The notes beneath the pieces were generated by a model. It made no database searches, was not told the origin of the DNA, and saw only the letters and a program-made list of their open reading frames with translations. Source: an uncultured Fidelibacterota bacterium (GTDB lineage: Bacteria > Fidelibacterota > Marinisomatia > Marinisomatales > TCS55). From it: a DNA stretch of 64,000 nucleotides. The stretch spans positions 1-64,000 of the forward strand of contig CAJWZD010000005.1 in the NCBI GenBank assembly GCA_913049685.1, in the 5' to 3' direction. This document shows, in pieces, positions 1 through 64,000 of the stretch. The translations under genes and the position numbers were made by a program. The stretch's first letter is position 1, and each line of letters opens with the position of its first letter.

Positions 1-11
1 GATGTAATCAA

Positions 12-1838
12 ATGGAAAGCAAAGCACCTTTAATTCCAATGGAAGATTTTTTTCGTAATCCCGAAAAATCATCATTTAATATTTCACCAAATGGAAATTA
101 TATTGCCTATATGAAGCCTTGGAAAACAAGAATGAACGTATTTGTAATGGAAATAATTACAAAAAAAGAAACACGGCTCACATCCTCCCAAGAAAGAGGT
201 ATTTATGGATTTACATGGCTAACTAATAAAAGAATTGGGTACGTAAAAGATGAGGGGGGGAATGAAAATATACATTTTTATGCTGTAAATATCGACACGT
301 CAAATGAGATTGATCTAACCCCGTTTGAAAATGTACAAACCAGAATCATTGATGATCTGGAAGACGACCCAAATCATATATTAATTGGCCTCAATAAGCG
401 AAATCCACAAATTCATGATCCCTACAGAATTAATGTTAATGACGGTAAAATGGAGTTGATAGCTGAAAATCCAGGAAATATCTCAGGATGGATGACAGAT
501 CATGATGGAAAATTGAGGATAGCCACAACTTCTGATGGTGTTAATACTAGTTTGCTATATCGAGATAAAGAATCTGATGAATTTAAACCAATTTTAACTA
601 CAGATTTTAAAGTCAGCGTAGTACCCTTATTTTTTACTTTTGATAATAAAAATTTATATGTGGCATCAAATAGAGGACGTGACAAGTCAGCTGTATTCAA
701 ATTTGACCTTAATAACGCAAAAGAGGAAAAATTGATTTTCGAGCACAATGAAGTTGATGTTAGCGGCTTAATGTATTCTAGGAAAAGAAAAGTTTTGACT
801 GGAGTCAATTATACGGTTGCTAAGAATGAAATGATATTTTTTGATACATGGAGAGAGGATCTACAGCAAAAATTGGAAGAAAAGCTACCTGGTTATGAAG
901 TAGTTATAAGCAGTTTTTCAAAGGATGAGACTAAAGCAGTTGTTGTTACTTATAGTGATAAATCAAGAGGCACATATTACTTTTACGATGTGGATAAAAA
1001 CAAATTAGCAGAACTAGGGGAGGTCAGTCCCTGGCTAAATGAAGAAGATATGTCTGAAATGAAACCTGTTAAATACAGGTCGAGAGATGGATTAGTTATT
1101 AATGGATATCTTACTTTACCTAAAGGAACAAATGGAAAAAATATACCTATTGTTGTAAATCCGCATGGTGGTCCTTGGGCTAGAGATAATTGGGGGTATA
1201 AATCTGAAATTCAATTTTTAGCAAATAGAGGATTTGCTGTATTTCAAATGAACTTTAGAGGTAGTACAGGTTATGGAAGAGAGTTTTGGGAAAAAAGTTT
1301 CAAAGAGTGGGGCAAATCAATGCAAGACGATATATCCGATGGAGTTAAATGGCTCATTGATGAAGGTATTGCAGATCCTGATCGAATAGCTATTTATGGT
1401 GCTTCCTACGGAGGCTATGCAACGCTTGCAGGTCTTACCTTTACGCCCAATCTTTATGCTTGTGGGGTTGATTACGTTGGAGTATCAAGTCTATTTACTT
1501 TCATGGAAAGCATGCCTCCATACTGGGAATTATATAGGAGTATGATGTACGAAATGGTCGGCCACCCTGAAAAAGACAAAAAGCTACTTGCTTCAGCATC
1601 ACCACTATTGCACATTGATAAAATCAAAGCGCCTTTATTTATTGCTCAAGGAGCAAATGATCCAAGAGTCGTAAAATCAGAATCCGATCAAATAGTAGAA
1701 GCATTAAAAAATGCAGGTATTGAAGTCCCATACATGGTAAAAGATGATGAGGGGCATGGGTTTTACAATGAGGAAAACCAGTTTGATTTTTATAGGGAAA
1801 TGGAAAAGTTTTTGATAAAACATATTGGCAAAAAATAA
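12..1838 (+). CDS. S9 family peptidase (acylaminoacyl-peptidase-like), possibly 5'-truncated
   Basis: Serine peptidase of the prolyl oligopeptidase family (S9C-like), which removes residues or dipeptides from short peptides. The N-terminal 340 or so residues look like a beta-propeller and the C-terminal 250 form the alpha/beta-hydrolase domain. The nucleophile is Ser465 in GASYGG, and the remaining triad fits Asp550 in GANDPRV and His582 in DEGHGF. The frame stays open to the left edge of the window with no stop, so the true start and any signal peptide may lie upstream; the visible Met is only the first in the window. No signal peptide is visible in this part. It ends just before a bidirectional terminator that separates it from the convergent copper protein gene. 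Family assignment is firm; substrate is unknown. Confidence 0.93.
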   Translation: MESKAPLIPMEDFFRNPEKSSFNISPNGNYIAYMKPWKTRMNVFVMEIITKKETRLTSSQERGIYGFTWLTNKRIGYVKDEGGNENIHFYAVNIDTSNEIDLTPFENVQTRIIDDLEDDPNHILIGLNKRNPQIHDPYRINVNDGKMELIAENPGNISGWMTDHDGKLRIATTSDGVNTSLLYRDKESDEFKPILTTDFKVSVVPLFFTFDNKNLYVASNRGRDKSAVFKFDLNNAKEEKLIFEHNEVDVSGLMYSRKRKVLTGVNYTVAKNEMIFFDTWREDLQQKLEEKLPGYEVVISSFSKDETKAVVVTYSDKSRGTYYFYDVDKNKLAELGEVSPWLNEEDMSEMKPVKYRSRDGLVINGYLTLPKGTNGKNIPIVVNPHGGPWARDNWGYKSEIQFLANRGFAVFQMNFRGSTGYGREFWEKSFKEWGKSMQDDISDGVKWLIDEGIADPDRIAIYGASYGGYATLAGLTFTPNLYACGVDYVGVSSLFTFMESMPPYWELYRSMMYEMVGHPEKDKKLLASASPLLHIDKIKAPLFIAQGANDPRVVKSESDQIVEALKNAGIEVPYMVKDDEGHGFYNEENQFDFYREMEKFLIKHIGKK

Positions 1839-1860
1839 AAACTGATTTGAAGTAACACTT

Positions 1861-1895
1861 AAAAAAAAAGCCTCGAAAAATCGAGGCTTTTTTTT
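1861..1895. terminator. Bidirectional rho-independent terminator
   Basis: A perfect 7-bp GC-containing stem (GCCTCGA at 1870-1876 with TCGAGGC at 1881-1887) closes an AAAA loop. It is flanked by nine As on the left and eight Ts on the right, so it can terminate transcription from both directions. It sits exactly between the convergent genes ending at 1838 and 1907. Confidence 0.93.
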
Positions 1896-1906
1896 AAATA
1901 AAATAT

Positions 1907-2608
1907 CTACTTTTTCTTAGGCCTACTAAACTCAAAATTCACTACGGCTTCCCCAGATTTGACAGTAACATTTTGAGATAAAGTTCTTTTACTTCCAAAT
2001 TTTTCCTGCCAGGCAACAATTTCATACGTTCCATCTGGAACATTAGCTATGCTAAACTTCCCAGTTTTGTCTGTTACAGCGTAATAGGGATGGTCAAAAA
2101 CCTGAGTATAACTTTTCATCCATGGATGAACATCGCATTTGACAACAAACACGTCTTCAGCTTTATTGAAAACCATTGATTTTTCTTTAAGGGTTTTTGG
2201 CATTCCAAAATTGTACTCACGATTTACTTTTGGAAGACCATGAATATTGTGCATAGTTGCGTCACTATTAAGTATTTTTACTGTTTGACCAACTTGAACA
2301 CCCATAACGTGTGGTGTGTATATGCATCCAGCTTGATCCAAGGTTTTTTCTTCGGTTGGCACAGCTCCTTTGTACTCCACATTCTTTAAATATACAAGTA
2401 CGTTAGCCATATTACCTTTTGCATCAACTATAAAAGATTCAGACTTAGCAGCTTCCTGGTGAGAGGATGCGCATACCGGATCTGCATCCATTCTTAATCG
2501 CTTGGCTTTTGGTGCTTTTCCCACATATTTTACGCTACCAGTTAGCTCACCTGCGATTAAACTTCCCCCAATGATTACAAATACTAAATTAATTACAAAC
2601 TTATTCAT
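1907..2608 (-). CDS. Secreted cupredoxin-like protein with carboxypeptidase-regulatory-like domain
   Basis: A 233-residue exported protein (signal peptide about residues 1-19, ending near IAGELTG). The first two thirds resemble a plastocyanin/methylamine-utilization-type cupredoxin. A His lies in TMHNIHG, and a later CDVHPWM segment carries the Cys-x2-His-x2-Met ligand pattern of type 1 blue copper sites. The last 60 residues (YYAVTDKTGKFSIANVPDGTYEIVAW region) look like a CarboxypepD_reg/DUF2012-type beta-sandwich. It is divergent from the cytochrome oxidase operon with a 229-bp shared upstream region, so a role as periplasmic copper/electron carrier near the oxidase is plausible but inferred. 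The basic C-terminus (RPKKK) is unusual for an exported protein. Copper binding is predicted from motif only. Confidence 0.8.
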   Translation of the reverse strand: MNKFVINLVFVIIGGSLIAGELTGSVKYVGKAPKAKRLRMDADPVCASSHQEAAKSESFIVDAKGNMANVLVYLKNVEYKGAVPTEEKTLDQAGCIYTPHVMGVQVGQTVKILNSDATMHNIHGLPKVNREYNFGMPKTLKEKSMVFNKAEDVFVVKCDVHPWMKSYTQVFDHPYYAVTDKTGKFSIANVPDGTYEIVAWQEKFGSKRTLSQNVTVKSGEAVVNFEFSRPKKK

Positions 2609-2837
2609 TTTTTCTCCGAACTACTTAAAATTATTTTTATTTTTAAAGTCAAATTTATATAGAATAACAAATTTAAAACAACAAACTAAATGTATTTTAA
2701 ATTCAAAATTTTAGCAAAATCAACTTTGTAGATATTTAATTAAAATTATAAATTTAATTATAAATCTAATTAACAAAATTTCGAAAATACATCAACACAA
2801 AGCCCCATACAAAAATACTTTAAATTAAAGGCACAGA
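2609..2837. promoter_or_regulatory. Divergent promoter region with 12-bp-spaced direct repeat
   Basis: This very AT-rich 229-bp region separates the divergent cupredoxin and cytochrome oxidase genes and must hold promoters for both. The sequence AATTATAAAT occurs twice (2744-2753 and 2756-2765), start to start 12 bp apart. That spacing could place a regulator on one helix face, or it may be low-complexity AT sequence. No clear -35/-10 pair was identified. No convincing ORF was found inside. Confidence 0.35.
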
Positions 2838-4553
2838 ATGAGCGAAGGACATCATAAGCAAAGTTTTTGGTCCAAATATATTTGGAGCACTGATCACAAG
2901 ATTATTGGCATTCAATACGGGATAACATCGCTTATTTGGTTATTATTTGGATTTGCCCTCATGGCGATTATGAGGTATCAATTGGCTTATCCTGGTTCGC
3001 CTGTACCAATTGTTGGAAGTCTTCTTGGAGAAGGAGGAATACTGCCTTCAGAAATGTACAACTCGCTTGGTGCTATGCATGGAACAATAATGATATTTTT
3101 AGGAGTTGTACCTTTAGCTTTTGGAGCTTTTGGAAACTACCTCGTTCCATTACAGATTGGTGCTATTGATATGGCTTTTCCAAAGCTTAATGCAGCTTCG
3201 TATTGGACTTATTTTCTAGGATCTGTTATAATGGTTACTGGTTTCTTTGTGCCTGGTGGAGCTGCGAATTCAGGCTGGACCTCATATCCTCCACTGGCTA
3301 ATACCGCTACGATGGGTCAAACTGTATGGTTACTTGGTATGATAATGCTGATTACTTCGTCCTTGCTGGGATCAGTTAATATATTAGTAACCGTAATACA
3401 ATTACGTGCCGATGGAATGACATGGATGAAATTACCAATATTTGTATGGACACAATTTATTACAGCCTTTTTGTTACTATTGGCATTTCCACCATTAGAA
3501 GCTGCTGGAGTGCTTCAATTAATGGATCGCCTCATAAATACTAGCTTCTTTATGCCTAGCGGGTTGGTTGTTTCAGGTGAGGTCTTACAAAATGCCGGAG
3601 GTGGAAGTCCTCTGCTATGGCAGCATTTATTCTGGTTCTTGGCTCACCCTGAAGTTTACGTTTTGATTTTACCTGCATTTGGTATCGTTACTGAGGTAAT
3701 TGCCAATAATACGAGAAAACCAATCAAGGGCTATAAATCTCTTGTTTATGCAATGATATTTTTAGGATTCATGTCTTTCGTAGTTTGGGCTCATCACATG
3801 TATTTAACTGGGATGGGAACTACAATTGGAGCATTTTTTCAAACAACAACTATGATTATTTCAATACCATCAGTTGTTATCCTGACCGCTCTCCTTCTTT
3901 CATTGTGGGGTGGCTCTATAAGATTCAATACCCCAATGCTATTTGCCCTAGGTTTTTTACCAATGTTTGGAATAGGTGGACTAACCGGGTTACCGTTGGG
4001 TTTGGCAGCTGCAGATATTCATCTTCATGACACATATTATGTTATTGGTCATTTTCACTATGTTGTCGCACCTGGGACTCTATTTGCTCTTTTTGCTGGA
4101 ATATATTACTGGTTTCCAAAATTAACTGGAAAACAGACTAATGAAACGCTTGGCAAGCTACATTTTTTCACCTCTTTTATTTGCATGAATGGCGTATTTA
4201 TGCCAATGTTTGTTACAGGATTAGCTGGAGTATCAAGAAGGCTTTGGGACGGAGGAGAATCCTATGCTCATGCTGCTGGAGTTTTTCAACTAAATGAACT
4301 AATGTCAATTTCAGCTTGGCTTCTTGGCGTTGCACAGCTTTTCTTTATTGTTAACATTATTATAAGTCTACGTTCTAAAAAAACAGGTGAATCAAACCCT
4401 TGGGACGCCACAACTATAGATTGGACTGATACTACTTCTCCTCCGCTTGGACATGGTAACTTTGATAAAGTCCCCACGGTTTATAATGGACCCTATGAGT
4501 ATAGTGTCCCAGGATCTAAAAAAGATTTCTTACCTCAAAGTCAAAAAGGTTAA
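2838..4553 (+). CDS. ctaD: Cytochrome c oxidase subunit I
   Basis: Catalytic subunit of an aa3-type heme-copper oxygen reductase in the inner membrane. It reduces O2 with electrons from CuA and pumps protons. All key ligands are present: His80 in the AMHGT motif (low-spin heme), His270 and Tyr274 in HPEVY (CuB and the cross-linked Tyr, with Glu in between as in A1-type enzymes), the HH pair near 319-320 (CuB) and HFHYV near 405-409 (high-spin heme and low-spin heme ligands). About 12 hydrophobic helices fit the 571-residue length. It is the first gene of a long operon, and subunit III follows 5 bp after its stop. Confidence 0.98.
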   Translation: MSEGHHKQSFWSKYIWSTDHKIIGIQYGITSLIWLLFGFALMAIMRYQLAYPGSPVPIVGSLLGEGGILPSEMYNSLGAMHGTIMIFLGVVPLAFGAFGNYLVPLQIGAIDMAFPKLNAASYWTYFLGSVIMVTGFFVPGGAANSGWTSYPPLANTATMGQTVWLLGMIMLITSSLLGSVNILVTVIQLRADGMTWMKLPIFVWTQFITAFLLLLAFPPLEAAGVLQLMDRLINTSFFMPSGLVVSGEVLQNAGGGSPLLWQHLFWFLAHPEVYVLILPAFGIVTEVIANNTRKPIKGYKSLVYAMIFLGFMSFVVWAHHMYLTGMGTTIGAFFQTTTMIISIPSVVILTALLLSLWGGSIRFNTPMLFALGFLPMFGIGGLTGLPLGLAAADIHLHDTYYVIGHFHYVVAPGTLFALFAGIYYWFPKLTGKQTNETLGKLHFFTSFICMNGVFMPMFVTGLAGVSRRLWDGGESYAHAAGVFQLNELMSISAWLLGVAQLFFIVNIIISLRSKKTGESNPWDATTIDWTDTTSPPLGHGNFDKVPTVYNGPYEYSVPGSKKDFLPQSQKG

Positions 4554-4558
4554 TTAGT

Positions 4559-5155
4559 ATGGATATTCCATTTAATGTAAAAGAGCGCCCTGATACTGGG
4601 CTTTACAACGGAAAACTAGGGATTTGGTTTTTTCTAGCATCCGAAGTGATGCTATTCGGCGGACTATTTTCTGCGTACATCTTTTTAAGAACTGGTGTAG
4701 ACAACTGGCCCGCTGGCACAGACTATCTAGATGTTCCTTTGGCTACACTAAATACACTATTTTTAATTTCATCATCAGTAACTATGGTTATGAGCTGGGC
4801 CTCTCTGAAGTTAAATGACTTCAAAAAGTATAAGCTATATACACTGATTACATTATTTTTTGCTTTTGCATTTTTAGTAGTAAAATATTTTGAGTACAGT
4901 GCAAAGTTTGCTCATAATCCACCGTATCTACCAAGCACTAACAACTTTCTTGGCATCTATTTTACCATGACCGGTTTACATGTGCTGCATATAATTGGAG
5001 GCGTATTAGTAATAGGGTACCTTTATGGGCCTGGTTCGAAAATGTGGAATTCTGACCCTGAGCGCTTCACTAACAGGATTGAAATAGTTGGTTTGTATTG
5101 GCATTTTGTAGATTTAGTTTGGATCTTTTTATTTCCAGTTTTGTATTTACTATGA
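4559..5155 (+). CDS. ctaE: Cytochrome c oxidase subunit III
   Basis: A 198-residue, roughly five-helix form of COX III, the short bacterial version lacking the first two helices of the mitochondrial protein. Recognisable features are the GIWFFLASEVMLFGGLF segment, the FTMTGLHVLHIIGG segment with the conserved His residues, and the C-terminal GLYWHFVDLVWIFLFP motif. The protein stabilises subunit I and supports proton uptake. It lies 5 bp after ctaD and 10 bp before subunit IV. Confidence 0.97.
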   Translation: MDIPFNVKERPDTGLYNGKLGIWFFLASEVMLFGGLFSAYIFLRTGVDNWPAGTDYLDVPLATLNTLFLISSSVTMVMSWASLKLNDFKKYKLYTLITLFFAFAFLVVKYFEYSAKFAHNPPYLPSTNNFLGIYFTMTGLHVLHIIGGVLVIGYLYGPGSKMWNSDPERFTNRIEIVGLYWHFVDLVWIFLFPVLYLL

Positions 5156-5165
5156 GGAATATCAA

Positions 5166-5462
5166 ATGACACCTGAAGAAGTAAAACATCATATAAAAAC
5201 TTATGTTTTGGTTTTCATAGCTCTTGCATTTCTAACAGTTGTAACTGTTGCAATTTCATATATTGACCTTGGTGTAAAAGGAGGTATAGCGCTTGGACTT
5301 TTTGTTGCTAGCGTTAAAGCTTCTTTAGTAGCATGTTATTTCATGCACTTGCTTGATGAAAGAGCAACGATCTACTGGACTCTCATAGCAACTGCTATCT
5401 CTTTTTTAATTTTAATTTTTCTTCCAGTAGGCGCATTTCTTGCCCAAGCGAGGATATATTAA
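5166..5462 (+). CDS. ctaF: Cytochrome c oxidase subunit IV (small, bacterial type)
   Basis: A 98-residue protein with three membrane helices, matching the bacterial COX4/CtaF family (Pfam COX4_pro type). The segment VKASLVACYFMHLLDER is characteristic: a Lys, the YFMHL motif and a following charged turn. It is an accessory subunit of the oxidase. It is directly in line with subunit III, and its stop is followed immediately (0 bp) by the start of the next tiny membrane protein. Confidence 0.92.
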   Translation: MTPEEVKHHIKTYVLVFIALAFLTVVTVAISYIDLGVKGGIALGLFVASVKASLVACYFMHLLDERATIYWTLIATAISFLILIFLPVGAFLAQARIY

Positions 5463-5636
5463 ATGTCAATTAAAGCATTTCACATACTCTTCATTGTATT
5501 TTCATTCATTTTGTCAATGGGTGTTGGATACTGGGGTATTAAGGATTATCCCATAATAGCTTTATTATCATTTGTTGGCGGAGTATTATTGCTTTATTAT
5601 GGAATTCAGATTTTTAAAAAATTTAAAACAATATAA
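5463..5636 (+). CDS. Small two-helix membrane protein in the cox operon
   Basis: A 57-residue protein starting with ATG directly after the subunit IV stop codon and ending three bases before the next start. Two hydrophobic segments (about residues 5-23 and 31-50) are joined by a short WGIKDYP turn, and the tail is basic (FKKFKTI). I recognise no family. The gapless placement inside the cytochrome oxidase operon argues it is translated. It could be a small accessory oxidase subunit or assembly factor. Confidence 0.6.
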   Translation: MSIKAFHILFIVFSFILSMGVGYWGIKDYPIIALLSFVGGVLLLYYGIQIFKKFKTI

Positions 5637-5639
5637 TCT

Positions 5640-5894
5640 ATGAAAAAGAAGCACATTCTATTAGCGGTCCTTATAATTCTAACCACCTTTGATGTTGTTT
5701 ATGCCTGCGCTACCTGTTTTGGCGATCCAAACTCAAAAGCTACTCAGGGAATGAATATGGCAATCATTGCTATGTTGACGCTTACTGGTGGTGTATTAAG
5801 CAGCTTCATTTCTTTTATTTATGTACTGAATAAACGTGCGAAAGATTATGCAAAAAAACTTTCAAAAAGTGATAACAATTCTGGAGGTAATTAA
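5640..5894 (+). CDS. Small membrane protein with CxxC motif in the cox operon
   Basis: An 84-residue protein: N-terminal signal-like hydrophobic stretch (residues 5-22), a CATCFGDP segment with a CxxC pair at the presumed periplasmic side, a second hydrophobic helix (about 40-63) and a charged hydrophilic tail. The function is unknown. The CxxC next to oxidase genes could be a metal or thiol site used in copper or heme delivery, but this is inference. A good Shine-Dalgarno (GGAGG at 5882-5886) near its end serves the following subunit II gene. Confidence 0.72.
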   Translation: MKKKHILLAVLIILTTFDVVYACATCFGDPNSKATQGMNMAIIAMLTLTGGVLSSFISFIYVLNKRAKDYAKKLSKSDNNSGGN

Positions 5895-5896
5895 AG

Positions 5897-6742
5897 TTGC
5901 TTGAATTATTAAGGAAATTTGGATTGCCATCCGTTTCTGCTTCAACCCAGGGACCTGCTATTGATAATGTAATTTCGCTAGTGCATTGGCTAATGCTTGT
6001 CTTATTTGTTGGTTGGGGTGCATATTTTATCTACACTCTAGTTCGCTTTCGCGCCTCACGTCAACCAAAAGCGGACTATAAAGGAGTCAAAAACCATTAC
6101 TCATCATATGTAGAAGTTGCTGTTGCATTAGTTGAAGTTGCACTTTTAATAGGTTTTGCATTCCCAATTTGGGCGAGTAGGGTAAACGATGTTCCAAACA
6201 GTATTAATTCTGTTCAAATTCGTGTAATTGGACAGCAATATGCTTGGAATATTCATTATCCCGGACCTGACAATATATTTGGCTCTACAAAAGTTGATCT
6301 TGTTGATGAAGCTGAGAACCCGATTGGAATTGATAGGTCTGACGAGAATGCTAAAGATGACGTTGTAATGATAAATCAATTACACATCCCAGTAGATAAA
6401 CCAGTAAATATTTTACTATCAACTAAAGACGTTATTCATAATTTTAAACTTCCAGAATTTAGGGTATCACAGGATGCAATATCTGGAATGGAAATTCCAG
6501 TATGGTTTAAGGCCACCATGACTTCTGAAGAATTTTTAGAAACAACAAAAGGCGGCCCAAGAGAGGGAAAAGGGTTTGAAATTGCGTGTGCTCAGCTTTG
6601 TGGGCTAGGACACTATAGAATGAAGGGTTATTTAACTGTTCATGATGATGAAGGCTTTGCCAATTGGATGGATGAACAACAGGAATACCTTCTTGAAGAA
6701 GCAGGTGACGACGATGACGATTGGGGTGATGATGAATGGTAG
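5897..6742 (+). CDS. ctaC: Cytochrome c oxidase subunit II (CuA protein)
   Basis: Starts with TTG, 10 nt after a GGAGG ribosome-binding site; no suitable ATG lies nearby. Two N-terminal membrane helices (about residues 26-48 and 75-95) are followed by a periplasmic cupredoxin domain. The CuA ligands are all visible: the His in VIHNFKLPEF (about 181), Cys231, Cys235, His239 and Met242 in the CAQLCGLGHYRM segment. No cytochrome c domain is fused. The C-terminus is strikingly acidic (about residues 265-281, mostly Asp/Glu with two Trp). It is unusual that subunit II follows subunits I, III and IV instead of preceding them. Confidence 0.97.
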   Translation: MLELLRKFGLPSVSASTQGPAIDNVISLVHWLMLVLFVGWGAYFIYTLVRFRASRQPKADYKGVKNHYSSYVEVAVALVEVALLIGFAFPIWASRVNDVPNSINSVQIRVIGQQYAWNIHYPGPDNIFGSTKVDLVDEAENPIGIDRSDENAKDDVVMINQLHIPVDKPVNILLSTKDVIHNFKLPEFRVSQDAISGMEIPVWFKATMTSEEFLETTKGGPREGKGFEIACAQLCGLGHYRMKGYLTVHDDEGFANWMDEQQEYLLEEAGDDDDDWGDDEW

Positions 6743-6828
6743 TCAAAATACCCTTTAGCAATTATAAAGCTTTTTCTGGCTCAAGAGTCACTTCAATATC
6801 TGTAAAATAAAAAAATCCAAAAATTTTA

Positions 6829-7815
6829 ATGCCATTTAATCTTAATACTGTAGTTCGACGCCTATCTAAGATAATCGTTTTTCTTACACTATCATTAATA
6901 TTTGTTGGCGCTCTAATAAAAAGCCATGAAGTAGGGCTTTCAGTCCCGGATTGGCCAACATCGTACGGAAAACAAATGTTTTCATTTCCACTCTCTGACA
7001 TGATAGGTGGGATATTTTATGAGCATGGCCATAGGCTTTTTGCAACTATAGTTGGTTTTTTAACCTTACTTCAGTTTATGATCATATCATTTACAAACCA
7101 CCCTTCTTGGATTAAAAAAATGAGTTTAATCTCATTGATTTTAGTTATTACTCAAGGATTATTAGGAGGAATGACCGTATTATTTTTTCTTCCCCCTCCA
7201 ATTTCAGTTATGCATGGAGTTTTGGCGCAGACTTTTTTTGTTACAATTATTTTTGTTGCTTATAGCCTATCTGACTCTAGAGCCAATAAAAGAGAAGTGC
7301 CGTACCCTCTGTTCATTAGGCGTGGAGCTATAGTTATTACATTGTTAGTATTTATTCAATTAGTTTTGGGAGCCCTTGTACGTCACACATCATCAGGGCT
7401 TGCTATTCCCGATTTTCCAAAAATGGGAGGATTGTGGGTCCCTACATTCTCTGACAATATGATAAATAATATAAATGCTGAGCTTTTTGACAAAAATTTA
7501 GACATGGTATCAAAATGGCAAGTATTGATACATTTTTTACATAGACTTGGTGCTTTTATAATTGCTTTAGCATTAGCATTATTTGTGTATAAATTTCGCA
7601 ATATGGTAAAAAAGAATTCAACCGAATCAAGAGCATTGATGGTACTAGTTACTGTATTTGCTATCCAGATTTCTCTTGGAATAGCTACTATACTGACTGA
7701 AAGACTGCCTTATGTTGCTAGTTTTCATGTAGTTACTGGCGCTGCTTTACTTGGATGCTGTTCTTTATTCATAATGATAACTCAATCCAATAAACTGAAA
7801 GATTTTAATTTTTGA
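6829..7815 (+). CDS. ctaA: Heme A synthase
   Basis: COX15/CtaA family integral membrane protein of 328 residues with about eight helices. It oxidises the C8 methyl of heme O to make heme A. Conserved His residues occur in the EHGHRLFA segment (first half), MHG near residue 127, VRHTSSGLAIPDFP, HFLHRLGA and SFHVVTGA. The two-repeat layout with the GLSVPDWPTSYG and GLAIPDFPKMGG motifs is typical. An 86-bp gap separates it from subunit II, and its stop overlaps the next start by 4 bp. Confidence 0.96.
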   Translation: MPFNLNTVVRRLSKIIVFLTLSLIFVGALIKSHEVGLSVPDWPTSYGKQMFSFPLSDMIGGIFYEHGHRLFATIVGFLTLLQFMIISFTNHPSWIKKMSLISLILVITQGLLGGMTVLFFLPPPISVMHGVLAQTFFVTIIFVAYSLSDSRANKREVPYPLFIRRGAIVITLLVFIQLVLGALVRHTSSGLAIPDFPKMGGLWVPTFSDNMINNINAELFDKNLDMVSKWQVLIHFLHRLGAFIIALALALFVYKFRNMVKKNSTESRALMVLVTVFAIQISLGIATILTERLPYVASFHVVTGAALLGCCSLFIMITQSNKLKDFNF

Positions 7816-8699
7816 AATTTGTAAAGAAAAAGGCAAAATCTAAGTTTGGTATTTATTTAGAGTTAAGCAAGCTAAACATACTTTCACTTGTTTTGGTTTC
7901 TACATTTTTAGGCTACTATATTGGATCATCAGGAATAGATTCTTGGGCTCATTTATTATTAACGCTTCTTGGAACATCTATGACGGCCTCAGGTTCTGGA
8001 GCCCTAAATCATTATTTGGAACGCGAGACTGATAAACATATGATGCGCACTAAAAATAGACCACTTCCCTCTGGATCAGTTAATCCCTCAGAGGTATTAT
8101 CATTTGGCGTTATAGCAATATTGCTAGGAACGACTTTACTTGTATCGCAAATAAATATTTTGACAGGTTTTATTGCTCTCCTAACCTCATTCTTATATAT
8201 AGTTGTTTACACACCATTAAAAAAAGTTACATGGCTAAACACTTCTATTGGATCAATACCTGGCGCACTACCAATCATTGGAGGGTGGACTGCATCAACT
8301 GGTACAATTGGTACTATGGCCTGGATTTTATTTGGAATAATGTATCTTTGGCAGCATCCTCACTTCTATTCAATCGCTTGGATGTGTAGAGAAGATTATG
8401 CAAATGCAAAACTTAAAATGTTGCCGGTAATTGACCCTGCCGGTAATAGTACTATGAGACAAATATTTTGGCATTTATTACTTATGATTCCAATTTCAAT
8501 TATTCCTGTAATTCAAGGATATTTGGGAAACATCTATCTTATTGGAGTTATTGTTTTAACCAGCGCCTTTTTTATGTCTGCGCTACCATTAGCGAGAGAT
8601 AGAACCAATAAAAATGCACTCTTGTTATTAAAATCATCTGTTTTTTATTTACCTATGTTATTATTCATAATAATCATTGATTTAGGGGTTTCAATATGA
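7812..8699 (+). CDS. ctaB: Protoheme IX farnesyltransferase (heme O synthase)
   Basis: UbiA-superfamily membrane prenyltransferase of 295 residues that attaches farnesyl to heme B. The first Asp-rich motif is in the segment ALNHYLERETDKHMMRT, followed by RPLPSG. The second conserved loop is REDYANAKLKMLPV. The YTPLKK motif is also present. Starts with TTG, overlapping the ctaA stop by 4 bp, so translation is probably coupled. It supplies heme O to CtaA for the oxidase encoded upstream. Confidence 0.97.
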   Translation: MKFVKKKAKSKFGIYLELSKLNILSLVLVSTFLGYYIGSSGIDSWAHLLLTLLGTSMTASGSGALNHYLERETDKHMMRTKNRPLPSGSVNPSEVLSFGVIAILLGTTLLVSQINILTGFIALLTSFLYIVVYTPLKKVTWLNTSIGSIPGALPIIGGWTASTGTIGTMAWILFGIMYLWQHPHFYSIAWMCREDYANAKLKMLPVIDPAGNSTMRQIFWHLLLMIPISIIPVIQGYLGNIYLIGVIVLTSAFFMSALPLARDRTNKNALLLLKSSVFYLPMLLFIIIIDLGVSI

Positions 8700-9280
8700 A
8701 CTTAAACTTTAGAATTAAAATTTATGTCGCTGTGGCTATCTTTTTAGCTATTACATACATTTACAAAAATACCAATGAACAAGATTCTTTACCTGTGATT
8801 GGAGGTATACCAAATTTTGAATTTGTTGATAGCGAAGGGAGAGACGTTGGCCTTTCAACTTTAAAAGGCAAAGTTTGGGTAGCTGATTTTATTTTTACGA
8901 CTTGCACTATGGCCTGTCCAATTATGACAGGAAATATGAATATCATACATAAAAAATATAAAAAGAACGACGATCTTAGGTTGGTATCAATTTCAGTATA
9001 TCCTGAATATGATACGCCAGAAGTATTAAAAAAATATGCTTCGCAGTACGAGGCGAATACTGACACTTGGCACTTTCTAACAGGAAATGAAAGCACCGTC
9101 AAAGAAGTAATCAAAGATGGGTTTAAAATCGGTGATTATGAAGATATAATTTTTCACAGTGAAAAGTTTGCTTTAGTAGATAGAAATGGAATGATAAGAG
9201 CTTATTATAATGGAATGAAGTCTGAGGACATGAAAAAGCTAAAAAAAGATATCAATAACTTGCTTAAGCAAGACTCATGA
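8696..9280 (+). CDS. SCO1/SenC family copper chaperone
   Basis: A 194-residue membrane-anchored thioredoxin-fold protein, one N-terminal helix (about residues 7-24) and a periplasmic domain. The copper-binding Cys70-x3-Cys74 (TTCTMACP) and distal His154 (FHSEKF) are in place. SCO proteins load the CuA site of subunit II or keep its cysteines reduced, consistent with its position in the oxidase operon. Start ATG overlaps the ctaB stop (ATGA). Confidence 0.95.
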   Translation: MNLNFRIKIYVAVAIFLAITYIYKNTNEQDSLPVIGGIPNFEFVDSEGRDVGLSTLKGKVWVADFIFTTCTMACPIMTGNMNIIHKKYKKNDDLRLVSISVYPEYDTPEVLKKYASQYEANTDTWHFLTGNESTVKEVIKDGFKIGDYEDIIFHSEKFALVDRNGMIRAYYNGMKSEDMKKLKKDINNLLKQDS

Positions 9281-9795
9281 AAACTGCTGATAGTTTTTGG
9301 ATAAAGATTATATATATTGTTTCTGTTATTATCTCAGGAGCAGTAGCATTTTTAATACTTGGACCAAGACCTGAAGGCGTAAATGGATCCTTAGATGTAT
9401 CCCTATTACCAAGAGTTAACGCCACAATAAATGCTATAACTACCTTACTACTTGTCGTTGGTTATTTTTTAATTATTAATAAAAAACGCAGATTCCATAA
9501 GAATGTTATGCTTTCTTCATTCGCAATGTCAGGAGCATTTCTTGTAAGTTATATTATTTACCATTGGTATAAATCTGGACCAAAAACTTATACTGGTGAC
9601 TTTACGAGCCTTTATTATTTCATTCTGATAACTCACATTATTTTAGCCGCCGCAATTATCCCCCTAGCCCTACTTACTCTTTACAGGGGATGGACTGATA
9701 ATCTAAAATTACATAGAAAGATAGCAAAAATTACTCTTCCTCTTTGGCTTTATGTTTCAGTTACGGGTGTTGCGATTTATTTAATGCTTTATTAG
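9277..9795 (+). CDS. DUF420 (YozB-like) membrane protein
   Basis: A 172-residue protein with four or five membrane helices and conserved histidines (SYIIYHWYKSG, ITHIILA, KLHRKIAK). It matches the DUF420 family, frequently encoded with cytochrome oxidase assembly genes. The biochemical role is not established. ATGA overlap with the SCO gene makes it the last gene of the oxidase operon. No hairpin terminator is evident in the 83 bp that follow. Confidence 0.88.
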   Translation: MKTADSFWIKIIYIVSVIISGAVAFLILGPRPEGVNGSLDVSLLPRVNATINAITTLLLVVGYFLIINKKRRFHKNVMLSSFAMSGAFLVSYIIYHWYKSGPKTYTGDFTSLYYFILITHIILAAAIIPLALLTLYRGWTDNLKLHRKIAKITLPLWLYVSVTGVAIYLMLY

Positions 9796-9878
9796 TTATT
9801 AGTTCAATTGATAATCATATAGTTGTTCAGACTCTAATCTTTCAGTAAGTTATTATGCTTTACATATAAACCTATTTT

Positions 9879-11564
9879 ATGACAAAAAAACAAACATATT
9901 CATCTGGGGCCGTATCAAAATATCTTTCAAACGCCCCAAAAGCTGTGAGTGCTTATATAGCAGACCTAGAACAGCAAATTCAAAACCTCTCACAAATTGG
10001 ATTAGCGCTCTCAAAAGAAAGGGATATGTCAAAGCTCTTGGAAATGATTTTGCTAGAAGCAAAGCGTATTTCTAATTCTGATGGAGGTACCCTTTATATG
10101 ATGACAGACGATAAGAGGCTTAAATTTGAAATAATGATGACCGATTCACTCAATTTTCATATGGGTGGAACTTCAGGTGAAGACATACCTTTTTATCCAG
10201 TCAAATTATTTGATGAAAATGGAGAACCAAATAATTCTATGGTTGCTGCTTTTGTTGGCCTATCAGGTGAAACTGTAAATATTCAAGACGCTTACAAAGC
10301 TAAGGGGTTTGATTTTTCAGGTACTAAAATGTTTGATGAAAAAACTGGCTACCATTCAAAATCGTTTCTTACAGTTCCACTAAAAAATCATGAAGATGAG
10401 ATAATTGGGGTTTTGCAACTTTTAAATGCACAAACTGATAAGAATAAAAAAATAATTGAATTTAGCTCTGATATTCAAGGTAAGGTAGAAGCGCTTGCTA
10501 GTCAAGCTGCTGTTGCGATTACAAACAAAAATCTAATCAAAGATCTCGAAAATTTATTTGAATCATTTATTAAGCTAATAGCATCTGCTATAGACGCAAA
10601 ATCGCCCTACACTGGTGGTCATTGTGAAAGAGTGCCTGAGATTACAATGATGTTAGCTGAAGCTGTTCATCAAACAAAAACAGGACCATTTGCTGATTTT
10701 AATTTATCTGACCAAGAAATGTACGAATTAAAAATTGCTGCGTGGCTCCATGATTGTGGAAAGGTAGCAACACCTGAGTTTGTAGTTGATAAATCAACTA
10801 AGCTCGAAACGATTTACGATCGCATTAATGAAGTTGAAACAAGGTTTTCTGTCTTAAAGCGTGACCAAGAAATCAAAAAACTAAAAAAAGAGCTATCTAT
10901 TGAACGTGATAATTCTCTTAATGCCAAAGAAAAAAATGAAAAATTTAAATTCATTAAAAATGAATATCAGAAGTCAATTAAACGACTTAAAAATGATCTT
11001 TCTTTCGTAAAGGAATCAAATATTGGCGGTGAATTCATGTCTGAGGATAAGAAGCAAAGAATAAATGATATTTCAAATTATAAATGGAAACCAAACGGTA
11101 AAATGCAGAATTTTTTGTCTGAGAATGAAGTTTATAATCTAACAATCCCCAGAGGAACTTTAACTCCGGAGGAGAGACAAGTTATTAACGACCATATTGT
11201 TGTTACAATCAATATGCTTGATGAATTACCGTACCCAAAACATTTAAAGAATATACCAGAATTTGCTGGTGGTCATCATGAAAAACTTGATGGGACCGGC
11301 TATCCTAAGGGTTTAACTAAAAATGAAATGTCAGTACAGGCACGAATAATGGCAATTGCTGATATATTCGAAGCCTTAACTGCTCGCGATAGACCTTATA
11401 AAAAAGGCAAAACATTAAGTCAAGCTATGCGAATTTTAGGGTTTATGAAGGATGATGCCCATATCGATGTAGATCTTTTTGATATTTTTGTAAAGAAAAA
11501 GATATATATGAAATATGCTAAAGGATTTTTAGAGCCTGAACAAATTGATGAAGTTTCTATTTAG
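9879..11564 (+). CDS. GAF and HD-GYP domain protein (cyclic-di-GMP phosphodiesterase-like)
   Basis: A 561-residue cytoplasmic signalling protein. A short N-terminal coiled coil (about 24-45) leads into a GAF domain (about 40-215), then an HD-GYP domain. The HD pair is His291-Asp292 (WLHDCGK), and the second half carries HHEKLDGTGYP at 466-476, so the metal ligands and the GYP signature are intact. HD-GYP enzymes hydrolyse cyclic di-GMP. Unusually, a Lys/Glu-rich segment of about 110 residues (312-424, predicted coiled coil) is inserted between the HD and GYP halves. Monocistronic or first of a group: the SLC13-type gene begins 14 bp later. Confidence 0.93.
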   Translation: MTKKQTYSSGAVSKYLSNAPKAVSAYIADLEQQIQNLSQIGLALSKERDMSKLLEMILLEAKRISNSDGGTLYMMTDDKRLKFEIMMTDSLNFHMGGTSGEDIPFYPVKLFDENGEPNNSMVAAFVGLSGETVNIQDAYKAKGFDFSGTKMFDEKTGYHSKSFLTVPLKNHEDEIIGVLQLLNAQTDKNKKIIEFSSDIQGKVEALASQAAVAITNKNLIKDLENLFESFIKLIASAIDAKSPYTGGHCERVPEITMMLAEAVHQTKTGPFADFNLSDQEMYELKIAAWLHDCGKVATPEFVVDKSTKLETIYDRINEVETRFSVLKRDQEIKKLKKELSIERDNSLNAKEKNEKFKFIKNEYQKSIKRLKNDLSFVKESNIGGEFMSEDKKQRINDISNYKWKPNGKMQNFLSENEVYNLTIPRGTLTPEERQVINDHIVVTINMLDELPYPKHLKNIPEFAGGHHEKLDGTGYPKGLTKNEMSVQARIMAIADIFEALTARDRPYKKGKTLSQAMRILGFMKDDAHIDVDLFDIFVKKKIYMKYAKGFLEPEQIDEVSI

Positions 11565-11578
11565 TATAAAAAACTAAA

Positions 11579-13369
11579 ATGACTTTTGAAATAATATTTG
11601 TTTTAGGCCTTATTATATTGGCATTCATTCTGTTTATTACTGAGAAGTTTAGTTTAGATGTAACTGCACTTCTTGTACTAACAATTTTGTTCATCGGTGG
11701 ATTTTTGAGCGTTGATGAAGCAATATCTGGTTTTTCAAATCCCGCAGTAATCACGATTAGCTTACTTTTCATTTTAAGTCAAGGCCTGCAAAAAACACGA
11801 GTCTTGGAATATTTAATTGTTAGAATAAATAAGCTTGTTTCAAAATCAAGAAACCTAGGACTTGGAGTTTATTTATTAACCATAGCTATTGCTAGCGCAC
11901 TTATGAATAATACAGCAATTGTGGCAGTTTTTATGCCTGTGACCATACGCCTAGCTCACCAATACCATATGAGCCCATCAAAGTTATTAATCCCTCTAAG
12001 TTATGCTGCTATTATGGGTGGCACACTTACTTTGGTTGGCACCTCAACAAACTTAATTGTTAATTCAATTTATATTGAAAGCGGTGGAAGTGCTCTTGGG
12101 ATGTTTGAATTTGCTAAGTATGGCTGGATAACTTTAATAATAGGTCTAATTTACGTTTTATGGATTGCCCCAAAAATTCTACCATCTCGCACTGTCACAT
12201 CAAGCTTGACGCAAAGCTATCACATGGCTGGATATCTAACAGAAATGAAAATATCAGAAGACTCGCCATTAATAGGCTCAACTTGTCAAGATCGAAATGT
12301 GAACCAAAGCTACGATGTAATTGTTCTTGATATTCAAAGAGAGGGAAGGCTGATAACTTATAATGTTGGAAGACAGATATTGAAAGAAGGAGATATACTC
12401 TTTGTTAAGGGATCAGTTGAAAGTTTTTTACGCATGAAAGAGGTTGAAAAGGTCAGTCTTCTTACCGATGAAAAGCTTACTCAAACTGAGCTCGAACAAG
12501 ATGACAATATACTTGTAGAATGCATGATAACAGATCAATCTGATGTTGTTGGAAAGACGCTTAGAGAGTCGCGTTTTAGAAAAAGATTCGGAGCATTTAT
12601 TTTGGCAATTAGAAGAGAAGGTTTGATAATAAGAAAAAAAATTGCACACGTTGTATTAAATACGTACGACACTCTATTGGTATATGGCGGAAAGAGGCAA
12701 ATATCTGAGCTAGCTAAATCAGGCAAATTTATTTTACTGGGCGAGCTGCAAGCTGATCTAGTAAAAGTTAAATTTTGGTGGTTAAGCATTGTCTGTGTTA
12801 TTATGACTATCTTGCTTGCAGCAATTGGGGTTATTCCAATTATCAAGGGGGCATTAGTAAGCATAGTGGTATTAATGACCTTTAGGGTTATTTCTCCTAA
12901 TGAGGCGTATGAATCAATTCATTGGCAAGTTATTGTTCTTATAGCTGCATTAATTCCCCTAGGTATCGTTATAGAATCATCTGGAACAGCTGCTTATATT
13001 GCTAGCTCTATGATTGAATATGTTGACACATATAACCCCTTAATCCAGCCTTATATATTATTTGCACTAATTTATTTTGTTACTATGGTAATGACAGAAG
13101 TTTCTTCAAATACTGCAACTGCAATAATTATGACACCAATCGTAATAGCAATAACTGGTGAAATGCAGCTTGATTCTAGACCTTTTATTTTTGCGGTATG
13201 TTTTGCGGCCTCAGCATCATTTAGTACCCCAGTTGGTTATCAGACTAATCTAATGGTATATGGCCCTGGGGGATATAAATTCTCGGATTACATTAAAGTT
13301 GGTATTCCATTAGCACTTACTTTTTGGTTCCTAGCGATATTAATAATACCGCTTATTTGGCCTTTCTAA
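11579..13369 (+). CDS. SLC13-type permease with two RCK_C (TrkA_C) domains
   Basis: A 596-residue anion-symporter-family membrane protein. The N-terminal helices include the NNTAIVAVFMP and GTSTNLIVN motifs of the first half, and the C-terminal half repeats them as SSNTATAIIMTP and SFSTPVGYQTNLMVYGPGGY. Two cytoplasmic RCK_C domains (about 215-295 and 305-385) sit between the halves, as in sulfate/dicarboxylate-type transporters of the SLC13/CitMHS group. The substrate cannot be told from sequence (sulfate, phosphate or dicarboxylate are the usual options). Confidence 0.92.
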   Translation: MTFEIIFVLGLIILAFILFITEKFSLDVTALLVLTILFIGGFLSVDEAISGFSNPAVITISLLFILSQGLQKTRVLEYLIVRINKLVSKSRNLGLGVYLLTIAIASALMNNTAIVAVFMPVTIRLAHQYHMSPSKLLIPLSYAAIMGGTLTLVGTSTNLIVNSIYIESGGSALGMFEFAKYGWITLIIGLIYVLWIAPKILPSRTVTSSLTQSYHMAGYLTEMKISEDSPLIGSTCQDRNVNQSYDVIVLDIQREGRLITYNVGRQILKEGDILFVKGSVESFLRMKEVEKVSLLTDEKLTQTELEQDDNILVECMITDQSDVVGKTLRESRFRKRFGAFILAIRREGLIIRKKIAHVVLNTYDTLLVYGGKRQISELAKSGKFILLGELQADLVKVKFWWLSIVCVIMTILLAAIGVIPIIKGALVSIVVLMTFRVISPNEAYESIHWQVIVLIAALIPLGIVIESSGTAAYIASSMIEYVDTYNPLIQPYILFALIYFVTMVMTEVSSNTATAIIMTPIVIAITGEMQLDSRPFIFAVCFAASASFSTPVGYQTNLMVYGPGGYKFSDYIKVGIPLALTFWFLAILIIPLIWPF

Positions 13370-13402
13370 TTTCCTATTCATACATCAGGTAATAAAAAAA
13401 TA

Positions 13403-14761
13403 ATGGACTACTCTGAACAAAGAAAAACTCCTCTGAAATCTTTTCTTAATAATCCAGCAAAAGCAATGTGGAGCTTGGCAATTCCTATTATGATCGGGAT
13501 GGGCATTCAAACACTGTACACGATTATCGATATGATCTTTATAGGACGATTGGGAGGAGACGCTATTGCAGCTGTTGCATTTAATATGCCCATATTTTTC
13601 CTTGTAATGGGTCTTTCCTTCGGGCTAGGAAATGGCGTAACTGCATCTATTGCAAGATTCATCGGAGCAGAAGATAAAGTAAATGCGGATAACTCTGCCG
13701 AACATGCACTAGTCCTTGCATTTATAATTAGCGCTATACTTACCATACTTGGACTGATATATGGAAAGCAAATTTTATTTTTTATGGGATGTACTCAGGA
13801 CATTTTACCAATGGCTTGGGATTATCTTAGGGTGAGTTGTTATGGTATTTCGTTTGGCGTTTTTTCAGGTTTTTTTAGATCTATTCTTGCTGGTGAGGGC
13901 GAAATGAAGCTACCTATGATTATCGCTGGACTTGGTACGGTATTAAACACAATACTTGACCCTATTTTTATATTTTATTTAGACTATGGAGTCTCTGGTG
14001 CTGCTTGGGCAACAACTATAAGTCAAATTATCGTTTGGATTATTTTTGTATATATGCTATTTATTAAAAATCATACCTATGTTAGGTTTAAGCTGAAAGA
14101 TTTTTCTCCCTCTTCGTATATAGCTTTAGATATCATTAAAGTTGGAGTACCAGTATCTATGTCAATGGTCGTTATGGCGTTAGGACAATTAGTTTTCAAT
14201 AGATTATTGATAAAATTTTCTACCAGTGCGGTTGCAGCGTACCAAATTGGTGGAAGGATTGATATGCTGGTCTTCCTTCCAATTTTTGGCATTGCTTCTG
14301 CTTTAACCACAATCATCGGCATGTTTTACGGTGCAAATGAAATAAATAAAATTAAGTATATATCATGGTATGGAATTAAAAGCTCATTGTTAATAACGAG
14401 CATATGCTCAATTATATTATTTATTTTTGCTCCAACAGTAATTGGTATTTTTACTTCTGATAATGCCATAAAAGAAATTTCAGTTTATTATTTAAGAACA
14501 ATATCAATTCTTTTTCCATTCATTTCAATTGGATTGACTATTGGAAGGATCTTACAAGGCCTAGGTACTGGTATGCCGTCATTAGTAATTACAATTATAA
14601 GAGTAATCGGAGTAGCAGGACCGCTTGCTTATTACTTTACATATATTTTAGATAAGCCTGTAGAATGGATTTGGTATAGCATGTTTATTTCTGGTATTTT
14701 AGCAACAATTATTTCAGTAACATGGATTAACTTAGCCTTTAAAAAACTGTCGCGTGTTTAA
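13403..14761 (+). CDS. MATE family efflux transporter
   Basis: A 452-residue, 12-helix multidrug/toxin extrusion protein in two homologous halves. Typical segments are MWSLAIPIMIGMGIQTLYTIIDM at the start of the first half (residues about 20-42), GLGNGVTASIARFIGA, and GVPVSMSMVVMALGQ in the second half. Cation-coupled drug or metabolite export is the family role; the substrate is unknown. 34 bp separate it from the SLC13-type gene. Confidence 0.93.
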   Translation: MDYSEQRKTPLKSFLNNPAKAMWSLAIPIMIGMGIQTLYTIIDMIFIGRLGGDAIAAVAFNMPIFFLVMGLSFGLGNGVTASIARFIGAEDKVNADNSAEHALVLAFIISAILTILGLIYGKQILFFMGCTQDILPMAWDYLRVSCYGISFGVFSGFFRSILAGEGEMKLPMIIAGLGTVLNTILDPIFIFYLDYGVSGAAWATTISQIIVWIIFVYMLFIKNHTYVRFKLKDFSPSSYIALDIIKVGVPVSMSMVVMALGQLVFNRLLIKFSTSAVAAYQIGGRIDMLVFLPIFGIASALTTIIGMFYGANEINKIKYISWYGIKSSLLITSICSIILFIFAPTVIGIFTSDNAIKEISVYYLRTISILFPFISIGLTIGRILQGLGTGMPSLVITIIRVIGVAGPLAYYFTYILDKPVEWIWYSMFISGILATIISVTWINLAFKKLSRV

Positions 14762-14781
14762 CCTATTTAGGAGAATATTTA

Positions 14782-15078
14782 ATGAGTCTTTTAAGTGAAA
14801 GTCAAATAAATGATAATTTAAAAAAATTAAATGATTGGGAATTTAAAAATAATGCCGTTTCGAGATCTTTTAATTTTTCATCATATATGAGAGGAATAGA
14901 TTTTGTTAACTCAACCGCTTCATTAGCTGAAGAAGAAAACCACCATCCCGATATAACAATTGGTTGGTGTATCGTTAAGATTAAATTTACATCTCATGAT
15001 CTTGGTGGCGTCACTGAGGATTGCATAAATATGGCAAAATTGGTTACAAAATTGTTCGAGGAAAAAGTAACAAAATGA
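14782..15078 (+). CDS. 4a-hydroxytetrahydrobiopterin dehydratase (pterin carbinolamine dehydratase)
   Basis: A 98-residue single-domain PCD/DCoH protein. The catalytic signature is EENHHPDI (the HH pair and Pro-Asp), followed by the conserved W..V.I...SHDLGG.T..C sheet and the final helix. It recycles 4a-hydroxytetrahydropterin made by aromatic amino acid hydroxylases; no such hydroxylase is in this window. Stop overlaps the start of the next gene (ATGA). Confidence 0.95.
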   Translation: MSLLSESQINDNLKKLNDWEFKNNAVSRSFNFSSYMRGIDFVNSTASLAEEENHHPDITIGWCIVKIKFTSHDLGGVTEDCINMAKLVTKLFEEKVTK

Positions 15079-17282
15079 AATCAGTTCACATAATTTTTAA
15101 CTTTGTCTTTTTAAATATTGTTTTTTCTCAAAATACTTATTCAAACGACAAATCTATTATTGCCGTTGAAACAAAAACACCTCCAAAAATAGATGGAAAT
15201 GTTTTAGATGATCCTGTCTGGAAAAATATCTCTCAAACCACTGGTTTTATTCAGCAATCTCCTGATGAGGGTAAGCCAGCTTCAGAGAAAACAATTGTTA
15301 AAATTGCTTTTACAAATGACCACTTTTATCTATCTGTCGTATGCTACAGCGATCAACCTGAAAATATAATTATAAATGATACAAGAAGGGACTCACCCTT
15401 GGATGATATGGACAGTTTTATATTTATTTTAGACACCTTCAATGATAATCAAAATGGTTATGCGTTTGGAACAAATGCTGCTGGTATAGAATATGACGCT
15501 CAAATAACTAAAGGAGGAGAGAATATAGCGCGAATTGGACGATTTTCTTCGGGCGCTGGTGGTGCTTTTAATATTAATTGGGATGGATCATGGACCGTAA
15601 AAACTAAAATTCACAATGATAGATGGAGCGCTGAATTCAAAATACCATTTAAAACATTGCGATATAAAAGTGAAAAAACTCAAGAATGGGGTGTGAATTT
15701 TCAAAGAGTAAATGCATCAATTCAGGAAGTATCACATTGGAGCCCAATAAATAGACAGTTTACTGTAAATAGATTAATATCTGCTGGTGCCTTAACTGGC
15801 GTAAGTCCTCCATTATCTCAAAATATAAAGTTTATTCCATATTTTTTAACCCAAAGGAATTCTAATTCAGTAGATGAAGAAAAAACAAAGGCTTATGAAA
15901 GTGTAGCCGGTTTTGATGGAAAAGTTAGCATTGGGTCTGGGCTTAACCTTGATTTAACCTATAATACAGATTTTGCGCAAGCTGAAGCAGACGAACAGCA
16001 AATAAATTTAGATAGATTTAGTTTATTTTTTCCTGAAAAAAGAGCATTTTTTCTTGAAAATGCTGGATTATTTTCAGTTGGTGACAACTCATTTGGTGGC
16101 TCAGAGGTATCTATGTTTTTTAGCAGAAGAATTGGTCTGGCAGGCGCTGGTAACCAGGTTCCCATCAATGGTGGCGCTCGTTTAACTGGAACTATTGCTA
16201 ATATGCGAGTTGGTTTACTCAATATGAGCACAAAACCATCTCAGGGAAGACCTTCAAATGAATATCAAATACTGCGCTTAAAAAAAGAGCTTCCAAATCG
16301 ATCTCATATTGGAGCAATAGCAACTAACTTGATAAAGCTCGATAGTGAAAAATATTCAAATGAAGTAGTTGCTTTAGATGCAAAATGGGGAATTGGAGAG
16401 GTAAGTCAAATAGATGGTTATACTGCAATATCAAATACTCCCAACCTAGACAAGGAAAAAGCATACGCATTTAGGCTTCAAGCCTCCTCAACTGGTAAGA
16501 TGTTTTCTAATGCGCTGTCATATACTGAAATTGGGGAAGACTTTAATCCTGAAATGGGCTTTCTAAAGAGGAGTGGAGGTTATAGAAAGTGGTCGGGCAG
16601 AATATTTACTAGGCTTAGACCAGATAATAACTTAGGAGTATTAGAAATTAGACCGCATGTTAATTATGATGGATATTGGAAGTTAGACGGCTTTCACCAG
16701 ACTGGCAAACTTCACGTTGATAATCATCTTGAATTTAGATCTGGTTATGAAATACATACTGGAATAAACTTTACAAAAGAGGGTCTTATTGAAGATTTTG
16801 ATATTTTTCCATCAAAAAGCATTGTTGTTCCTAAATCAACTTATGATCATATGGAAGCTCAATTATATTATACTTCCCCTCCAACAAGTAAGATTAGTTT
16901 TAGTGTAATGAACTATATTGGTGGATTTTTTGGAGGCGATAGAATTAGCTCATCTCCTAGATTAAAAATAAGATTTGGTGATAAATTTAATTCAGAGATT
17001 AGCTATAACTATAATAATGTTAATTTACCTGGCGGGAATTTTATTACCTATTTATCGCGATCGAGGCTTACTTATTCTTTCAATCCAAAGATGTATATAC
17101 AAGCACTTTTGCAGTACAATAATCAATCCAACGAAAGTTTTATTAATTGGAGATTCATTATTCAGCGTTCAGCGGCTTCTGGTCTTTATGTTGTTTATAA
17201 TCAAATGGAAGATTATGACGGGATTCCTACTAAGCGTAATAATACGCTTATATTAAAATACAGTCATTTGTTTGATTTTTAA
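15075..17282 (+). CDS. CBM9-like / DUF5916 outer-membrane protein
   Basis: A 735-residue exported protein. I chose the ATG at 15075, which overlaps the upstream stop as ATGA and gives a clean signal peptide (residues 1-19, cleavage near VFSQ), rather than an upstream in-frame start inside the pterin dehydratase gene. Residues about 30-230 form a family 9 carbohydrate-binding-like domain (IDGNVLDDPVW, the WSAEFKIPFKTLRY segment). The rest is DUF5916, probably a beta-barrel, ending in the aromatic HLFDF typical of outer-membrane proteins. The molecular function of DUF5916 proteins is not settled. It could be a surface receptor or protease-associated barrel. Confidence 0.9.
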   Translation: MKSVHIIFNFVFLNIVFSQNTYSNDKSIIAVETKTPPKIDGNVLDDPVWKNISQTTGFIQQSPDEGKPASEKTIVKIAFTNDHFYLSVVCYSDQPENIIINDTRRDSPLDDMDSFIFILDTFNDNQNGYAFGTNAAGIEYDAQITKGGENIARIGRFSSGAGGAFNINWDGSWTVKTKIHNDRWSAEFKIPFKTLRYKSEKTQEWGVNFQRVNASIQEVSHWSPINRQFTVNRLISAGALTGVSPPLSQNIKFIPYFLTQRNSNSVDEEKTKAYESVAGFDGKVSIGSGLNLDLTYNTDFAQAEADEQQINLDRFSLFFPEKRAFFLENAGLFSVGDNSFGGSEVSMFFSRRIGLAGAGNQVPINGGARLTGTIANMRVGLLNMSTKPSQGRPSNEYQILRLKKELPNRSHIGAIATNLIKLDSEKYSNEVVALDAKWGIGEVSQIDGYTAISNTPNLDKEKAYAFRLQASSTGKMFSNALSYTEIGEDFNPEMGFLKRSGGYRKWSGRIFTRLRPDNNLGVLEIRPHVNYDGYWKLDGFHQTGKLHVDNHLEFRSGYEIHTGINFTKEGLIEDFDIFPSKSIVVPKSTYDHMEAQLYYTSPPTSKISFSVMNYIGGFFGGDRISSSPRLKIRFGDKFNSEISYNYNNVNLPGGNFITYLSRSRLTYSFNPKMYIQALLQYNNQSNESFINWRFIIQRSAASGLYVVYNQMEDYDGIPTKRNNTLILKYSHLFDF

Positions 17283-17313
17283 CTTTAGATTTTTTTAATA
17301 AAACGTCTGAGTA

Positions 17314-18162
17314 ATGTTTTATCTAATTATCACAACTGTAATATGGTCACTTTCGTTTAGTCTTATTGGAAACACTTTATCGCCAGATATCAATTCATGG
17401 TCTTTAGCATTTTCACGCTCAGCTATTGCATGTATCTTGTTTTTACCGTGGATTAATTTCAAAATCCCCATTAGCTATATCCTAAAAATTACATTTATTG
17501 GTGTCTTGCAAATAGGTGTTATGTATATGCTGTACCTAAGTGCATTTCGCCATACATCTGTTGAAAAAATACTTTTATTTACAGTAACAACACCTTTTTA
17601 CGTCACAATGATTTCTCAAATATTAAATAAAGAAATAAGGCTTTTTGCTTATTTAACAATACTTCTTTCTATTCTGGGTGGTTTAGTAATACGGATGACG
17701 GATTTTGATGATCGCGACTTTATTGGGCTGATTTTAATTCAGCTTGCTAACGTTTGCTTTGCTTCAGGTCAAGTGCTTTACAAAAGAATAAAAGCAGATA
17801 GTAAAATATCTACTAATGTATATACCGACTTTTCATTCTTTTTTATTGGAGCTTCACTTATTACTTTTATTGGATTAATAATCTCACCTTCTGGCTATAC
17901 ATACCCCAAATCTATTAATCAGTGGTTGTTGGTATTTTGGTTAGGTGGTGCAGCGTCAGGCGTAGGGTATTATTTTTGGAATTATGGGGCAACAAAAGTA
18001 AAAGTCGAAACGTTGGCAACAATGAACAATCTTGTTATTCCATTAGGTCTACTTATTGAGGTTTTATTATTTTCTGGAAGTCATGATTTCAAGACTTTTA
18101 TAATTGGCACTGTAATTATTATTTCTTCAATAGCTGCTTCTTTAAGATACGGTAAAATTTAA
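17314..18162 (+). CDS. EamA family (DMT) transporter
   Basis: A 282-residue protein with ten hydrophobic helices in two EamA repeats, the usual size for drug/metabolite transporters of the RhaT/YdcZ-like group. The second repeat contains the GAASGVGYYFWNYGATKV segment. The substrate is unknown; amino acids or other small metabolites are typical. Its last 4 bp overlap the end of the convergent acyltransferase gene. Confidence 0.9.
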   Translation: MFYLIITTVIWSLSFSLIGNTLSPDINSWSLAFSRSAIACILFLPWINFKIPISYILKITFIGVLQIGVMYMLYLSAFRHTSVEKILLFTVTTPFYVTMISQILNKEIRLFAYLTILLSILGGLVIRMTDFDDRDFIGLILIQLANVCFASGQVLYKRIKADSKISTNVYTDFSFFFIGASLITFIGLIISPSGYTYPKSINQWLLVFWLGGAASGVGYYFWNYGATKVKVETLATMNNLVIPLGLLIEVLLFSGSHDFKTFIIGTVIIISSIAASLRYGKI

Positions 18163-19280
18163 AGCTTTATAAAAATTTTCTTTTTGTACATCCATAGAAG
18201 GATAAGCCAAAAAGCAAAAACATGAAAAACTGCAAATAAAAATGAGCCATTTATATCGCCTGCTAATGGATAAAAAACTGTCTTGTACAAATAGGAATAA
18301 CCCGAAATTTCTTCTCCATATAGTGAAAATCTAATTTTGAGTAAAATTTTTGCCCAAATACCTGAAAGCGCAAATATAAATATAGAATTAGAACCAAAAA
18401 CAATAAAGGGATAGGTCCATTTTTTATAACCCAGTACATCTACTAACCATATCATAGAAGAAAGAGTCACAGTGGCTATACCTGCAGTATATAAAACATA
18501 AGAGCTTGTCCATAATTGTTTATTGATTGGAAAAAATATACCCCAAATCCATCCTATTATTACTAACAGCGATCCTAAAATAAGCATCCTTTTGCAGTTT
18601 TCTGCTTGATCTTTAGTTGTTTTTATCATTGTTCCAACTAGGAAGCCTAAGATCACAGTAATTGAAGAAGGTATTGTGCTTAGTAACCCCTCGGGATCAA
18701 ATTGAATACCTGTGCCCCCATATAAATGACTTTCACCAAGTATTATTCTGTCTATTGCTAGCACTAAATTTGAGCTAAGAGAGTAGGGGTCAACTGTATT
18801 AACAAAACCGTAGATATATAATAGAATCCAATAACCCACTAAAGTAATAAATGAAATTTGTACTAAGCTTTTTATATTAGATCGAATTATTATAAATGCA
18901 GCAATAAAATAGGCAAGAGCTATCCTTTGAAGAACTCCAAGTATTCGAAAAGAAGACCAGTCCCAATCTTGCCTAATAAATGGGAAAGCATTAAGGAGCA
19001 ACCCAAGAACAAAAATTGAAATCGTCCTAATAATTATCTTATTGAATAGCGGACCTGTTTTACACAAATCATATTTATCAAATGAAAAAGTCATAGACAT
19101 GCCAACTATGAATAGAAAAAATGGAAATACTAAATCGGTTAATGTGCATCCATGCCATTGAGCATGTCGGAGTGGCGCATATACATGTGACCACGTACCT
19201 GGATTATTTACGATGATCATTAATGCGATTGTTGCTCCGCGAAAGGTATCAATAGCTAAAATGCGATCAAGTTTAGTCAT
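18159..19280 (-). CDS. HGSNAT-like membrane N-acetyltransferase (DUF5009/COG4299)
   Basis: A 373-residue membrane protein with about ten or eleven helices. The N-terminal RILAIDTFRGATIALMI and following His-containing loop (HAQWHGCTLTDLVFPFFLF, residues about 38-56) are the signature of the heparan-alpha-glucosaminide N-acetyltransferase-like family. Family members can acetylate a terminal amino sugar using acetyl-CoA from the opposite side of the membrane. It is the last gene of the minus-strand peptidoglycan-salvage operon, 4 bp after the AmpG-like gene, so an acetylated amino sugar from murein or exopolymer is a plausible substrate (inference). Confidence 0.87.
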   Translation of the reverse strand: MTKLDRILAIDTFRGATIALMIIVNNPGTWSHVYAPLRHAQWHGCTLTDLVFPFFLFIVGMSMTFSFDKYDLCKTGPLFNKIIIRTISIFVLGLLLNAFPFIRQDWDWSSFRILGVLQRIALAYFIAAFIIIRSNIKSLVQISFITLVGYWILLYIYGFVNTVDPYSLSSNLVLAIDRIILGESHLYGGTGIQFDPEGLLSTIPSSITVILGFLVGTMIKTTKDQAENCKRMLILGSLLVIIGWIWGIFFPINKQLWTSSYVLYTAGIATVTLSSMIWLVDVLGYKKWTYPFIVFGSNSIFIFALSGIWAKILLKIRFSLYGEEISGYSYLYKTVFYPLAGDINGSFLFAVFHVFAFWLILLWMYKKKIFIKL

Positions 19281-19284
19281 AGTG

Positions 19285-20562
19285 TCAATCCTTTTTTAAT
19301 CCAAAATCTGGATTTATAGAAATAAATTTTATAAGTATTAAACCTGGTAAAGTTGAAAATATTACCCAGTAGAAGAAATTCAAATACCCGATACTCTCCT
19401 GAAGGTTTCCACTAAACATTCCAGGGATCATCATACCTAATGCCATTATGCCAGTACAGATCGCATAATGTGCTGTTTTGTGTTCTCCTTCTGATACCAT
19501 CATCATATATAATAAATATGCTGTAAATCCAAAACCATACCCAAATTGCTCAATTGATACAAATAAACTAATTAGAGTTAGATTGCTAGGTTGTGAATAT
19601 GCCATATATACATATACTAAATCAGGCAATTTCATTGCTATCGCCATCCAAACTATCCAATACCTTAATCCATTTCTTGCGATAAAAAAACCACCTGCAA
19701 TACCGCCAAGGGTAAGCATTGCAACTCCTAAAGTACCATAAATAAAGCCATATTCAGATGTAGAAAGATTAAGTCCACCCGATTCGTATGAATCCAACAT
19801 AAAAAGTGGTGCTATTTTTACTAACTGCGCTTCTCCAAACCTGTAAAGAAGAATGAAAATTATAATTAATAGTATTTCAGGTTTACCAAAGAAATCTCTT
19901 ACTACTTGTAAATATTTTTTTCCAATAATTTTAGCTGTTTTACTTTGGCTATTTTTATCATTTTGAGGAATTGGTAGTGCCCAACTATGGTAGAATGCTA
20001 AAAATAGAAACATTATCGAGAGGATCCCAAAAATTATAGCCCATGCAATCTTAACATTTCCATAAAAATTTTCTAGTTGACCAGCGAGAATTACTAAAAT
20101 ACCTTGACTGAATAAAATAGCAAAACGATAAAAAGAATTTCTAATACCTATAAACCAAGACTGATCGTGATTTGACAATCCAAGCATGTAAAATCCATCT
20201 GCAGCAATATCGTGTGTTGAAGAACTAAATGCCATGAGCCAGAAAAAAGCCAGTGTATATTGCAACATAGAATCAGTTGGAATTGAAAAAGCTATTCCAG
20301 CTAAACTAGCTCCAACAATTAATTGTGTGACTATAATCCAGTACCTTTTAGTTTTAATTAAGTCAATAAATGGACTCCAAAAAGGTTTTATCACCCATGG
20401 TAAATATAGCCAGCTAGTATATAATGCAATTTCTGAATTTGATATATCAATTTTTTTATACAGGACCACTGAAACTATCATCACAAATGCATAGGGAAGA
20501 CCCTCTGCAAAATACAAAGAGGGCACCCATACCCAGGCCTTGGATTTTGATTGATTATTCAA
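19285..20562 (-). CDS. ampG: AmpG-like muropeptide permease (MFS)
   Basis: A 425-residue, 12-helix major facilitator protein. The N-terminal WVPSLYFAEGLPYAFV and the SSSTHDIAADGFYM segment are characteristic of AmpG/SLC33-like transporters, which import anhydro-muropeptides into the cytoplasm. Starts with TTG overlapping the SpoIID-like stop by 4 bp. Its place between NagZ, a sugar kinase and a SpoIID protein supports a murein-recycling role over other AmpG-like functions. Substrate preference (anhMurNAc or MurNAc sugars) is not visible from sequence. Confidence 0.88.
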   Translation of the reverse strand: MNNQSKSKAWVWVPSLYFAEGLPYAFVMIVSVVLYKKIDISNSEIALYTSWLYLPWVIKPFWSPFIDLIKTKRYWIIVTQLIVGASLAGIAFSIPTDSMLQYTLAFFWLMAFSSSTHDIAADGFYMLGLSNHDQSWFIGIRNSFYRFAILFSQGILVILAGQLENFYGNVKIAWAIIFGILSIMFLFLAFYHSWALPIPQNDKNSQSKTAKIIGKKYLQVVRDFFGKPEILLIIIFILLYRFGEAQLVKIAPLFMLDSYESGGLNLSTSEYGFIYGTLGVAMLTLGGIAGGFFIARNGLRYWIVWMAIAMKLPDLVYVYMAYSQPSNLTLISLFVSIEQFGYGFGFTAYLLYMMMVSEGEHKTAHYAICTGIMALGMMIPGMFSGNLQESIGYLNFFYWVIFSTLPGLILIKFISINPDFGLKKD

Positions 20563-21809
20563 GAACTATAAATTTTCTTAACTTCTGTTTCAGGAAAATA
20601 ATGACTTAAAATTTGAATAGATTTCTTATTACTAAGCGACATTCCAAGTGCTCCAATTTGACATAACCCAACTCCATGCCCCCAACCTTTTCCATGCAAA
20701 ATAAATTTTTCTCCATCTTTTTTAACTGAAAATGCTGAGCTAAATAGAAATGACTTAGACATTAAATCTCTTATTTTATATTCTGAATTAATAACTATTC
20801 TCTTTTCATTTCCATGCTTATCGCGAAACATTACATCGAGTTGATATATTCTTCCAGAGGGCCCTTTATGTATTGGCTTTATGTCAATAAGCTGAGTAGC
20901 ATCTATTTTATATTTTTCATTTAAAGAAGTGATTATGTATGCATTATCAACTTCAAATTTCCATCTATAGTATTCGTGATCTTCATCAACTGATCCAATA
21001 TAATCAGAGATTGAACTATTTGGATAAAGATCTGGATTGCAATAATCTTTATTTAAATGATTACAATCCTTTACTGACCTTAAATAGGGAACTCGTTTAT
21101 TTTCCCAAACATTTTCAAAATTTTCTGTTATTCCACCGCACGACTTTGAATAGCGAGTATCGCAAATTTGATTTCCATAAATTAGGACTTTTCCATACGA
21201 ACTATTTGCAGCTTCAATAGATTCAGCGCTGCAATTATTTAGTCCTTGGTATCTTTGGCAACAATCATCATTGCAAACATCAAAATTTAGTTCTTTATGT
21301 TTTTGCTCAATATTTGCTAAAATCCATGATCGTGCTACAATAGTTTGTGAAATTAAAAATTCACTTGGACAATTTTGACTCATCTCGGATGTTGCCACAC
21401 ACTTTAAATAGTCTTCTAATTTCACTTCATTTATTGCTAATAAATTTTTCTCCTTTACTATAAAATCAATTTTACCCCAATACTTAACATCTATTTTTTT
21501 CTGCCAATGAAACCCTCTACCTGCCATAATATTTTTCAATGTAATAAAGGTATTTTCAGAAGAAATTATTGGCTTTATTGAAATTTTTGATGAAATACAA
21601 CTAAGCTCATCTAATTTTAAGCCTGATTCAGTTATCCTGATTGATAGCTTTTTTAAATTTTTACATGATGGATACAGTTTTTCTGCTGTCTCTATCTCAA
21701 AGCTGTCGTTATCCGATAAAACTATATCGACTTTGGACATTTTATCTACAGGAAGAATTATCCCTACTTTGATAGTCGGTTCTTTGCTGGGTAAATAATT
21801 CAAATTCAT
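20559..21809 (-). CDS. SpoIID/LytB domain protein without signal peptide
   Basis: A 416-residue protein when started at the ATG that overlaps the upstream kinase stop as ATGA; a TTG 12 bp further upstream is possible but less likely. The SpoIID domain is in the second half. It has the signature glutamate near 142 (ATSEMSQNCPSEF), the following QTIVARSW helix, Cys-rich CNDDCCQRYQG and the C-terminal GWGHGVGLCQIGA motif. SpoIID proteins are lytic transglycosylases acting on peptide-free glycan strands, or amidase enhancers. No signal peptide or membrane segment is visible, unlike exported SpoIID, so it seems to act in the cytoplasm alongside NagZ after AmpG import. Confidence 0.9.
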   Translation of the reverse strand: MNLNYLPSKEPTIKVGIILPVDKMSKVDIVLSDNDSFEIETAEKLYPSCKNLKKLSIRITESGLKLDELSCISSKISIKPIISSENTFITLKNIMAGRGFHWQKKIDVKYWGKIDFIVKEKNLLAINEVKLEDYLKCVATSEMSQNCPSEFLISQTIVARSWILANIEQKHKELNFDVCNDDCCQRYQGLNNCSAESIEAANSSYGKVLIYGNQICDTRYSKSCGGITENFENVWENKRVPYLRSVKDCNHLNKDYCNPDLYPNSSISDYIGSVDEDHEYYRWKFEVDNAYIITSLNEKYKIDATQLIDIKPIHKGPSGRIYQLDVMFRDKHGNEKRIVINSEYKIRDLMSKSFLFSSAFSVKKDGEKFILHGKGWGHGVGLCQIGALGMSLSNKKSIQILSHYFPETEVKKIYSS

Positions 21810-22816
21810 TGTGATAAGCAAGCCTTTGCCCCGAGGCCAATAATTGGAGATTCACGTAATCGCGATAAAATGATTTTTTCATCAATATTTTTAGCATTAT
21901 AGTTTCTTTTTATAGGCCCGCCTTCAATGTTACAATATTCTAGAAAAATATTTTTAATTTGTCTGAAATGAATATTTCCATCTTCTGAGCTAAAATATTC
22001 AGCTAACCTTTGGCCAATAATGATCCGATCAAGCAATATACCTTTAAATGGATGTGTATCAGATACAGGTCTGCCAACTTTAAATTTAGGACTTCCTCCT
22101 TTATGAACTGTGTACAATCTATCAAATAAAAACAAACCAATATTATTACATATCTCTTCTAAAGAGTTTTTTTTATTAATTATGCCAGCCATAGAGATGA
22201 GCGACTCTAATGAGTTTCCATTCTTCAGTTTGAATTCCCAGCATTTTGCAATCCAATCAGATTCTTCATCAAAAGATAGAATTTTACTATTTAACTTTAA
22301 GCCATCTGCGATTCCAGTACCTCCGCCAAGATAATATGCATTACTAATATTTCTTAACGATCCATTTTTAGCATATTCTTCACCCCAAACACACATGTCT
22401 GCATCGCTTTGTACATCTAAAACCTTTACCGATTGGCCAAAATAATTTTTTATAACTTGAATGAGATTGGGAATTCGTGGCCCATTGGCCATAACCGAAA
22501 TTCCTTTTTTATCTTTGGTTTTAACTCCAGGCATTGCTATAGAAATTAGCATATCATCTCTTGTTATGAGTTTATCAATAGTTGAAATGATAGTTTTTAT
22601 GTAAACATCGCCTTGTTTTTTTTCATCACGATTTATAGGTATTCTTTCGAGCTGTAAATCTAAATCAATTGATGAAAAATTATGGTTAAAGCCCTCTTGA
22701 TCTTTGTAGCGATTCTCAATGATATCTCCATACAGTCTAAAAGTAACACTGTCTAATTGTTCCACAATAGATCCGGCTACTTTTGAAGCTCCACCATCAA
22801 TACAGATTACTTTCAC
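21806..22816 (-). CDS. BadF/BadG-type ATPase, probable N-acetylhexosamine kinase
   Basis: A 336-residue ASKHA-fold kinase with phosphate-1 motif CIDGGASK at the N-terminus, an AMPGVK segment, and a YLGGGTGIADGL motif (about residues 160-171). Starts with GTG overlapping the NagZ stop by 4 bp. ASKHA sugar kinases of this type phosphorylate GlcNAc, MurNAc or anhMurNAc. Lying between NagZ and SpoIID/AmpG genes, a role in phosphorylating sugars freed from muropeptides is likely. The exact sugar is open: MurK-like (MurNAc/GlcNAc) and AnmK-like (anhMurNAc) are alternatives, though it lacks obvious AnmK similarity. Confidence 0.8.
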   Translation of the reverse strand: MKVICIDGGASKVAGSIVEQLDSVTFRLYGDIIENRYKDQEGFNHNFSSIDLDLQLERIPINRDEKKQGDVYIKTIISTIDKLITRDDMLISIAMPGVKTKDKKGISVMANGPRIPNLIQVIKNYFGQSVKVLDVQSDADMCVWGEEYAKNGSLRNISNAYYLGGGTGIADGLKLNSKILSFDEESDWIAKCWEFKLKNGNSLESLISMAGIINKKNSLEEICNNIGLFLFDRLYTVHKGGSPKFKVGRPVSDTHPFKGILLDRIIIGQRLAEYFSSEDGNIHFRQIKNIFLEYCNIEGGPIKRNYNAKNIDEKIILSRLRESPIIGLGAKACLSQ

Positions 22817-23865
22817 AATAAACCTATTTTGGATTTTAGCTTTATTATTCTTTCATTAGATTTTTCTAGCATTGAAACATCAATTTTTTGATCCTTTAAT
22901 AAACGCAATACAACATGGTGTATTTTTTTTACAATATCTGGATCATACACCAAATTATTACCAAAACAAAATATATCTACCCCAGCACAAATCATTAATT
23001 CAATTATTCTCTCGAGTTTATATCTACTAGAAATTGCTTCCATTTGAGGATCATCGCTAATAACTACACCTTTAAAATTCATTTCTCTTCTAAGAAGGTC
23101 ATTGATTATATTTTTTGAAAGTGTTGCAGGATACTTCTTATCAAGATGCTTGTTGTATAGATGAGATGTCATTATTGCAGAAATATTGTTTGCTTGAATT
23201 AGTTTATTATAAGGACGCAATTCTTGATCTGACCATGTATCGCTAACATCTACCCAATCTTGATGGGTATCACCCTGGGAGCTGCCTTGTCCCGGGAAAT
23301 GCTTTCCTACTGCGATAATATCGTGATCTAAATGACATTTAATTGAAGTTTGTGCATGTTCAAATACAACTTTATAATCAGATGAAATAGCGCGATCTTT
23401 TTGAGATATAATATTATCTTTAGATATGTCAAGATCGAGAACTGGTGAAAAATTTACGTTTATCCCACATCGATTTAATGATTTTGCAATGTTATTTGAT
23501 TCAAGCTCAGTTTTTTTTAAGTCATTGATATTGCCAAGTTTTGACCAGCTTATTGTTTTTGGAAAACCATAGATTTCTTTTAATCTATTTACTTTTCCAC
23601 CCTCTTGATCAATGCCAATAAGTAGGGGATTAGAGCTAAATTCTTGAAGATAATTTGTAAAGTTAGAAAGTTGTTGCTGTGATCGTATATTATGAAGAGA
23701 TGGCGGGTTTGTAGTTATATCCTCATCGTAAAGAATGATTCCCCCAACATGATATTTATAATTCCTTTCAAAAAAATCATACACAGCATCCCTGTCATGA
23801 CCTTTGATTCCGACCATAATCATTTGTCCAATTAATTTTGATATATTTGGCGGCAAACTATTCAT
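22813..23865 (-). CDS. nagZ: Beta-N-acetylhexosaminidase NagZ (GH3)
   Basis: A 350-residue single-domain GH3 enzyme with no signal peptide, as for cytoplasmic NagZ. It cleaves GlcNAc from GlcNAc-(anh)MurNAc muropeptides. Visible: GIDQEGG near 84-90, KHFPG near 188-192, the Asp-His general-acid dyad of NagZ enzymes (Asp199, His201 in GDTH) and the nucleophile Asp in SDDPQM (about 271). It is the first gene of the minus-strand operon, divergent from the GH3/serine-hydrolase fusion across a 61-bp gap. Confidence 0.95.
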   Translation of the reverse strand: MNSLPPNISKLIGQMIMVGIKGHDRDAVYDFFERNYKYHVGGIILYDEDITTNPPSLHNIRSQQQLSNFTNYLQEFSSNPLLIGIDQEGGKVNRLKEIYGFPKTISWSKLGNINDLKKTELESNNIAKSLNRCGINVNFSPVLDLDISKDNIISQKDRAISSDYKVVFEHAQTSIKCHLDHDIIAVGKHFPGQGSSQGDTHQDWVDVSDTWSDQELRPYNKLIQANNISAIMTSHLYNKHLDKKYPATLSKNIINDLLRREMNFKGVVISDDPQMEAISSRYKLERIIELMICAGVDIFCFGNNLVYDPDIVKKIHHVVLRLLKDQKIDVSMLEKSNERIIKLKSKIGLL

Positions 23866-23926
23866 AGTATAAATTTAATAAAGTTAAAGATTTAAACAGG
23901 GAAGTAAAGTTAATTTTTATAACCAT
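23866..23926. promoter_or_regulatory. Short divergent promoter region of the murein-salvage operons
   Basis: Only 61 bp separate the starts of nagZ (minus) and the GH3/serine-hydrolase gene (plus). The region is AT-rich and must contain, or overlap, both promoters. No palindrome clear enough to call an operator was seen. The close divergence suggests co-regulation of the two operons. Confidence 0.4.
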
Positions 23927-26851
23927 ATGTTTAAAAATTTTATATTATTGTTTTTCACTATCTTTTTAGGTTGCTCTGGAACAGGGAAAGTCTCTTCTAA
24001 TAATTCCGATTGGGCTCTAGCTACATTGAATAAACTAACCCTCCGTCAAAAAATAGCTCAAATGATGGTATTTAGGATGAATATGAAGTTTATAAACTTT
24101 GATAGTGAAGAGTGGAAAGAAATTGAAAATCTTTTGAGTAGTGACGGAATTGGTATAGTTCATATTTGGTTTGGAGAAGCTGGTAGCGCACTAACAGTTT
24201 TAAATAAAATGCAGAAGTTGTCAAATATACCTCTTTTAGTTGAAGCTGATATAGAGTCAGGTCTAGGAAGAAGATATAATGGCGCTGTAACACTTCCCCC
24301 AATGATGGCAATAGCTGCTACAGGTGATGCAAAATACGCTTACAAAGCTGGAATGATATCAGCAGAGGAGAGCCGCTCGGTTGGAATTCATTTTAACCTT
24401 GCCCCAGTTGTTGATGTAAATAATAACCCTAAAAATCCAATTATCAATACTAGATCTTTTGGCGAACATCCAGATTCAGTATATCATTATTCAAAAGAAT
24501 TTATTCGAGGTCTTAAAGATCATGGAATGTTAGCTACAGCCAAACACTTTCCAGGGCATGGTGACACAGAAACGGATTCTCACTCCGCATTGGCTCAAAT
24601 ACCAAGTGACTCATCGAGATTATGGACAATTGAACTACCACCATTTGCAAATGCCATAAAATCTGGTATTGATGCAATAATGGTTGCCCATGTCAATGCA
24701 CCTGATTATCAACAAAATGCTGATGAACCTGCAACATTATCATCCTTCTGGATAAATGATATATTAAAAGACAGCTTAGGTTTTGAAGGTGCTGTGATAA
24801 CTGACGCTATGGGAATGGGTGGCATAATCAAAAATTATTCCGATTCCTATGCTCTGATTGCAACAATTAAAGCTGGATCAGATATAATAATTCAAAATAA
24901 TAAAATGAAAGAATCTATCGACCTTGTTGAGCAAGCAGTTTTAAACAATATAATTGAAGAAAGCAGAATAGATTCATCTGTGCTAAAGATTTTAAAGATG
25001 AAGCAAAAGATTGGCTTACATCAAAATCGTTTTATAAATATAGACCAAACACATAGAACGATGGGCAAAGAGAAAAATTTTGAAATTGCGGAAGATATAG
25101 CTTCAAAATCCCTCACAGTGGTGAAAAATAATAACAATGTATTACCTCTTTCGCCAAATTTTGATGAGGAGATATATGTAATTGATTTATATGATGGACC
25201 TAATAATCACACTGAAAGCAGTCTTACAAAAAAACTTCGACAAAGTGGGCGTAAAATAAAATCTTTTCAAATCGATAAAACTGATAGCCTGGCCATAGCA
25301 AATTATATATTTGATGAAATTCCAAAAGATAGGATAGTATTTGTTAATGCTTTTGCGAATCCAGTTGAGTGGAAAGATAATATTTTCTTACCAAAAGTTG
25401 AAGCTGATCTCATCAAAAAATTGACCATGAAAACAAGCAGGTTGATTGTTACAAGTTTTGGAAGTCCATATTTAATTCAAGATTTTCCTGATACGCCTGT
25501 ATATATATGTGCATATAAAGGAAGTAGTATCATGCAGAACGCTGTTGCTGATTTTTTAATGGGTAAAAATGGTGCGAGCGGTATTCTTCCAGTTTCAATT
25601 CCTGAAATTGCCGATAGAGGAACAGGTTTAACTGTTGAGCCTATGCCTTGGAATCAAAGAGAAATAATGTCTGAACCGGCTACGGAATTAATTCGAATTC
25701 GCTCCGAAGAAATTGGCGTAAATATTAACCCGATAAAAGGTCTTCTTGAGCAAGCTGTTAGAGATACAGCTTTTCCAGGCGGAGTTATGCTTGCGGCTAA
25801 GGATGGTAATATATTTTTACATGAAGCAGTTGGATATCATACGTATTCAAAAAGAAAAGTCGTATCAAAAGGAAATATTTTTGATCTCGCATCGATAACT
25901 AAAGTTGTATCAACAACATCTGCCCTAATGAATCTTTTTGAAGAAGAAAAGTTGAATTTGGATGATAAAGTGGTTCGCTATGTTCCTGAATTCATTGGAA
26001 AGCAAAAAAAGTATTTTGAACAAAAAAGAAATACTACAATAAGGAATCTAATTACCCACACAGGAGGTCTTCCTCCATTCAAACAATACTTTAAAATGGG
26101 AGGGACTTATCAGTCTCGATTGGATTCTGTTTTTAATACTGAGCCGGTGACAGGGTTAAATGATTCAACAATCTATTCAGACATAGGTTTAATTGTTTTG
26201 GGAAAGGTGGTAGAGAGTGTGGCAAAAAAATCACTGAGTTCTTATACAGATTCTGTTATTTTTAATCCGCTTGGCATGTCCTCAACTTTTTATAATCCAC
26301 CAGCAAACAAGTTTAATAGAGTAGTCCCTACTGAGAATAGCATTTTTCATAAAAAATTGATAAAAGGTTTTGTGCATGATGAAAATGCATTCAGCTTGAA
26401 CGGAGTAGCAGGGCATGCTGGTTTATTTTCAACCGCAAAAGATTTAGCAATTTTTTCTCAAATGATGTTAAACGGTGGAAGATATGGTTGGAAAAGGATC
26501 TTGAATGAAAATACTATTAAAGAGTTTACCTCTAAATCTAACAATACTAGTGGTTCATCATATGGAATGGGTTGGGACACTCCATCAGGAAAAGCTTCAG
26601 GCGGTATTTATCTTTCAGATCAAAGTTTTGGTCATACAGGTTATACGGGAACATCAATATGGATTGATAAAGAAAACCAAATGTTTGTAATACTTTTAAC
26701 AAACGCTGTTCATCCTAATCGATCTTACAAGAAAAAAAGCTACTTTGATTGGCGACAGCGCTTACATTCATCTGTATATGAATCTATCGGGTTTAAACAG
26801 CAAAACGAAAATCTTGAGTTAAGAGAAAGATGGAAAAGAATTGAACAATAA
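23927..26851 (+). CDS. GH3 beta-N-acetylglucosaminidase fused to a serine beta-lactamase-like domain, lipoprotein
   Basis: A 974-residue lipoprotein (lipobox ending LGCSGTG, Cys16). Residues about 30-380 are a NagZ-like GH3 domain: KHFPGHGDTETDSH with the Asp-His dyad, and nucleophile Asp293 in VITDAMGMGG. Residues about 390-590 are a GH3 C-terminal-type domain. Residues about 600-960 are a class C beta-lactamase/D,D-peptidase-like domain with Ser656-x2-Lys659 (SITK), YSD in place of YxN, and HTG near the end. It probably trims extracytoplasmic murein fragments, pairing sugar and peptide hydrolysis in one polypeptide. First gene of a three-gene operon. Confidence 0.93.
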   Translation: MFKNFILLFFTIFLGCSGTGKVSSNNSDWALATLNKLTLRQKIAQMMVFRMNMKFINFDSEEWKEIENLLSSDGIGIVHIWFGEAGSALTVLNKMQKLSNIPLLVEADIESGLGRRYNGAVTLPPMMAIAATGDAKYAYKAGMISAEESRSVGIHFNLAPVVDVNNNPKNPIINTRSFGEHPDSVYHYSKEFIRGLKDHGMLATAKHFPGHGDTETDSHSALAQIPSDSSRLWTIELPPFANAIKSGIDAIMVAHVNAPDYQQNADEPATLSSFWINDILKDSLGFEGAVITDAMGMGGIIKNYSDSYALIATIKAGSDIIIQNNKMKESIDLVEQAVLNNIIEESRIDSSVLKILKMKQKIGLHQNRFINIDQTHRTMGKEKNFEIAEDIASKSLTVVKNNNNVLPLSPNFDEEIYVIDLYDGPNNHTESSLTKKLRQSGRKIKSFQIDKTDSLAIANYIFDEIPKDRIVFVNAFANPVEWKDNIFLPKVEADLIKKLTMKTSRLIVTSFGSPYLIQDFPDTPVYICAYKGSSIMQNAVADFLMGKNGASGILPVSIPEIADRGTGLTVEPMPWNQREIMSEPATELIRIRSEEIGVNINPIKGLLEQAVRDTAFPGGVMLAAKDGNIFLHEAVGYHTYSKRKVVSKGNIFDLASITKVVSTTSALMNLFEEEKLNLDDKVVRYVPEFIGKQKKYFEQKRNTTIRNLITHTGGLPPFKQYFKMGGTYQSRLDSVFNTEPVTGLNDSTIYSDIGLIVLGKVVESVAKKSLSSYTDSVIFNPLGMSSTFYNPPANKFNRVVPTENSIFHKKLIKGFVHDENAFSLNGVAGHAGLFSTAKDLAIFSQMMLNGGRYGWKRILNENTIKEFTSKSNNTSGSSYGMGWDTPSGKASGGIYLSDQSFGHTGYTGTSIWIDKENQMFVILLTNAVHPNRSYKKKSYFDWRQRLHSSVYESIGFKQQNENLELRERWKRIEQ

Positions 26852-27686
26852 GAATATTCATATAGCTCTTTATCTCACCATAATTTTAACAATAATAGGT
26901 TGCAAGTCAGATGCTAAATGGATCGAAGATCTTCCAAAGCCATGGACTTTGACTGAGAACGAATTTTCAAACATTCTTCAAAAATTTGGAGAGAGATACC
27001 CTGATTTCTATGACCGTCTAAAATATTTTTCAAAATGGCAAATCGGAAAACCCTATAAGATATTTTGCCTTGGTGAAGAGATTCAGCCAGATCCTGACCC
27101 AATTTTTAGAATGGATGTCTCAGATTGCACAGTTCATATACTTACAAGTCTAGCAAGCGTACAAAGTAATAATTGGAGCGAAGCCAAATCTAATCTTATC
27201 AAAATTCATTATAAATCCGATTCAGAAGGTAAACATGTTCCACTTTATGATAAAAGGTGGCACTTTACAACAGACCGATTACTTGACAATCCTTCTACAA
27301 AAAATATTACGGAAACACTGTTTAATCCTGACAAGATCGAGAAAATTGATCTAACATTAAATCAAAAAGAAAATGGCGATGAATTCTTGGATATAAATTG
27401 GACTAAAAAAGTTGCGGTTCATTTTATACCAAATCAAATGATTGATGCTCATTTATTGAAAAAAATCCCAAGTGTAACAGGAGTGGCCTTCGTAAAAAAG
27501 GCATATTTTAAAATGGGACTTATAATTGCGCATGAGGGAATTATCATTGACAATAAGGACATAATACATGCCTCTCAAGTGTTTGGAAAAACAGTTCAGA
27601 TGGACTTCTTAGATTATTATTTTACAGATAACAAGGCCCGTTTTGATGGTGTTGTCTTTTTTTCTTTCCATCCATTAGAAAGTTAG
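26841..27686 (+). CDS. DUF1460 N-acetylmuramoyl-L-alanine amidase-like lipoprotein
   Basis: A 281-residue lipoprotein (lipobox IIGCKS) starting with TTG inside the last 11 bp of the GH3 gene, so translation is probably coupled. The DUF1460 fold belongs to the NlpC/P60-like cysteine hydrolases. The likely nucleophile Cys is in RMDVSDCTVH (about residue 95), with later HEGI and IHAS segments supplying the catalytic His. Members cleave the MurNAc-L-Ala bond or related stem peptide bonds. Position and family agree on murein turnover outside the inner membrane. Confidence 0.86.
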   Translation: MNNKNIHIALYLTIILTIIGCKSDAKWIEDLPKPWTLTENEFSNILQKFGERYPDFYDRLKYFSKWQIGKPYKIFCLGEEIQPDPDPIFRMDVSDCTVHILTSLASVQSNNWSEAKSNLIKIHYKSDSEGKHVPLYDKRWHFTTDRLLDNPSTKNITETLFNPDKIEKIDLTLNQKENGDEFLDINWTKKVAVHFIPNQMIDAHLLKKIPSVTGVAFVKKAYFKMGLIIAHEGIIIDNKDIIHASQVFGKTVQMDFLDYYFTDNKARFDGVVFFSFHPLES

Positions 27687-27690
27687 CTTC

Positions 27691-29097
27691 TTGCATTGGA
27701 TTGACCAATTCATTGTAATTTTATTTTTAATGTCTTTTTCATTGTATGGCATTAGACAGATTAATAACAATAAATCATCTGGGGACTTTTTTTTAGGGGG
27801 TAAAAATCTTCCATGGCCTGTAGCTATGCTTTCGATAGTTGCAACTGAAACATCTGTTCTTACATTTATAAGTCTTCCGGGGTTGGCCTATAGGGGTGAG
27901 TGGTTTTTTCTGCAGTTAGCGTTTGGTTATATAATAGGTAGAGTACTTGTTAGCATTTTTCTTCTACCCGCATATTTCAAGGATGGTATAATTTCAATTT
28001 ATGAAGTTATAGGTGATAGATTTGGATTGTTTTTCCAAAAAATCGCTTCATTAATATTTCTCGTAACAAGAGTTCTAGCTGATGGTGTAAGATTTTTAGC
28101 TACAGCAGTTGTCGTGCAGGTGATAACAGGTTGGTCAATAGAGTTAGCCGTATTAGTTATAGGAGTTATTACACTACTCTACACTTTATCGGGTGGTCTA
28201 AGAACTGTAATGTGGATTGATAGTATTCAGTTTATATTGTATTTATTTGGTGGATTGATTTCAATCTTTGTTGCTCTCAGTTACTTAGATTTCAACTTTA
28301 GTAGCATAATTAGAGATTTATCAAATTCACATAAAATGAAAATTTTCAATTTCGAAGGAAATCTACTTTATGATCCGTATTACTTCTTTAGTGCAGTCTT
28401 TGGAGGAATATTTCTTTCATTTTCATCGCACGGAATTGATCATATGATGGTTCAAAGAGTTTTGAGTACTCAAAACTTAGCCTCTGCCAGAAAATCCATG
28501 ATCGCCAGCGGAGTTTTTGTTTTTATTCAGTTTGCAGTATTCTTGTTTGCCGGTTCATTAATTTTTTTAATTTCAGGCGATCTTGATATTCAAAAAGATC
28601 GTGAATTCACATACTTTATTGTTAATTATATGCCTGTAGGTGTGCGCGGAATATTGCTTGCAGGCGTTTTGTCTGCAGCAATGTCAACGCTAAGCTCATC
28701 GATAAATTCATTGGCCTCATCAACTGTAACGGATTGGTTCAAAAAAAGGAGCGATATCACATTCTCGCGATTAGTTAGTTTAGTATGGGGCATAGTTTTA
28801 ATTAGCATTGCATTATTATTTGATGAAGGTGATTCAGCCATAATAATTGTTGGTCTCCAAATTGCATCATTTACTTATGGAGCTTTGCTTGGTTTATTCT
28901 TATTAAGCAAATTTCAGCATGAATTTTTACCGATTAGCTTGATCTTTGGACTAATTTTAAGCGTTGCAACAGTATTTATCTTACAGCAAAATGAATTTGC
29001 GTGGACAACTTTTATCTTTATTTCAGTATCTGCAAATTTACTTACAACGATATCTATTGATAAAATATTTCGATTAATTTATAAGTCAAATTTTTGA
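27691..29097 (+). CDS. Sodium:solute symporter (SSS/SLC5 family), murein-locus copy
   Basis: A 468-residue, about 13-helix transporter starting with TTG, 4 bp after the amidase gene. Features: FFLGGKNLPW near the N-terminus, VATETSVLTFISLPG in helix 2, GGLRTVMWID in the middle and the SAAMSTLSSSINSLAS motif of helix 8. It is expected to import a sugar or amino-sugar with Na+. Because it ends an operon of murein hydrolases, MurNAc, GlcNAc or a disaccharide is a reasonable guess. Its last 19 bp overlap the convergent metallo-hydrolase gene. Confidence 0.92.
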   Translation: MHWIDQFIVILFLMSFSLYGIRQINNNKSSGDFFLGGKNLPWPVAMLSIVATETSVLTFISLPGLAYRGEWFFLQLAFGYIIGRVLVSIFLLPAYFKDGIISIYEVIGDRFGLFFQKIASLIFLVTRVLADGVRFLATAVVVQVITGWSIELAVLVIGVITLLYTLSGGLRTVMWIDSIQFILYLFGGLISIFVALSYLDFNFSSIIRDLSNSHKMKIFNFEGNLLYDPYYFFSAVFGGIFLSFSSHGIDHMMVQRVLSTQNLASARKSMIASGVFVFIQFAVFLFAGSLIFLISGDLDIQKDREFTYFIVNYMPVGVRGILLAGVLSAAMSTLSSSINSLASSTVTDWFKKRSDITFSRLVSLVWGIVLISIALLFDEGDSAIIIVGLQIASFTYGALLGLFLLSKFQHEFLPISLIFGLILSVATVFILQQNEFAWTTFIFISVSANLLTTISIDKIFRLIYKSNF

Positions 29098-29981
29098 AAA
29101 AGACTGGCTGATCCAAAGCCATTTTTGCTTAATTTAATTCTAAGATTGGACTTTTCGTTTAGAAGGGGGTTTGTGTGATTAAAGTGAATAAAATTAATCT
29201 CTACTTCATCTTTTATTTTTTTAAAAAATTCAGTGGATTCAACTATGAAAGGATGTGGAATTTCAGACATATCTCTTCCCGGTAATTCATTTTCATCAAA
29301 AAATGTTCCATCTAAAAGCGCATAATCATTTTTTTTAATTATCTTTAAAACGTCAACATTCCATTTTTCCCACTTATCAATATCAGGTATAAATATTAGA
29401 GATTTATTTGGGCCCCTAATTATGAAACCATGTGTCTCAGAGAATTCGTCTCGGTGAGGAACGGTAAAAGGTTTTATGGTTATTCGGCTGTTCAATATAA
29501 TTTCTTTGTCCTTTTTAAGTTGATTAATCTTTACGTTGTTCAATTTAACAAGCTGACTCCATGGAGCATTGGTAGTAATAAAATCTGACATTCTTGGTCC
29601 AAGAAATAGAGGCATATTCTTATATCCCATTGTTTCTCTTCCTAAATACATTAGTCCTGAATAATGTCCAATGTGTGCATGTGTAATAAAAATCCCTTTA
29701 ATCTCATTTTCATCAGACAATTTTTTAAGTTGACGAGGAAAGTCTGGAGTTGCTTCAATCATCCACGCCTCTTTGGTTTTGGGATCAACTATGCCAATTG
29801 AAGTTACATAGAATTCTTTCTTTGACTTTGTCCATCGATTTATACAGCAAGTCTTTTTACATCCTGCCTGAGGCGCCCCACCATCTTGTGTGGTTCCTAA
29901 AACAATAATGTGCGGATTTAAGTTTGGTTTTTTAGAGCAGTCGGTAAAAAAAAGAATAGTTAGAATAATGACTTTGTACAT
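29079..29981 (-). CDS. PqqB-like metallo-beta-lactamase-fold hydrolase, exported
   Basis: A 300-residue protein with a hydrophobic N-terminus (FFTDCSKK; a poor lipobox, so lipoprotein status is uncertain). The N-terminal GTTQDGGAPQAGC and the following Cys cluster (C41, C45, C46) resemble the structural zinc region of PqqB. The metal motif is HAHIGH at 101-106, with Gly where canonical enzymes have Asp, so the second metal site may be altered. Later VPHRDEFSETHGF and FIHFNHTNP supply further His. No PQQ genes are nearby. Last gene of the LysA/GH18/NamZ/DacB operon; substrate unknown. Confidence 0.82.
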   Translation of the reverse strand: MYKVIILTILFFTDCSKKPNLNPHIIVLGTTQDGGAPQAGCKKTCCINRWTKSKKEFYVTSIGIVDPKTKEAWMIEATPDFPRQLKKLSDENEIKGIFITHAHIGHYSGLMYLGRETMGYKNMPLFLGPRMSDFITTNAPWSQLVKLNNVKINQLKKDKEIILNSRITIKPFTVPHRDEFSETHGFIIRGPNKSLIFIPDIDKWEKWNVDVLKIIKKNDYALLDGTFFDENELPGRDMSEIPHPFIVESTEFFKKIKDEVEINFIHFNHTNPLLNEKSNLRIKLSKNGFGSASLFQKFDL

Positions 29982-29987
29982 TTGAGA

Positions 29988-31376
29988 CTAATGAGATAAT
30001 CTTGAAACAATTGTATCTTGAAGTTTTCTATAAGGAGCAGATGAGCCTTTAAAGCCATTTATTAAAATGGAAAATGCTATGGGTTCTGATCTTGAATTTA
30101 AAATATATCCTGAGAAAGTTGTTACACCAGATAATGATCCTGTTTTTGCATATACACCTTCCGGTAAATTCCTATCCTTGAGTGTTTCCTTATTATTTGT
30201 TGTGGATAAAATTTCCAGAAAATTATCTTTAATTTTTGGATTATTATATGCCCAAACCAACAAATCAGTAAAGTTGCTGGGGCTAGAATAGTTGTAGCGT
30301 GAAACTCCAGAACCATCGCTCAATGAAAATGTAGAAGTATCTATTCCAATATCATCATTTATAAAGTTTTTTATTGCGAAGAGGCCATTCTGCCAATTGC
30401 CTTGATTTTTAACAGATTCATATCCAATCATCTTTACCAATAACTCTGCAGTTAAATTGTCGCTTTCAACCATTAGATTTTCTAGTGAAGATAGAAGCGA
30501 CTTAGAGCGATGTGTGGCGATAAGCAAACCCGACCCTTTATATATCCCTTTTTTTAATTCACTGATTTGCAAACCTTTATCAATAAGCATTTGATAGAAT
30601 AAGTTCCCAGTAAACATTGTTGGATTACTAATATTCCTAACTAATGTATCGGTTGATGATGTATCCAAAATTGTTCCAGAGATTTGAAATATATTTTTTT
30701 TATTTTTCCAATCTCTTACTATTTTAATCTTATCATATTCTGAAGTATCGCTAACAGTGATTGCGGAGTTATTGATTTTATAATAGTTTGACATAGGATA
30801 TGTTTCAACACTAATAAGTGAACCTGGTGAGGACGGGCCAATAACAAAGTCAATGCAATTATCATTAACTGAAAGACCGCTTACTTCAGCAGAATACCAT
30901 TCGTCTCCTTCATCCCACATCCAACCTGGTCCATATACCAGTGAATCTGTTATAGTATCATCGAGGTAAACCCTTTTAGCTAATGGAAATTTTTTTGAAA
31001 CAATTTCTGACAGCGAATCAAGAGTTTTCACTTTCAAATCAGGATCCCCACCTCCAACAAGGAAGATTTTATCAATGTCGCCATAAACTGATGTTTTAAA
31101 AGTGAAACCTGTATCTAAAATTGATAATGCTGCGATGGCAGAATACAGTTTATTATTGCTTGCAGGATTAAATAAGGACTTGCTATTAAGCTCATAAATA
31201 GTTTCTCCTGATTTCAAAGATACCGCTTTAATTCCAATATTTGTATTTAATCCAGAATCATTTATTATTGTTGTGATAGATTGTTTTTCAACTATCTTGC
31301 CACTTGTTGTATAAATTTGTGGAGAAAAACAACCTATATAAAATATTGGCAAGCCAAGTAAAAATAGTTTATTCAT
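29988..31376 (-). CDS. dacB: D-alanyl-D-alanine carboxypeptidase/endopeptidase (PBP4, S13), lipoprotein
   Basis: A 462-residue penicillin-binding protein with lipobox FYIGCFS. All three active-site motifs are present: Ser73-x2-Lys76 (ASNNK), SDN in VESDNLTAE, and KTG in YAKTGSLSG near the C-terminus. The insertion domain between SxxK and SxN is typical of S13 enzymes. It removes terminal D-Ala and can cut D-Ala-mDAP cross-links, freeing muropeptides for the salvage enzymes nearby. It overlaps the NamZ stop by 8 bp and is followed 6 bp later by the PqqB-like gene. Confidence 0.94.
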   Translation of the reverse strand: MNKLFLLGLPIFYIGCFSPQIYTTSGKIVEKQSITTIINDSGLNTNIGIKAVSLKSGETIYELNSKSLFNPASNNKLYSAIAALSILDTGFTFKTSVYGDIDKIFLVGGGDPDLKVKTLDSLSEIVSKKFPLAKRVYLDDTITDSLVYGPGWMWDEGDEWYSAEVSGLSVNDNCIDFVIGPSSPGSLISVETYPMSNYYKINNSAITVSDTSEYDKIKIVRDWKNKKNIFQISGTILDTSSTDTLVRNISNPTMFTGNLFYQMLIDKGLQISELKKGIYKGSGLLIATHRSKSLLSSLENLMVESDNLTAELLVKMIGYESVKNQGNWQNGLFAIKNFINDDIGIDTSTFSLSDGSGVSRYNYSSPSNFTDLLVWAYNNPKIKDNFLEILSTTNNKETLKDRNLPEGVYAKTGSLSGVTTFSGYILNSRSEPIAFSILINGFKGSSAPYRKLQDTIVSRLSH

Positions 31377-32649
31377 ACAAATAATATTTTTTAGATCTGT
31401 TATTGAAAAATTTTAAAGGCTGAGAAAACTGGTTTGTGTTATTAGTAGATGCTTGAAAAGAGAATTCGGCGTTCCCCCATAATCGGTTCATTCCAGAAGT
31501 TTTAATTTTAAGATGTGTTGGATATTTTTCTTTAATTTTATCGATAACCTTCATCCCTGTTCTGACGCTATTAAATTTTTCTCGATTTGTTACTATTATC
31601 TCTGAACCGTGACATACTTGATTTTTATACTTAGGATTATTGGACATACCCTTAATTGGGGTTGGAATGAAAGTTATTGGCTTAAAAACAACGCCTGGAA
31701 GATTAAGATTATTTAGTTCTTTTGAAAGCTCTATCTTGTTAATCCATGGTGCTCCAAATTTTTTGAATGGTTTTTTTGTTCCTCTACCTTCACTAATATT
31801 AGTTGCTTCGAGCAAACACATTCCCGGATAAATAATTGCTGTATTTAGGTCTGGAATATTTGGTGAAGGCTTTACCCATGGAAGTTTAGTTTGATCGTAC
31901 CATAGATCTCTTTTCCAGCCTTTCATTTTTACGATCTCTAAATCAGGATTGCCATCTATCCATTTTTCACCATTAATCATCAAAGCAAGCTCCCCTATTG
32001 TAAGTCCGTATCTCGTTGGAATAGGATAGTAACCTACAAAAGTTTGAAATTTTAAATCGAGTATTGGCCCTTCAATTATATTGCCTTTAATGGGATTTGG
32101 GCGATCAAGGACTAAAACTTTTACTCCATATTCCGAAGCACTTTCCATTACCATACCTAGGGTTGAGATATAGGTATAAAAACGTGCGCCAATATCCTGG
32201 ATATCATAAATAATTATATCAATATCTTTCATTTGGATTTGGGTTGGTTTGCGATTGTCTCCATAAAGACTTACTACTTTAGGAAGAGTTTTAATTTGAC
32301 CGTTATAATCTACCTTTTCTCCAGCAGCGGCCTCACCAAACAATCCATGTTCTGGAGAAAAAATTACTTTAATTGAAATATCTTTAGTTTTCATTAGGCG
32401 TTCATAATTGGAAACTCCATTGTTATCTATTCCAGAATTATTCGTAACAAGCCCAATATTCTTATTTTTTATTAACTCTATTTTATCATCAAGAAGTACG
32501 TCAAGACCTAACTTCACATTTGAGAGATTTACTTTAGCTTTATCTTTTTGGTATTTATCTTGAACTTGATGAATTGATTGAGGGGGTTGAGTTTGCGTAG
32601 TACATCCGGCCAAGACCAACAAGCCTGCATAGAAAAAATTAAATCTCAT
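31369..32649 (-). CDS. namZ: Exo-beta-N-acetylmuramidase NamZ (GH171, DUF1343), lipoprotein
   Basis: A 426-residue lipoprotein (LVLAGCTTQ) of the DUF1343 family. Bacillus subtilis and Tannerella NamZ of this family release terminal MurNAc from glycan chains. Signatures include GLVTNNSG, FSPEHGLFGEAAAGE (residues about 96-110), YDIQDIGARFYTY and the VLDRPNP segment. It starts with ATG in a 4-bp overlap with the GH18 stop. NamZ and NagZ activities are complementary: together they can unravel peptide-free murein glycan from the end. Confidence 0.94.
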   Translation of the reverse strand: MRFNFFYAGLLVLAGCTTQTQPPQSIHQVQDKYQKDKAKVNLSNVKLGLDVLLDDKIELIKNKNIGLVTNNSGIDNNGVSNYERLMKTKDISIKVIFSPEHGLFGEAAAGEKVDYNGQIKTLPKVVSLYGDNRKPTQIQMKDIDIIIYDIQDIGARFYTYISTLGMVMESASEYGVKVLVLDRPNPIKGNIIEGPILDLKFQTFVGYYPIPTRYGLTIGELALMINGEKWIDGNPDLEIVKMKGWKRDLWYDQTKLPWVKPSPNIPDLNTAIIYPGMCLLEATNISEGRGTKKPFKKFGAPWINKIELSKELNNLNLPGVVFKPITFIPTPIKGMSNNPKYKNQVCHGSEIIVTNREKFNSVRTGMKVIDKIKEKYPTHLKIKTSGMNRLWGNAEFSFQASTNNTNQFSQPLKFFNNRSKKYYLYE

Positions 32650-35084
32650 TTTAACAAAGTAAATTTCTTATTAACTATCTTATCTCCTTGCGACAGGTAA
32701 ACAATGTAGACACCAGAAGGCGCCTTGCTTCCTTCTTTAGTTAAGCCATTCCAATTGAATCGCTGAATTTTAGTTGGAAGTGATTGCGTGGACATTTTAA
32801 GCACCTCTCGTCCCATGATATCTGTAATTGTTAGAAATGCAATTGGAGAAAGATCTTTTATCTCAAACTCAATTGAAATTGAGCGATTAGAAGGATTTGG
32901 GTATAATGCAGAAATACTCAATCCTTCGGGAATTGTTGGATCGCTTTCTATAACTGAAGCAATTGGTGCCTCAAGAAAATATAAAATTTCACCCATGATG
33001 TCAGTTCTAACTTTTTCTGGATAAATTGATTCAAAACCAACAGATAAATAAACAATACCTGCCGGTGTTTTGCTATTAAGGAAATTTCCTCTGAATGCTA
33101 TTCCTGCACCACCTCTAGACTCGTAGTCTACATCCCTATACTTCAAAATACTTACCGCATTGCCGTATGGTTTAATTCCGTCTGGCCAATCAACATCATA
33201 ATTTCCATGCTCTCCATTATCAAAATTAAATGAATAGCCATCAAACAGAGAATTTGACACTCCCTCTATACTGTAAGCACCACTTGTTCCTCCAGCTGCA
33301 TCACTTATATATTCTGCTTTCAGGACATTTTCATAGAATAATTTATCTGAGTTATTACCCTTTTCATACAAATCATAACCTATTTCAGACCCAGAAACAA
33401 ATAGTCGACCTCCATTTAAAATATAGTCTTGAATTAAAACTTTCTCATTGGCATCAAAAGCTGAAGTAGCCGCACCCTCCTCACCTAAAATCCAGTCAAC
33501 GATAGGGTAATCACTTAAATTTAAATTTTCATTGATTATTGCTTCATTTGAAGTCGCATTAAATGAATAACCGTTTGCATAAACTGCATTTCCATGCTCC
33601 AATATGAAGTCAAATGAATTTGATGTCCCAGCAATACGATCAAATCCGTTTACAATCAACACTTTAGAATTTGAAGGGGAGGGGGTTGCGCCAAGTAATT
33701 CAGTAAACTCACTAGAACCAAACTCATTTATTGCTCTCACTTTATAGAAATAAGGAAAATTATTATTTAATCCCTGAATCAATATAGGGCTCTTCAAAAA
33801 TTTTCCAACCGTTCGCTCCTCTGTTGAATCTGTAATCACTTCAACAACTTCAAACTCCGTGGCGGAATCGTCTTTGAAAAAGTTAAGGCTAACTGTGCCA
33901 CCACCTAAACTTGTGACTGAAAAATTTGCTGGCACAGATGGACTGGATTTCTTAGCAATTTTTTCTTTCAGTGCACCCCAAAGTTCATCATAACCCTCAT
34001 CATATCCTAAAGCCCAAATACCAATTCCACCTAAATCTTTTGAAATGATAAAATCATATTTTTTGGATAATGATAAACTGTCATCATACCAAGTTTGAAA
34101 CCAGTCTGGATTTTGGAATTTATACCATGGTGTTTGAGATGAAATATCCCACTGTTTTCCATAGGAAAGAGCCTTTGACTCAGCAATAGAAAATACTTCA
34201 GCTTTACCAGTTCCGGTTGTATTTGCACCCTTTTCTCCTGAGGACGACGGCCATGAATAGCCATAGTATGGTACACCAAGAATTATTTTATCTCTATTGC
34301 CATCAGTAACTGAGAGATATGTATTAATTGTATTCGTGATATTATAGGAACCACCTGTCAGTGGAGATACAGGGCCAGTCAACGTACTTCCTTTCCAATG
34401 ATAGTCATACCCCATAACAAAAAGCCCGTCACTTTCATTAGCGAGAGCTTTAAAATCCCATGCATTATTCCAGTCAACTGCTGGGGTAGCTAACGTAACT
34501 TGGGCGTTTGGTATTGTGAGTCGCAACGAGGAGCGCAAATCTTTTACAAAGGTAATTAAATTAAATTTTTGACTTTCTGGAAACGATTCAAAGTCAATAT
34601 TTACTCCATCCGCCCCAGCGCGATTAACTTCAAATGTTAAATTATCAATCAAGCGCCTTCGATTTGTGTTACTGCTAAGAAGCGCTTCGAGCTTATTTTT
34701 TGAAAAGAGAGTTACTGTTAAAACCACTTCAACGCCATTATCATGTGCCTTATTAATCAAATCTGTCGCAGGCCAGCCATGGAGATCGATTAATTCACCG
34801 TTCTCATTTGCTTCTGCGGAAAAATATGCTATAGTAGAAAGTAATTCAAAATTATAATTTTGCCATTTAGTCCCTTGCCAATACGGGTGATAACCAAATA
34901 CTCTTCTAAACGTATTTTTCTTGATATTATTGATCGGTTTTGCTGGTCCTGAGTATGATTTATAAAGAGGTTCGATGAAATTCTCATTATTAAATTCAAG
35001 CTCTACCTGATGAATTCCGCGGTAAGCTTGTTGACTTATTCCAAAAGACACTATTAAAAGGAATGCGAATATTTTATATATCAC
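32646..35084 (-). CDS. Secreted GH18 protein with FN3, glutamine-amidotransferase-like and T9SS sorting domains
   Basis: About 812 residues from the GTG at 35084, which gives a compact signal peptide; a TTG at 35105 would add seven residues. I numbered from that longer start. The GH18 domain (about 65-375) has the catalytic pattern D166-x4-D171-x-E173 (DGVNIDFE). FN3 (about 393-475) follows, then a ThuA/glutamine-amidotransferase-like region (about 485-705, with VDWILGEE and FVSGSEIG). The C-terminal 80 residues are a type IX secretion sorting domain (YPNPS, GREV, GVYIVYLS, KKFTLLK). Substrate may be murein or chitin-like glycan. It overlaps the 3' end of lysA. Confidence 0.9.
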   Translation of the reverse strand: MIYKIFAFLLIVSFGISQQAYRGIHQVELEFNNENFIEPLYKSYSGPAKPINNIKKNTFRRVFGYHPYWQGTKWQNYNFELLSTIAYFSAEANENGELIDLHGWPATDLINKAHDNGVEVVLTVTLFSKNKLEALLSSNTNRRRLIDNLTFEVNRAGADGVNIDFESFPESQKFNLITFVKDLRSSLRLTIPNAQVTLATPAVDWNNAWDFKALANESDGLFVMGYDYHWKGSTLTGPVSPLTGGSYNITNTINTYLSVTDGNRDKIILGVPYYGYSWPSSSGEKGANTTGTGKAEVFSIAESKALSYGKQWDISSQTPWYKFQNPDWFQTWYDDSLSLSKKYDFIISKDLGGIGIWALGYDEGYDELWGALKEKIAKKSSPSVPANFSVTSLGGGTVSLNFFKDDSATEFEVVEVITDSTEERTVGKFLKSPILIQGLNNNFPYFYKVRAINEFGSSEFTELLGATPSPSNSKVLIVNGFDRIAGTSNSFDFILEHGNAVYANGYSFNATSNEAIINENLNLSDYPIVDWILGEEGAATSAFDANEKVLIQDYILNGGRLFVSGSEIGYDLYEKGNNSDKLFYENVLKAEYISDAAGGTSGAYSIEGVSNSLFDGYSFNFDNGEHGNYDVDWPDGIKPYGNAVSILKYRDVDYESRGGAGIAFRGNFLNSKTPAGIVYLSVGFESIYPEKVRTDIMGEILYFLEAPIASVIESDPTIPEGLSISALYPNPSNRSISIEFEIKDLSPIAFLTITDIMGREVLKMSTQSLPTKIQRFNWNGLTKEGSKAPSGVYIVYLSQGDKIVNKKFTLLK

Positions 35085-36318
35085 AAAGTGAAAATATATT
35101 TTCAATTGTTTCTCGTTTTCGTATTTCTTTAAAGGAAGATTTATCTAATAAAATTTCTGCAGATCGAGGCCTAGTATTAAAGTTGTGTGACATTGAATAG
35201 CCATATGCACCAGCATCCATAATGGCAATCAGGTCATTCTCTTTCAAGGGCGGAAAAGAACGATCGGTAGCAATTCTATCAGTATTTTCACATATTTGAC
35301 CAGTGAAATCAGCAGTGATTTCATCATCACCATGATCACCGACCTTATAAATTCTGTGCTTTGCTCCGTAAAGCGCTGGGCGCATAAGGGTTTCCATGCC
35401 AGCATCTATACCTACAAAATTTTTATAACTATTTTTCAAGCCTGTAACCCTTGAAATAATAAATCCAGCATCTGCAATTATTGATTTTCCAGGCTCAAGC
35501 CATAGTGAGGGTGCTAAGGATTTATTTGAATATACAGAATAATAAATTTTAGCTAGCTTTTCAAACATTTTACTAAAATTTAAGGGAGCTTGTTCATCTT
35601 GATAAGGTATTCCAAATCCACCACCCATACTTATAAACTCAAAATTTATTTTAAGTTCAGATTCTATTCTTCTAGCATTGTCCAGTATTGCTGATAGCAC
35701 TTCCTCAAAAAATTCTTCATCTAAATTTCCCGACCCGCACATACATTGCAATCCAAAGCGCTTAATGCCAAGCTTTTTAGCACTCTTGTATGCATCAATT
35801 ATTTTTTCTGATGGTATACCAAATTTTGCATCTCTACCACCAGTAATTATCCCGGAATAGGATCCTCCTCCAAAACCTGGGTTCATTCTAAAGGAAACTC
35901 GTTCAGGAAGACCAACTTCATTAAGTCTGCTAAGTGAAGTGATATCATCAAGATTAATATTACATCCCTTAGTTAGCGCATCAATAAAATCTGATTTCGA
36001 TTCATAGTTTCCAGTGTATATACATTCGGAAGGAGAAATACCAGAGAGCTCTGCTGCATATATTTCTCCAGGGCTTGAACAATCACCCCCTATTGCCGGA
36101 AACGCTTCACGCATTGTGCGAATGAGATGGGGATTACTGTTTGACTTGATAGCGTAACAAATATGAAAATTTTCAAAGTTATTTGAAAGTGCATTACTTA
36201 GCATTGTAACATTTTCATGAATTCTTTGCCTCTCATAAATATATAGAGGTGTTCCATGTTTTTCTGTGATTTCAGAAAAAAGTTTTTTGTTTTTAATTAG
36301 TTCTCTTAGTGGGTGCAT
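35074..36318 (-). CDS. lysA: Diaminopimelate decarboxylase
   Basis: A 414-residue fold-type III PLP enzyme. PLP-binding Lys58 lies in YAIKSNSNP, the glycine loop is GGGFGIPY, and EPGKSIIADAG, CENTD and DAGAYGYSMSHNFNTRPR are also present. It converts meso-diaminopimelate to L-lysine. The CGSGN turn replaces the usual HIGS-type turn. It is the first gene of the minus-strand operon leading into murein hydrolases. It could therefore serve lysine synthesis, or disposal of diaminopimelate recovered from stem peptides. Confidence 0.94.
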   Translation of the reverse strand: MHPLRELIKNKKLFSEITEKHGTPLYIYERQRIHENVTMLSNALSNNFENFHICYAIKSNSNPHLIRTMREAFPAIGGDCSSPGEIYAAELSGISPSECIYTGNYESKSDFIDALTKGCNINLDDITSLSRLNEVGLPERVSFRMNPGFGGGSYSGIITGGRDAKFGIPSEKIIDAYKSAKKLGIKRFGLQCMCGSGNLDEEFFEEVLSAILDNARRIESELKINFEFISMGGGFGIPYQDEQAPLNFSKMFEKLAKIYYSVYSNKSLAPSLWLEPGKSIIADAGFIISRVTGLKNSYKNFVGIDAGMETLMRPALYGAKHRIYKVGDHGDDEITADFTGQICENTDRIATDRSFPPLKENDLIAIMDAGAYGYSMSHNFNTRPRSAEILLDKSSFKEIRKRETIENIFSLCDI

Positions 36319-36395
36319 TGTTTGATTTAATTTAAAACGTAATTCTTATTCAAAATAAGCTCTAAGTGAGTTGAATTTTTTAATTAATTTTAATA

Positions 36396-36512
36396 GTGAA
36401 AGAAAGTAAAAAATTATCAAGTAAATGGGTACTTTTATTCATTTTTTTTATGTACTCATTTGTTTTTGTTTATGTAGTTTACTATCTCTATAAATACAGA
36501 TGGATATTCTAG
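36396..36512 (+). CDS. Possible single-helix small membrane protein
   Basis: A 38-residue reading frame with GTG start: basic N-terminus (KESKKLSSK), one long aromatic hydrophobic helix (residues about 11-31) and a basic end (YKYRWIF). It lies alone between the divergent lysA and aminopeptidase P genes. No clear ribosome-binding site is visible. It may be real or a chance AT-rich frame, and I recognise no family. Confidence 0.25.
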   Translation: MKESKKLSSKWVLLFIFFMYSFVFVYVVYYLYKYRWIF

Positions 36513-36551
36513 TTTTATTATTTATTCAAGAACCATGGAGAATTATTGACA

Positions 36552-37916
36552 ATGTTTAACGAAAATATTTACATAAGCAGAAGAAAAATACTTAGTAATC
36601 AAATAAATGAAGGCATGATTTTATTACCTGGGAATATGCCAGTTCCAATGAACTATCCATCTAACACGCTAAGATTTCGTCAGGATAGTAACTTTCTTTA
36701 TTACTGCGGCTTAGATTATCCAAATCTAACTACTGTCATTGATGCAACTAATGGTGAAACAACCCTATTTGGAGATGATCTTGAAGTTGATGATATAGTT
36801 TGGGAAGGCGAGAGAGTTACAGTGAAAAAAATGGCTGAATCAGCTGGAATTGATCATGTTGAAAAAAATTCTTTGTTACCAAAATTCTTGTCTAATACAA
36901 GTAAAGTCCACACCCTTCCAGCGTATCGTGCTGATCAAAAGTCTTTTTTGAGATCTATCCTAGATTCTCAAAATTTTTCCTCATCAAAAGAGTTGATTGT
37001 AAACGTAATTAAACAGCGGTCAATTAAATCCAAAGAAGAAATTTATGAAATAGAACGTGCTCTAGAAGTTACTGCTGAAATGCATAAAATAGCCATGAAG
37101 CACACTCGCGATGGAGTAAAAGAGCAGGTTATTGTAGGTAAGATGGAGGGGTATGCCTTAGAAAGAGGACACGGAATGGCTTATCCGGCAATCTTTACGA
37201 TTCATGGAGAGATTTTACATAACAATGCCTATGGTAACAAAATGAAGTCAGGGCAGTTAGCCCTTAACGATTCTGGCTCAGAATCTCCCCTTCATTATGC
37301 AAGCGACATTACAAGAACTTTTCCAGTGAGCGGCTCTTTTTCAGATACCCAAAAACAAGTATATAGTTTAGTTTTTGAAATGCAAGAGGTTGCATTAGCG
37401 TATTGTAAACCAGGTATTTCATATAAAGAAGCGCACCTTGCCTCTGCAAAGAAAGCGGTTGATGGATTGGTTAATATGGGTTTAATGCGTGGCAGTTCAG
37501 ACGATGCGGTCTCTGAAGGAGCTCATGCGCTTTTCTTTCCCCATGGACTAGGACATATGCTGGGTCTTGACGTACACGATATGGAGGGACTTGGCGAAGA
37601 CCTTGTTGGGTACGATGATGACTCAAACAGAAGTAATCAATTTGGGTTGGCGTATTTGAGACTATCAAAGGACCTAGAACCTGGATTTGTTCTAACTGTT
37701 GAACCTGGCATTTATTTTATTCCACATCTTATAGAGAAATGGAAAAACGATAAAAAACATTCAAGTTTCATTAATTATGATGCTTTAAGTCAGTTTAAGA
37801 ATTTTGGTGGTATTAGAATTGAGGATAATATACTTATTACAGATGATGGCTACAGAATGCTTGGTCCTGATATACCCAAAACGGTTGACGACATAGAGTT
37901 ATTAATGCGTTCATAA
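36552..37916 (+). CDS. Xaa-Pro aminopeptidase (aminopeptidase P, M24B)
   Basis: A metallopeptidase of about 454 residues from the ATG at 36552; an in-frame TTG lies 6 bp upstream, and the GGAG at 36537-36540 could serve either. It removes an N-terminal residue preceding proline. The N-terminal AMP_N domain is followed by the pita-bread fold. The five metal ligands are visible: Asp in NDSG, Asp in SDITRTFP, His in PHGLGHMLG, Glu in TVEPGIYF and Glu in GGIRIEDN. No signal peptide, so cytoplasmic. It opens the long plus-strand catabolic operon with the hydroxylysine-kinase-like gene 20 bp downstream. Confidence 0.93.
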   Translation: MFNENIYISRRKILSNQINEGMILLPGNMPVPMNYPSNTLRFRQDSNFLYYCGLDYPNLTTVIDATNGETTLFGDDLEVDDIVWEGERVTVKKMAESAGIDHVEKNSLLPKFLSNTSKVHTLPAYRADQKSFLRSILDSQNFSSSKELIVNVIKQRSIKSKEEIYEIERALEVTAEMHKIAMKHTRDGVKEQVIVGKMEGYALERGHGMAYPAIFTIHGEILHNNAYGNKMKSGQLALNDSGSESPLHYASDITRTFPVSGSFSDTQKQVYSLVFEMQEVALAYCKPGISYKEAHLASAKKAVDGLVNMGLMRGSSDDAVSEGAHALFFPHGLGHMLGLDVHDMEGLGEDLVGYDDDSNRSNQFGLAYLRLSKDLEPGFVLTVEPGIYFIPHLIEKWKNDKKHSSFINYDALSQFKNFGGIRIEDNILITDDGYRMLGPDIPKTVDDIELLMRS

Positions 37917-37936
37917 AATAATCAACAACATTCGCC

Positions 37937-38933
37937 TTGTCAGACGTATTTAGAACACCACCACCAATAGTTAAAACCGAATTAGTTCAAGAATTTTTGT
38001 ACGATAATTATGACATTATTGCATCAATTGAAAAACTTTCAAGCGATAGAGATTTAAACCTTAAAGTTTGTGCTGATGATAAGAATTTTGTTATGAAAAT
38101 TGCAAATTCATCTGAAGATAAGAGCATTTTACAAATGCAAAATAATGCTCTAAGGCACATTTCTTTGCAAGATGAAAGCATTGAAGTGCCTATTCCAATT
38201 AAATCAAAACATAAAAAAGATATATCGATTATTAAATGTCATAACAGTAGAAATTATGTGCGATTATTAACATACATCGAGGGAGATTTTCTAAAAGATG
38301 TTAAACCAAACAGCAATATGTTATTTTCAGTTGGAGAATTTTTAGGAAATCTTGATAACGCTTTAATTGGCTTTAAGCACAGATCGTCTTCAAGAGAATT
38401 TATTTGGGATGCTGCTCAGGTTGACGTATTAATTCGCCAACTGGATCATAGCAAGGATGACAGATCACTAATTAAATACTTTATAGATATCTACAAAGAT
38501 AATGTATTAGATCATATCAATGAATTATCAAAAGGCATTATTCATAACGATGGCAATGATCACAATGTCATAATGGATCAAAATGGCAAAATAAAAAGTA
38601 TTATTGATTTTGGTGATATGGTTTTTTCTTTGCATGCATTAGAGCCTGCGGTATGTATGGCTTATATTGCAATGAACGAGGAAGCCCCTTTTGAGCTTAT
38701 AGCTTCGCTACTAAAAGGATATTCTTTAACAAAAGCCCTTTCTGAAAAGGATTTAGAGTCAGTTGTATATTTAATGTGCTTAAGAATGTGTGTAACAATT
38801 AATATGTCAGTCTACCGCAGAAAACTTTTTCCAGAAAATGACTATATTTCTATCTCTGAAGACAGCGCTAGAAATTTTCTTAATCTTATGCGGGATGATG
38901 ATACTATTAAATGGTCAAAAAATCTTTGTGAGT

Positions 38934-38947
<14 letters not shown>
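37937..38947 (+). CDS. Hydroxylysine/ethanolamine-kinase-like aminoglycoside phosphotransferase-fold protein
   Basis: A 336-residue APH-fold kinase from a TTG start; no nearby ATG gives the full N-terminus. The catalytic loop is HNDGNDHN (HxDxxxxN type) and the metal-binding segment is IIDFGDM, both near residues 203-230. Its stop overlaps the next gene, a phospho-lyase of the AGXT2L (PHYKPL/ETNPPL) type. Kinase plus phospho-lyase pairs of this kind degrade 5-hydroxy-L-lysine (HYKK then PHYKPL) or ethanolamine phosphate. An antibiotic-resistance role is unlikely given this partner. Which amine is the substrate cannot be decided from sequence. Confidence 0.84.
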
Positions 38948-43371
<4,424 letters not shown>

Positions 43372-43397
43372 TTGAAACCAATAGTAAGGAATAACCA

Positions 43398-45026
43398 ATG
43401 AATACAATTTCAATTGTAACATTTGTATTTGCAACACTATCTGTAGCTCTTTTTACCTATAGAATTGTTCAAAAAATGAAAAAATCCGATAGTGCCACAG
43501 AGGAATATTTTACAGGTGGACGTGCACTGTCATGGCCGGTTGTAGCGGGGTCATTGCTTTTAACCAACCTGTCAACGGAACAGTTAGTTGGTTTAAATGG
43601 CGATGTTTTTGGAGACAAGGCTCTTGTCGGTTTGGCATGGGAGGCTTTAGCTGCATTTGCAATGATAGCTACTGCGCTAATTTTTTTGCCCAGATATTTA
43701 GCGAGCGGCTTCACAACCACACCTGCCTTTTTAGAAAAACGATTCGATAAAACAACAAGATCAATGGTTTCAGGCTTGTTTCTCTTTGGCTATGTGACGG
43801 TTTTATTACCCGTTGTCTTATATACTGGCTCTCTTGCCCTTGAAAGGATGTTTAATTTGAATATTCCATTGTGGCTCATTATTTTACTGATTGGCAGCCT
43901 AGGGAGTGCTTATGCAATATTTGGAGGATTAAAGTCAGTTGCAGTAAGCGATACAATTAATGGCGTTGGTTTGCTAGTAGGAGGTTTAGCCATACCATTT
44001 CTTGGGCTGTCTGCTTTAGGTGAAGGTTCATTCTTGAGCGGTGTTTCAACGCTTTTAAATGATAAACCCGAATACCTTAGGGTTTTAACTCGAACTAATC
44101 TTGAGGGAAATGTAGTTTCAGTTCCTTGGCCAACACTATTTACTGGAATGATGTTTATTCAAATTTTTTATTGGTCAACAAACCAAGTTATTGTTCAACG
44201 CGCAATGGCAGCTAAAAGTTTAGCTGAGGGTCAAAAAGGAGTTCTTTTTGCCTCTGGGATGAAGCTTGTAGGGCCTTTGATGTTATGTCTTCCAGGAATT
44301 ATAGCTTTACATATGAATGAATTGCCCATTGGCAGGCAAGATCAAGTTTATGGAGCACTTGTGAGATATGTATTGCCAGATTGGTCTTTAGGTTTATTTG
44401 CAGCAGTATTGATGGGTTCTATTTTAAGCTCTTTTAACTCAGCTTTAAATAGCGCATCAACCTTATTTTCACTGCAATTTTATAAAGGATATATAAATAA
44501 AAATGCTTCCGGTGAACAAATTGTCAAAATTGGAAAGCAATTTGGAATATTTCTTGCAATAGCATCAATAATTATCGCCCCTTTGCTTGCCCAAACTCAG
44601 TCGATTTTTCAATATTTGCAAAAGGTGAATGGATTATATAGTGTTCCTATCATTGGTATCTTTTTATTAGGAATAACTACAAAACACGTTCCTGCCGTTG
44701 CAGCAAAAATCGGTATGGTAGTCGGTATGGCGATCTATGCTTTCTTTTCGTTCGAGAATTTACACAATGTACCTGAATTTTTTGCAGATGCATCAGGAGA
44801 TCTTCATTGGCTTCATGGCTATTTCATAAGTTTTATTTCGGCAGTTTTTGTAATGCTAGCCATAGGAAGATATAAGCCTAAAACAGCTGAGGAGATAGCG
44901 ATAAGCGACCAAAGAGATCCAGCTCCGGTTGATATGACCCCGTGGTCTGAATCAAAGAAAGTTTCTCTAGGTATAATGGGAGCTACATTTGCAATTTATC
45001 TTCTATTAAGCTTGGTAGCTCAATAA
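43398..45026 (+). CDS. SSS-family sodium:sugar symporter, solute carrier 5-like (first of two)
   Basis: A 542-residue, about 14-helix transporter. The segments TGGRALSWPVVAGSLLLTN, LSTEQLVGLNGD, and GSILSSFNSALNSASTLF are typical of the SGLT/YidK-like branch. It starts 26 bp after the beta-galactosidase with AAGGAATAACC leading into ATG. Galactose or another hexose released by the adjacent enzyme is a natural guess. Five of its neighbours are catabolic enzymes for sugars or hydroxylated amino acids. Confidence 0.93.
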   Translation: MNTISIVTFVFATLSVALFTYRIVQKMKKSDSATEEYFTGGRALSWPVVAGSLLLTNLSTEQLVGLNGDVFGDKALVGLAWEALAAFAMIATALIFLPRYLASGFTTTPAFLEKRFDKTTRSMVSGLFLFGYVTVLLPVVLYTGSLALERMFNLNIPLWLIILLIGSLGSAYAIFGGLKSVAVSDTINGVGLLVGGLAIPFLGLSALGEGSFLSGVSTLLNDKPEYLRVLTRTNLEGNVVSVPWPTLFTGMMFIQIFYWSTNQVIVQRAMAAKSLAEGQKGVLFASGMKLVGPLMLCLPGIIALHMNELPIGRQDQVYGALVRYVLPDWSLGLFAAVLMGSILSSFNSALNSASTLFSLQFYKGYINKNASGEQIVKIGKQFGIFLAIASIIIAPLLAQTQSIFQYLQKVNGLYSVPIIGIFLLGITTKHVPAVAAKIGMVVGMAIYAFFSFENLHNVPEFFADASGDLHWLHGYFISFISAVFVMLAIGRYKPKTAEEIAISDQRDPAPVDMTPWSESKKVSLGIMGATFAIYLLLSLVAQ

Positions 45027-45036
45027 ATGATTAATA

Positions 45037-46080
45037 TTGATTGAAATAAAAAAAATAGAGGATTTTAACCCTCCATCAGATTGGATGGAGATTCAAACAA
45101 TTGAAGCGCACACTGGTGGCGAACCTCTTCGAGTTATTTTGTCTGGCTATCCTGACCTCAGCGGATCATCAATTTTAACAATGCGCAAAGAGCTTTTATT
45201 GGAACATGATTACCTTAGAAAGGTTTTAATGTGGGAACCACGAGGTCACTCTGATATGTACGGTGCATTGTTAGTAAAACCCGAGCTGCCAACATCCGAT
45301 ATTGGGGTTATTTTCATGCACAATAACGGCTACTCAACTGGATGTGGTCATGCCATAATTGCGTTAACAAAAATATTTATTGAAACCATGGCAGTGCCAA
45401 TTACTACGCCGCTCACAAAAATTGAAATAGAGACTCCTTCAGGCAATGTTACTTCTTTTGCAAGGATTGATAATGGTAATTCTGCTGAAATTTACTTTGA
45501 AAATGTGCCCTCTTTTGCTCAAGAGTTAGATGCTACGGTAGATCTGCAAGGTTTTGGTAAAATTAAGTACGACCTGGCATTTGGTGGAGCATTTTACGCT
45601 ATTATAAATATTAAAGAGGTCGGTCTTGAGCTGAAGCAAGGATGCTTAGATAAAATCACTCAGCTTGGAAAACAAATAAAAACAGCGATCTCAAGAGAGG
45701 TTGATTGCACACATCCTCTTGAGCCAGAGATGAATAGCCTTTATGGTGTAATTTTTGTTGATGATTCTGACATTACCAAATGTCATAGTAAAAATATTTG
45801 TATATTTGCTGATGGAGAATTAGATAGAAGTCCAACAGGTACAGGTGTGAGTGCTAGGGCTGCTGTAGAGAGAGCTCGTGGTAGATTAAAAGAAGAAGAA
45901 AAAATTTATATTGAAAGTATAACTGGAGCAATTTTTTCAGTATCAATAAAAAAGACCTTATACCTTGGAGATTTTGAAGCTATTATTCCTCAAGTTGGTG
46001 GAGATGCTTTTATAACCGGCAAAAACACTTTTTGGATTGACCCAGGTGACTCCTTAAAAGATGGATTTCTTCTGAAATAA
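45037..46080 (+). CDS. Trans-3-hydroxy-L-proline dehydratase (proline racemase family)
   Basis: A 347-residue member of the proline racemase fold, started at TTG; an ATG at 45085 is a shorter alternative that begins at the conserved MEIQTIEAHTGG. The first catalytic residue is Cys103 (STGCGH). The second, Cys in racemases and 4-hydroxyproline epimerases, is Thr267 here (DRSPTGTG). A Cys/Thr pair is the hallmark of trans-3-hydroxy-L-proline dehydratases such as the human enzyme, which produce delta1-pyrroline-2-carboxylate. Trans-3-hydroxyproline is chiefly a component of collagens. The pyrroline-2-carboxylate reductase that would follow is not in the window. Confidence 0.9.
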   Translation: MIEIKKIEDFNPPSDWMEIQTIEAHTGGEPLRVILSGYPDLSGSSILTMRKELLLEHDYLRKVLMWEPRGHSDMYGALLVKPELPTSDIGVIFMHNNGYSTGCGHAIIALTKIFIETMAVPITTPLTKIEIETPSGNVTSFARIDNGNSAEIYFENVPSFAQELDATVDLQGFGKIKYDLAFGGAFYAIINIKEVGLELKQGCLDKITQLGKQIKTAISREVDCTHPLEPEMNSLYGVIFVDDSDITKCHSKNICIFADGELDRSPTGTGVSARAAVERARGRLKEEEKIYIESITGAIFSVSIKKTLYLGDFEAIIPQVGGDAFITGKNTFWIDPGDSLKDGFLLK

Positions 46081-46096
46081 TTTAAAGGCAGATATA

Positions 46097-47449
46097 ATGA
46101 TAAGACGCAAATTTTTAAAATCAACAGCCCTAATTGGCATTGCGAGCGCTGTTTATCCAAAAAAACTTTTTAGCGCAAATGAAAGATTGCAAATCGGGGT
46201 TATTGGCACTGGTTTGAGAGGACAGTGGAACACCAAGCTATTGTTAGACAGACCCGATGTTGATATTCCTGCAATATGCGATATTGATCAGCGTATGATA
46301 GAAATGGTTCTTAAGTTATTCTCAAAAGCTGGAAGACCAAAACCTAAGGTTTATGATAATGGACCTGAGGATTATAAAAATATGATAACTAAAGAATCCT
46401 TGGATGCCGTTAATATTGCAACTCCTTGGGAATTGCATCACCCGATGTCGATAATGGCAATGAATAATAATATGCATGTTGGAGTAGAAGTTCCTGCAGC
46501 TTTGACTGTTGATGACTGTTGGGACCTGGTAGATACATCAGAAAAAACCAAAAAATTATGCATGATAATGGAAAATGTAAATTACAGAAGAGATATCATG
46601 GCAATTCTAAATATGGTTCGGCAGGGGATTTTTGGGGAACTTATTCATTGTCAAGGTGGGTATCAGCATGATTTGCGCCATGTTAAATTTAACGACGGTA
46701 ATGGACCTTCCGGAGGTGGAGTAGAATTTGGAGAAAAAGCATTCTCTGAGGCGCGTTGGAGAACCCAGCACTCAGTAGATAAAAATGCTGATTTATACCC
46801 TACTCATGGATTGGGACCAATAAGCCCAATGCTTGAAATCAACAGGGGAAATAGGATGGCTTATCTTACGTCTACCGCAAGTCAAAGCAGAGGCCTAAAT
46901 AAATATATTGTTGATAATAGCACAAAAGACCACCCTAATGCTGATGTAAAGTTCAAGCTGGGGGATGTAGTAACTACACTTATTAAATGTGCTAATGGTC
47001 AAACAATTGTATTAAGTCATGATACTAATTCTCCACGACCTTACAGTCTAAACTTTAGAGTTCAGGGAACAAAAGGTTTGTGGATGAAAGATTCAAAATC
47101 CATTTATATTGAAGATAGAAGCCCAAAATCACATAAATGGGAAGACGATGAAAAGTATCTTAGAGAATATGACCACCCTCTTTGGAAAAGGTTTTCTGAA
47201 GCAAAGTCAACACTCAGCCAAAGCGGTCACGGTGGTATGGATTTTTTTATAATACGCGCTTTTGTAGAGTCAATAAAAAATAACCAAAACCCCGTTATCG
47301 ATGTTTATGATGCTGTAAGCATGAGTTGTATTGTTCCGCTTTCAGAAATGTCAATTAAGCAAAATAGCTCACCAATAAAGATACCTGATTTTACAAGAGG
47401 TAGATGGAAAACCAATAAGCCCATTTTTGGTCTAAATGATAAATACTAG
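46097..47449 (+). CDS. GH109 alpha-N-acetylgalactosaminidase-like (Gfo/Idh/MocA fold), exported
   Basis: A 450-residue NAD-dependent glycosidase-like protein with a twin-arginine-like signal (RRKFLK...). The Rossmann loop GVIGTGLRGQ (about 33-42) binds NAD. The GVEVPAALTVDDCWDLVD, EN.NYRRD.MA.LNMVRQG and GELIH segments, and particularly YPTHGLGP (Tyr and His about 234 and 237), match GH109 from memory. GH109 enzymes remove terminal alpha-GalNAc by a redox mechanism with bound NAD. TAT export of a protein with a cofactor makes sense. Myo-inositol dehydrogenase and related oxidoreductases are less likely. Confidence 0.86.
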   Translation: MIRRKFLKSTALIGIASAVYPKKLFSANERLQIGVIGTGLRGQWNTKLLLDRPDVDIPAICDIDQRMIEMVLKLFSKAGRPKPKVYDNGPEDYKNMITKESLDAVNIATPWELHHPMSIMAMNNNMHVGVEVPAALTVDDCWDLVDTSEKTKKLCMIMENVNYRRDIMAILNMVRQGIFGELIHCQGGYQHDLRHVKFNDGNGPSGGGVEFGEKAFSEARWRTQHSVDKNADLYPTHGLGPISPMLEINRGNRMAYLTSTASQSRGLNKYIVDNSTKDHPNADVKFKLGDVVTTLIKCANGQTIVLSHDTNSPRPYSLNFRVQGTKGLWMKDSKSIYIEDRSPKSHKWEDDEKYLREYDHPLWKRFSEAKSTLSQSGHGGMDFFIIRAFVESIKNNQNPVIDVYDAVSMSCIVPLSEMSIKQNSSPIKIPDFTRGRWKTNKPIFGLNDKY

Positions 47450-49204
47450 ATGATTATTGAAACAATTGATTGGCTAATTATTGCAATCTATTTTTTAGTT
47501 GCATTAGCGATCGGTATTTGGTCTTCAAAAAAAGCTGGAAGCGATACTCAGTCTTTTTTTTTAGCTGGAAGAAATATGCCATGGTGGCTTCTGGGAATAT
47601 CGATGGTCGCAACTACTTTTTCTACAGATACTCCTAACTTAGTAACAGATCTTGTTAGGCAGAAAGGCGTTTCAGGAAATTGGGCCTGGTGGGCATTTTT
47701 ATTAACAGGCATGCTAACAGTATTTATTTATGCTAAACTTTGGAGACGTTCAAATGTATTGACTGATATCGAATTTTATGAGCTGAGGTATAGCGGTAAG
47801 CCAGCAGCCTTTTTAAGAGGATTTAGAGCCTTATACCTTGGTTTAATATTCAATGTTCTTGTCATGGGCACTGTTAGTCTAGCAGCTATAAAATTCGGCG
47901 AAATACTCCTTGGCTGGGAAGGCTGGTTCACCCTGCTAATTGCATGCACTGTAACTATAGTCTATTCGGTTCTGGGTGGTCTCAGAGCAGTCATCATTAC
48001 AGATTTTATTCAATTTATCTTGGCAATGTCAGGATCTGTGTTTGCCATGTTTTACATTTTAAATTTGCCTGAAATCGGAGGTATTAAAAATTTAGTTCTT
48101 CATGAGAATGTAAGAGGCAATTTGTCTTTATTCCCAGATTTCTCTGATCCGAATTCTTGGGTACCTGTTATATTTGTTCCTTTTGCTGTTCAATGGTGGG
48201 CAAGTTATTACCCTGGTGCTGAACCAGGTGGAGGGGGATATATAGCTCAACGCATGTTTTCTGCTAAAGATGAAAATCATGCAATTGGGGCAACACTTCT
48301 TTTTAATGTTTGTCATTATGCATTACGTCCATGGCCATGGATAATAATCGCTTTATCTTCATTAATTATTTTTCCGGACTTACAGGATATTCAGTCTGCT
48401 TTCCCAGATCTCCCAGAAAGTAAACTTGGACATGATGTTGCCTATCCTGCTATGCTAACTTTACTTCCTCCAGGTTTACTTGGCTTGGTGGCTGCTTCAT
48501 TAATCGCTGCATTTATGAGTACAATGAGCACTCAGCTCAACCTTGGAGCAAGCTATTTGGTAAATGATTTCTATAAACGCTTTATAAATAGATCAGCAAA
48601 CGAGCAACAGCAAGTTGCAGCTGGCAGACTATTTACTATTTTATCTGTTTGTTTGGGAGCGGGTTTAGGATTAACGCTTACCAATGCATCTCAAGCATTT
48701 GAATTGCTTCTAATGATCGGAGCAGGTACAGGTTTAATATATATATTAAGATGGTTTTGGTGGCGAATAAATGCATTTACTGAAATTATTGCTATGATAT
48801 CCTCATTAATAATTGCTTATTATTTTAACTTTTTAAATGACAGCTATGCGGTTTGGATTGAGATAGTTATTGGTGCAGTGCTGACTACAATAACTTGGAT
48901 TATAGCTACCTTCATTACACCTCCCGAAGATGAAAAAACCTTAATGCGCTTTGTAGATATTGTAAATCCAGGTGGTCCGGGGTGGAAGAAATTTGAGCAA
49001 AAAAAGATAATAAAAGGATGGTCAGTTCCAAAAGGAATTCTTTCCATGCTGCTCGGAAGTATTGCCGTCTATGGTGTTTTGCTAGGCACTGGGAGTTTTA
49101 TCTACGGGAATTATTTAATTGCAATCTCTCTTATGAGCATATCTCTTGTTTGTGTTTATTTTTTATTAAAAGTTTGGTTTCAGAACGCATTGAAAGCAGG
49201 GTAG
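47450..49204 (+). CDS. SSS-family sodium:solute symporter (second in operon)
   Basis: A 584-residue transporter with about 13 to 15 helices. AGRNMPWWLLGISMVATTFSTDTPNLVTD marks helices 1 and 2 (start about residue 38), and VYSVLGGLRAVIITDF and AAFMSTMSTQLNLGASYLVNDFYKR mark the mid-protein and helix 8 motifs. The ATG immediately follows the stop of the GH109 gene and ends 0 bp before the GHMP kinase gene. By context it could import GalNAc, galactose or a related N-acetyl sugar released by the upstream enzymes. Confidence 0.92.
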   Translation: MIIETIDWLIIAIYFLVALAIGIWSSKKAGSDTQSFFLAGRNMPWWLLGISMVATTFSTDTPNLVTDLVRQKGVSGNWAWWAFLLTGMLTVFIYAKLWRRSNVLTDIEFYELRYSGKPAAFLRGFRALYLGLIFNVLVMGTVSLAAIKFGEILLGWEGWFTLLIACTVTIVYSVLGGLRAVIITDFIQFILAMSGSVFAMFYILNLPEIGGIKNLVLHENVRGNLSLFPDFSDPNSWVPVIFVPFAVQWWASYYPGAEPGGGGYIAQRMFSAKDENHAIGATLLFNVCHYALRPWPWIIIALSSLIIFPDLQDIQSAFPDLPESKLGHDVAYPAMLTLLPPGLLGLVAASLIAAFMSTMSTQLNLGASYLVNDFYKRFINRSANEQQQVAAGRLFTILSVCLGAGLGLTLTNASQAFELLLMIGAGTGLIYILRWFWWRINAFTEIIAMISSLIIAYYFNFLNDSYAVWIEIVIGAVLTTITWIIATFITPPEDEKTLMRFVDIVNPGGPGWKKFEQKKIIKGWSVPKGILSMLLGSIAVYGVLLGTGSFIYGNYLIAISLMSISLVCVYFLLKVWFQNALKAG

Positions 49205-50251
49205 ATGAAAATAACTACCCCGGGAAGAATTTGTCTTTTTGGTGAACATCAGGACTATTTAGGCTTACCAGTCATTGCGCTGGCTATCTCATTACGCTCA
49301 ACAATTAAAGCGGTAAAAAGAAATGATAGAAAAATAATTATCAATATGCCAGACCTGGATGAGGTTGAAGAATTTTTTCTTGATGACTTGAACTATACAA
49401 AAGATCGTGACTATTTCAAAAGCGCAATAAGAGTTTGCCAAAAGGAAGGATTGAGGTATACGAATGGTTTTCATTCCACAATTCAAAGCAATATTCCGAT
49501 TCAAGCTGGAGCCAGTAGTTCGTCTTCAATTATTGTTGGTTGGATTAAATTAATTTCTAGCTTAGCGGATAATCCCCCAAGCTGGGACAATCAAACTATT
49601 GGTAGGCTTGCTTACGAAGCAGAGGTTCTTGAGTTTGATGAGCCAGGAGGCATGATGGACCAATTCTCTACAGCGTTAGGGGGTTGTATCTATTTATCGC
49701 AAAAACCCTTTCAAATTAAAAAAATTACTCCAGATATCGGTGCATTTGTATTGGGAAATTCCAACGAATCAAAAGATACTTTAAGTATTCTCAGGCGCTG
49801 CAAGGAAGATAGGTTGTTAATGATGAAGAAATTAAATAATCAATATCCAGAACTAGATTTTAGTAATTGTGAAATGGACCATGGAAAATCAATTTTAAAT
49901 ACCAAAGAACAAGTTTTGCTTAAAGCCACAATTAAAAATAGGCAAATTTTAGAGCATGCCAAGAAAGAGCTATTTAAAGATGAATTAAACCATATTAAAA
50001 TAGGTCAATTGCTATCTGACCACCATACGATATTGCGAGATTCATTGAGAGTTAGTACAGATAAAATAGATAAAATGATTAAAGCTAGCTTAGACGCTGG
50101 AGCGTTGGGCGCCAAAATAAATGGTTCGGGTGGAGGTGGATGTATGTTTGCATATGCACCTGACAATCCCACGAACATAGTAAATGCCATAAATAAATCA
50201 GGAGGGAGCGCAGTAATTATCCATGGTGAAGATGGCGTTAGAATAGATTAA
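49205..50251 (+). CDS. GHMP-family sugar kinase (galactokinase-like)
   Basis: A 348-residue GHMP kinase. Motif 1 is GRICLFGEHQDY (residues about 7-18), motif 2 is QAGASSSSSIIVGW and motif 3 is INGSGGGGCMFAY. It resembles galactokinase but with a QDY instead of TDY variant of the sugar-binding loop. The next gene is a nucleotidyltransferase, so the pair would make sugar-1-phosphate then a nucleotide sugar, as in a Leloir-like route for galactose or N-acetylgalactosamine. The upstream GH109 and GH2 enzymes supply such sugars. Confidence 0.9.
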   Translation: MKITTPGRICLFGEHQDYLGLPVIALAISLRSTIKAVKRNDRKIIINMPDLDEVEEFFLDDLNYTKDRDYFKSAIRVCQKEGLRYTNGFHSTIQSNIPIQAGASSSSSIIVGWIKLISSLADNPPSWDNQTIGRLAYEAEVLEFDEPGGMMDQFSTALGGCIYLSQKPFQIKKITPDIGAFVLGNSNESKDTLSILRRCKEDRLLMMKKLNNQYPELDFSNCEMDHGKSILNTKEQVLLKATIKNRQILEHAKKELFKDELNHIKIGQLLSDHHTILRDSLRVSTDKIDKMIKASLDAGALGAKINGSGGGGCMFAYAPDNPTNIVNAINKSGGSAVIIHGEDGVRID

Positions 50252-50276
50252 TTTCTCTAACTAAACAAAGAAAAAT

Positions 50277-51161
50277 ATGAATGATTTAACTTTACTTGTA
50301 ATGGCTGCGGGGATGGGTTCACGATACGGAGGGCTAAAGCAACTTGATCCTGTTGGCCCAAATAATGAAACCATAATTGATTACTCTGTCTTCGATGCCG
50401 TACGATCTGGATTTAATAAAGTTGTTTTCATAATCAGAGAAGAATTCAGAACTGACTTTGAAAGTCAAATCACAAATAAATATACCGATATTATTGAAGT
50501 TGATTTTGCTATTCAAGACCTCAGCAATATTCCTCTTGAATACACATGTCCAGATGAAAGAGAGAAGCCATGGGGTACAGGACACGCAATTTTGTCAGCC
50601 GCAGAGATTATCAACGAGCCTTTTGCCGTAATAAATGGTGATGATTTTTACGGTCAAGAATCATTTCAATTAATATCGAAATTTTATAATAATGAGAATA
50701 ATACAGATTTTAGCATGGTCGCTTTTCAATTAGAAAACACCTTATCTGATTTTGGAGGCGTTAGCAGAGGTATTTGTTCCTCTAGCAAAGATTATATTAT
50801 AGATATATCTGAAACACATGACATTAAGAGCGTTGAAGGCAAAATTACCTCATCTTCTGACTTGCACTTAAATGGATCAGAGCCTGTTTCAATGAATATG
50901 TGGGGATTTACTCCAAAATTATTTTCATATTTGAAGGATGGATTTTCCAAGTTTTTAATGCACCATTCACATGAAATTTCAAGTGAATATTTAATTCCAT
51001 CTGAAATAAATAATTTGATTGAAAGCGGTAAAGAAAAAGTAAGAATACTGAAAAGTAACTCCTCATGGTTTGGAGTGACCTACAAAGAAGATAAGCCCTT
51101 TGTTGAATCACAGATCTTGGACCTAATCAATTCTAGAGAATATCCTTCAAGATTATTTTGA
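50277..51161 (+). CDS. Nucleotidyltransferase family protein (sugar-1-phosphate type)
   Basis: A 294-residue GT-A-fold enzyme with the signature LVMAAGMGSRYGGLKQ at the N-terminus and an AVINGDDFYG metal-binding motif (about residues 117-126). The W-GTGHA and DFGGVSRG segments match the UTP/dTTP sugar-1-phosphate uridylyltransferase-like group common in Bacteroidota-type operons with GHMP kinases. It probably converts the sugar-1-phosphate made by the neighbouring kinase to a UDP-sugar. Specificity for Gal-1-P, GlcNAc-1-P or GalNAc-1-P is undecided. Confidence 0.87.
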   Translation: MNDLTLLVMAAGMGSRYGGLKQLDPVGPNNETIIDYSVFDAVRSGFNKVVFIIREEFRTDFESQITNKYTDIIEVDFAIQDLSNIPLEYTCPDEREKPWGTGHAILSAAEIINEPFAVINGDDFYGQESFQLISKFYNNENNTDFSMVAFQLENTLSDFGGVSRGICSSSKDYIIDISETHDIKSVEGKITSSSDLHLNGSEPVSMNMWGFTPKLFSYLKDGFSKFLMHHSHEISSEYLIPSEINNLIESGKEKVRILKSNSSWFGVTYKEDKPFVESQILDLINSREYPSRLF

Positions 51162-51171
51162 GTAAAGCCGT

Positions 51172-51393
51172 ATGAAAGATTTTAGTAAATGGCTTATCGC
51201 TTTTGGTGTGGTTGCCATTACCATAGGTTTTGTTTTGAATGTTTTTGCAGATAAATTAGGTTGGTTGGGTAAGTTGCCTGGAGACATAAGTCTTGGATCA
51301 AAAAATGTTAGATTTTACTTTCCTTTTGCATCCTTGGTTTTATTAAATTTGATAATCTATTTAGTTATGAGGGTTATTAATTGGTTAAAATAA
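51172..51393 (+). CDS. DUF2905 small membrane protein
   Basis: A 73-residue protein with two membrane helices and the family motif WLGKLPGDI between them. It matches DUF2905 (PF11146); the function is unknown. It lies 10 bp after the nucleotidyltransferase and overlaps the next gene by 13 bp. Confidence 0.92.
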   Translation: MKDFSKWLIAFGVVAITIGFVLNVFADKLGWLGKLPGDISLGSKNVRFYFPFASLVLLNLIIYLVMRVINWLK

Positions 51394-51662
51394 ATACAGC
51401 CATACTTTTTTTATCAATTCTTCTATTTTCTTGTGATGATGCTAAAAATGATGAAACCACATTTGAAATGTTAAAAAATGATATGCTATCAAGGTCTGGA
51501 GTTCTGTGTGAACTTAAACCAGACACAGGGCCATGTAGAGCGTATATGCCCCGATATTATTTTGATCAAAAGGCTCAAAAATGCAAGGAATTCATATGGG
51601 GCGGCTGTAGTGGAACAGTGCCGTTTGAGACGATGGGCGAATGCATGAATGCCTGCGAATAA
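51381..51662 (+). CDS. Kunitz/BPTI-domain lipoprotein
   Basis: A 93-residue lipoprotein beginning with TTG, lipobox LLFSC (Cys18), then a linker and a complete Kunitz domain (43-92). The six cysteines (43, 52, 68, 76, 88, 92) follow C-x8-C-x15-C-x7-C-x11-C-x3-C, one residue shorter than BPTI in the fifth interval. The binding loop GPCRA puts Arg53 at P1, which predicts trypsin-like targets, and PRYYF is the classic follow-up. Kunitz inhibitors are mostly animal proteins and uncommon in bacteria. Its role could be protection against trypsin-like proteases of an animal or protist, or control of its own peptidases. Confidence 0.93.
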   Translation: MVKINTAILFLSILLFSCDDAKNDETTFEMLKNDMLSRSGVLCELKPDTGPCRAYMPRYYFDQKAQKCKEFIWGGCSGTVPFETMGECMNACE

Positions 51663-52515
51663 GTACCCCCTGATTTTAGACGGCGCTCTTGGAACAGAGT
51701 TGATGCGTAGAGGATTAAAACTTCCATTACCCCTTTGGTCTGCAGAAGCAAATATTACACATCAAAAAGATGTTATTTCTGTACATAAAGATTATGTAAA
51801 AGCAGGCGCTGATATTATAACTACTAACACATTTAGATCTACAACATGGACATATAAACGCGCAGGTTTTTCCAACAAGAGAGCTACAGAAAGAGCTAAA
51901 TATAGCCTTATGAAAGCTATTGAATCTGCATATCAATCAAACCCATCAATTATTGCAGGTTCAATTACATCAATTGAAGACTGCTATCAGCCAAGCCTAT
52001 TCCCTGGAAAATCTGTTGCAGAGGATAGCATGGGAGAAACACTATCTTGGTTCAAAGAAGCTGGAATTAAAATAATATTATTTGAAACGATGGGTCATTT
52101 AGAAGAAATTAAAATTGCAGTAAGAATGGCAGTAGATTTTAAAACAAAATGGCTTAGCATTATTTTAAAGAATGACAGTAGGCTCCTATCGGGTCATAAT
52201 CTTGATGACGTATTTAAATTTTCAAAAAGTGAAGTTGACTGTTTGCTAATGAATTGCAATTCATTTGAAAAAACAAATGCATCTCTACCTAATTTTTTAA
52301 ATCAATGGGAATCCGATTGGGGTGTCTATCCTAATCTTGGAATTACAGAACCAGAACCAGATGGTACAATGGATTTAAAGATAAGCGACAAATTATTTTC
52401 TGAAAATATAGATAATTATATTAAAAAGATACCTTTCATAATTGGGTCATGCTGTGGATCAAGTCCAATTCATACAGCTATGATTAAAAAACATGTTCAA
52501 AAATATTCTAACTAG
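51649..52515 (+). CDS. Homocysteine S-methyltransferase family protein
   Basis: A 288-residue TIM-barrel protein. Zinc-binding Cys residues are in LLMNCNS and GSCCGSSP, and the start LDGALGTELMRRGL is characteristic. The family transfers a methyl group from S-methylmethionine or similar donors to homocysteine. It lacks the B12 and folate domains of MetH. The ATG overlaps the last 14 bp of the Kunitz gene. It ends the plus-strand operon, and a hairpin terminator follows. Confidence 0.92.
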   Translation: MPANKYPLILDGALGTELMRRGLKLPLPLWSAEANITHQKDVISVHKDYVKAGADIITTNTFRSTTWTYKRAGFSNKRATERAKYSLMKAIESAYQSNPSIIAGSITSIEDCYQPSLFPGKSVAEDSMGETLSWFKEAGIKIILFETMGHLEEIKIAVRMAVDFKTKWLSIILKNDSRLLSGHNLDDVFKFSKSEVDCLLMNCNSFEKTNASLPNFLNQWESDWGVYPNLGITEPEPDGTMDLKISDKLFSENIDNYIKKIPFIIGSCCGSSPIHTAMIKKHVQKYSN

Positions 52516-52544
52516 AACATTTGAATTATTATGTCAGATTTAAT

Positions 52545-52566
52545 AAGTTCGCCGGAACTTTTTTTT
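52545..52566 (+). terminator. Rho-independent terminator after the catabolic operon
   Basis: A six-bp stem AAGTTC/GAACTT (52545-52550 and 52555-52560) closes a GCCG loop, followed by a T-run (52559-52566). It lies 29 bp after the homocysteine methyltransferase stop. This ends the operon that started with aminopeptidase P. The stem is short, so termination may be partial. Confidence 0.75.
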
Positions 52567-52631
52567 AATTAAATACGTATTACGATCGGTTATTTTTATG
52601 ATTATATCTTTACTAATGAGGTTTACGATAA

Positions 52632-53576
52632 ATGATAAAAGTTAAAAAACTCAGTAAAAATTATGGCGCTGTAGAAGCTGTCAAATCTATATCTTTTGAT
52701 CTAAATGATGGTGAAGTAATAGGTTTTTTAGGTGCAAACGGCGCTGGTAAAACAACTACCCTCAAAATGATAACTGGCTATATGGTACCTACTGAGGGTT
52801 CGATAACTGTTAATGGTCTAGACATAATCGATGATACCCATGAAATTCAAAAACAAATTGGTTATCTACCTGAGTTAAATCCGTTATATGCAGAAATGCG
52901 CGTATATGACTATTTGGAATTTTTAGCAGCAATAAGAAACATAAAAGGCTCACAATTCAAAGATGCATTATCAAGGGTTGTTGAGCAGTGCGGCTTACGA
53001 GGTGTTGTACATAAAAATATTTCTGATTGCTCAAAAGGCTATAAGCAGCGAATTGGTCTTGCAGCTGCAATGATTCATGATCCTAAAATACTAATTCTAG
53101 ATGAGCCCGTTACTGGTTTAGACCCTAATCAAATAATTGAGATTAGAAGCCTAATTAAGTCCCTTGGTGAGGAGAAATTAGTGTTTATGTCAAGCCATAT
53201 TCTTCAAGAGATACAAGCAACAGTAGATCGTATAATTATTATCAATCAGGGTGAAATTGTTGCAAATGGTACTAATGAAGAATTAATGACGAGTTTTATG
53301 GGTAATGTCTTGCTAACTATGGAAGTAAAAGGCGCTAAAGTTGAATCGATAAAACATATTCAAGCCTCTCTACCGCATGTCAAGTTTATATCGTCCAAAA
53401 AAGAAAAAAGTATTCAAACTGTTCAGTTTGAGTATGACAAAAGTAAAGATTCAAGAGAAGATATATTTAAATATGCAGTAAAAAATAAATGGTCAATTTT
53501 AAAAATGACACCAAAAACAACTGATCTAGAAGATATATTTAGAAACCTTACGATGGAGGGTGGTGGAGATGCATAA
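52632..53576 (+). CDS. ABC transporter ATP-binding protein (GldA-like)
   Basis: A 314-residue ABC ATPase with Walker A GANGAGKTT (about 37-45), signature CSKGYKQRIGLAAA and Walker B ILILDEPVTGLDP. Its C-terminal 80 residues form the regulatory extension seen in GldA/NosF-type exporters. It is followed directly by a GldF-like permease, a GldG-like auxiliary protein and a DUF4340 protein, a set that often travels together in FCB bacteria. Substrate unknown; gliding itself cannot be concluded. Confidence 0.9.
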   Translation: MIKVKKLSKNYGAVEAVKSISFDLNDGEVIGFLGANGAGKTTTLKMITGYMVPTEGSITVNGLDIIDDTHEIQKQIGYLPELNPLYAEMRVYDYLEFLAAIRNIKGSQFKDALSRVVEQCGLRGVVHKNISDCSKGYKQRIGLAAAMIHDPKILILDEPVTGLDPNQIIEIRSLIKSLGEEKLVFMSSHILQEIQATVDRIIIINQGEIVANGTNEELMTSFMGNVLLTMEVKGAKVESIKHIQASLPHVKFISSKKEKSIQTVQFEYDKSKDSREDIFKYAVKNKWSILKMTPKTTDLEDIFRNLTMEGGGDA

Positions 53577-54282
53577 CATTAAAACTGTTTTTTATCGTGA
53601 ATTAATTGGTTTTTTTAATAGTCCAATGGCCTACATTTTTCTTGTCATTTTTGCAATCGTAAATGGCTATTTTTTTACTAATAGATTTTTTCTATTTGGC
53701 CAATCTGACTTAAGATCTCTATTTGATATCGTTCCTTTGGTCTTTCTTTTCTTTGTTCCTGCTATTTCAATGGGTTCTATTTCAAGAGAAAATGATATTG
53801 GAACTATGGAAACTATGTCAACCCTTCCATTAAGTAATTATCAATTTGTAATGGGAAAATTTTCCGCAGCACTTTGTCTTATTTTATTGGGATTGCTTGC
53901 AACCTTTATTCATCTCATTACACTCGTATTTGTAGGGACAAACATTGATTATGGTGCATTATTCAGCGGGTATTTAGGATTGTCTTTTATGGGCGCTTCA
54001 TTTGCTGCAATAGGTATTTATGCAAGCAGTTTAACTCAAAATCAAGTTGTCGCATTTATTATTGGACTATTCATGGTTTTAATTTTTTACATGCTTGACA
54101 AAACATTGGTTTTTGTACCATCATCTCTGGCAGGATTTCTTCAGTTTTTAGCAATTGATTATCATTTGTCTAATATGTCACGAGGAGTTATTGATTCTAG
54201 AAATCTAGTTTATTTTTTCTCAATGATCGGATTTTTTCTTTTCTTAACCGTTCAAACACTTGAAGTAAGGAGATGGAAATAA
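53569..54282 (+). CDS. ABC transporter permease (GldF-like)
   Basis: A 237-residue permease with six hydrophobic helices, started at the ATG at 53569 because the upstream GGAGG serves it and a GTG at 53560 would be too close to that ribosome-binding site. The ABC2-type segment EFRE-like FYRELIGFFNSPMAY opens the protein, and VPAISMGSISREN is the coupling loop. It overlaps the ATPase stop by 8 bp. Partner of the ATPase in the same operon. Confidence 0.88.
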   Translation: MHNIKTVFYRELIGFFNSPMAYIFLVIFAIVNGYFFTNRFFLFGQSDLRSLFDIVPLVFLFFVPAISMGSISRENDIGTMETMSTLPLSNYQFVMGKFSAALCLILLGLLATFIHLITLVFVGTNIDYGALFSGYLGLSFMGASFAAIGIYASSLTQNQVVAFIIGLFMVLIFYMLDKTLVFVPSSLAGFLQFLAIDYHLSNMSRGVIDSRNLVYFFSMIGFFLFLTVQTLEVRRWK

Positions 54283-55799
54283 TGAATTTTTTTCTTAAAA
54301 AAATTGATTTTAAAAGATCTGTCTTGATTCCAGGTCTTTTGCTGTTCATAATCCTTCTTTTATTGAACTCAATTTCTACGAGTCGTTTCTTCAGAATAGA
54401 TTTGACTGACAATAATATTTTTTCACTTTCAACTTCCAGTAAATCCGTAGTCAAAGAGATCGATGATTTACTGACAATGAAGGTCTATTTTTCAGACGAC
54501 CTTCCTGGTGAATACGCGAACAACAGAAGGTATCTACAAGATATCCTTGAAGAATACGCTGCAATCTCTAAAGGTAATATTAAGTTCGAGTTCGCTTCAC
54601 AAGATAAATTGGAGGAGGAAGCACAAAAATCTGGAATTATGCCTCTTCAGCTACAAGTGATTGAAAATGATAAAGTTGAAGTAAAAAGAGTTTTGATGGG
54701 CATGGCGATACTTTTTGAAGACAATAAAGAAGTACTTCCTGTTATTCAAACAACCACAGGCTTAGAATACGAAATAACTACCAAAATAAAAAAACTTGTT
54801 GAAACCAATAAGCCCTCTGTTGCAATAGCTCAACCGGACGGTCAAAAAGAGCAATACCAAAGCATTCAAAATGTTCTGAGACAGCGATATGATGTAAGAG
54901 TTGTCAAGCTAAACGATCCAATTCCATTGGATATTTCTGCGATTTTAATTGGAGGTATAACTGATTCGCTTAATTCTAATGAAAAAAAGAACCTCTCTCA
55001 ATTTATGGAAAGAGGCGGGAATATGTTTGTATCACAAAATCGCGTCAAAACAAATTTACAGATTCAGCAAGCCGTTCCTATCCAATCAGATATTTTTGAT
55101 ATTTTACAAAAGTATGGATTTTATATTGAGGAAAATCTTGTCACTGATAAAATCTGTGGAAGAGTTAATGTGCAACAGCAAATGGGTCCTTTAAGAATGA
55201 ATGTACCAATGGAGTATCCCTTGCTACCAATCATAAGAAGTTTTAATGATGAAGAGCCAATTGTCTCTGGGTTAGAGCAAATGCAGTTAATTTTTCCAAG
55301 CGAGATCAAGCAAGACTCAAGCTCTTTTGGAAGCGTAAATTTTACTCCTTTATTTTTTACCTCAGAACAATCTGGAGAACTTAAAGGTTCTTATAATCTT
55401 AGCCCTGATCCGCAGCAAAACCCATTTATAAGAATGTTCAATAAATCAAATCAAATTTTAGGAGCCAGGACAGAATTTACAAACGCCTCAGGTACTCTTA
55501 ATCAAGTAATACTAGTTAGCGACTCTGAATTCATGGCTGACAATGGTGGAGGACGTTCTCCAGAAAATCATATTTTTATTTTAAATTCAATTGATTACCT
55601 AATTGGAGATCAAGATCTTATTGCGCTTCGCTCGAGAGAAATAACTTCCCGCCCATTACAAGATATATCTGATACATCAAAAAGGTCATGGAAATGGGTA
55701 AATATTTCTGCTCCATCCTTACTTATTATTGGATTCGGTTTAGTTCGAATAAGGAGACAAAAAAATAGAAGCAATGTATTGGAGGAGTTATATGGGTAA
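54282..55799 (+). CDS. GldG-like ABC auxiliary membrane protein
   Basis: A 505-residue protein. The ATG at 54282 has TAAGGAG nine bases upstream and overlaps the permease stop (AATGA type); the ATG nine bases upstream has no spacing from that site. A membrane helix near residues 10-32 is followed by a large soluble domain of the GldG/ABC_transp_aux type with the TTTGLEYEITTKIKKL region, and a C-terminal helix. The role in the exporter is unproven. Confidence 0.87.
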   Translation: MNFFLKKIDFKRSVLIPGLLLFIILLLLNSISTSRFFRIDLTDNNIFSLSTSSKSVVKEIDDLLTMKVYFSDDLPGEYANNRRYLQDILEEYAAISKGNIKFEFASQDKLEEEAQKSGIMPLQLQVIENDKVEVKRVLMGMAILFEDNKEVLPVIQTTTGLEYEITTKIKKLVETNKPSVAIAQPDGQKEQYQSIQNVLRQRYDVRVVKLNDPIPLDISAILIGGITDSLNSNEKKNLSQFMERGGNMFVSQNRVKTNLQIQQAVPIQSDIFDILQKYGFYIEENLVTDKICGRVNVQQQMGPLRMNVPMEYPLLPIIRSFNDEEPIVSGLEQMQLIFPSEIKQDSSSFGSVNFTPLFFTSEQSGELKGSYNLSPDPQQNPFIRMFNKSNQILGARTEFTNASGTLNQVILVSDSEFMADNGGGRSPENHIFILNSIDYLIGDQDLIALRSREITSRPLQDISDTSKRSWKWVNISAPSLLIIGFGLVRIRRQKNRSNVLEELYG

Positions 55800-56346
55800 A
55801 GAAATGAGATGGATGGCGGTTCTTCTCGTTGTTTTAGTTGCAGGTTATTTTATTAATAGCTTTCAGCAGGGGAAATACAATGCGAGTAGCGATCGAATTT
55901 TTAATATTGATCAATCAGATATTTTTTCATTAGAAATCTCAAAAGATAATGAATCTGTCAAATTGTCTTTTGATGGTGAAAGTTGGGAGATACTCGATCA
56001 CGATTCATTAACGGTTAAAGCTAATACTATTAATAGTTTTTTTAGCACCATACTTGCCCTAGAAAAAACTTCTCTAGTATCAAAAAATCCAGTTAATTGG
56101 AAGAAGTTTATGGTTGATGATTCTAGTGGTGCAAAGCTCAAGTTTTTGGATTTTGAAAGCAAGGTTTTGTCTGAAGTAGTAGTTGGAAGATCAAATGCGG
56201 AGTGGTCTTCAAGTAATATAAGAATCGGTGATGGACCTGAAGTTTACCATACTAGTGAAAATATAAGTTGGCAAATCAACCCATCACCTACCTATTGGGG
56301 TGAAGTAGTTCAAGCTGATAGTATTCCTTCAGAAACAAAAGAGTGA
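55792..56346 (+). CDS. DUF4340-type small membrane-anchored protein
   Basis: A 184-residue protein started at the ATG at 55792, with GGAGGA five bases upstream. One N-terminal helix (about 5-22), then a soluble DUF4340-like region containing FNIDQSDIFSLEISKDNESVKL and TSENISWQINPSPTYW segments. Usual DUF4340 proteins have about 300-450 residues, so this is a short member, perhaps half of the repeated domain. Last gene of the GldA/F/G set, overlapping its stop by 8 bp. Confidence 0.82.
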   Translation: MGKEMRWMAVLLVVLVAGYFINSFQQGKYNASSDRIFNIDQSDIFSLEISKDNESVKLSFDGESWEILDHDSLTVKANTINSFFSTILALEKTSLVSKNPVNWKKFMVDDSSGAKLKFLDFESKVLSEVVVGRSNAEWSSSNIRIGDGPEVYHTSENISWQINPSPTYWGEVVQADSIPSETKE

Positions 56347-56432
56347 TTATCCTATTTATCGTATCTGTAATTTTTGTAATTTAACCTCCTTAATTTATTT
56401 AACTAACAACGCCTTAGAGCGCGGGAATTCCA

Positions 56433-57713
56433 ATGGAAGATAAAATTAAAAGTATTATAACGTGTGATTTAGATGGAAAGGTTGAAACTTTTTCAGAAGG
56501 CGCAGAAAAATTATTTGGCTATACTAAAGATGAAGTTATCGGCAAAAAACGCGTCAGTGATTTTAGTCCAGGTGAGATTGTTTTAGGGCATGTAGTTAAT
56601 TGGCTTAAGATAGCAGTTGATAAAGGTGAGTGGGAAGGTGAAACTGTTTTTATTGGTAAGGATAAAAATGAAATTCCCAGCAAAATTAAAATAACTCCAA
56701 CAAAAGGTAAAAGCGGTGAGCATATTGGTTATTGCGGTGTTACGACGCCTCTTGCAGATAAAACAGCTGATGAAGTGCGACCTAAAATTAGCTTCTTCAC
56801 CAAAGTATTTAAATGGATGGTGATAATGAGATTGCCTTTTTTAAGTGCAACCTTTGTTCCAATTTTTGCAGGCGCAGCAGTCACTTCAATGCTTGGTGAA
56901 CCTGTAAGTTGGAGCTGGCTCGGTTTGACTTTATTGGGTGGTGCTTTTTTACATATTGGCACAAATACTTCTAATGATTATTTCGATCATAGAAGTGGAA
57001 CCGATGCTATAAATTATAATTACAGCAATGAAGGTTTAAATGGTGGAAGTAGAAGTATTCAAATGGGTTTAATTACTCCCAAGGGAATGCTTATTCTTGC
57101 AATTATAACTTTTGCTATGAGTGCCGTAGTGGGTGTTCCATTAATTATGAAATCTGGACTGCAAATACTTTGGCTGGGTTTGATTGGGTTTTTCTCAGGT
57201 CTATTTTATACTGCCCCTCCTTTTAAATTTTCTTCACGAAGAGGTATGGGTGAATTTTTGATTGGTTTGAATTTTGGACCCCTTATGGTTGCTGGAAGCG
57301 CCCTTGTCCAAACAGGAAGATTGATTCCTGAAGCATTTTTAGCAGGAATACCTATAGGACTCTTGATCGCTGCTGTTGTGTATATGAATGAATTTCCAGA
57401 TCATGAAAGCGATAAAGCTACAGGTAAGAACACACTTATTGTAGTTTTTGGGCCTGAGAGAGCACGCGCAGGTTATGTAGCTTTAATTGCCTCTGCGTTT
57501 GTTAGTATTGTTATAATGGCACTTAATGGAACACTACCTATGCTGTCTTTGATTGCACTATTAGCGGTTTACTTTGGATATACAGCTACCAAGACACTTT
57601 ACAAGTATTATAATAATAGACTACTCCAACCTGCGAATTGGGGCACTATAATTATGCATAGCGTAACCGGTATTCTGCTTACAATTGGTATTTGGTTGGG
57701 AAATAGTCTCTAA
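56433..57713 (+). CDS. PAS domain fused to a UbiA prenyltransferase (MenA-like)
   Basis: A 426-residue fusion. Residues about 1-112 are a PAS domain (CDLDGKVETFSEGAEKLFGY, KTNEIP-type segments and a PAC-like tail). Residues about 120-426 are a UbiA membrane prenyltransferase with about eight or nine helices. The first Asp-rich motif is NDYFD (181-185) and a second is EFPDHESDKATGK (about 320-332). The GSRSIQMG loop after the first motif resembles 1,4-dihydroxy-2-naphthoate prenyltransferases of menaquinone synthesis. A sensing PAS on a prenyltransferase is rare. It starts 86 bp after the DUF4340 gene with GCGCGGG-rich sequence upstream and no nearby partner. Confidence 0.88.
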   Translation: MEDKIKSIITCDLDGKVETFSEGAEKLFGYTKDEVIGKKRVSDFSPGEIVLGHVVNWLKIAVDKGEWEGETVFIGKDKNEIPSKIKITPTKGKSGEHIGYCGVTTPLADKTADEVRPKISFFTKVFKWMVIMRLPFLSATFVPIFAGAAVTSMLGEPVSWSWLGLTLLGGAFLHIGTNTSNDYFDHRSGTDAINYNYSNEGLNGGSRSIQMGLITPKGMLILAIITFAMSAVVGVPLIMKSGLQILWLGLIGFFSGLFYTAPPFKFSSRRGMGEFLIGLNFGPLMVAGSALVQTGRLIPEAFLAGIPIGLLIAAVVYMNEFPDHESDKATGKNTLIVVFGPERARAGYVALIASAFVSIVIMALNGTLPMLSLIALLAVYFGYTATKTLYKYYNNRLLQPANWGTIIMHSVTGILLTIGIWLGNSL

Positions 57714-57737
57714 AAAATCTTTTAACAGCGTTTAATA

Positions 57738-58478
57738 TTATGATCTAAGATATGAAGCGCCGTTCACATCGATAATACAACCCGTTAAAAATTCATTTTT
57801 TCCAGAAGCTAGCCATAACGCAGTCTCTGCAACCTCTTGTGGTGTTGCTACTCGATTCAAAGGGCTTTGCGCTTTTACTTCATCGGTAACAAGTTTTTTC
57901 ACTCTTTCTGTATCAACAAAACCGGGAGCGATAGTGTATACAAATATTTTATCTTTTGCTAGGGCCTGAGCCATTGACTGCCCAAGTGAGTTTAAGCCAG
58001 CCTTGCTTGCCCCATAAGCGGGAGCATTAGGTTCTCCTCTAAATGCTCCTCTTGATGAAATGTTAATTATTTTGCCACCATTATTATTCTTCATTTTTTG
58101 TGAAGCAAAATATATTATGTGTGCAGGTCCAAGGAGATTTATGTCCATGGTCTTATTCCATATTTTTTGCCAGGACTCAAATGATAAAGATTCAATTTCA
58201 TGCTTTTCGATGAGAGCTGCATTATTTATAACCACATCCACACTATCAATCTCATTAAATATTCTTTCAATATTCTCTGCCTCTGATAAATCTCCCTGAA
58301 CAATCATATGTTTATTTTTAGGCAAATTTGACATTATTGATTCTGCCTTTTCCCTATTAGAGTTACAATGCAAAATGATACGCGCATTTGCAGACGCAAA
58401 GGAATTGCAAAGCACTTCTCCGATACCCCCGGCAGCTCCAGTAATAAATATAGTTTTATTTGAAAGGCTATTTGTCAT
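57738..58478 (-). CDS. SDR family oxidoreductase
   Basis: A 246-residue short-chain dehydrogenase. The NAD(P) motif is TGAAGGIGE near residues 13-21, NNAA is near 85, the catalytic Ser is in ISSRGAF and Tyr-x3-Lys in YGASKAG. The C-terminal TGCIIDVNGASYLRS matches 3-oxoacyl-reductase-like members. Substrate unknown. It overlaps the upstream 88-residue gene by 11 bp and is the last gene of a four-gene minus-strand operon. Confidence 0.92.
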   Translation of the reverse strand: MTNSLSNKTIFITGAAGGIGEVLCNSFASANARIILHCNSNREKAESIMSNLPKNKHMIVQGDLSEAENIERIFNEIDSVDVVINNAALIEKHEIESLSFESWQKIWNKTMDINLLGPAHIIYFASQKMKNNNGGKIINISSRGAFRGEPNAPAYGASKAGLNSLGQSMAQALAKDKIFVYTIAPGFVDTERVKKLVTDEVKAQSPLNRVATPQEVAETALWLASGKNEFLTGCIIDVNGASYLRS

Positions 58479-58734
58479 TTGAAAGCGATTTAAAATAGGC
58501 TACTAAGGCGAAGGCTTCAATAAGCATACCTAATAATAAAAAAACAATCGAAAGAGTTTTGAGGATGGTAAAATCAATTGCTATATATAGTATATAAGTT
58601 AAAATGCCTGCAAAAATAACCTTTTTTCCAATTTGATGATAGGGGTTAAGCGCGTCTATTCGCTCCATGCTTTTAGGGTATTCTTTCTCAACCCAAGCAT
58701 CTAGTTCTTGTCTTTCCTCTGGCGTCATTCTCAT
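58468..58734 (-). CDS. Small membrane protein, unknown family
   Basis: An 88-residue protein with a charged N-terminal helix (residues 1-35: EERQELDAW...YPKSMERI) and two membrane helices near residues 37-58 and 61-80. No family was recognised. It overlaps the SDR start by 11 bp and starts 4 bp inside the 49-residue gene upstream, so translation is probably coupled. Its N-terminal alternative start three codons in is also possible. Confidence 0.7.
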   Translation of the reverse strand: MRMTPEERQELDAWVEKEYPKSMERIDALNPYHQIGKKVIFAGILTYILYIAIDFTILKTLSIVFLLLGMLIEAFALVAYFKSLSNDK

Positions 58735-58880
58735 TGAAATACTCGGTTCAATTGATAAGTAATCATAGATAGGATAATAGCTATACTGACATCAGCAATA
58801 GGCTTTGCTCCTGGAAATCCAAAGTTCCATAAAATAACTCCAATGAGCCAGAAAAAATAAATTTTTAAAGATACGGACAT
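58731..58880 (-). CDS. Small two-helix membrane protein (49 residues)
   Basis: A 49-residue frame, ATG at 58880 directly after the sterol-desaturase-like stop (TAAATG), ending in an ATGA overlap with the next gene. Two hydrophobic segments (about residues 5-19 and 27-40) are joined by a NFGFPGAKP turn. The coupling on both sides argues it is expressed. No family was recognised. The sequence WNFGFPGAKP may mark a conserved short family. Confidence 0.6.
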   Translation of the reverse strand: MSVSLKIYFFWLIGVILWNFGFPGAKPIADVSIAIILSMITYQLNRVFQ

Positions 58881-59723
58881 TTAGTCTTTACCAAATTTCG
58901 CCCCAACTGGAGGTCGATATTCTTGAAAAGGAATCATCAGCATCGTTTTTATATCTTCCGTTTCTTTTTTATCCATATGGGTATCAATACCATAATTTAG
59001 CTCCTCCATGTTATTAACCTTTATAGAGGTTTTAAACAGATGGTCCCAAATAGAAAAAATATTACCATAATTTCGATCCGTATGAGGCAGAACATAATGG
59101 TGATGGATCTTATGAAAATTAGGAGTGACAAATATCTTTGAGATAATAGGATCTAGTTTTTCTATTTCTTTTACGTTGGTATGAGTTAAATGGGCAAAAA
59201 AACCTGATATAGTTTGATAGAGCATCACAATACCAAAAGAAGCTCCTGAAACAAAAACTGCAATCGATGTAAATAGTAAACGAAATATACTTTCTCCAGG
59301 ATGATGGCGAAGACCGGTCGTGACATCAACATACCGATCCGTATGATGAATAACGTGAAATTTCCACATCCATTTTACTTTATGTTCCATCCAATGGACA
59401 AACCATGCACCAATAAGATCAAGAATAAGAAGACCAAAAATCACCTCTATCCACAAAGGCATATCGAAAATATTCAAAATACCAGCTTGATGCAATGCAT
59501 TGTAATCAGCTGCAAAAAGTATCAAAGAGGCTCCAAGAAGATTAATAATCACAGATGATAACGTGTAAAATAGATTAATGAAGGTGTGTTTTTTCTTTTG
59601 GTATTTAAAATTGAAAAGTGGCATGCCGGTTTCAAGCATAAATAAAAAAGTAAACCCCCCCACTAGAAAGATTGTACGATGCTCAACTGGAACTGCGCTA
59701 AAATAGTTTACGATATTCTGCAT
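58881..59723 (-). CDS. Sterol desaturase / fatty acid hydroxylase family protein
   Basis: A 280-residue di-iron membrane enzyme. I chose the ATG at 59723; an upstream extension to 59879 would run across the divergent promoter into the next gene and has low-complexity Lys/Phe content. Four or five helices are followed by His clusters: HWMEHK, HVIHHTD, HH in LRHHPGE and the HKIHHHY segment. These ligate two irons for O2-dependent hydroxylation or desaturation of a lipid. First gene of a minus-strand operon with two tiny membrane proteins and an SDR, which could form a lipid-modifying unit. Confidence 0.9.
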   Translation of the reverse strand: MQNIVNYFSAVPVEHRTIFLVGGFTFLFMLETGMPLFNFKYQKKKHTFINLFYTLSSVIINLLGASLILFAADYNALHQAGILNIFDMPLWIEVIFGLLILDLIGAWFVHWMEHKVKWMWKFHVIHHTDRYVDVTTGLRHHPGESIFRLLFTSIAVFVSGASFGIVMLYQTISGFFAHLTHTNVKEIEKLDPIISKIFVTPNFHKIHHHYVLPHTDRNYGNIFSIWDHLFKTSIKVNNMEELNYGIDTHMDKKETEDIKTMLMIPFQEYRPPVGAKFGKD

Positions 59724-59794
59724 AACAGTAGAATTTAGTTTGAATACAGAAATAAAATTATAAATATCATAAAAAAATAGTGTAACTTTGTTCA

Positions 59795-60649
59795 ATGAAA
59801 CAGATTTTAACCATTTGCACGCTGGTTTTCTTTTCTTTTGTTTTTTCTCAAAACAGTCAGCTCGTTGAAATAGAAACAAATGATGGAAATATCTTCTTAG
59901 GTTCGATTATGGAAGAAAATGAAGATGGGTATATCCTCAAAACGCAAGATGGAATTCAAATTAACGTACCAATATCTTCCGTAAAAAATATATCCAAGAT
60001 TGAGACTGCTGAAGTTGAAGGACAGGTATGGCGAGCTGATCCAAATAAGAGCATGTATTTATTTGCTCCCTCGGCATTTCCCATTGAGAAACAGAAAGCT
60101 TACTGCAGGGATTTCTGCTTAGTATTTCCTTCCTACAATCGGGGTTATGGAAATAATTTTTCTTTGCAAGCAGGCGCGTTTGTATTCCCTGGAATGAAAT
60201 TTGATAATATACCAATTGTTATTTCAGGAAAATTTTCTCTCCCTCAATTTGGTCCTGCGAGACTTGCTACCGGCATGATGTATGTCAGCGTTCCAGGACA
60301 AGACACCTCTTTCGGTGCAGGGTTTGCTTTTGGAAGTGCAACATTTGGAAATAGGTTCACACATTTTACAACCACTTTGGGTTGGGGGTATTTTCGCGAT
60401 CAAAATCAGTGGGATTTTGCTGAAAAACCCATACTAGTTTTTGCTGGGAATATTAGAGCCTCAAACTCATTTTCAGTGGTTGCTGAATATTGGCTCCCCC
60501 CTGAAATTGATGATCCTACGAATTTACCAATCGCAATATCTGGAAGATTTATCGGTAGAAGATTTGCTGTTGACATAGGAGGATTTTTCTTCAAAGAAAT
60601 GCAAGGACTTCCTATTCCTTTGATCAATTTCACCTACCATATTAAATAA
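59795..60649 (+). CDS. Exported protein of unknown function
   Basis: A 284-residue protein with signal peptide (residues 1-19, cleavage near VFSQN). Residues about 22-65 look like a small beta-barrel SMLS-like repeat (IETNDGNIFLGSI...ILKTQDG). The remainder is Gly- and aromatic-rich strands such as FSLQAGAFVFPGMKF, suggesting an outer-membrane beta-barrel. Two Cys lie in YCRDFC. No family recognised. It is divergent from the desaturase-like gene with 71 bp between. Confidence 0.75.
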   Translation: MKQILTICTLVFFSFVFSQNSQLVEIETNDGNIFLGSIMEENEDGYILKTQDGIQINVPISSVKNISKIETAEVEGQVWRADPNKSMYLFAPSAFPIEKQKAYCRDFCLVFPSYNRGYGNNFSLQAGAFVFPGMKFDNIPIVISGKFSLPQFGPARLATGMMYVSVPGQDTSFGAGFAFGSATFGNRFTHFTTTLGWGYFRDQNQWDFAEKPILVFAGNIRASNSFSVVAEYWLPPEIDDPTNLPIAISGRFIGRRFAVDIGGFFFKEMQGLPIPLINFTYHIK

Positions 60650-61738
60650 ATGAAATTTTTCTGGGGACTCTTTTTGCTTTGCTGTGTTGATGCACAATCC
60701 ATCGTATTAGAAAAACATCCCTATGCTTCACTTGGCGTTGATACCTATCTCACCGCAAGTACGAGTATTGGAGATTTAGATGAAGATGGAGATATGGATA
60801 TTGTTGTAGCTAATGGTCGCCATTGGTCTCAGTTCAATCAGATATTTTTAAATGACGGTAAGGGATTTTTTCGAAGAAGCGTGCTATTGGGAGCTGAGGC
60901 AAATACTTCATATGTTGCAGCAACTGCAGATATTGATAACGATGGTGATTTGGATATTTTAGTTGCTAATGATCGAATCAAGAATCAAATATTTATTAAT
61001 AATGGGAATGGACAATTTTCATTTAGAAATTACTTTGGAAGACAAGAATCAATCACCAGAGGAATTTGTGTGGCAGACGTGAATAACGACGGATACGTTG
61101 ATATCATTGAAGCAAACAGAACCAGCCAAAATTACATCTACTATAATAATTCAAAAGGAGTATTTATCGATGAAACTCCTTTTGGCGAAGAGAAAGAAGC
61201 AACCATATCTATTGCAGCTAGGGATATCAATTTAGATGGACATTTAGATCTAATATTAGCAAATAGAAATAAGCAACCTAATAGAATATATTATGGTCCG
61301 AGTTTTTCAAGTTCATCAATATTTGGAAGCGGTAATGATGAAACTCGCCAAGTAGCAATTGGAGACATGGATGAGGATGGAGATCCGGATATTGTTTCGG
61401 TAAATATTGGCGAAAAAAACAAAATAATCTATAACGATGGGCGGGGTAATTTTAAAAAATCAGTAACATTTGGATCCTCTTCAGATAGATCCATGTCAAT
61501 AGCATTAGGCGACTTGGATGGTGATGGCGATTTGGATATTGTAATAGGAAATAGCGGCAGCAAAAATCATTACTATATCAATAATGATTCAAAATTTAGA
61601 TTGAACCATTTTTCTGAAAATGATAAAATTACTTATGGAATTACACTTGGTGATTTAAATAACGATGGAACTCTTGATATAATTGAATCCAATTCTGGGG
61701 ATGTAAATAAAATCTTTTTTAATAAAACACAAGAATGA
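60650..61738 (+). CDS. FG-GAP/VCBS repeat protein, seven-bladed propeller, secreted
   Basis: A 362-residue exported protein (signal residues 1-16, ending VDAQS). Seven repeats contain an Asp-rich calcium loop of the type D-x-D-x-DGD-x-DI: DLDEDGDMD, DIDNDGDLD, DVNNDGYVD, DINLDGHLD, DMDEDGDPD, DLDGDGDLD and DLNNDGTLD. Seven repeats predict a seven-bladed integrin-like propeller. FG-GAP proteins usually mediate adhesion or ligand binding at the surface. The start codon follows the preceding stop by 0 bp, and the stop overlaps the SOUL gene. Confidence 0.92.
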   Translation: MKFFWGLFLLCCVDAQSIVLEKHPYASLGVDTYLTASTSIGDLDEDGDMDIVVANGRHWSQFNQIFLNDGKGFFRRSVLLGAEANTSYVAATADIDNDGDLDILVANDRIKNQIFINNGNGQFSFRNYFGRQESITRGICVADVNNDGYVDIIEANRTSQNYIYYNNSKGVFIDETPFGEEKEATISIAARDINLDGHLDLILANRNKQPNRIYYGPSFSSSSIFGSGNDETRQVAIGDMDEDGDPDIVSVNIGEKNKIIYNDGRGNFKKSVTFGSSSDRSMSIALGDLDGDGDLDIVIGNSGSKNHYYINNDSKFRLNHFSENDKITYGITLGDLNNDGTLDIIESNSGDVNKIFFNKTQE

Positions 61739-62298
61739 CTTTTTTATTAAATATTATGCTAATGATCGCAGCAACTGCTCAATCTATTGAAACGCCTAAA
61801 TATCTATTAATTCAAAAATTTGAAAAATTTGAAATAAGAGACTACGGTACGGTAATTACCGCAAAAACTATGGTAAATAGCGATTTTAGAACGTCAACCT
61901 ATACTGGCTTTAGACGCGTAGCAAACTTCATATTTGGTGGTAATGATCAAGAAGAAAAAATAGCTATGACAGCGCCTGTTATTACGCAAATGAAAAGCTC
62001 ACAATCTCATATAGTTCATTTCGTTATGCCCTCAAAGTACAGCCTTGAATCTCTACCTAATCCCAATTTAAAAAATGTTGAGATTGAAAAAGAAGAGCTT
62101 GGCATAATTGCAGCAATGCGGTTTGGAGGCTGGGCTACCGAAAAAAGATCGAATCGCTACATCGAAACTTTTTTGAAGCAACTTCAAGAGAAAAACATCG
62201 ATATTGTTGGAGATATTCGTGTTGCGCAATACAATGGACCAACAACTATTCCCCCTTTTCGAAAAAATGAAATTTTAATCCCCGTTGATTACAAATAG
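61735..62298 (+). CDS. SOUL-family heme-binding protein, exported
   Basis: A 187-residue protein with an N-terminal signal (residues 1-16). The SOUL/HEBP fold is indicated by YLLIQKFEKFEIRDY near residues 22-36, GFRRVANFIFGGN, KIAMTAPV and a FVMPSKYSLESLP segment. It binds heme or another tetrapyrrole. ATG overlaps the FG-GAP stop (ATGA). Heme trafficking at the periphery is likely but unproven here. Confidence 0.9.
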   Translation: MTFLLNIMLMIAATAQSIETPKYLLIQKFEKFEIRDYGTVITAKTMVNSDFRTSTYTGFRRVANFIFGGNDQEEKIAMTAPVITQMKSSQSHIVHFVMPSKYSLESLPNPNLKNVEIEKEELGIIAAMRFGGWATEKRSNRYIETFLKQLQEKNIDIVGDIRVAQYNGPTTIPPFRKNEILIPVDYK

Positions 62299-62312
62299 CC
62301 TATGAAATTGTG

Positions 62313-63563
62313 ATGAAAAAATATTTCATTTTGTTATTTATTATTGGGTGTAGCTCTGAAGAAGAGAATGAAAATGTAGCCGATCTTACATTTGAAAATC
62401 CTCAAGCCATTATTAGACAGATGACAAGAGGTATAAATATCGGCAATACTCTGGAGCCTCCTGAAGTTGGAGATTGGAATAATGAGTATATATCCGAATA
62501 TTTTTTTGACGATTATGTTGATGCAGGCTTTAACACAGTCCGTGTTCCCGTAAGGTGGGATAAGCATACACTCGTTGACAGTCCCTATACAGTTTATGAA
62601 TCCTGGCTTGATACCATTGAACAGGTAATAGACTGGGGCCTATCCAAGGACTTGTATCTCATAATAAATGCACACCACGACTGGTGGTTGGTGAATAATT
62701 ATGATTCAATCAAGGTGCGCGATCGTTTTCATGCTATATGGAATCAGATCTCAAACAGGTTTAAAACTAAATCTCCAAAGCTATTATTTGAGATTATTAA
62801 TGAACCACACGGCATGACCAAAGAAAATGTAGATGAATTAAATTTTGATATACTGCAAATTATTCGAAAAGAAAATCCTCAACGCATTGTTATTTATGGG
62901 GGACATAGTTGGTCAAATTCTGACCACTTGCTACAAGCAGAAGTTTTGGATGACCCATTTATCATTGGGTACTTCCACTCATATGACCCATGGGAATTTG
63001 CTGGAAAAGGAAATGGTATTTGGGGTTCAGAATATGATATTAATCAAATTAAAACCAAGTTTAAAGCGGTAGCAGATTGGTCAAACATACATAACATACC
63101 AGTAATCATTAGTGAGTTTGGAGCAATACATGATTGCGATTACAATTCGAGAATGCTGCATTATTTTACATACGTGAAAGAGGCGATCAGCAATGGGTTC
63201 GCTTTCCAGGCTTGGGATGATGGTGGGCAGTTTAAAATTTACAACCGCGATGCTCGAACCTGGCCTGAAGTTAAGGATATTCTCATCCATACCTATCCTG
63301 ATAGTCCTGAAAATTTTAAAGCGCAATACCTTAGCGATAGCCAGGTATATTTAACCTGGAAGTTAAGCGATAGCGATTGTTCAAAAATCGCAATTGAAAA
63401 AAGTACAAATTCATCGCCATTTGAAACAATTCGCGAAATTGATTACGGAACTACAGAATACATTGATAATTCAACTAATGTAGTGAATTCTATTTATAGG
63501 GTTGTATCAATTTGCTCAAATAACATACGTAAACATTCAAATCCGTATAAGGTAATTCGATAA
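62313..63563 (+). CDS. GH5 family glycoside hydrolase lipoprotein (cellulase-like)
   Basis: A 416-residue lipoprotein (IIGCSSEE) from the ATG at 62313; a GTG one codon upstream adds a residue. The GH5 TIM barrel spans about residues 30-320. The conserved NTVRVPVRW, NAHHDW and HSWSNSD segments are present, general acid Glu164 is in EIINEPHG and nucleophile Glu268 in IISEFG. The C-terminal 90 residues look like an FN3 domain (FKAQYLSDSQVYLTWKLS). Substrate is a beta-1,4-glucan or mannan. The signal and lipobox place it on the periplasmic or outer surface. Confidence 0.93.
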   Translation: MKKYFILLFIIGCSSEEENENVADLTFENPQAIIRQMTRGINIGNTLEPPEVGDWNNEYISEYFFDDYVDAGFNTVRVPVRWDKHTLVDSPYTVYESWLDTIEQVIDWGLSKDLYLIINAHHDWWLVNNYDSIKVRDRFHAIWNQISNRFKTKSPKLLFEIINEPHGMTKENVDELNFDILQIIRKENPQRIVIYGGHSWSNSDHLLQAEVLDDPFIIGYFHSYDPWEFAGKGNGIWGSEYDINQIKTKFKAVADWSNIHNIPVIISEFGAIHDCDYNSRMLHYFTYVKEAISNGFAFQAWDDGGQFKIYNRDARTWPEVKDILIHTYPDSPENFKAQYLSDSQVYLTWKLSDSDCSKIAIEKSTNSSPFETIREIDYGTTEYIDNSTNVVNSIYRVVSICSNNIRKHSNPYKVIR

Positions 63564-63608
63564 AGGAACATCATTTAAAAAAAATTAAAATCTCAATAAG
63601 GCAAACCA

Positions 63609-64000
63609 ATGAGAAAATATATACTATTTCTAGCAATGATCTATGCGTGTGAAAAAGCAGATAGATCTACAATGGGTACTGTCCGTTTGAAATCGGACGC
63701 TACTACAGACAGTATTGAATTTGTAGTAAAAGAAATGCTCGTTGCTATTAGCACAAACGATATTGAAAAAGCTCGGTATCATGTTTTGGAGGAAGGCCGC
63801 GTATTTCGAGTGCGCAAAGATGGGATGGGCTTTAGATCAAATTCTGAATTCTTTAAACAGACCGCCGATCAGTCCACCAATTATTACGAACGAATGTGGG
63901 ATCCGATAATTATGTACCGAGGCAATCTTGCGGTTGCATGGACCACATACGATTTCCATCTAAATGGAAAGTTCTCGCACTGTGGCGCAGAATCTTTTAC
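63609..64000 (+). CDS. NTF2-like (SnoaL/DUF4440-type) lipoprotein, cut by the window end
   Basis: Only the first 130 codons are in the window. A lipoprotein signal (MIYACEK, Cys14) is followed by an NTF2-fold domain: an alpha-helix with VKEMLVAISTNDIEKARYHV and strands EGRVFRV, NLAVAWTTYDFHLNGK and FSHCGAESF. The pattern WTTYDFH.NGK.SHCG is typical of SnoaL-like/DUF4440 domains. The stop codon lies beyond 64000. Function is unknown for most members. Confidence 0.85.
   Translation, partial: MRKYILFLAMIYACEKADRSTMGTVRLKSDATTDSIEFVVKEMLVAISTNDIEKARYHVLEEGRVFRVRKDGMGFRSNSEFFKQTADQSTNYYERMWDPIIMYRGNLAVAWTTYDFHLNGKFSHCGAESF

Follow-up and report, generated by a model that had tools for sequence, protein, structure and literature searches.

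A Kunitz-domain lipoprotein of a bacterial subfamily in an uncultured Fidelibacterota bacterium: a candidate cell-surface protease inhibitor

Introduction

The window analyzed here, a stretch of 64,000 nucleotides from an uncultured Fidelibacterota bacterium, harbors a gene for a small predicted lipoprotein that, judged from its sequence, has a true Kunitz domain with arginine at the P1 position. On the alignments and trees described below, this domain is a member of a bacterial Kunitz subfamily that is marked by the loss of Asn43 and by Trp35 and Pro44 (BPTI numbering), and that is kept vertically in its own bacterial family. As to function, we lean slightly towards a lipid-anchored Kunitz serine protease inhibitor, which would act at the cell surface to blunt trypsin-like proteases from predators, competitors or the environment. 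Research on Kunitz inhibitors has dealt almost wholly with animals. If bacteria keep a conserved branch of their own, with a distinct structural signature, a lipid anchor and a rapidly switching P1, this would suggest that antiprotease evolution like that of venoms and parasites also occurs in bacteria. A search of the open-access literature yielded, beyond PMC11511053, nothing useful on bacterial Kunitz evolution or experiment.

The Gene and Its Product

The gene, its parts and its two partners are listed in Table 1. On re-reading of the sequence, the coordinates, frame, signal peptide with lipobox and domain were as the initial annotation had described them. The translated protein is LVKINTAILFLSILLFSC18DDAKNDETTFEMLKNDMLSRSGVLC43ELKPDTGPC52R53AYMPRYYFDQKAQKC68KEFIWGGC76SGTVPFETMGEC88MNAC92E, with Arg53 directly after Cys52. 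Its start, TTG GTT AAA with an upstream GAGG, is also found in two congeners (G002 and G003), and a relative (G036) has ATG at the same place. In the part encoding the domain, dN is about 0.10-0.13 and dS is saturated, which indicates purifying selection. No family was found in NCBIfam for the protein.

Table 1. Features of the Kunitz lipoprotein locus, in positions of the window
Feature	Position	Strand	Basis and remarks
DUF2905 small membrane protein, upstream partner	51172..51393	+	PF11146, 62.3 bits; overlaps Kunitz gene by 13 nt
Shine-Dalgarno-like GAGGG	51369..51373	+	7 nt 5' of TTG; GAGG kept in G002 and G003
Kunitz-domain lipoprotein gene	51381..51662	+	ORF, 93 aa, TTG start, TAA stop; PF00014, 59.8 bits
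Predicted lipoprotein signal peptide, ending in lipobox L-F-S-Cys18	51381..51434	+	Translation; Cys18 invariant in 14 aligned homologues
Acid-rich tether DDAKNDETTF..., 24 residues	51435..51506	+	Translation; model helix 25-39, moderate confidence
Kunitz/BPTI domain, residues 43-92, six Cys	51507..51656	+	Pfam 43-93; Foldseek to TFPI, APP, BPTI
P1 residue Arg53 (AGA)	51537..51539	+	Aligns with BPTI Lys15; within GPCRAYMPRYYF
Val80-Pro81, one-residue deletion site (BPTI Asn43 missing)	51618..51623	+	Common to the bacterial family
Homocysteine S-methyltransferase, downstream partner	51649..52515	+	PF02574, 155 bits; overlaps Kunitz gene by 14 nt

The lipobox, LLFSC18, was judged by eye and has Phe, a less usual residue, at -2. 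The invariance of Cys18 among the homologues is in keeping with the predicted anchoring to a membrane, as first proposed in the initial annotation. Which side of which membrane the protein faces is a separate matter. In Escherichia coli, an Asp at +2 after the lipobox Cys directs retention in the inner membrane; under this rule the window protein, which has Asp at this position, would be retained there, so that its exposure at the surface is tentative. The residues that follow Cys18 (C-DDAKND) are acid-rich and differ from the surface-export (LES) consensus, K-(D/E)2 or of the S-D-D type, which is defined for Bacteroidota only. In that group, acidic residues follow the lipid-bearing Cys in many surface lipoproteins, and the Flagellimonas homologues of the window protein begin C-SDDDNE, close to SDDFE, the surface-export consensus of F. 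johnsoniae lipoproteins (PMC5080379).

Domain Identity and Predicted Fold

The Pfam Kunitz profile, PF00014, matches residues 43-93 with 59.8 bits (E 3e-16) against a cut-off of 21, and a phmmer search of the PDB returned 111 distinct sequences at E<=0.001, the best of them SmCI at 4.4e-30; the match of the predicted protein is far beyond chance. The six cysteines (C43, C52, C68, C76, C88 and C92) are spaced 8/15/7/11/3 and align with residues 5, 14, 30, 38, 51 and 55 of BPTI, giving the 1-6, 2-4, 3-5 frame of predicted disulfides. An AlphaFold model, made with 14 homologues as input, has a pLDDT of about 87-94 over the domain. Foldseek places this predicted model within 1.3-1.8 A rmsd of TFPI K1, TFPI-2 K1 (in a trypsin complex), APPI and BPTI, the values for TFPI, APP and BPTI being 1.3-1.6 A, with a probability of 1.00 and a TM-score of up to 0.85 depending on the target; the structure-based alignments give an identity to animal domains of about 35-48%. 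The Kunitz fold therefore survived the structure prediction, in which an unrelated Cys-rich fold was the other outcome to be considered.

The inhibitor loop is complete, with G12, C14, a basic P1, A16 and G36-G37 present in the window protein as G-P-C-R53-A and G74-G75. A complete Kunitz domain with Arg53 at P1, as originally annotated, is thus borne out by the profile match and by the alignment to BPTI. The cysteine spacing was also said to match that of animal inhibitors almost exactly. The spacing itself was confirmed, but between Cys4 and Cys5 the animal domains have 12 residues where the window domain has 11, a genuine and diagnostic loss of one residue. Only five residues lie between C76 and F82, so that the canonical Cys38-x6-[FY]45 spacing with a buried Asn43, which we take to be part of the PROSITE PS00280 pattern also, is absent. 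The Pfam definition does not require this feature, and the window domain, in which Asn43 is missing, is hence filed as a variant subfamily.

Gene Neighborhood

The Kunitz gene sits in a cassette with the DUF2905 and methyltransferase genes, flanked by sugar-phosphate and ABC-transport genes. It lies directly upstream of the orthologous methyltransferase in all 11 genomes, from two genera, in which both were found, and its linkage to DUF2905 is seen in G002, G003, G036, G017 and G029. G003 and G002 preserve the wider arrangement, which runs GH109, symporter, GHMP kinase, nucleotidyltransferase, DUF2905, Kunitz, methyltransferase and ABC genes; G036 has it too, with extra genes inserted, and in G017 the part from DUF2905 to the ABC genes is kept. 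In G011, from another genus of the family, DUF2905 adjoins the methyltransferase with no Kunitz gene between them, and three members of genus g7 (G033, G035 and G116) have the methyltransferase without a Kunitz gene upstream. A locus that is kept in related genomes, with patchy loss or gain, indicates that the Kunitz gene is native to the lineage, neither a contaminant nor a recent arrival.

The idea that a eukaryotic contig had strayed into the assembly might appeal to the state of the source genome, a 1.63 Mb draft that is 79% complete and in 52 contigs. It is refuted by synteny and has a practically negligible probability, given that both ends of the gene overlap with bacterial genes, that it encodes a bacterial lipobox and that four other genomes have the same neighborhood.

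The initial annotation had placed the gene in an operon that may digest animal-type protein. Upstream there are indeed a proline racemase/hydroxyproline-dehydratase-like gene and an aminopeptidase P gene, both also retained in G003. Across the two genera, however, it is DUF2905 and the homocysteine S-methyltransferase that remain linked to the Kunitz gene, and the protein-digesting operon is rejected on this ground. No protease gene was found in the conserved cassette. Elsewhere in the window, a single ORF (56433-57713) has a seemingly unusual combination of an N-terminal PAS domain with a UbiA prenyltransferase, and 26841-35105 encodes a GH18-type glycosidase, a NamZ muramidase, an S13 carboxypeptidase, an AmiA-like amidase and transporters, a set that suggests peptidoglycan scavenging or recycling.

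A Bacterial Kunitz Subfamily

Between Cys4 and Cys5, the 46 bacterial domains collected from three phyla have 11 residues (39 domains) or 10 (seven domains) and never 12, the number found in all 12 animal domains compared. The extraction pattern admitted 9 to 13 residues at this place, so a spacing of 12 was not excluded by design. The listed PDB chains are likewise longer than the bacterial profile, by one residue or more, and the alignments shown place the additional residue at the same spot. Asn43 is missing from all 30 bacterial domains of the lipoprotein type and is Asn in 12/12 animal domains. The same 30 domains invariably have Pro at positions 44 and 9, and 28 of them have Trp at position 35, where the animal domains have Tyr (12/12).

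With the columns of P1 and of the deletion taken out, an unrooted tree on 49 columns splits 44 bacterial domains from the animal ones with a support of 98/94, the animal side being a small sample of 12 sequences, namely BPTI, APP and 10 others taken from PDB matches. Two divergent Bacteroidota domains, L046 and L047, join the animals on long branches. When they are left out of an animal clade that is enforced, the constrained tree is not rejected (p-AU 0.32); these two facts leave the placement of the pair unsure.

These data bear directly on horizontal transfer, which the initial annotation had put forward together with checks of phylogeny and base composition. Recent transfer from an animal host or prey draws on the fact that animals are the best-known source of the domain, and on the identity to animal domains given above. 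We regard it as very improbable, and as largely refuted: four related genomes (G002, G003, G036 and G017) retain the locus, the shared deletion and Pro44 signature occurs in 0/12 animal domains, the 44 bacterial rows form their own group and do not nest within the animals, and the gene, with 37.6% GC where the window averages 34.6%, does not stand out in base composition. An ancient transfer, one way or the other, may have taken place.

A Helicobacteraceae MAG has a Kunitz lipoprotein (L022:6001-6234) whose loop, RAYMPRYYFD, is identical to that of the window gene and unlike that of the window's congeners, RAAIPR(Y/F)YFD. The two loops may have converged on a single target, or there may have been a transfer from one phylum to another.

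Distribution and Habitat

The survey of distribution covered three phyla, namely that of the window, that of Flagellimonas and that of the Helicobacteraceae MAG. Kunitz domains were found in 32/245 genomes of the window's own phylum, including 4/5 of its genus and 8/13 of genus g7. In the other two phyla they occur in 6/395 and 2/249 sampled genomes, respectively, and the early statement that the domain is uncommon in bacteria therefore holds for these two. No Kunitz relatives were found by tblastn on plasmids or in phages, and none in viral contigs. The window's own genome has a second Kunitz lipoprotein at another locus (L002:1357-1662, on G000:C28), with Met at P1. It adjoins a gene for a periplasmic cobalamin/iron-type binding protein, and such a gene is also near the Kunitz copy of G003 (L018). 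One Bacteroidota Kunitz gene (L048, in G394) is apparently split by a frameshift, and is either a pseudogene or the product of a sequencing error.

With respect to habitat, an exact target of the SAR406-97 probe, with the probe sequence as we assume it to be, is present in the 16S of one congener, G004, and in that of 4/5 other relatives examined. From this we infer an assignment to the Neomarinimicrobiota (SAR406) and, with it, a marine habitat; the bacterium is probably marine.

Turnover of the P1 Residue

The P1 residue varies widely among the 46 bacterial domains, being Asp in 12, Glu in 11, Lys in 8, Arg in 4, Gln in 3, Leu in 3, Met in 2, Phe in 2 and Asn in 1. As half of the set (23/46) is acidic at this position, the Kunitz fold alone is no guarantee of trypsin inhibition. 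Among the 33 domains of the bacterial group without an extra Cys pair, the tree calls for at least 16 P1 changes, and 10 changes are needed between the basic, acidic and other classes. The entropy of P1 is the third highest of 51 positions, though the residue stands between an invariant Cys and an Ala that is kept in 29/30 domains. Raised variability across all of the protease-contact positions was considered and rejected (1.71 vs 1.28 bits for the rest, permutation p 0.11, not significant); we thus claim hypervariability for P1 only. In one genome (G026, L094:4984-5509), tandem Kunitz lipoproteins have Lys and Glu at P1 through one A to G change in an otherwise identical stretch, and the last 63 nt of their coding sequences are identical, which suggests gene conversion with the P1 difference kept. 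In G043 and G111, too, Lys and Glu copies occur as a tandem pair, which falls on a different branch of the tree.

The same phylum contains a clade of Kunitz domains that have two additional cysteines, at BPTI positions 18 and 37 (GPCDGICP...GCC), a pair not seen in the animal domains compared. P1 is acidic, Asp or Glu, in 11/11 of these domains, most of which stand at the C-terminus of large proteins (L096:3410-8706 on G181:C146, L030-L034 and L036-L039), often after dockerin-type repeats. In G181, three such genes lie in a row. The genomes G177, G178 and G181, all of which carry extra-Cys Kunitz proteins, also have strong matches to S1A-like trypsins (L080, L081 and L082, E 1.7e-37 to 2e-60), whereas trypsin matches elsewhere reach only the HtrA-type level; an enzyme-inhibitor link in these three genomes is possible.

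Variation of this kind could also mean that the domain inhibits nothing, and serves as a stable disulfide-locked knob that binds a protein or ligand or has a structural role in the envelope, with a P1 that drifts unused. The acidic P1 residues, which extend to the whole of the extra-Cys clade with its occasional dockerin-type repeats, accord with such a scaffold, as does the unremarkable variability of the contact positions as a set; among animals, too, many Kunitz proteins are non-inhibitory. We nonetheless hold a scaffold to be rather unlikely. The window gene and two congeners all have Arg at P1, with G12, A16, G36 and G37 intact, and the retention of Ala at P1' in 29/30 domains while P1 varies is the pattern of a reactive site and not of free drift.

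A Candidate Surface Inhibitor

The preferred reading, a lipid-anchored inhibitor of trypsin-like proteases, can be set out as a series of steps. Cys18 would be lipidated, and the short acid-rich tether would keep the Kunitz domain at a distance from a membrane of the envelope, with the outer membrane as the likeliest. By homology, the loop GPCR53AYMP would bind like a substrate in the active site of a trypsin-like S1 protease. Arg53 would occupy the S1 pocket, and the loop would be kept from being cut through by the three predicted disulfides, as in the standard mechanism. The likely purpose would be to blunt proteases released by predators or competitors, or present in the environment. Arg53 with Tyr at P2' resembles the loops of TFPI domain 2 and KABP1, and by this analogy the window domain should inhibit trypsin-like enzymes. 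Among the Kunitz peptides reported from Acinetobacter baumannii, those with Arg at P1, KABP1 included, inhibited factors Xa and XIa with nM Ki, and those with P1 Leu inhibited elastase (PMC11511053). Proteases of the trypsin type are prominent in seawater (PMC5641328), and would be a plausible target for a pelagic bacterium.

The inhibitor might instead act at home, by restraining a serine protease of the cell's own envelope such as HtrA/Do. Bacteria with inhibitors of their own proteases exist, and the genome has two trypsin-fold matches, the better of which (on C12, in a frame of about 500 aa) looks HtrA/Do-like; a serpin was looked for in this genome and none was found. Such self-control appears distinctly improbable. 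PF00089 matches are near universal in the phylum (236/245 genomes) and Kunitz domains occur in only 32, so there is no specific link between the Kunitz proteins and the cell's own trypsins; the conserved cassette contains no protease, and the turnover of P1 would be odd against a conserved partner.

More broadly, and more tentatively than for the window protein itself, the bacterial domains may represent an ancient Kunitz antiprotease family of several phyla. Its members would be inhibitors tethered by lipid at the cell surface, whose target switches through single-codon changes at P1, with Lys and Glu pairs that arise in tandem, and they would include acidic-P1 forms directed against glutamyl- or aspartyl-specific proteases. 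We know of no characterized Kunitz inhibitor that targets proteases of these specificities, and the bacterial set would offer a compact natural series on P1 Glu or Asp in the Kunitz fold. If true, such a family would point to marine bacteria and their neighbors being engaged in an antiprotease arms race.

Comparison with Known Systems

The window domain shares with the animal Kunitz/BPTI inhibitors (PF00014, MEROPS I2: TFPI, SmCI, boophilin, APP-KPI and BPTI) the six-Cys frame and predicted fold, the GPC-P1-A reactive loop, F33, G36-G37 and the C-terminal helix. It differs from them in having one residue fewer between Cys4 and Cys5, where Asn43 is absent, in the replacement of Tyr35 by Trp and of Asn44 by Pro, in a conserved Pro9, and in being a single domain on a bacterial lipid anchor. 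The extra-Cys domains fall in the same bacterial group of the tree and have the same or a shorter spacing, but they have Asp or Glu at P1 and the added cysteines 18 and 37, and mostly belong to much larger proteins.

The Kunitz proteins of Flagellimonas, Croceitalea and the Helicobacteraceae MAG (L020, L021, L023 and L022) are of the same subfamily as the window domain, with the same 11-residue spacing, but come from other phyla and stand in other neighborhoods; the Flavobacteriaceae copies, unlike the window protein, end in C-x2-C and have Leu or Phe at P1. Kunitz domains have also been reported from Acinetobacter baumannii F6W77, as KABP1-5 (PMC11511053), which we set beside the window protein by their reported description. 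KABP1, with the loop GLCRGYFP, has Arg at P1 and Tyr at P2', as in the window domain, whereas the five KABP domains are arranged in tandem in a soluble secreted protein.
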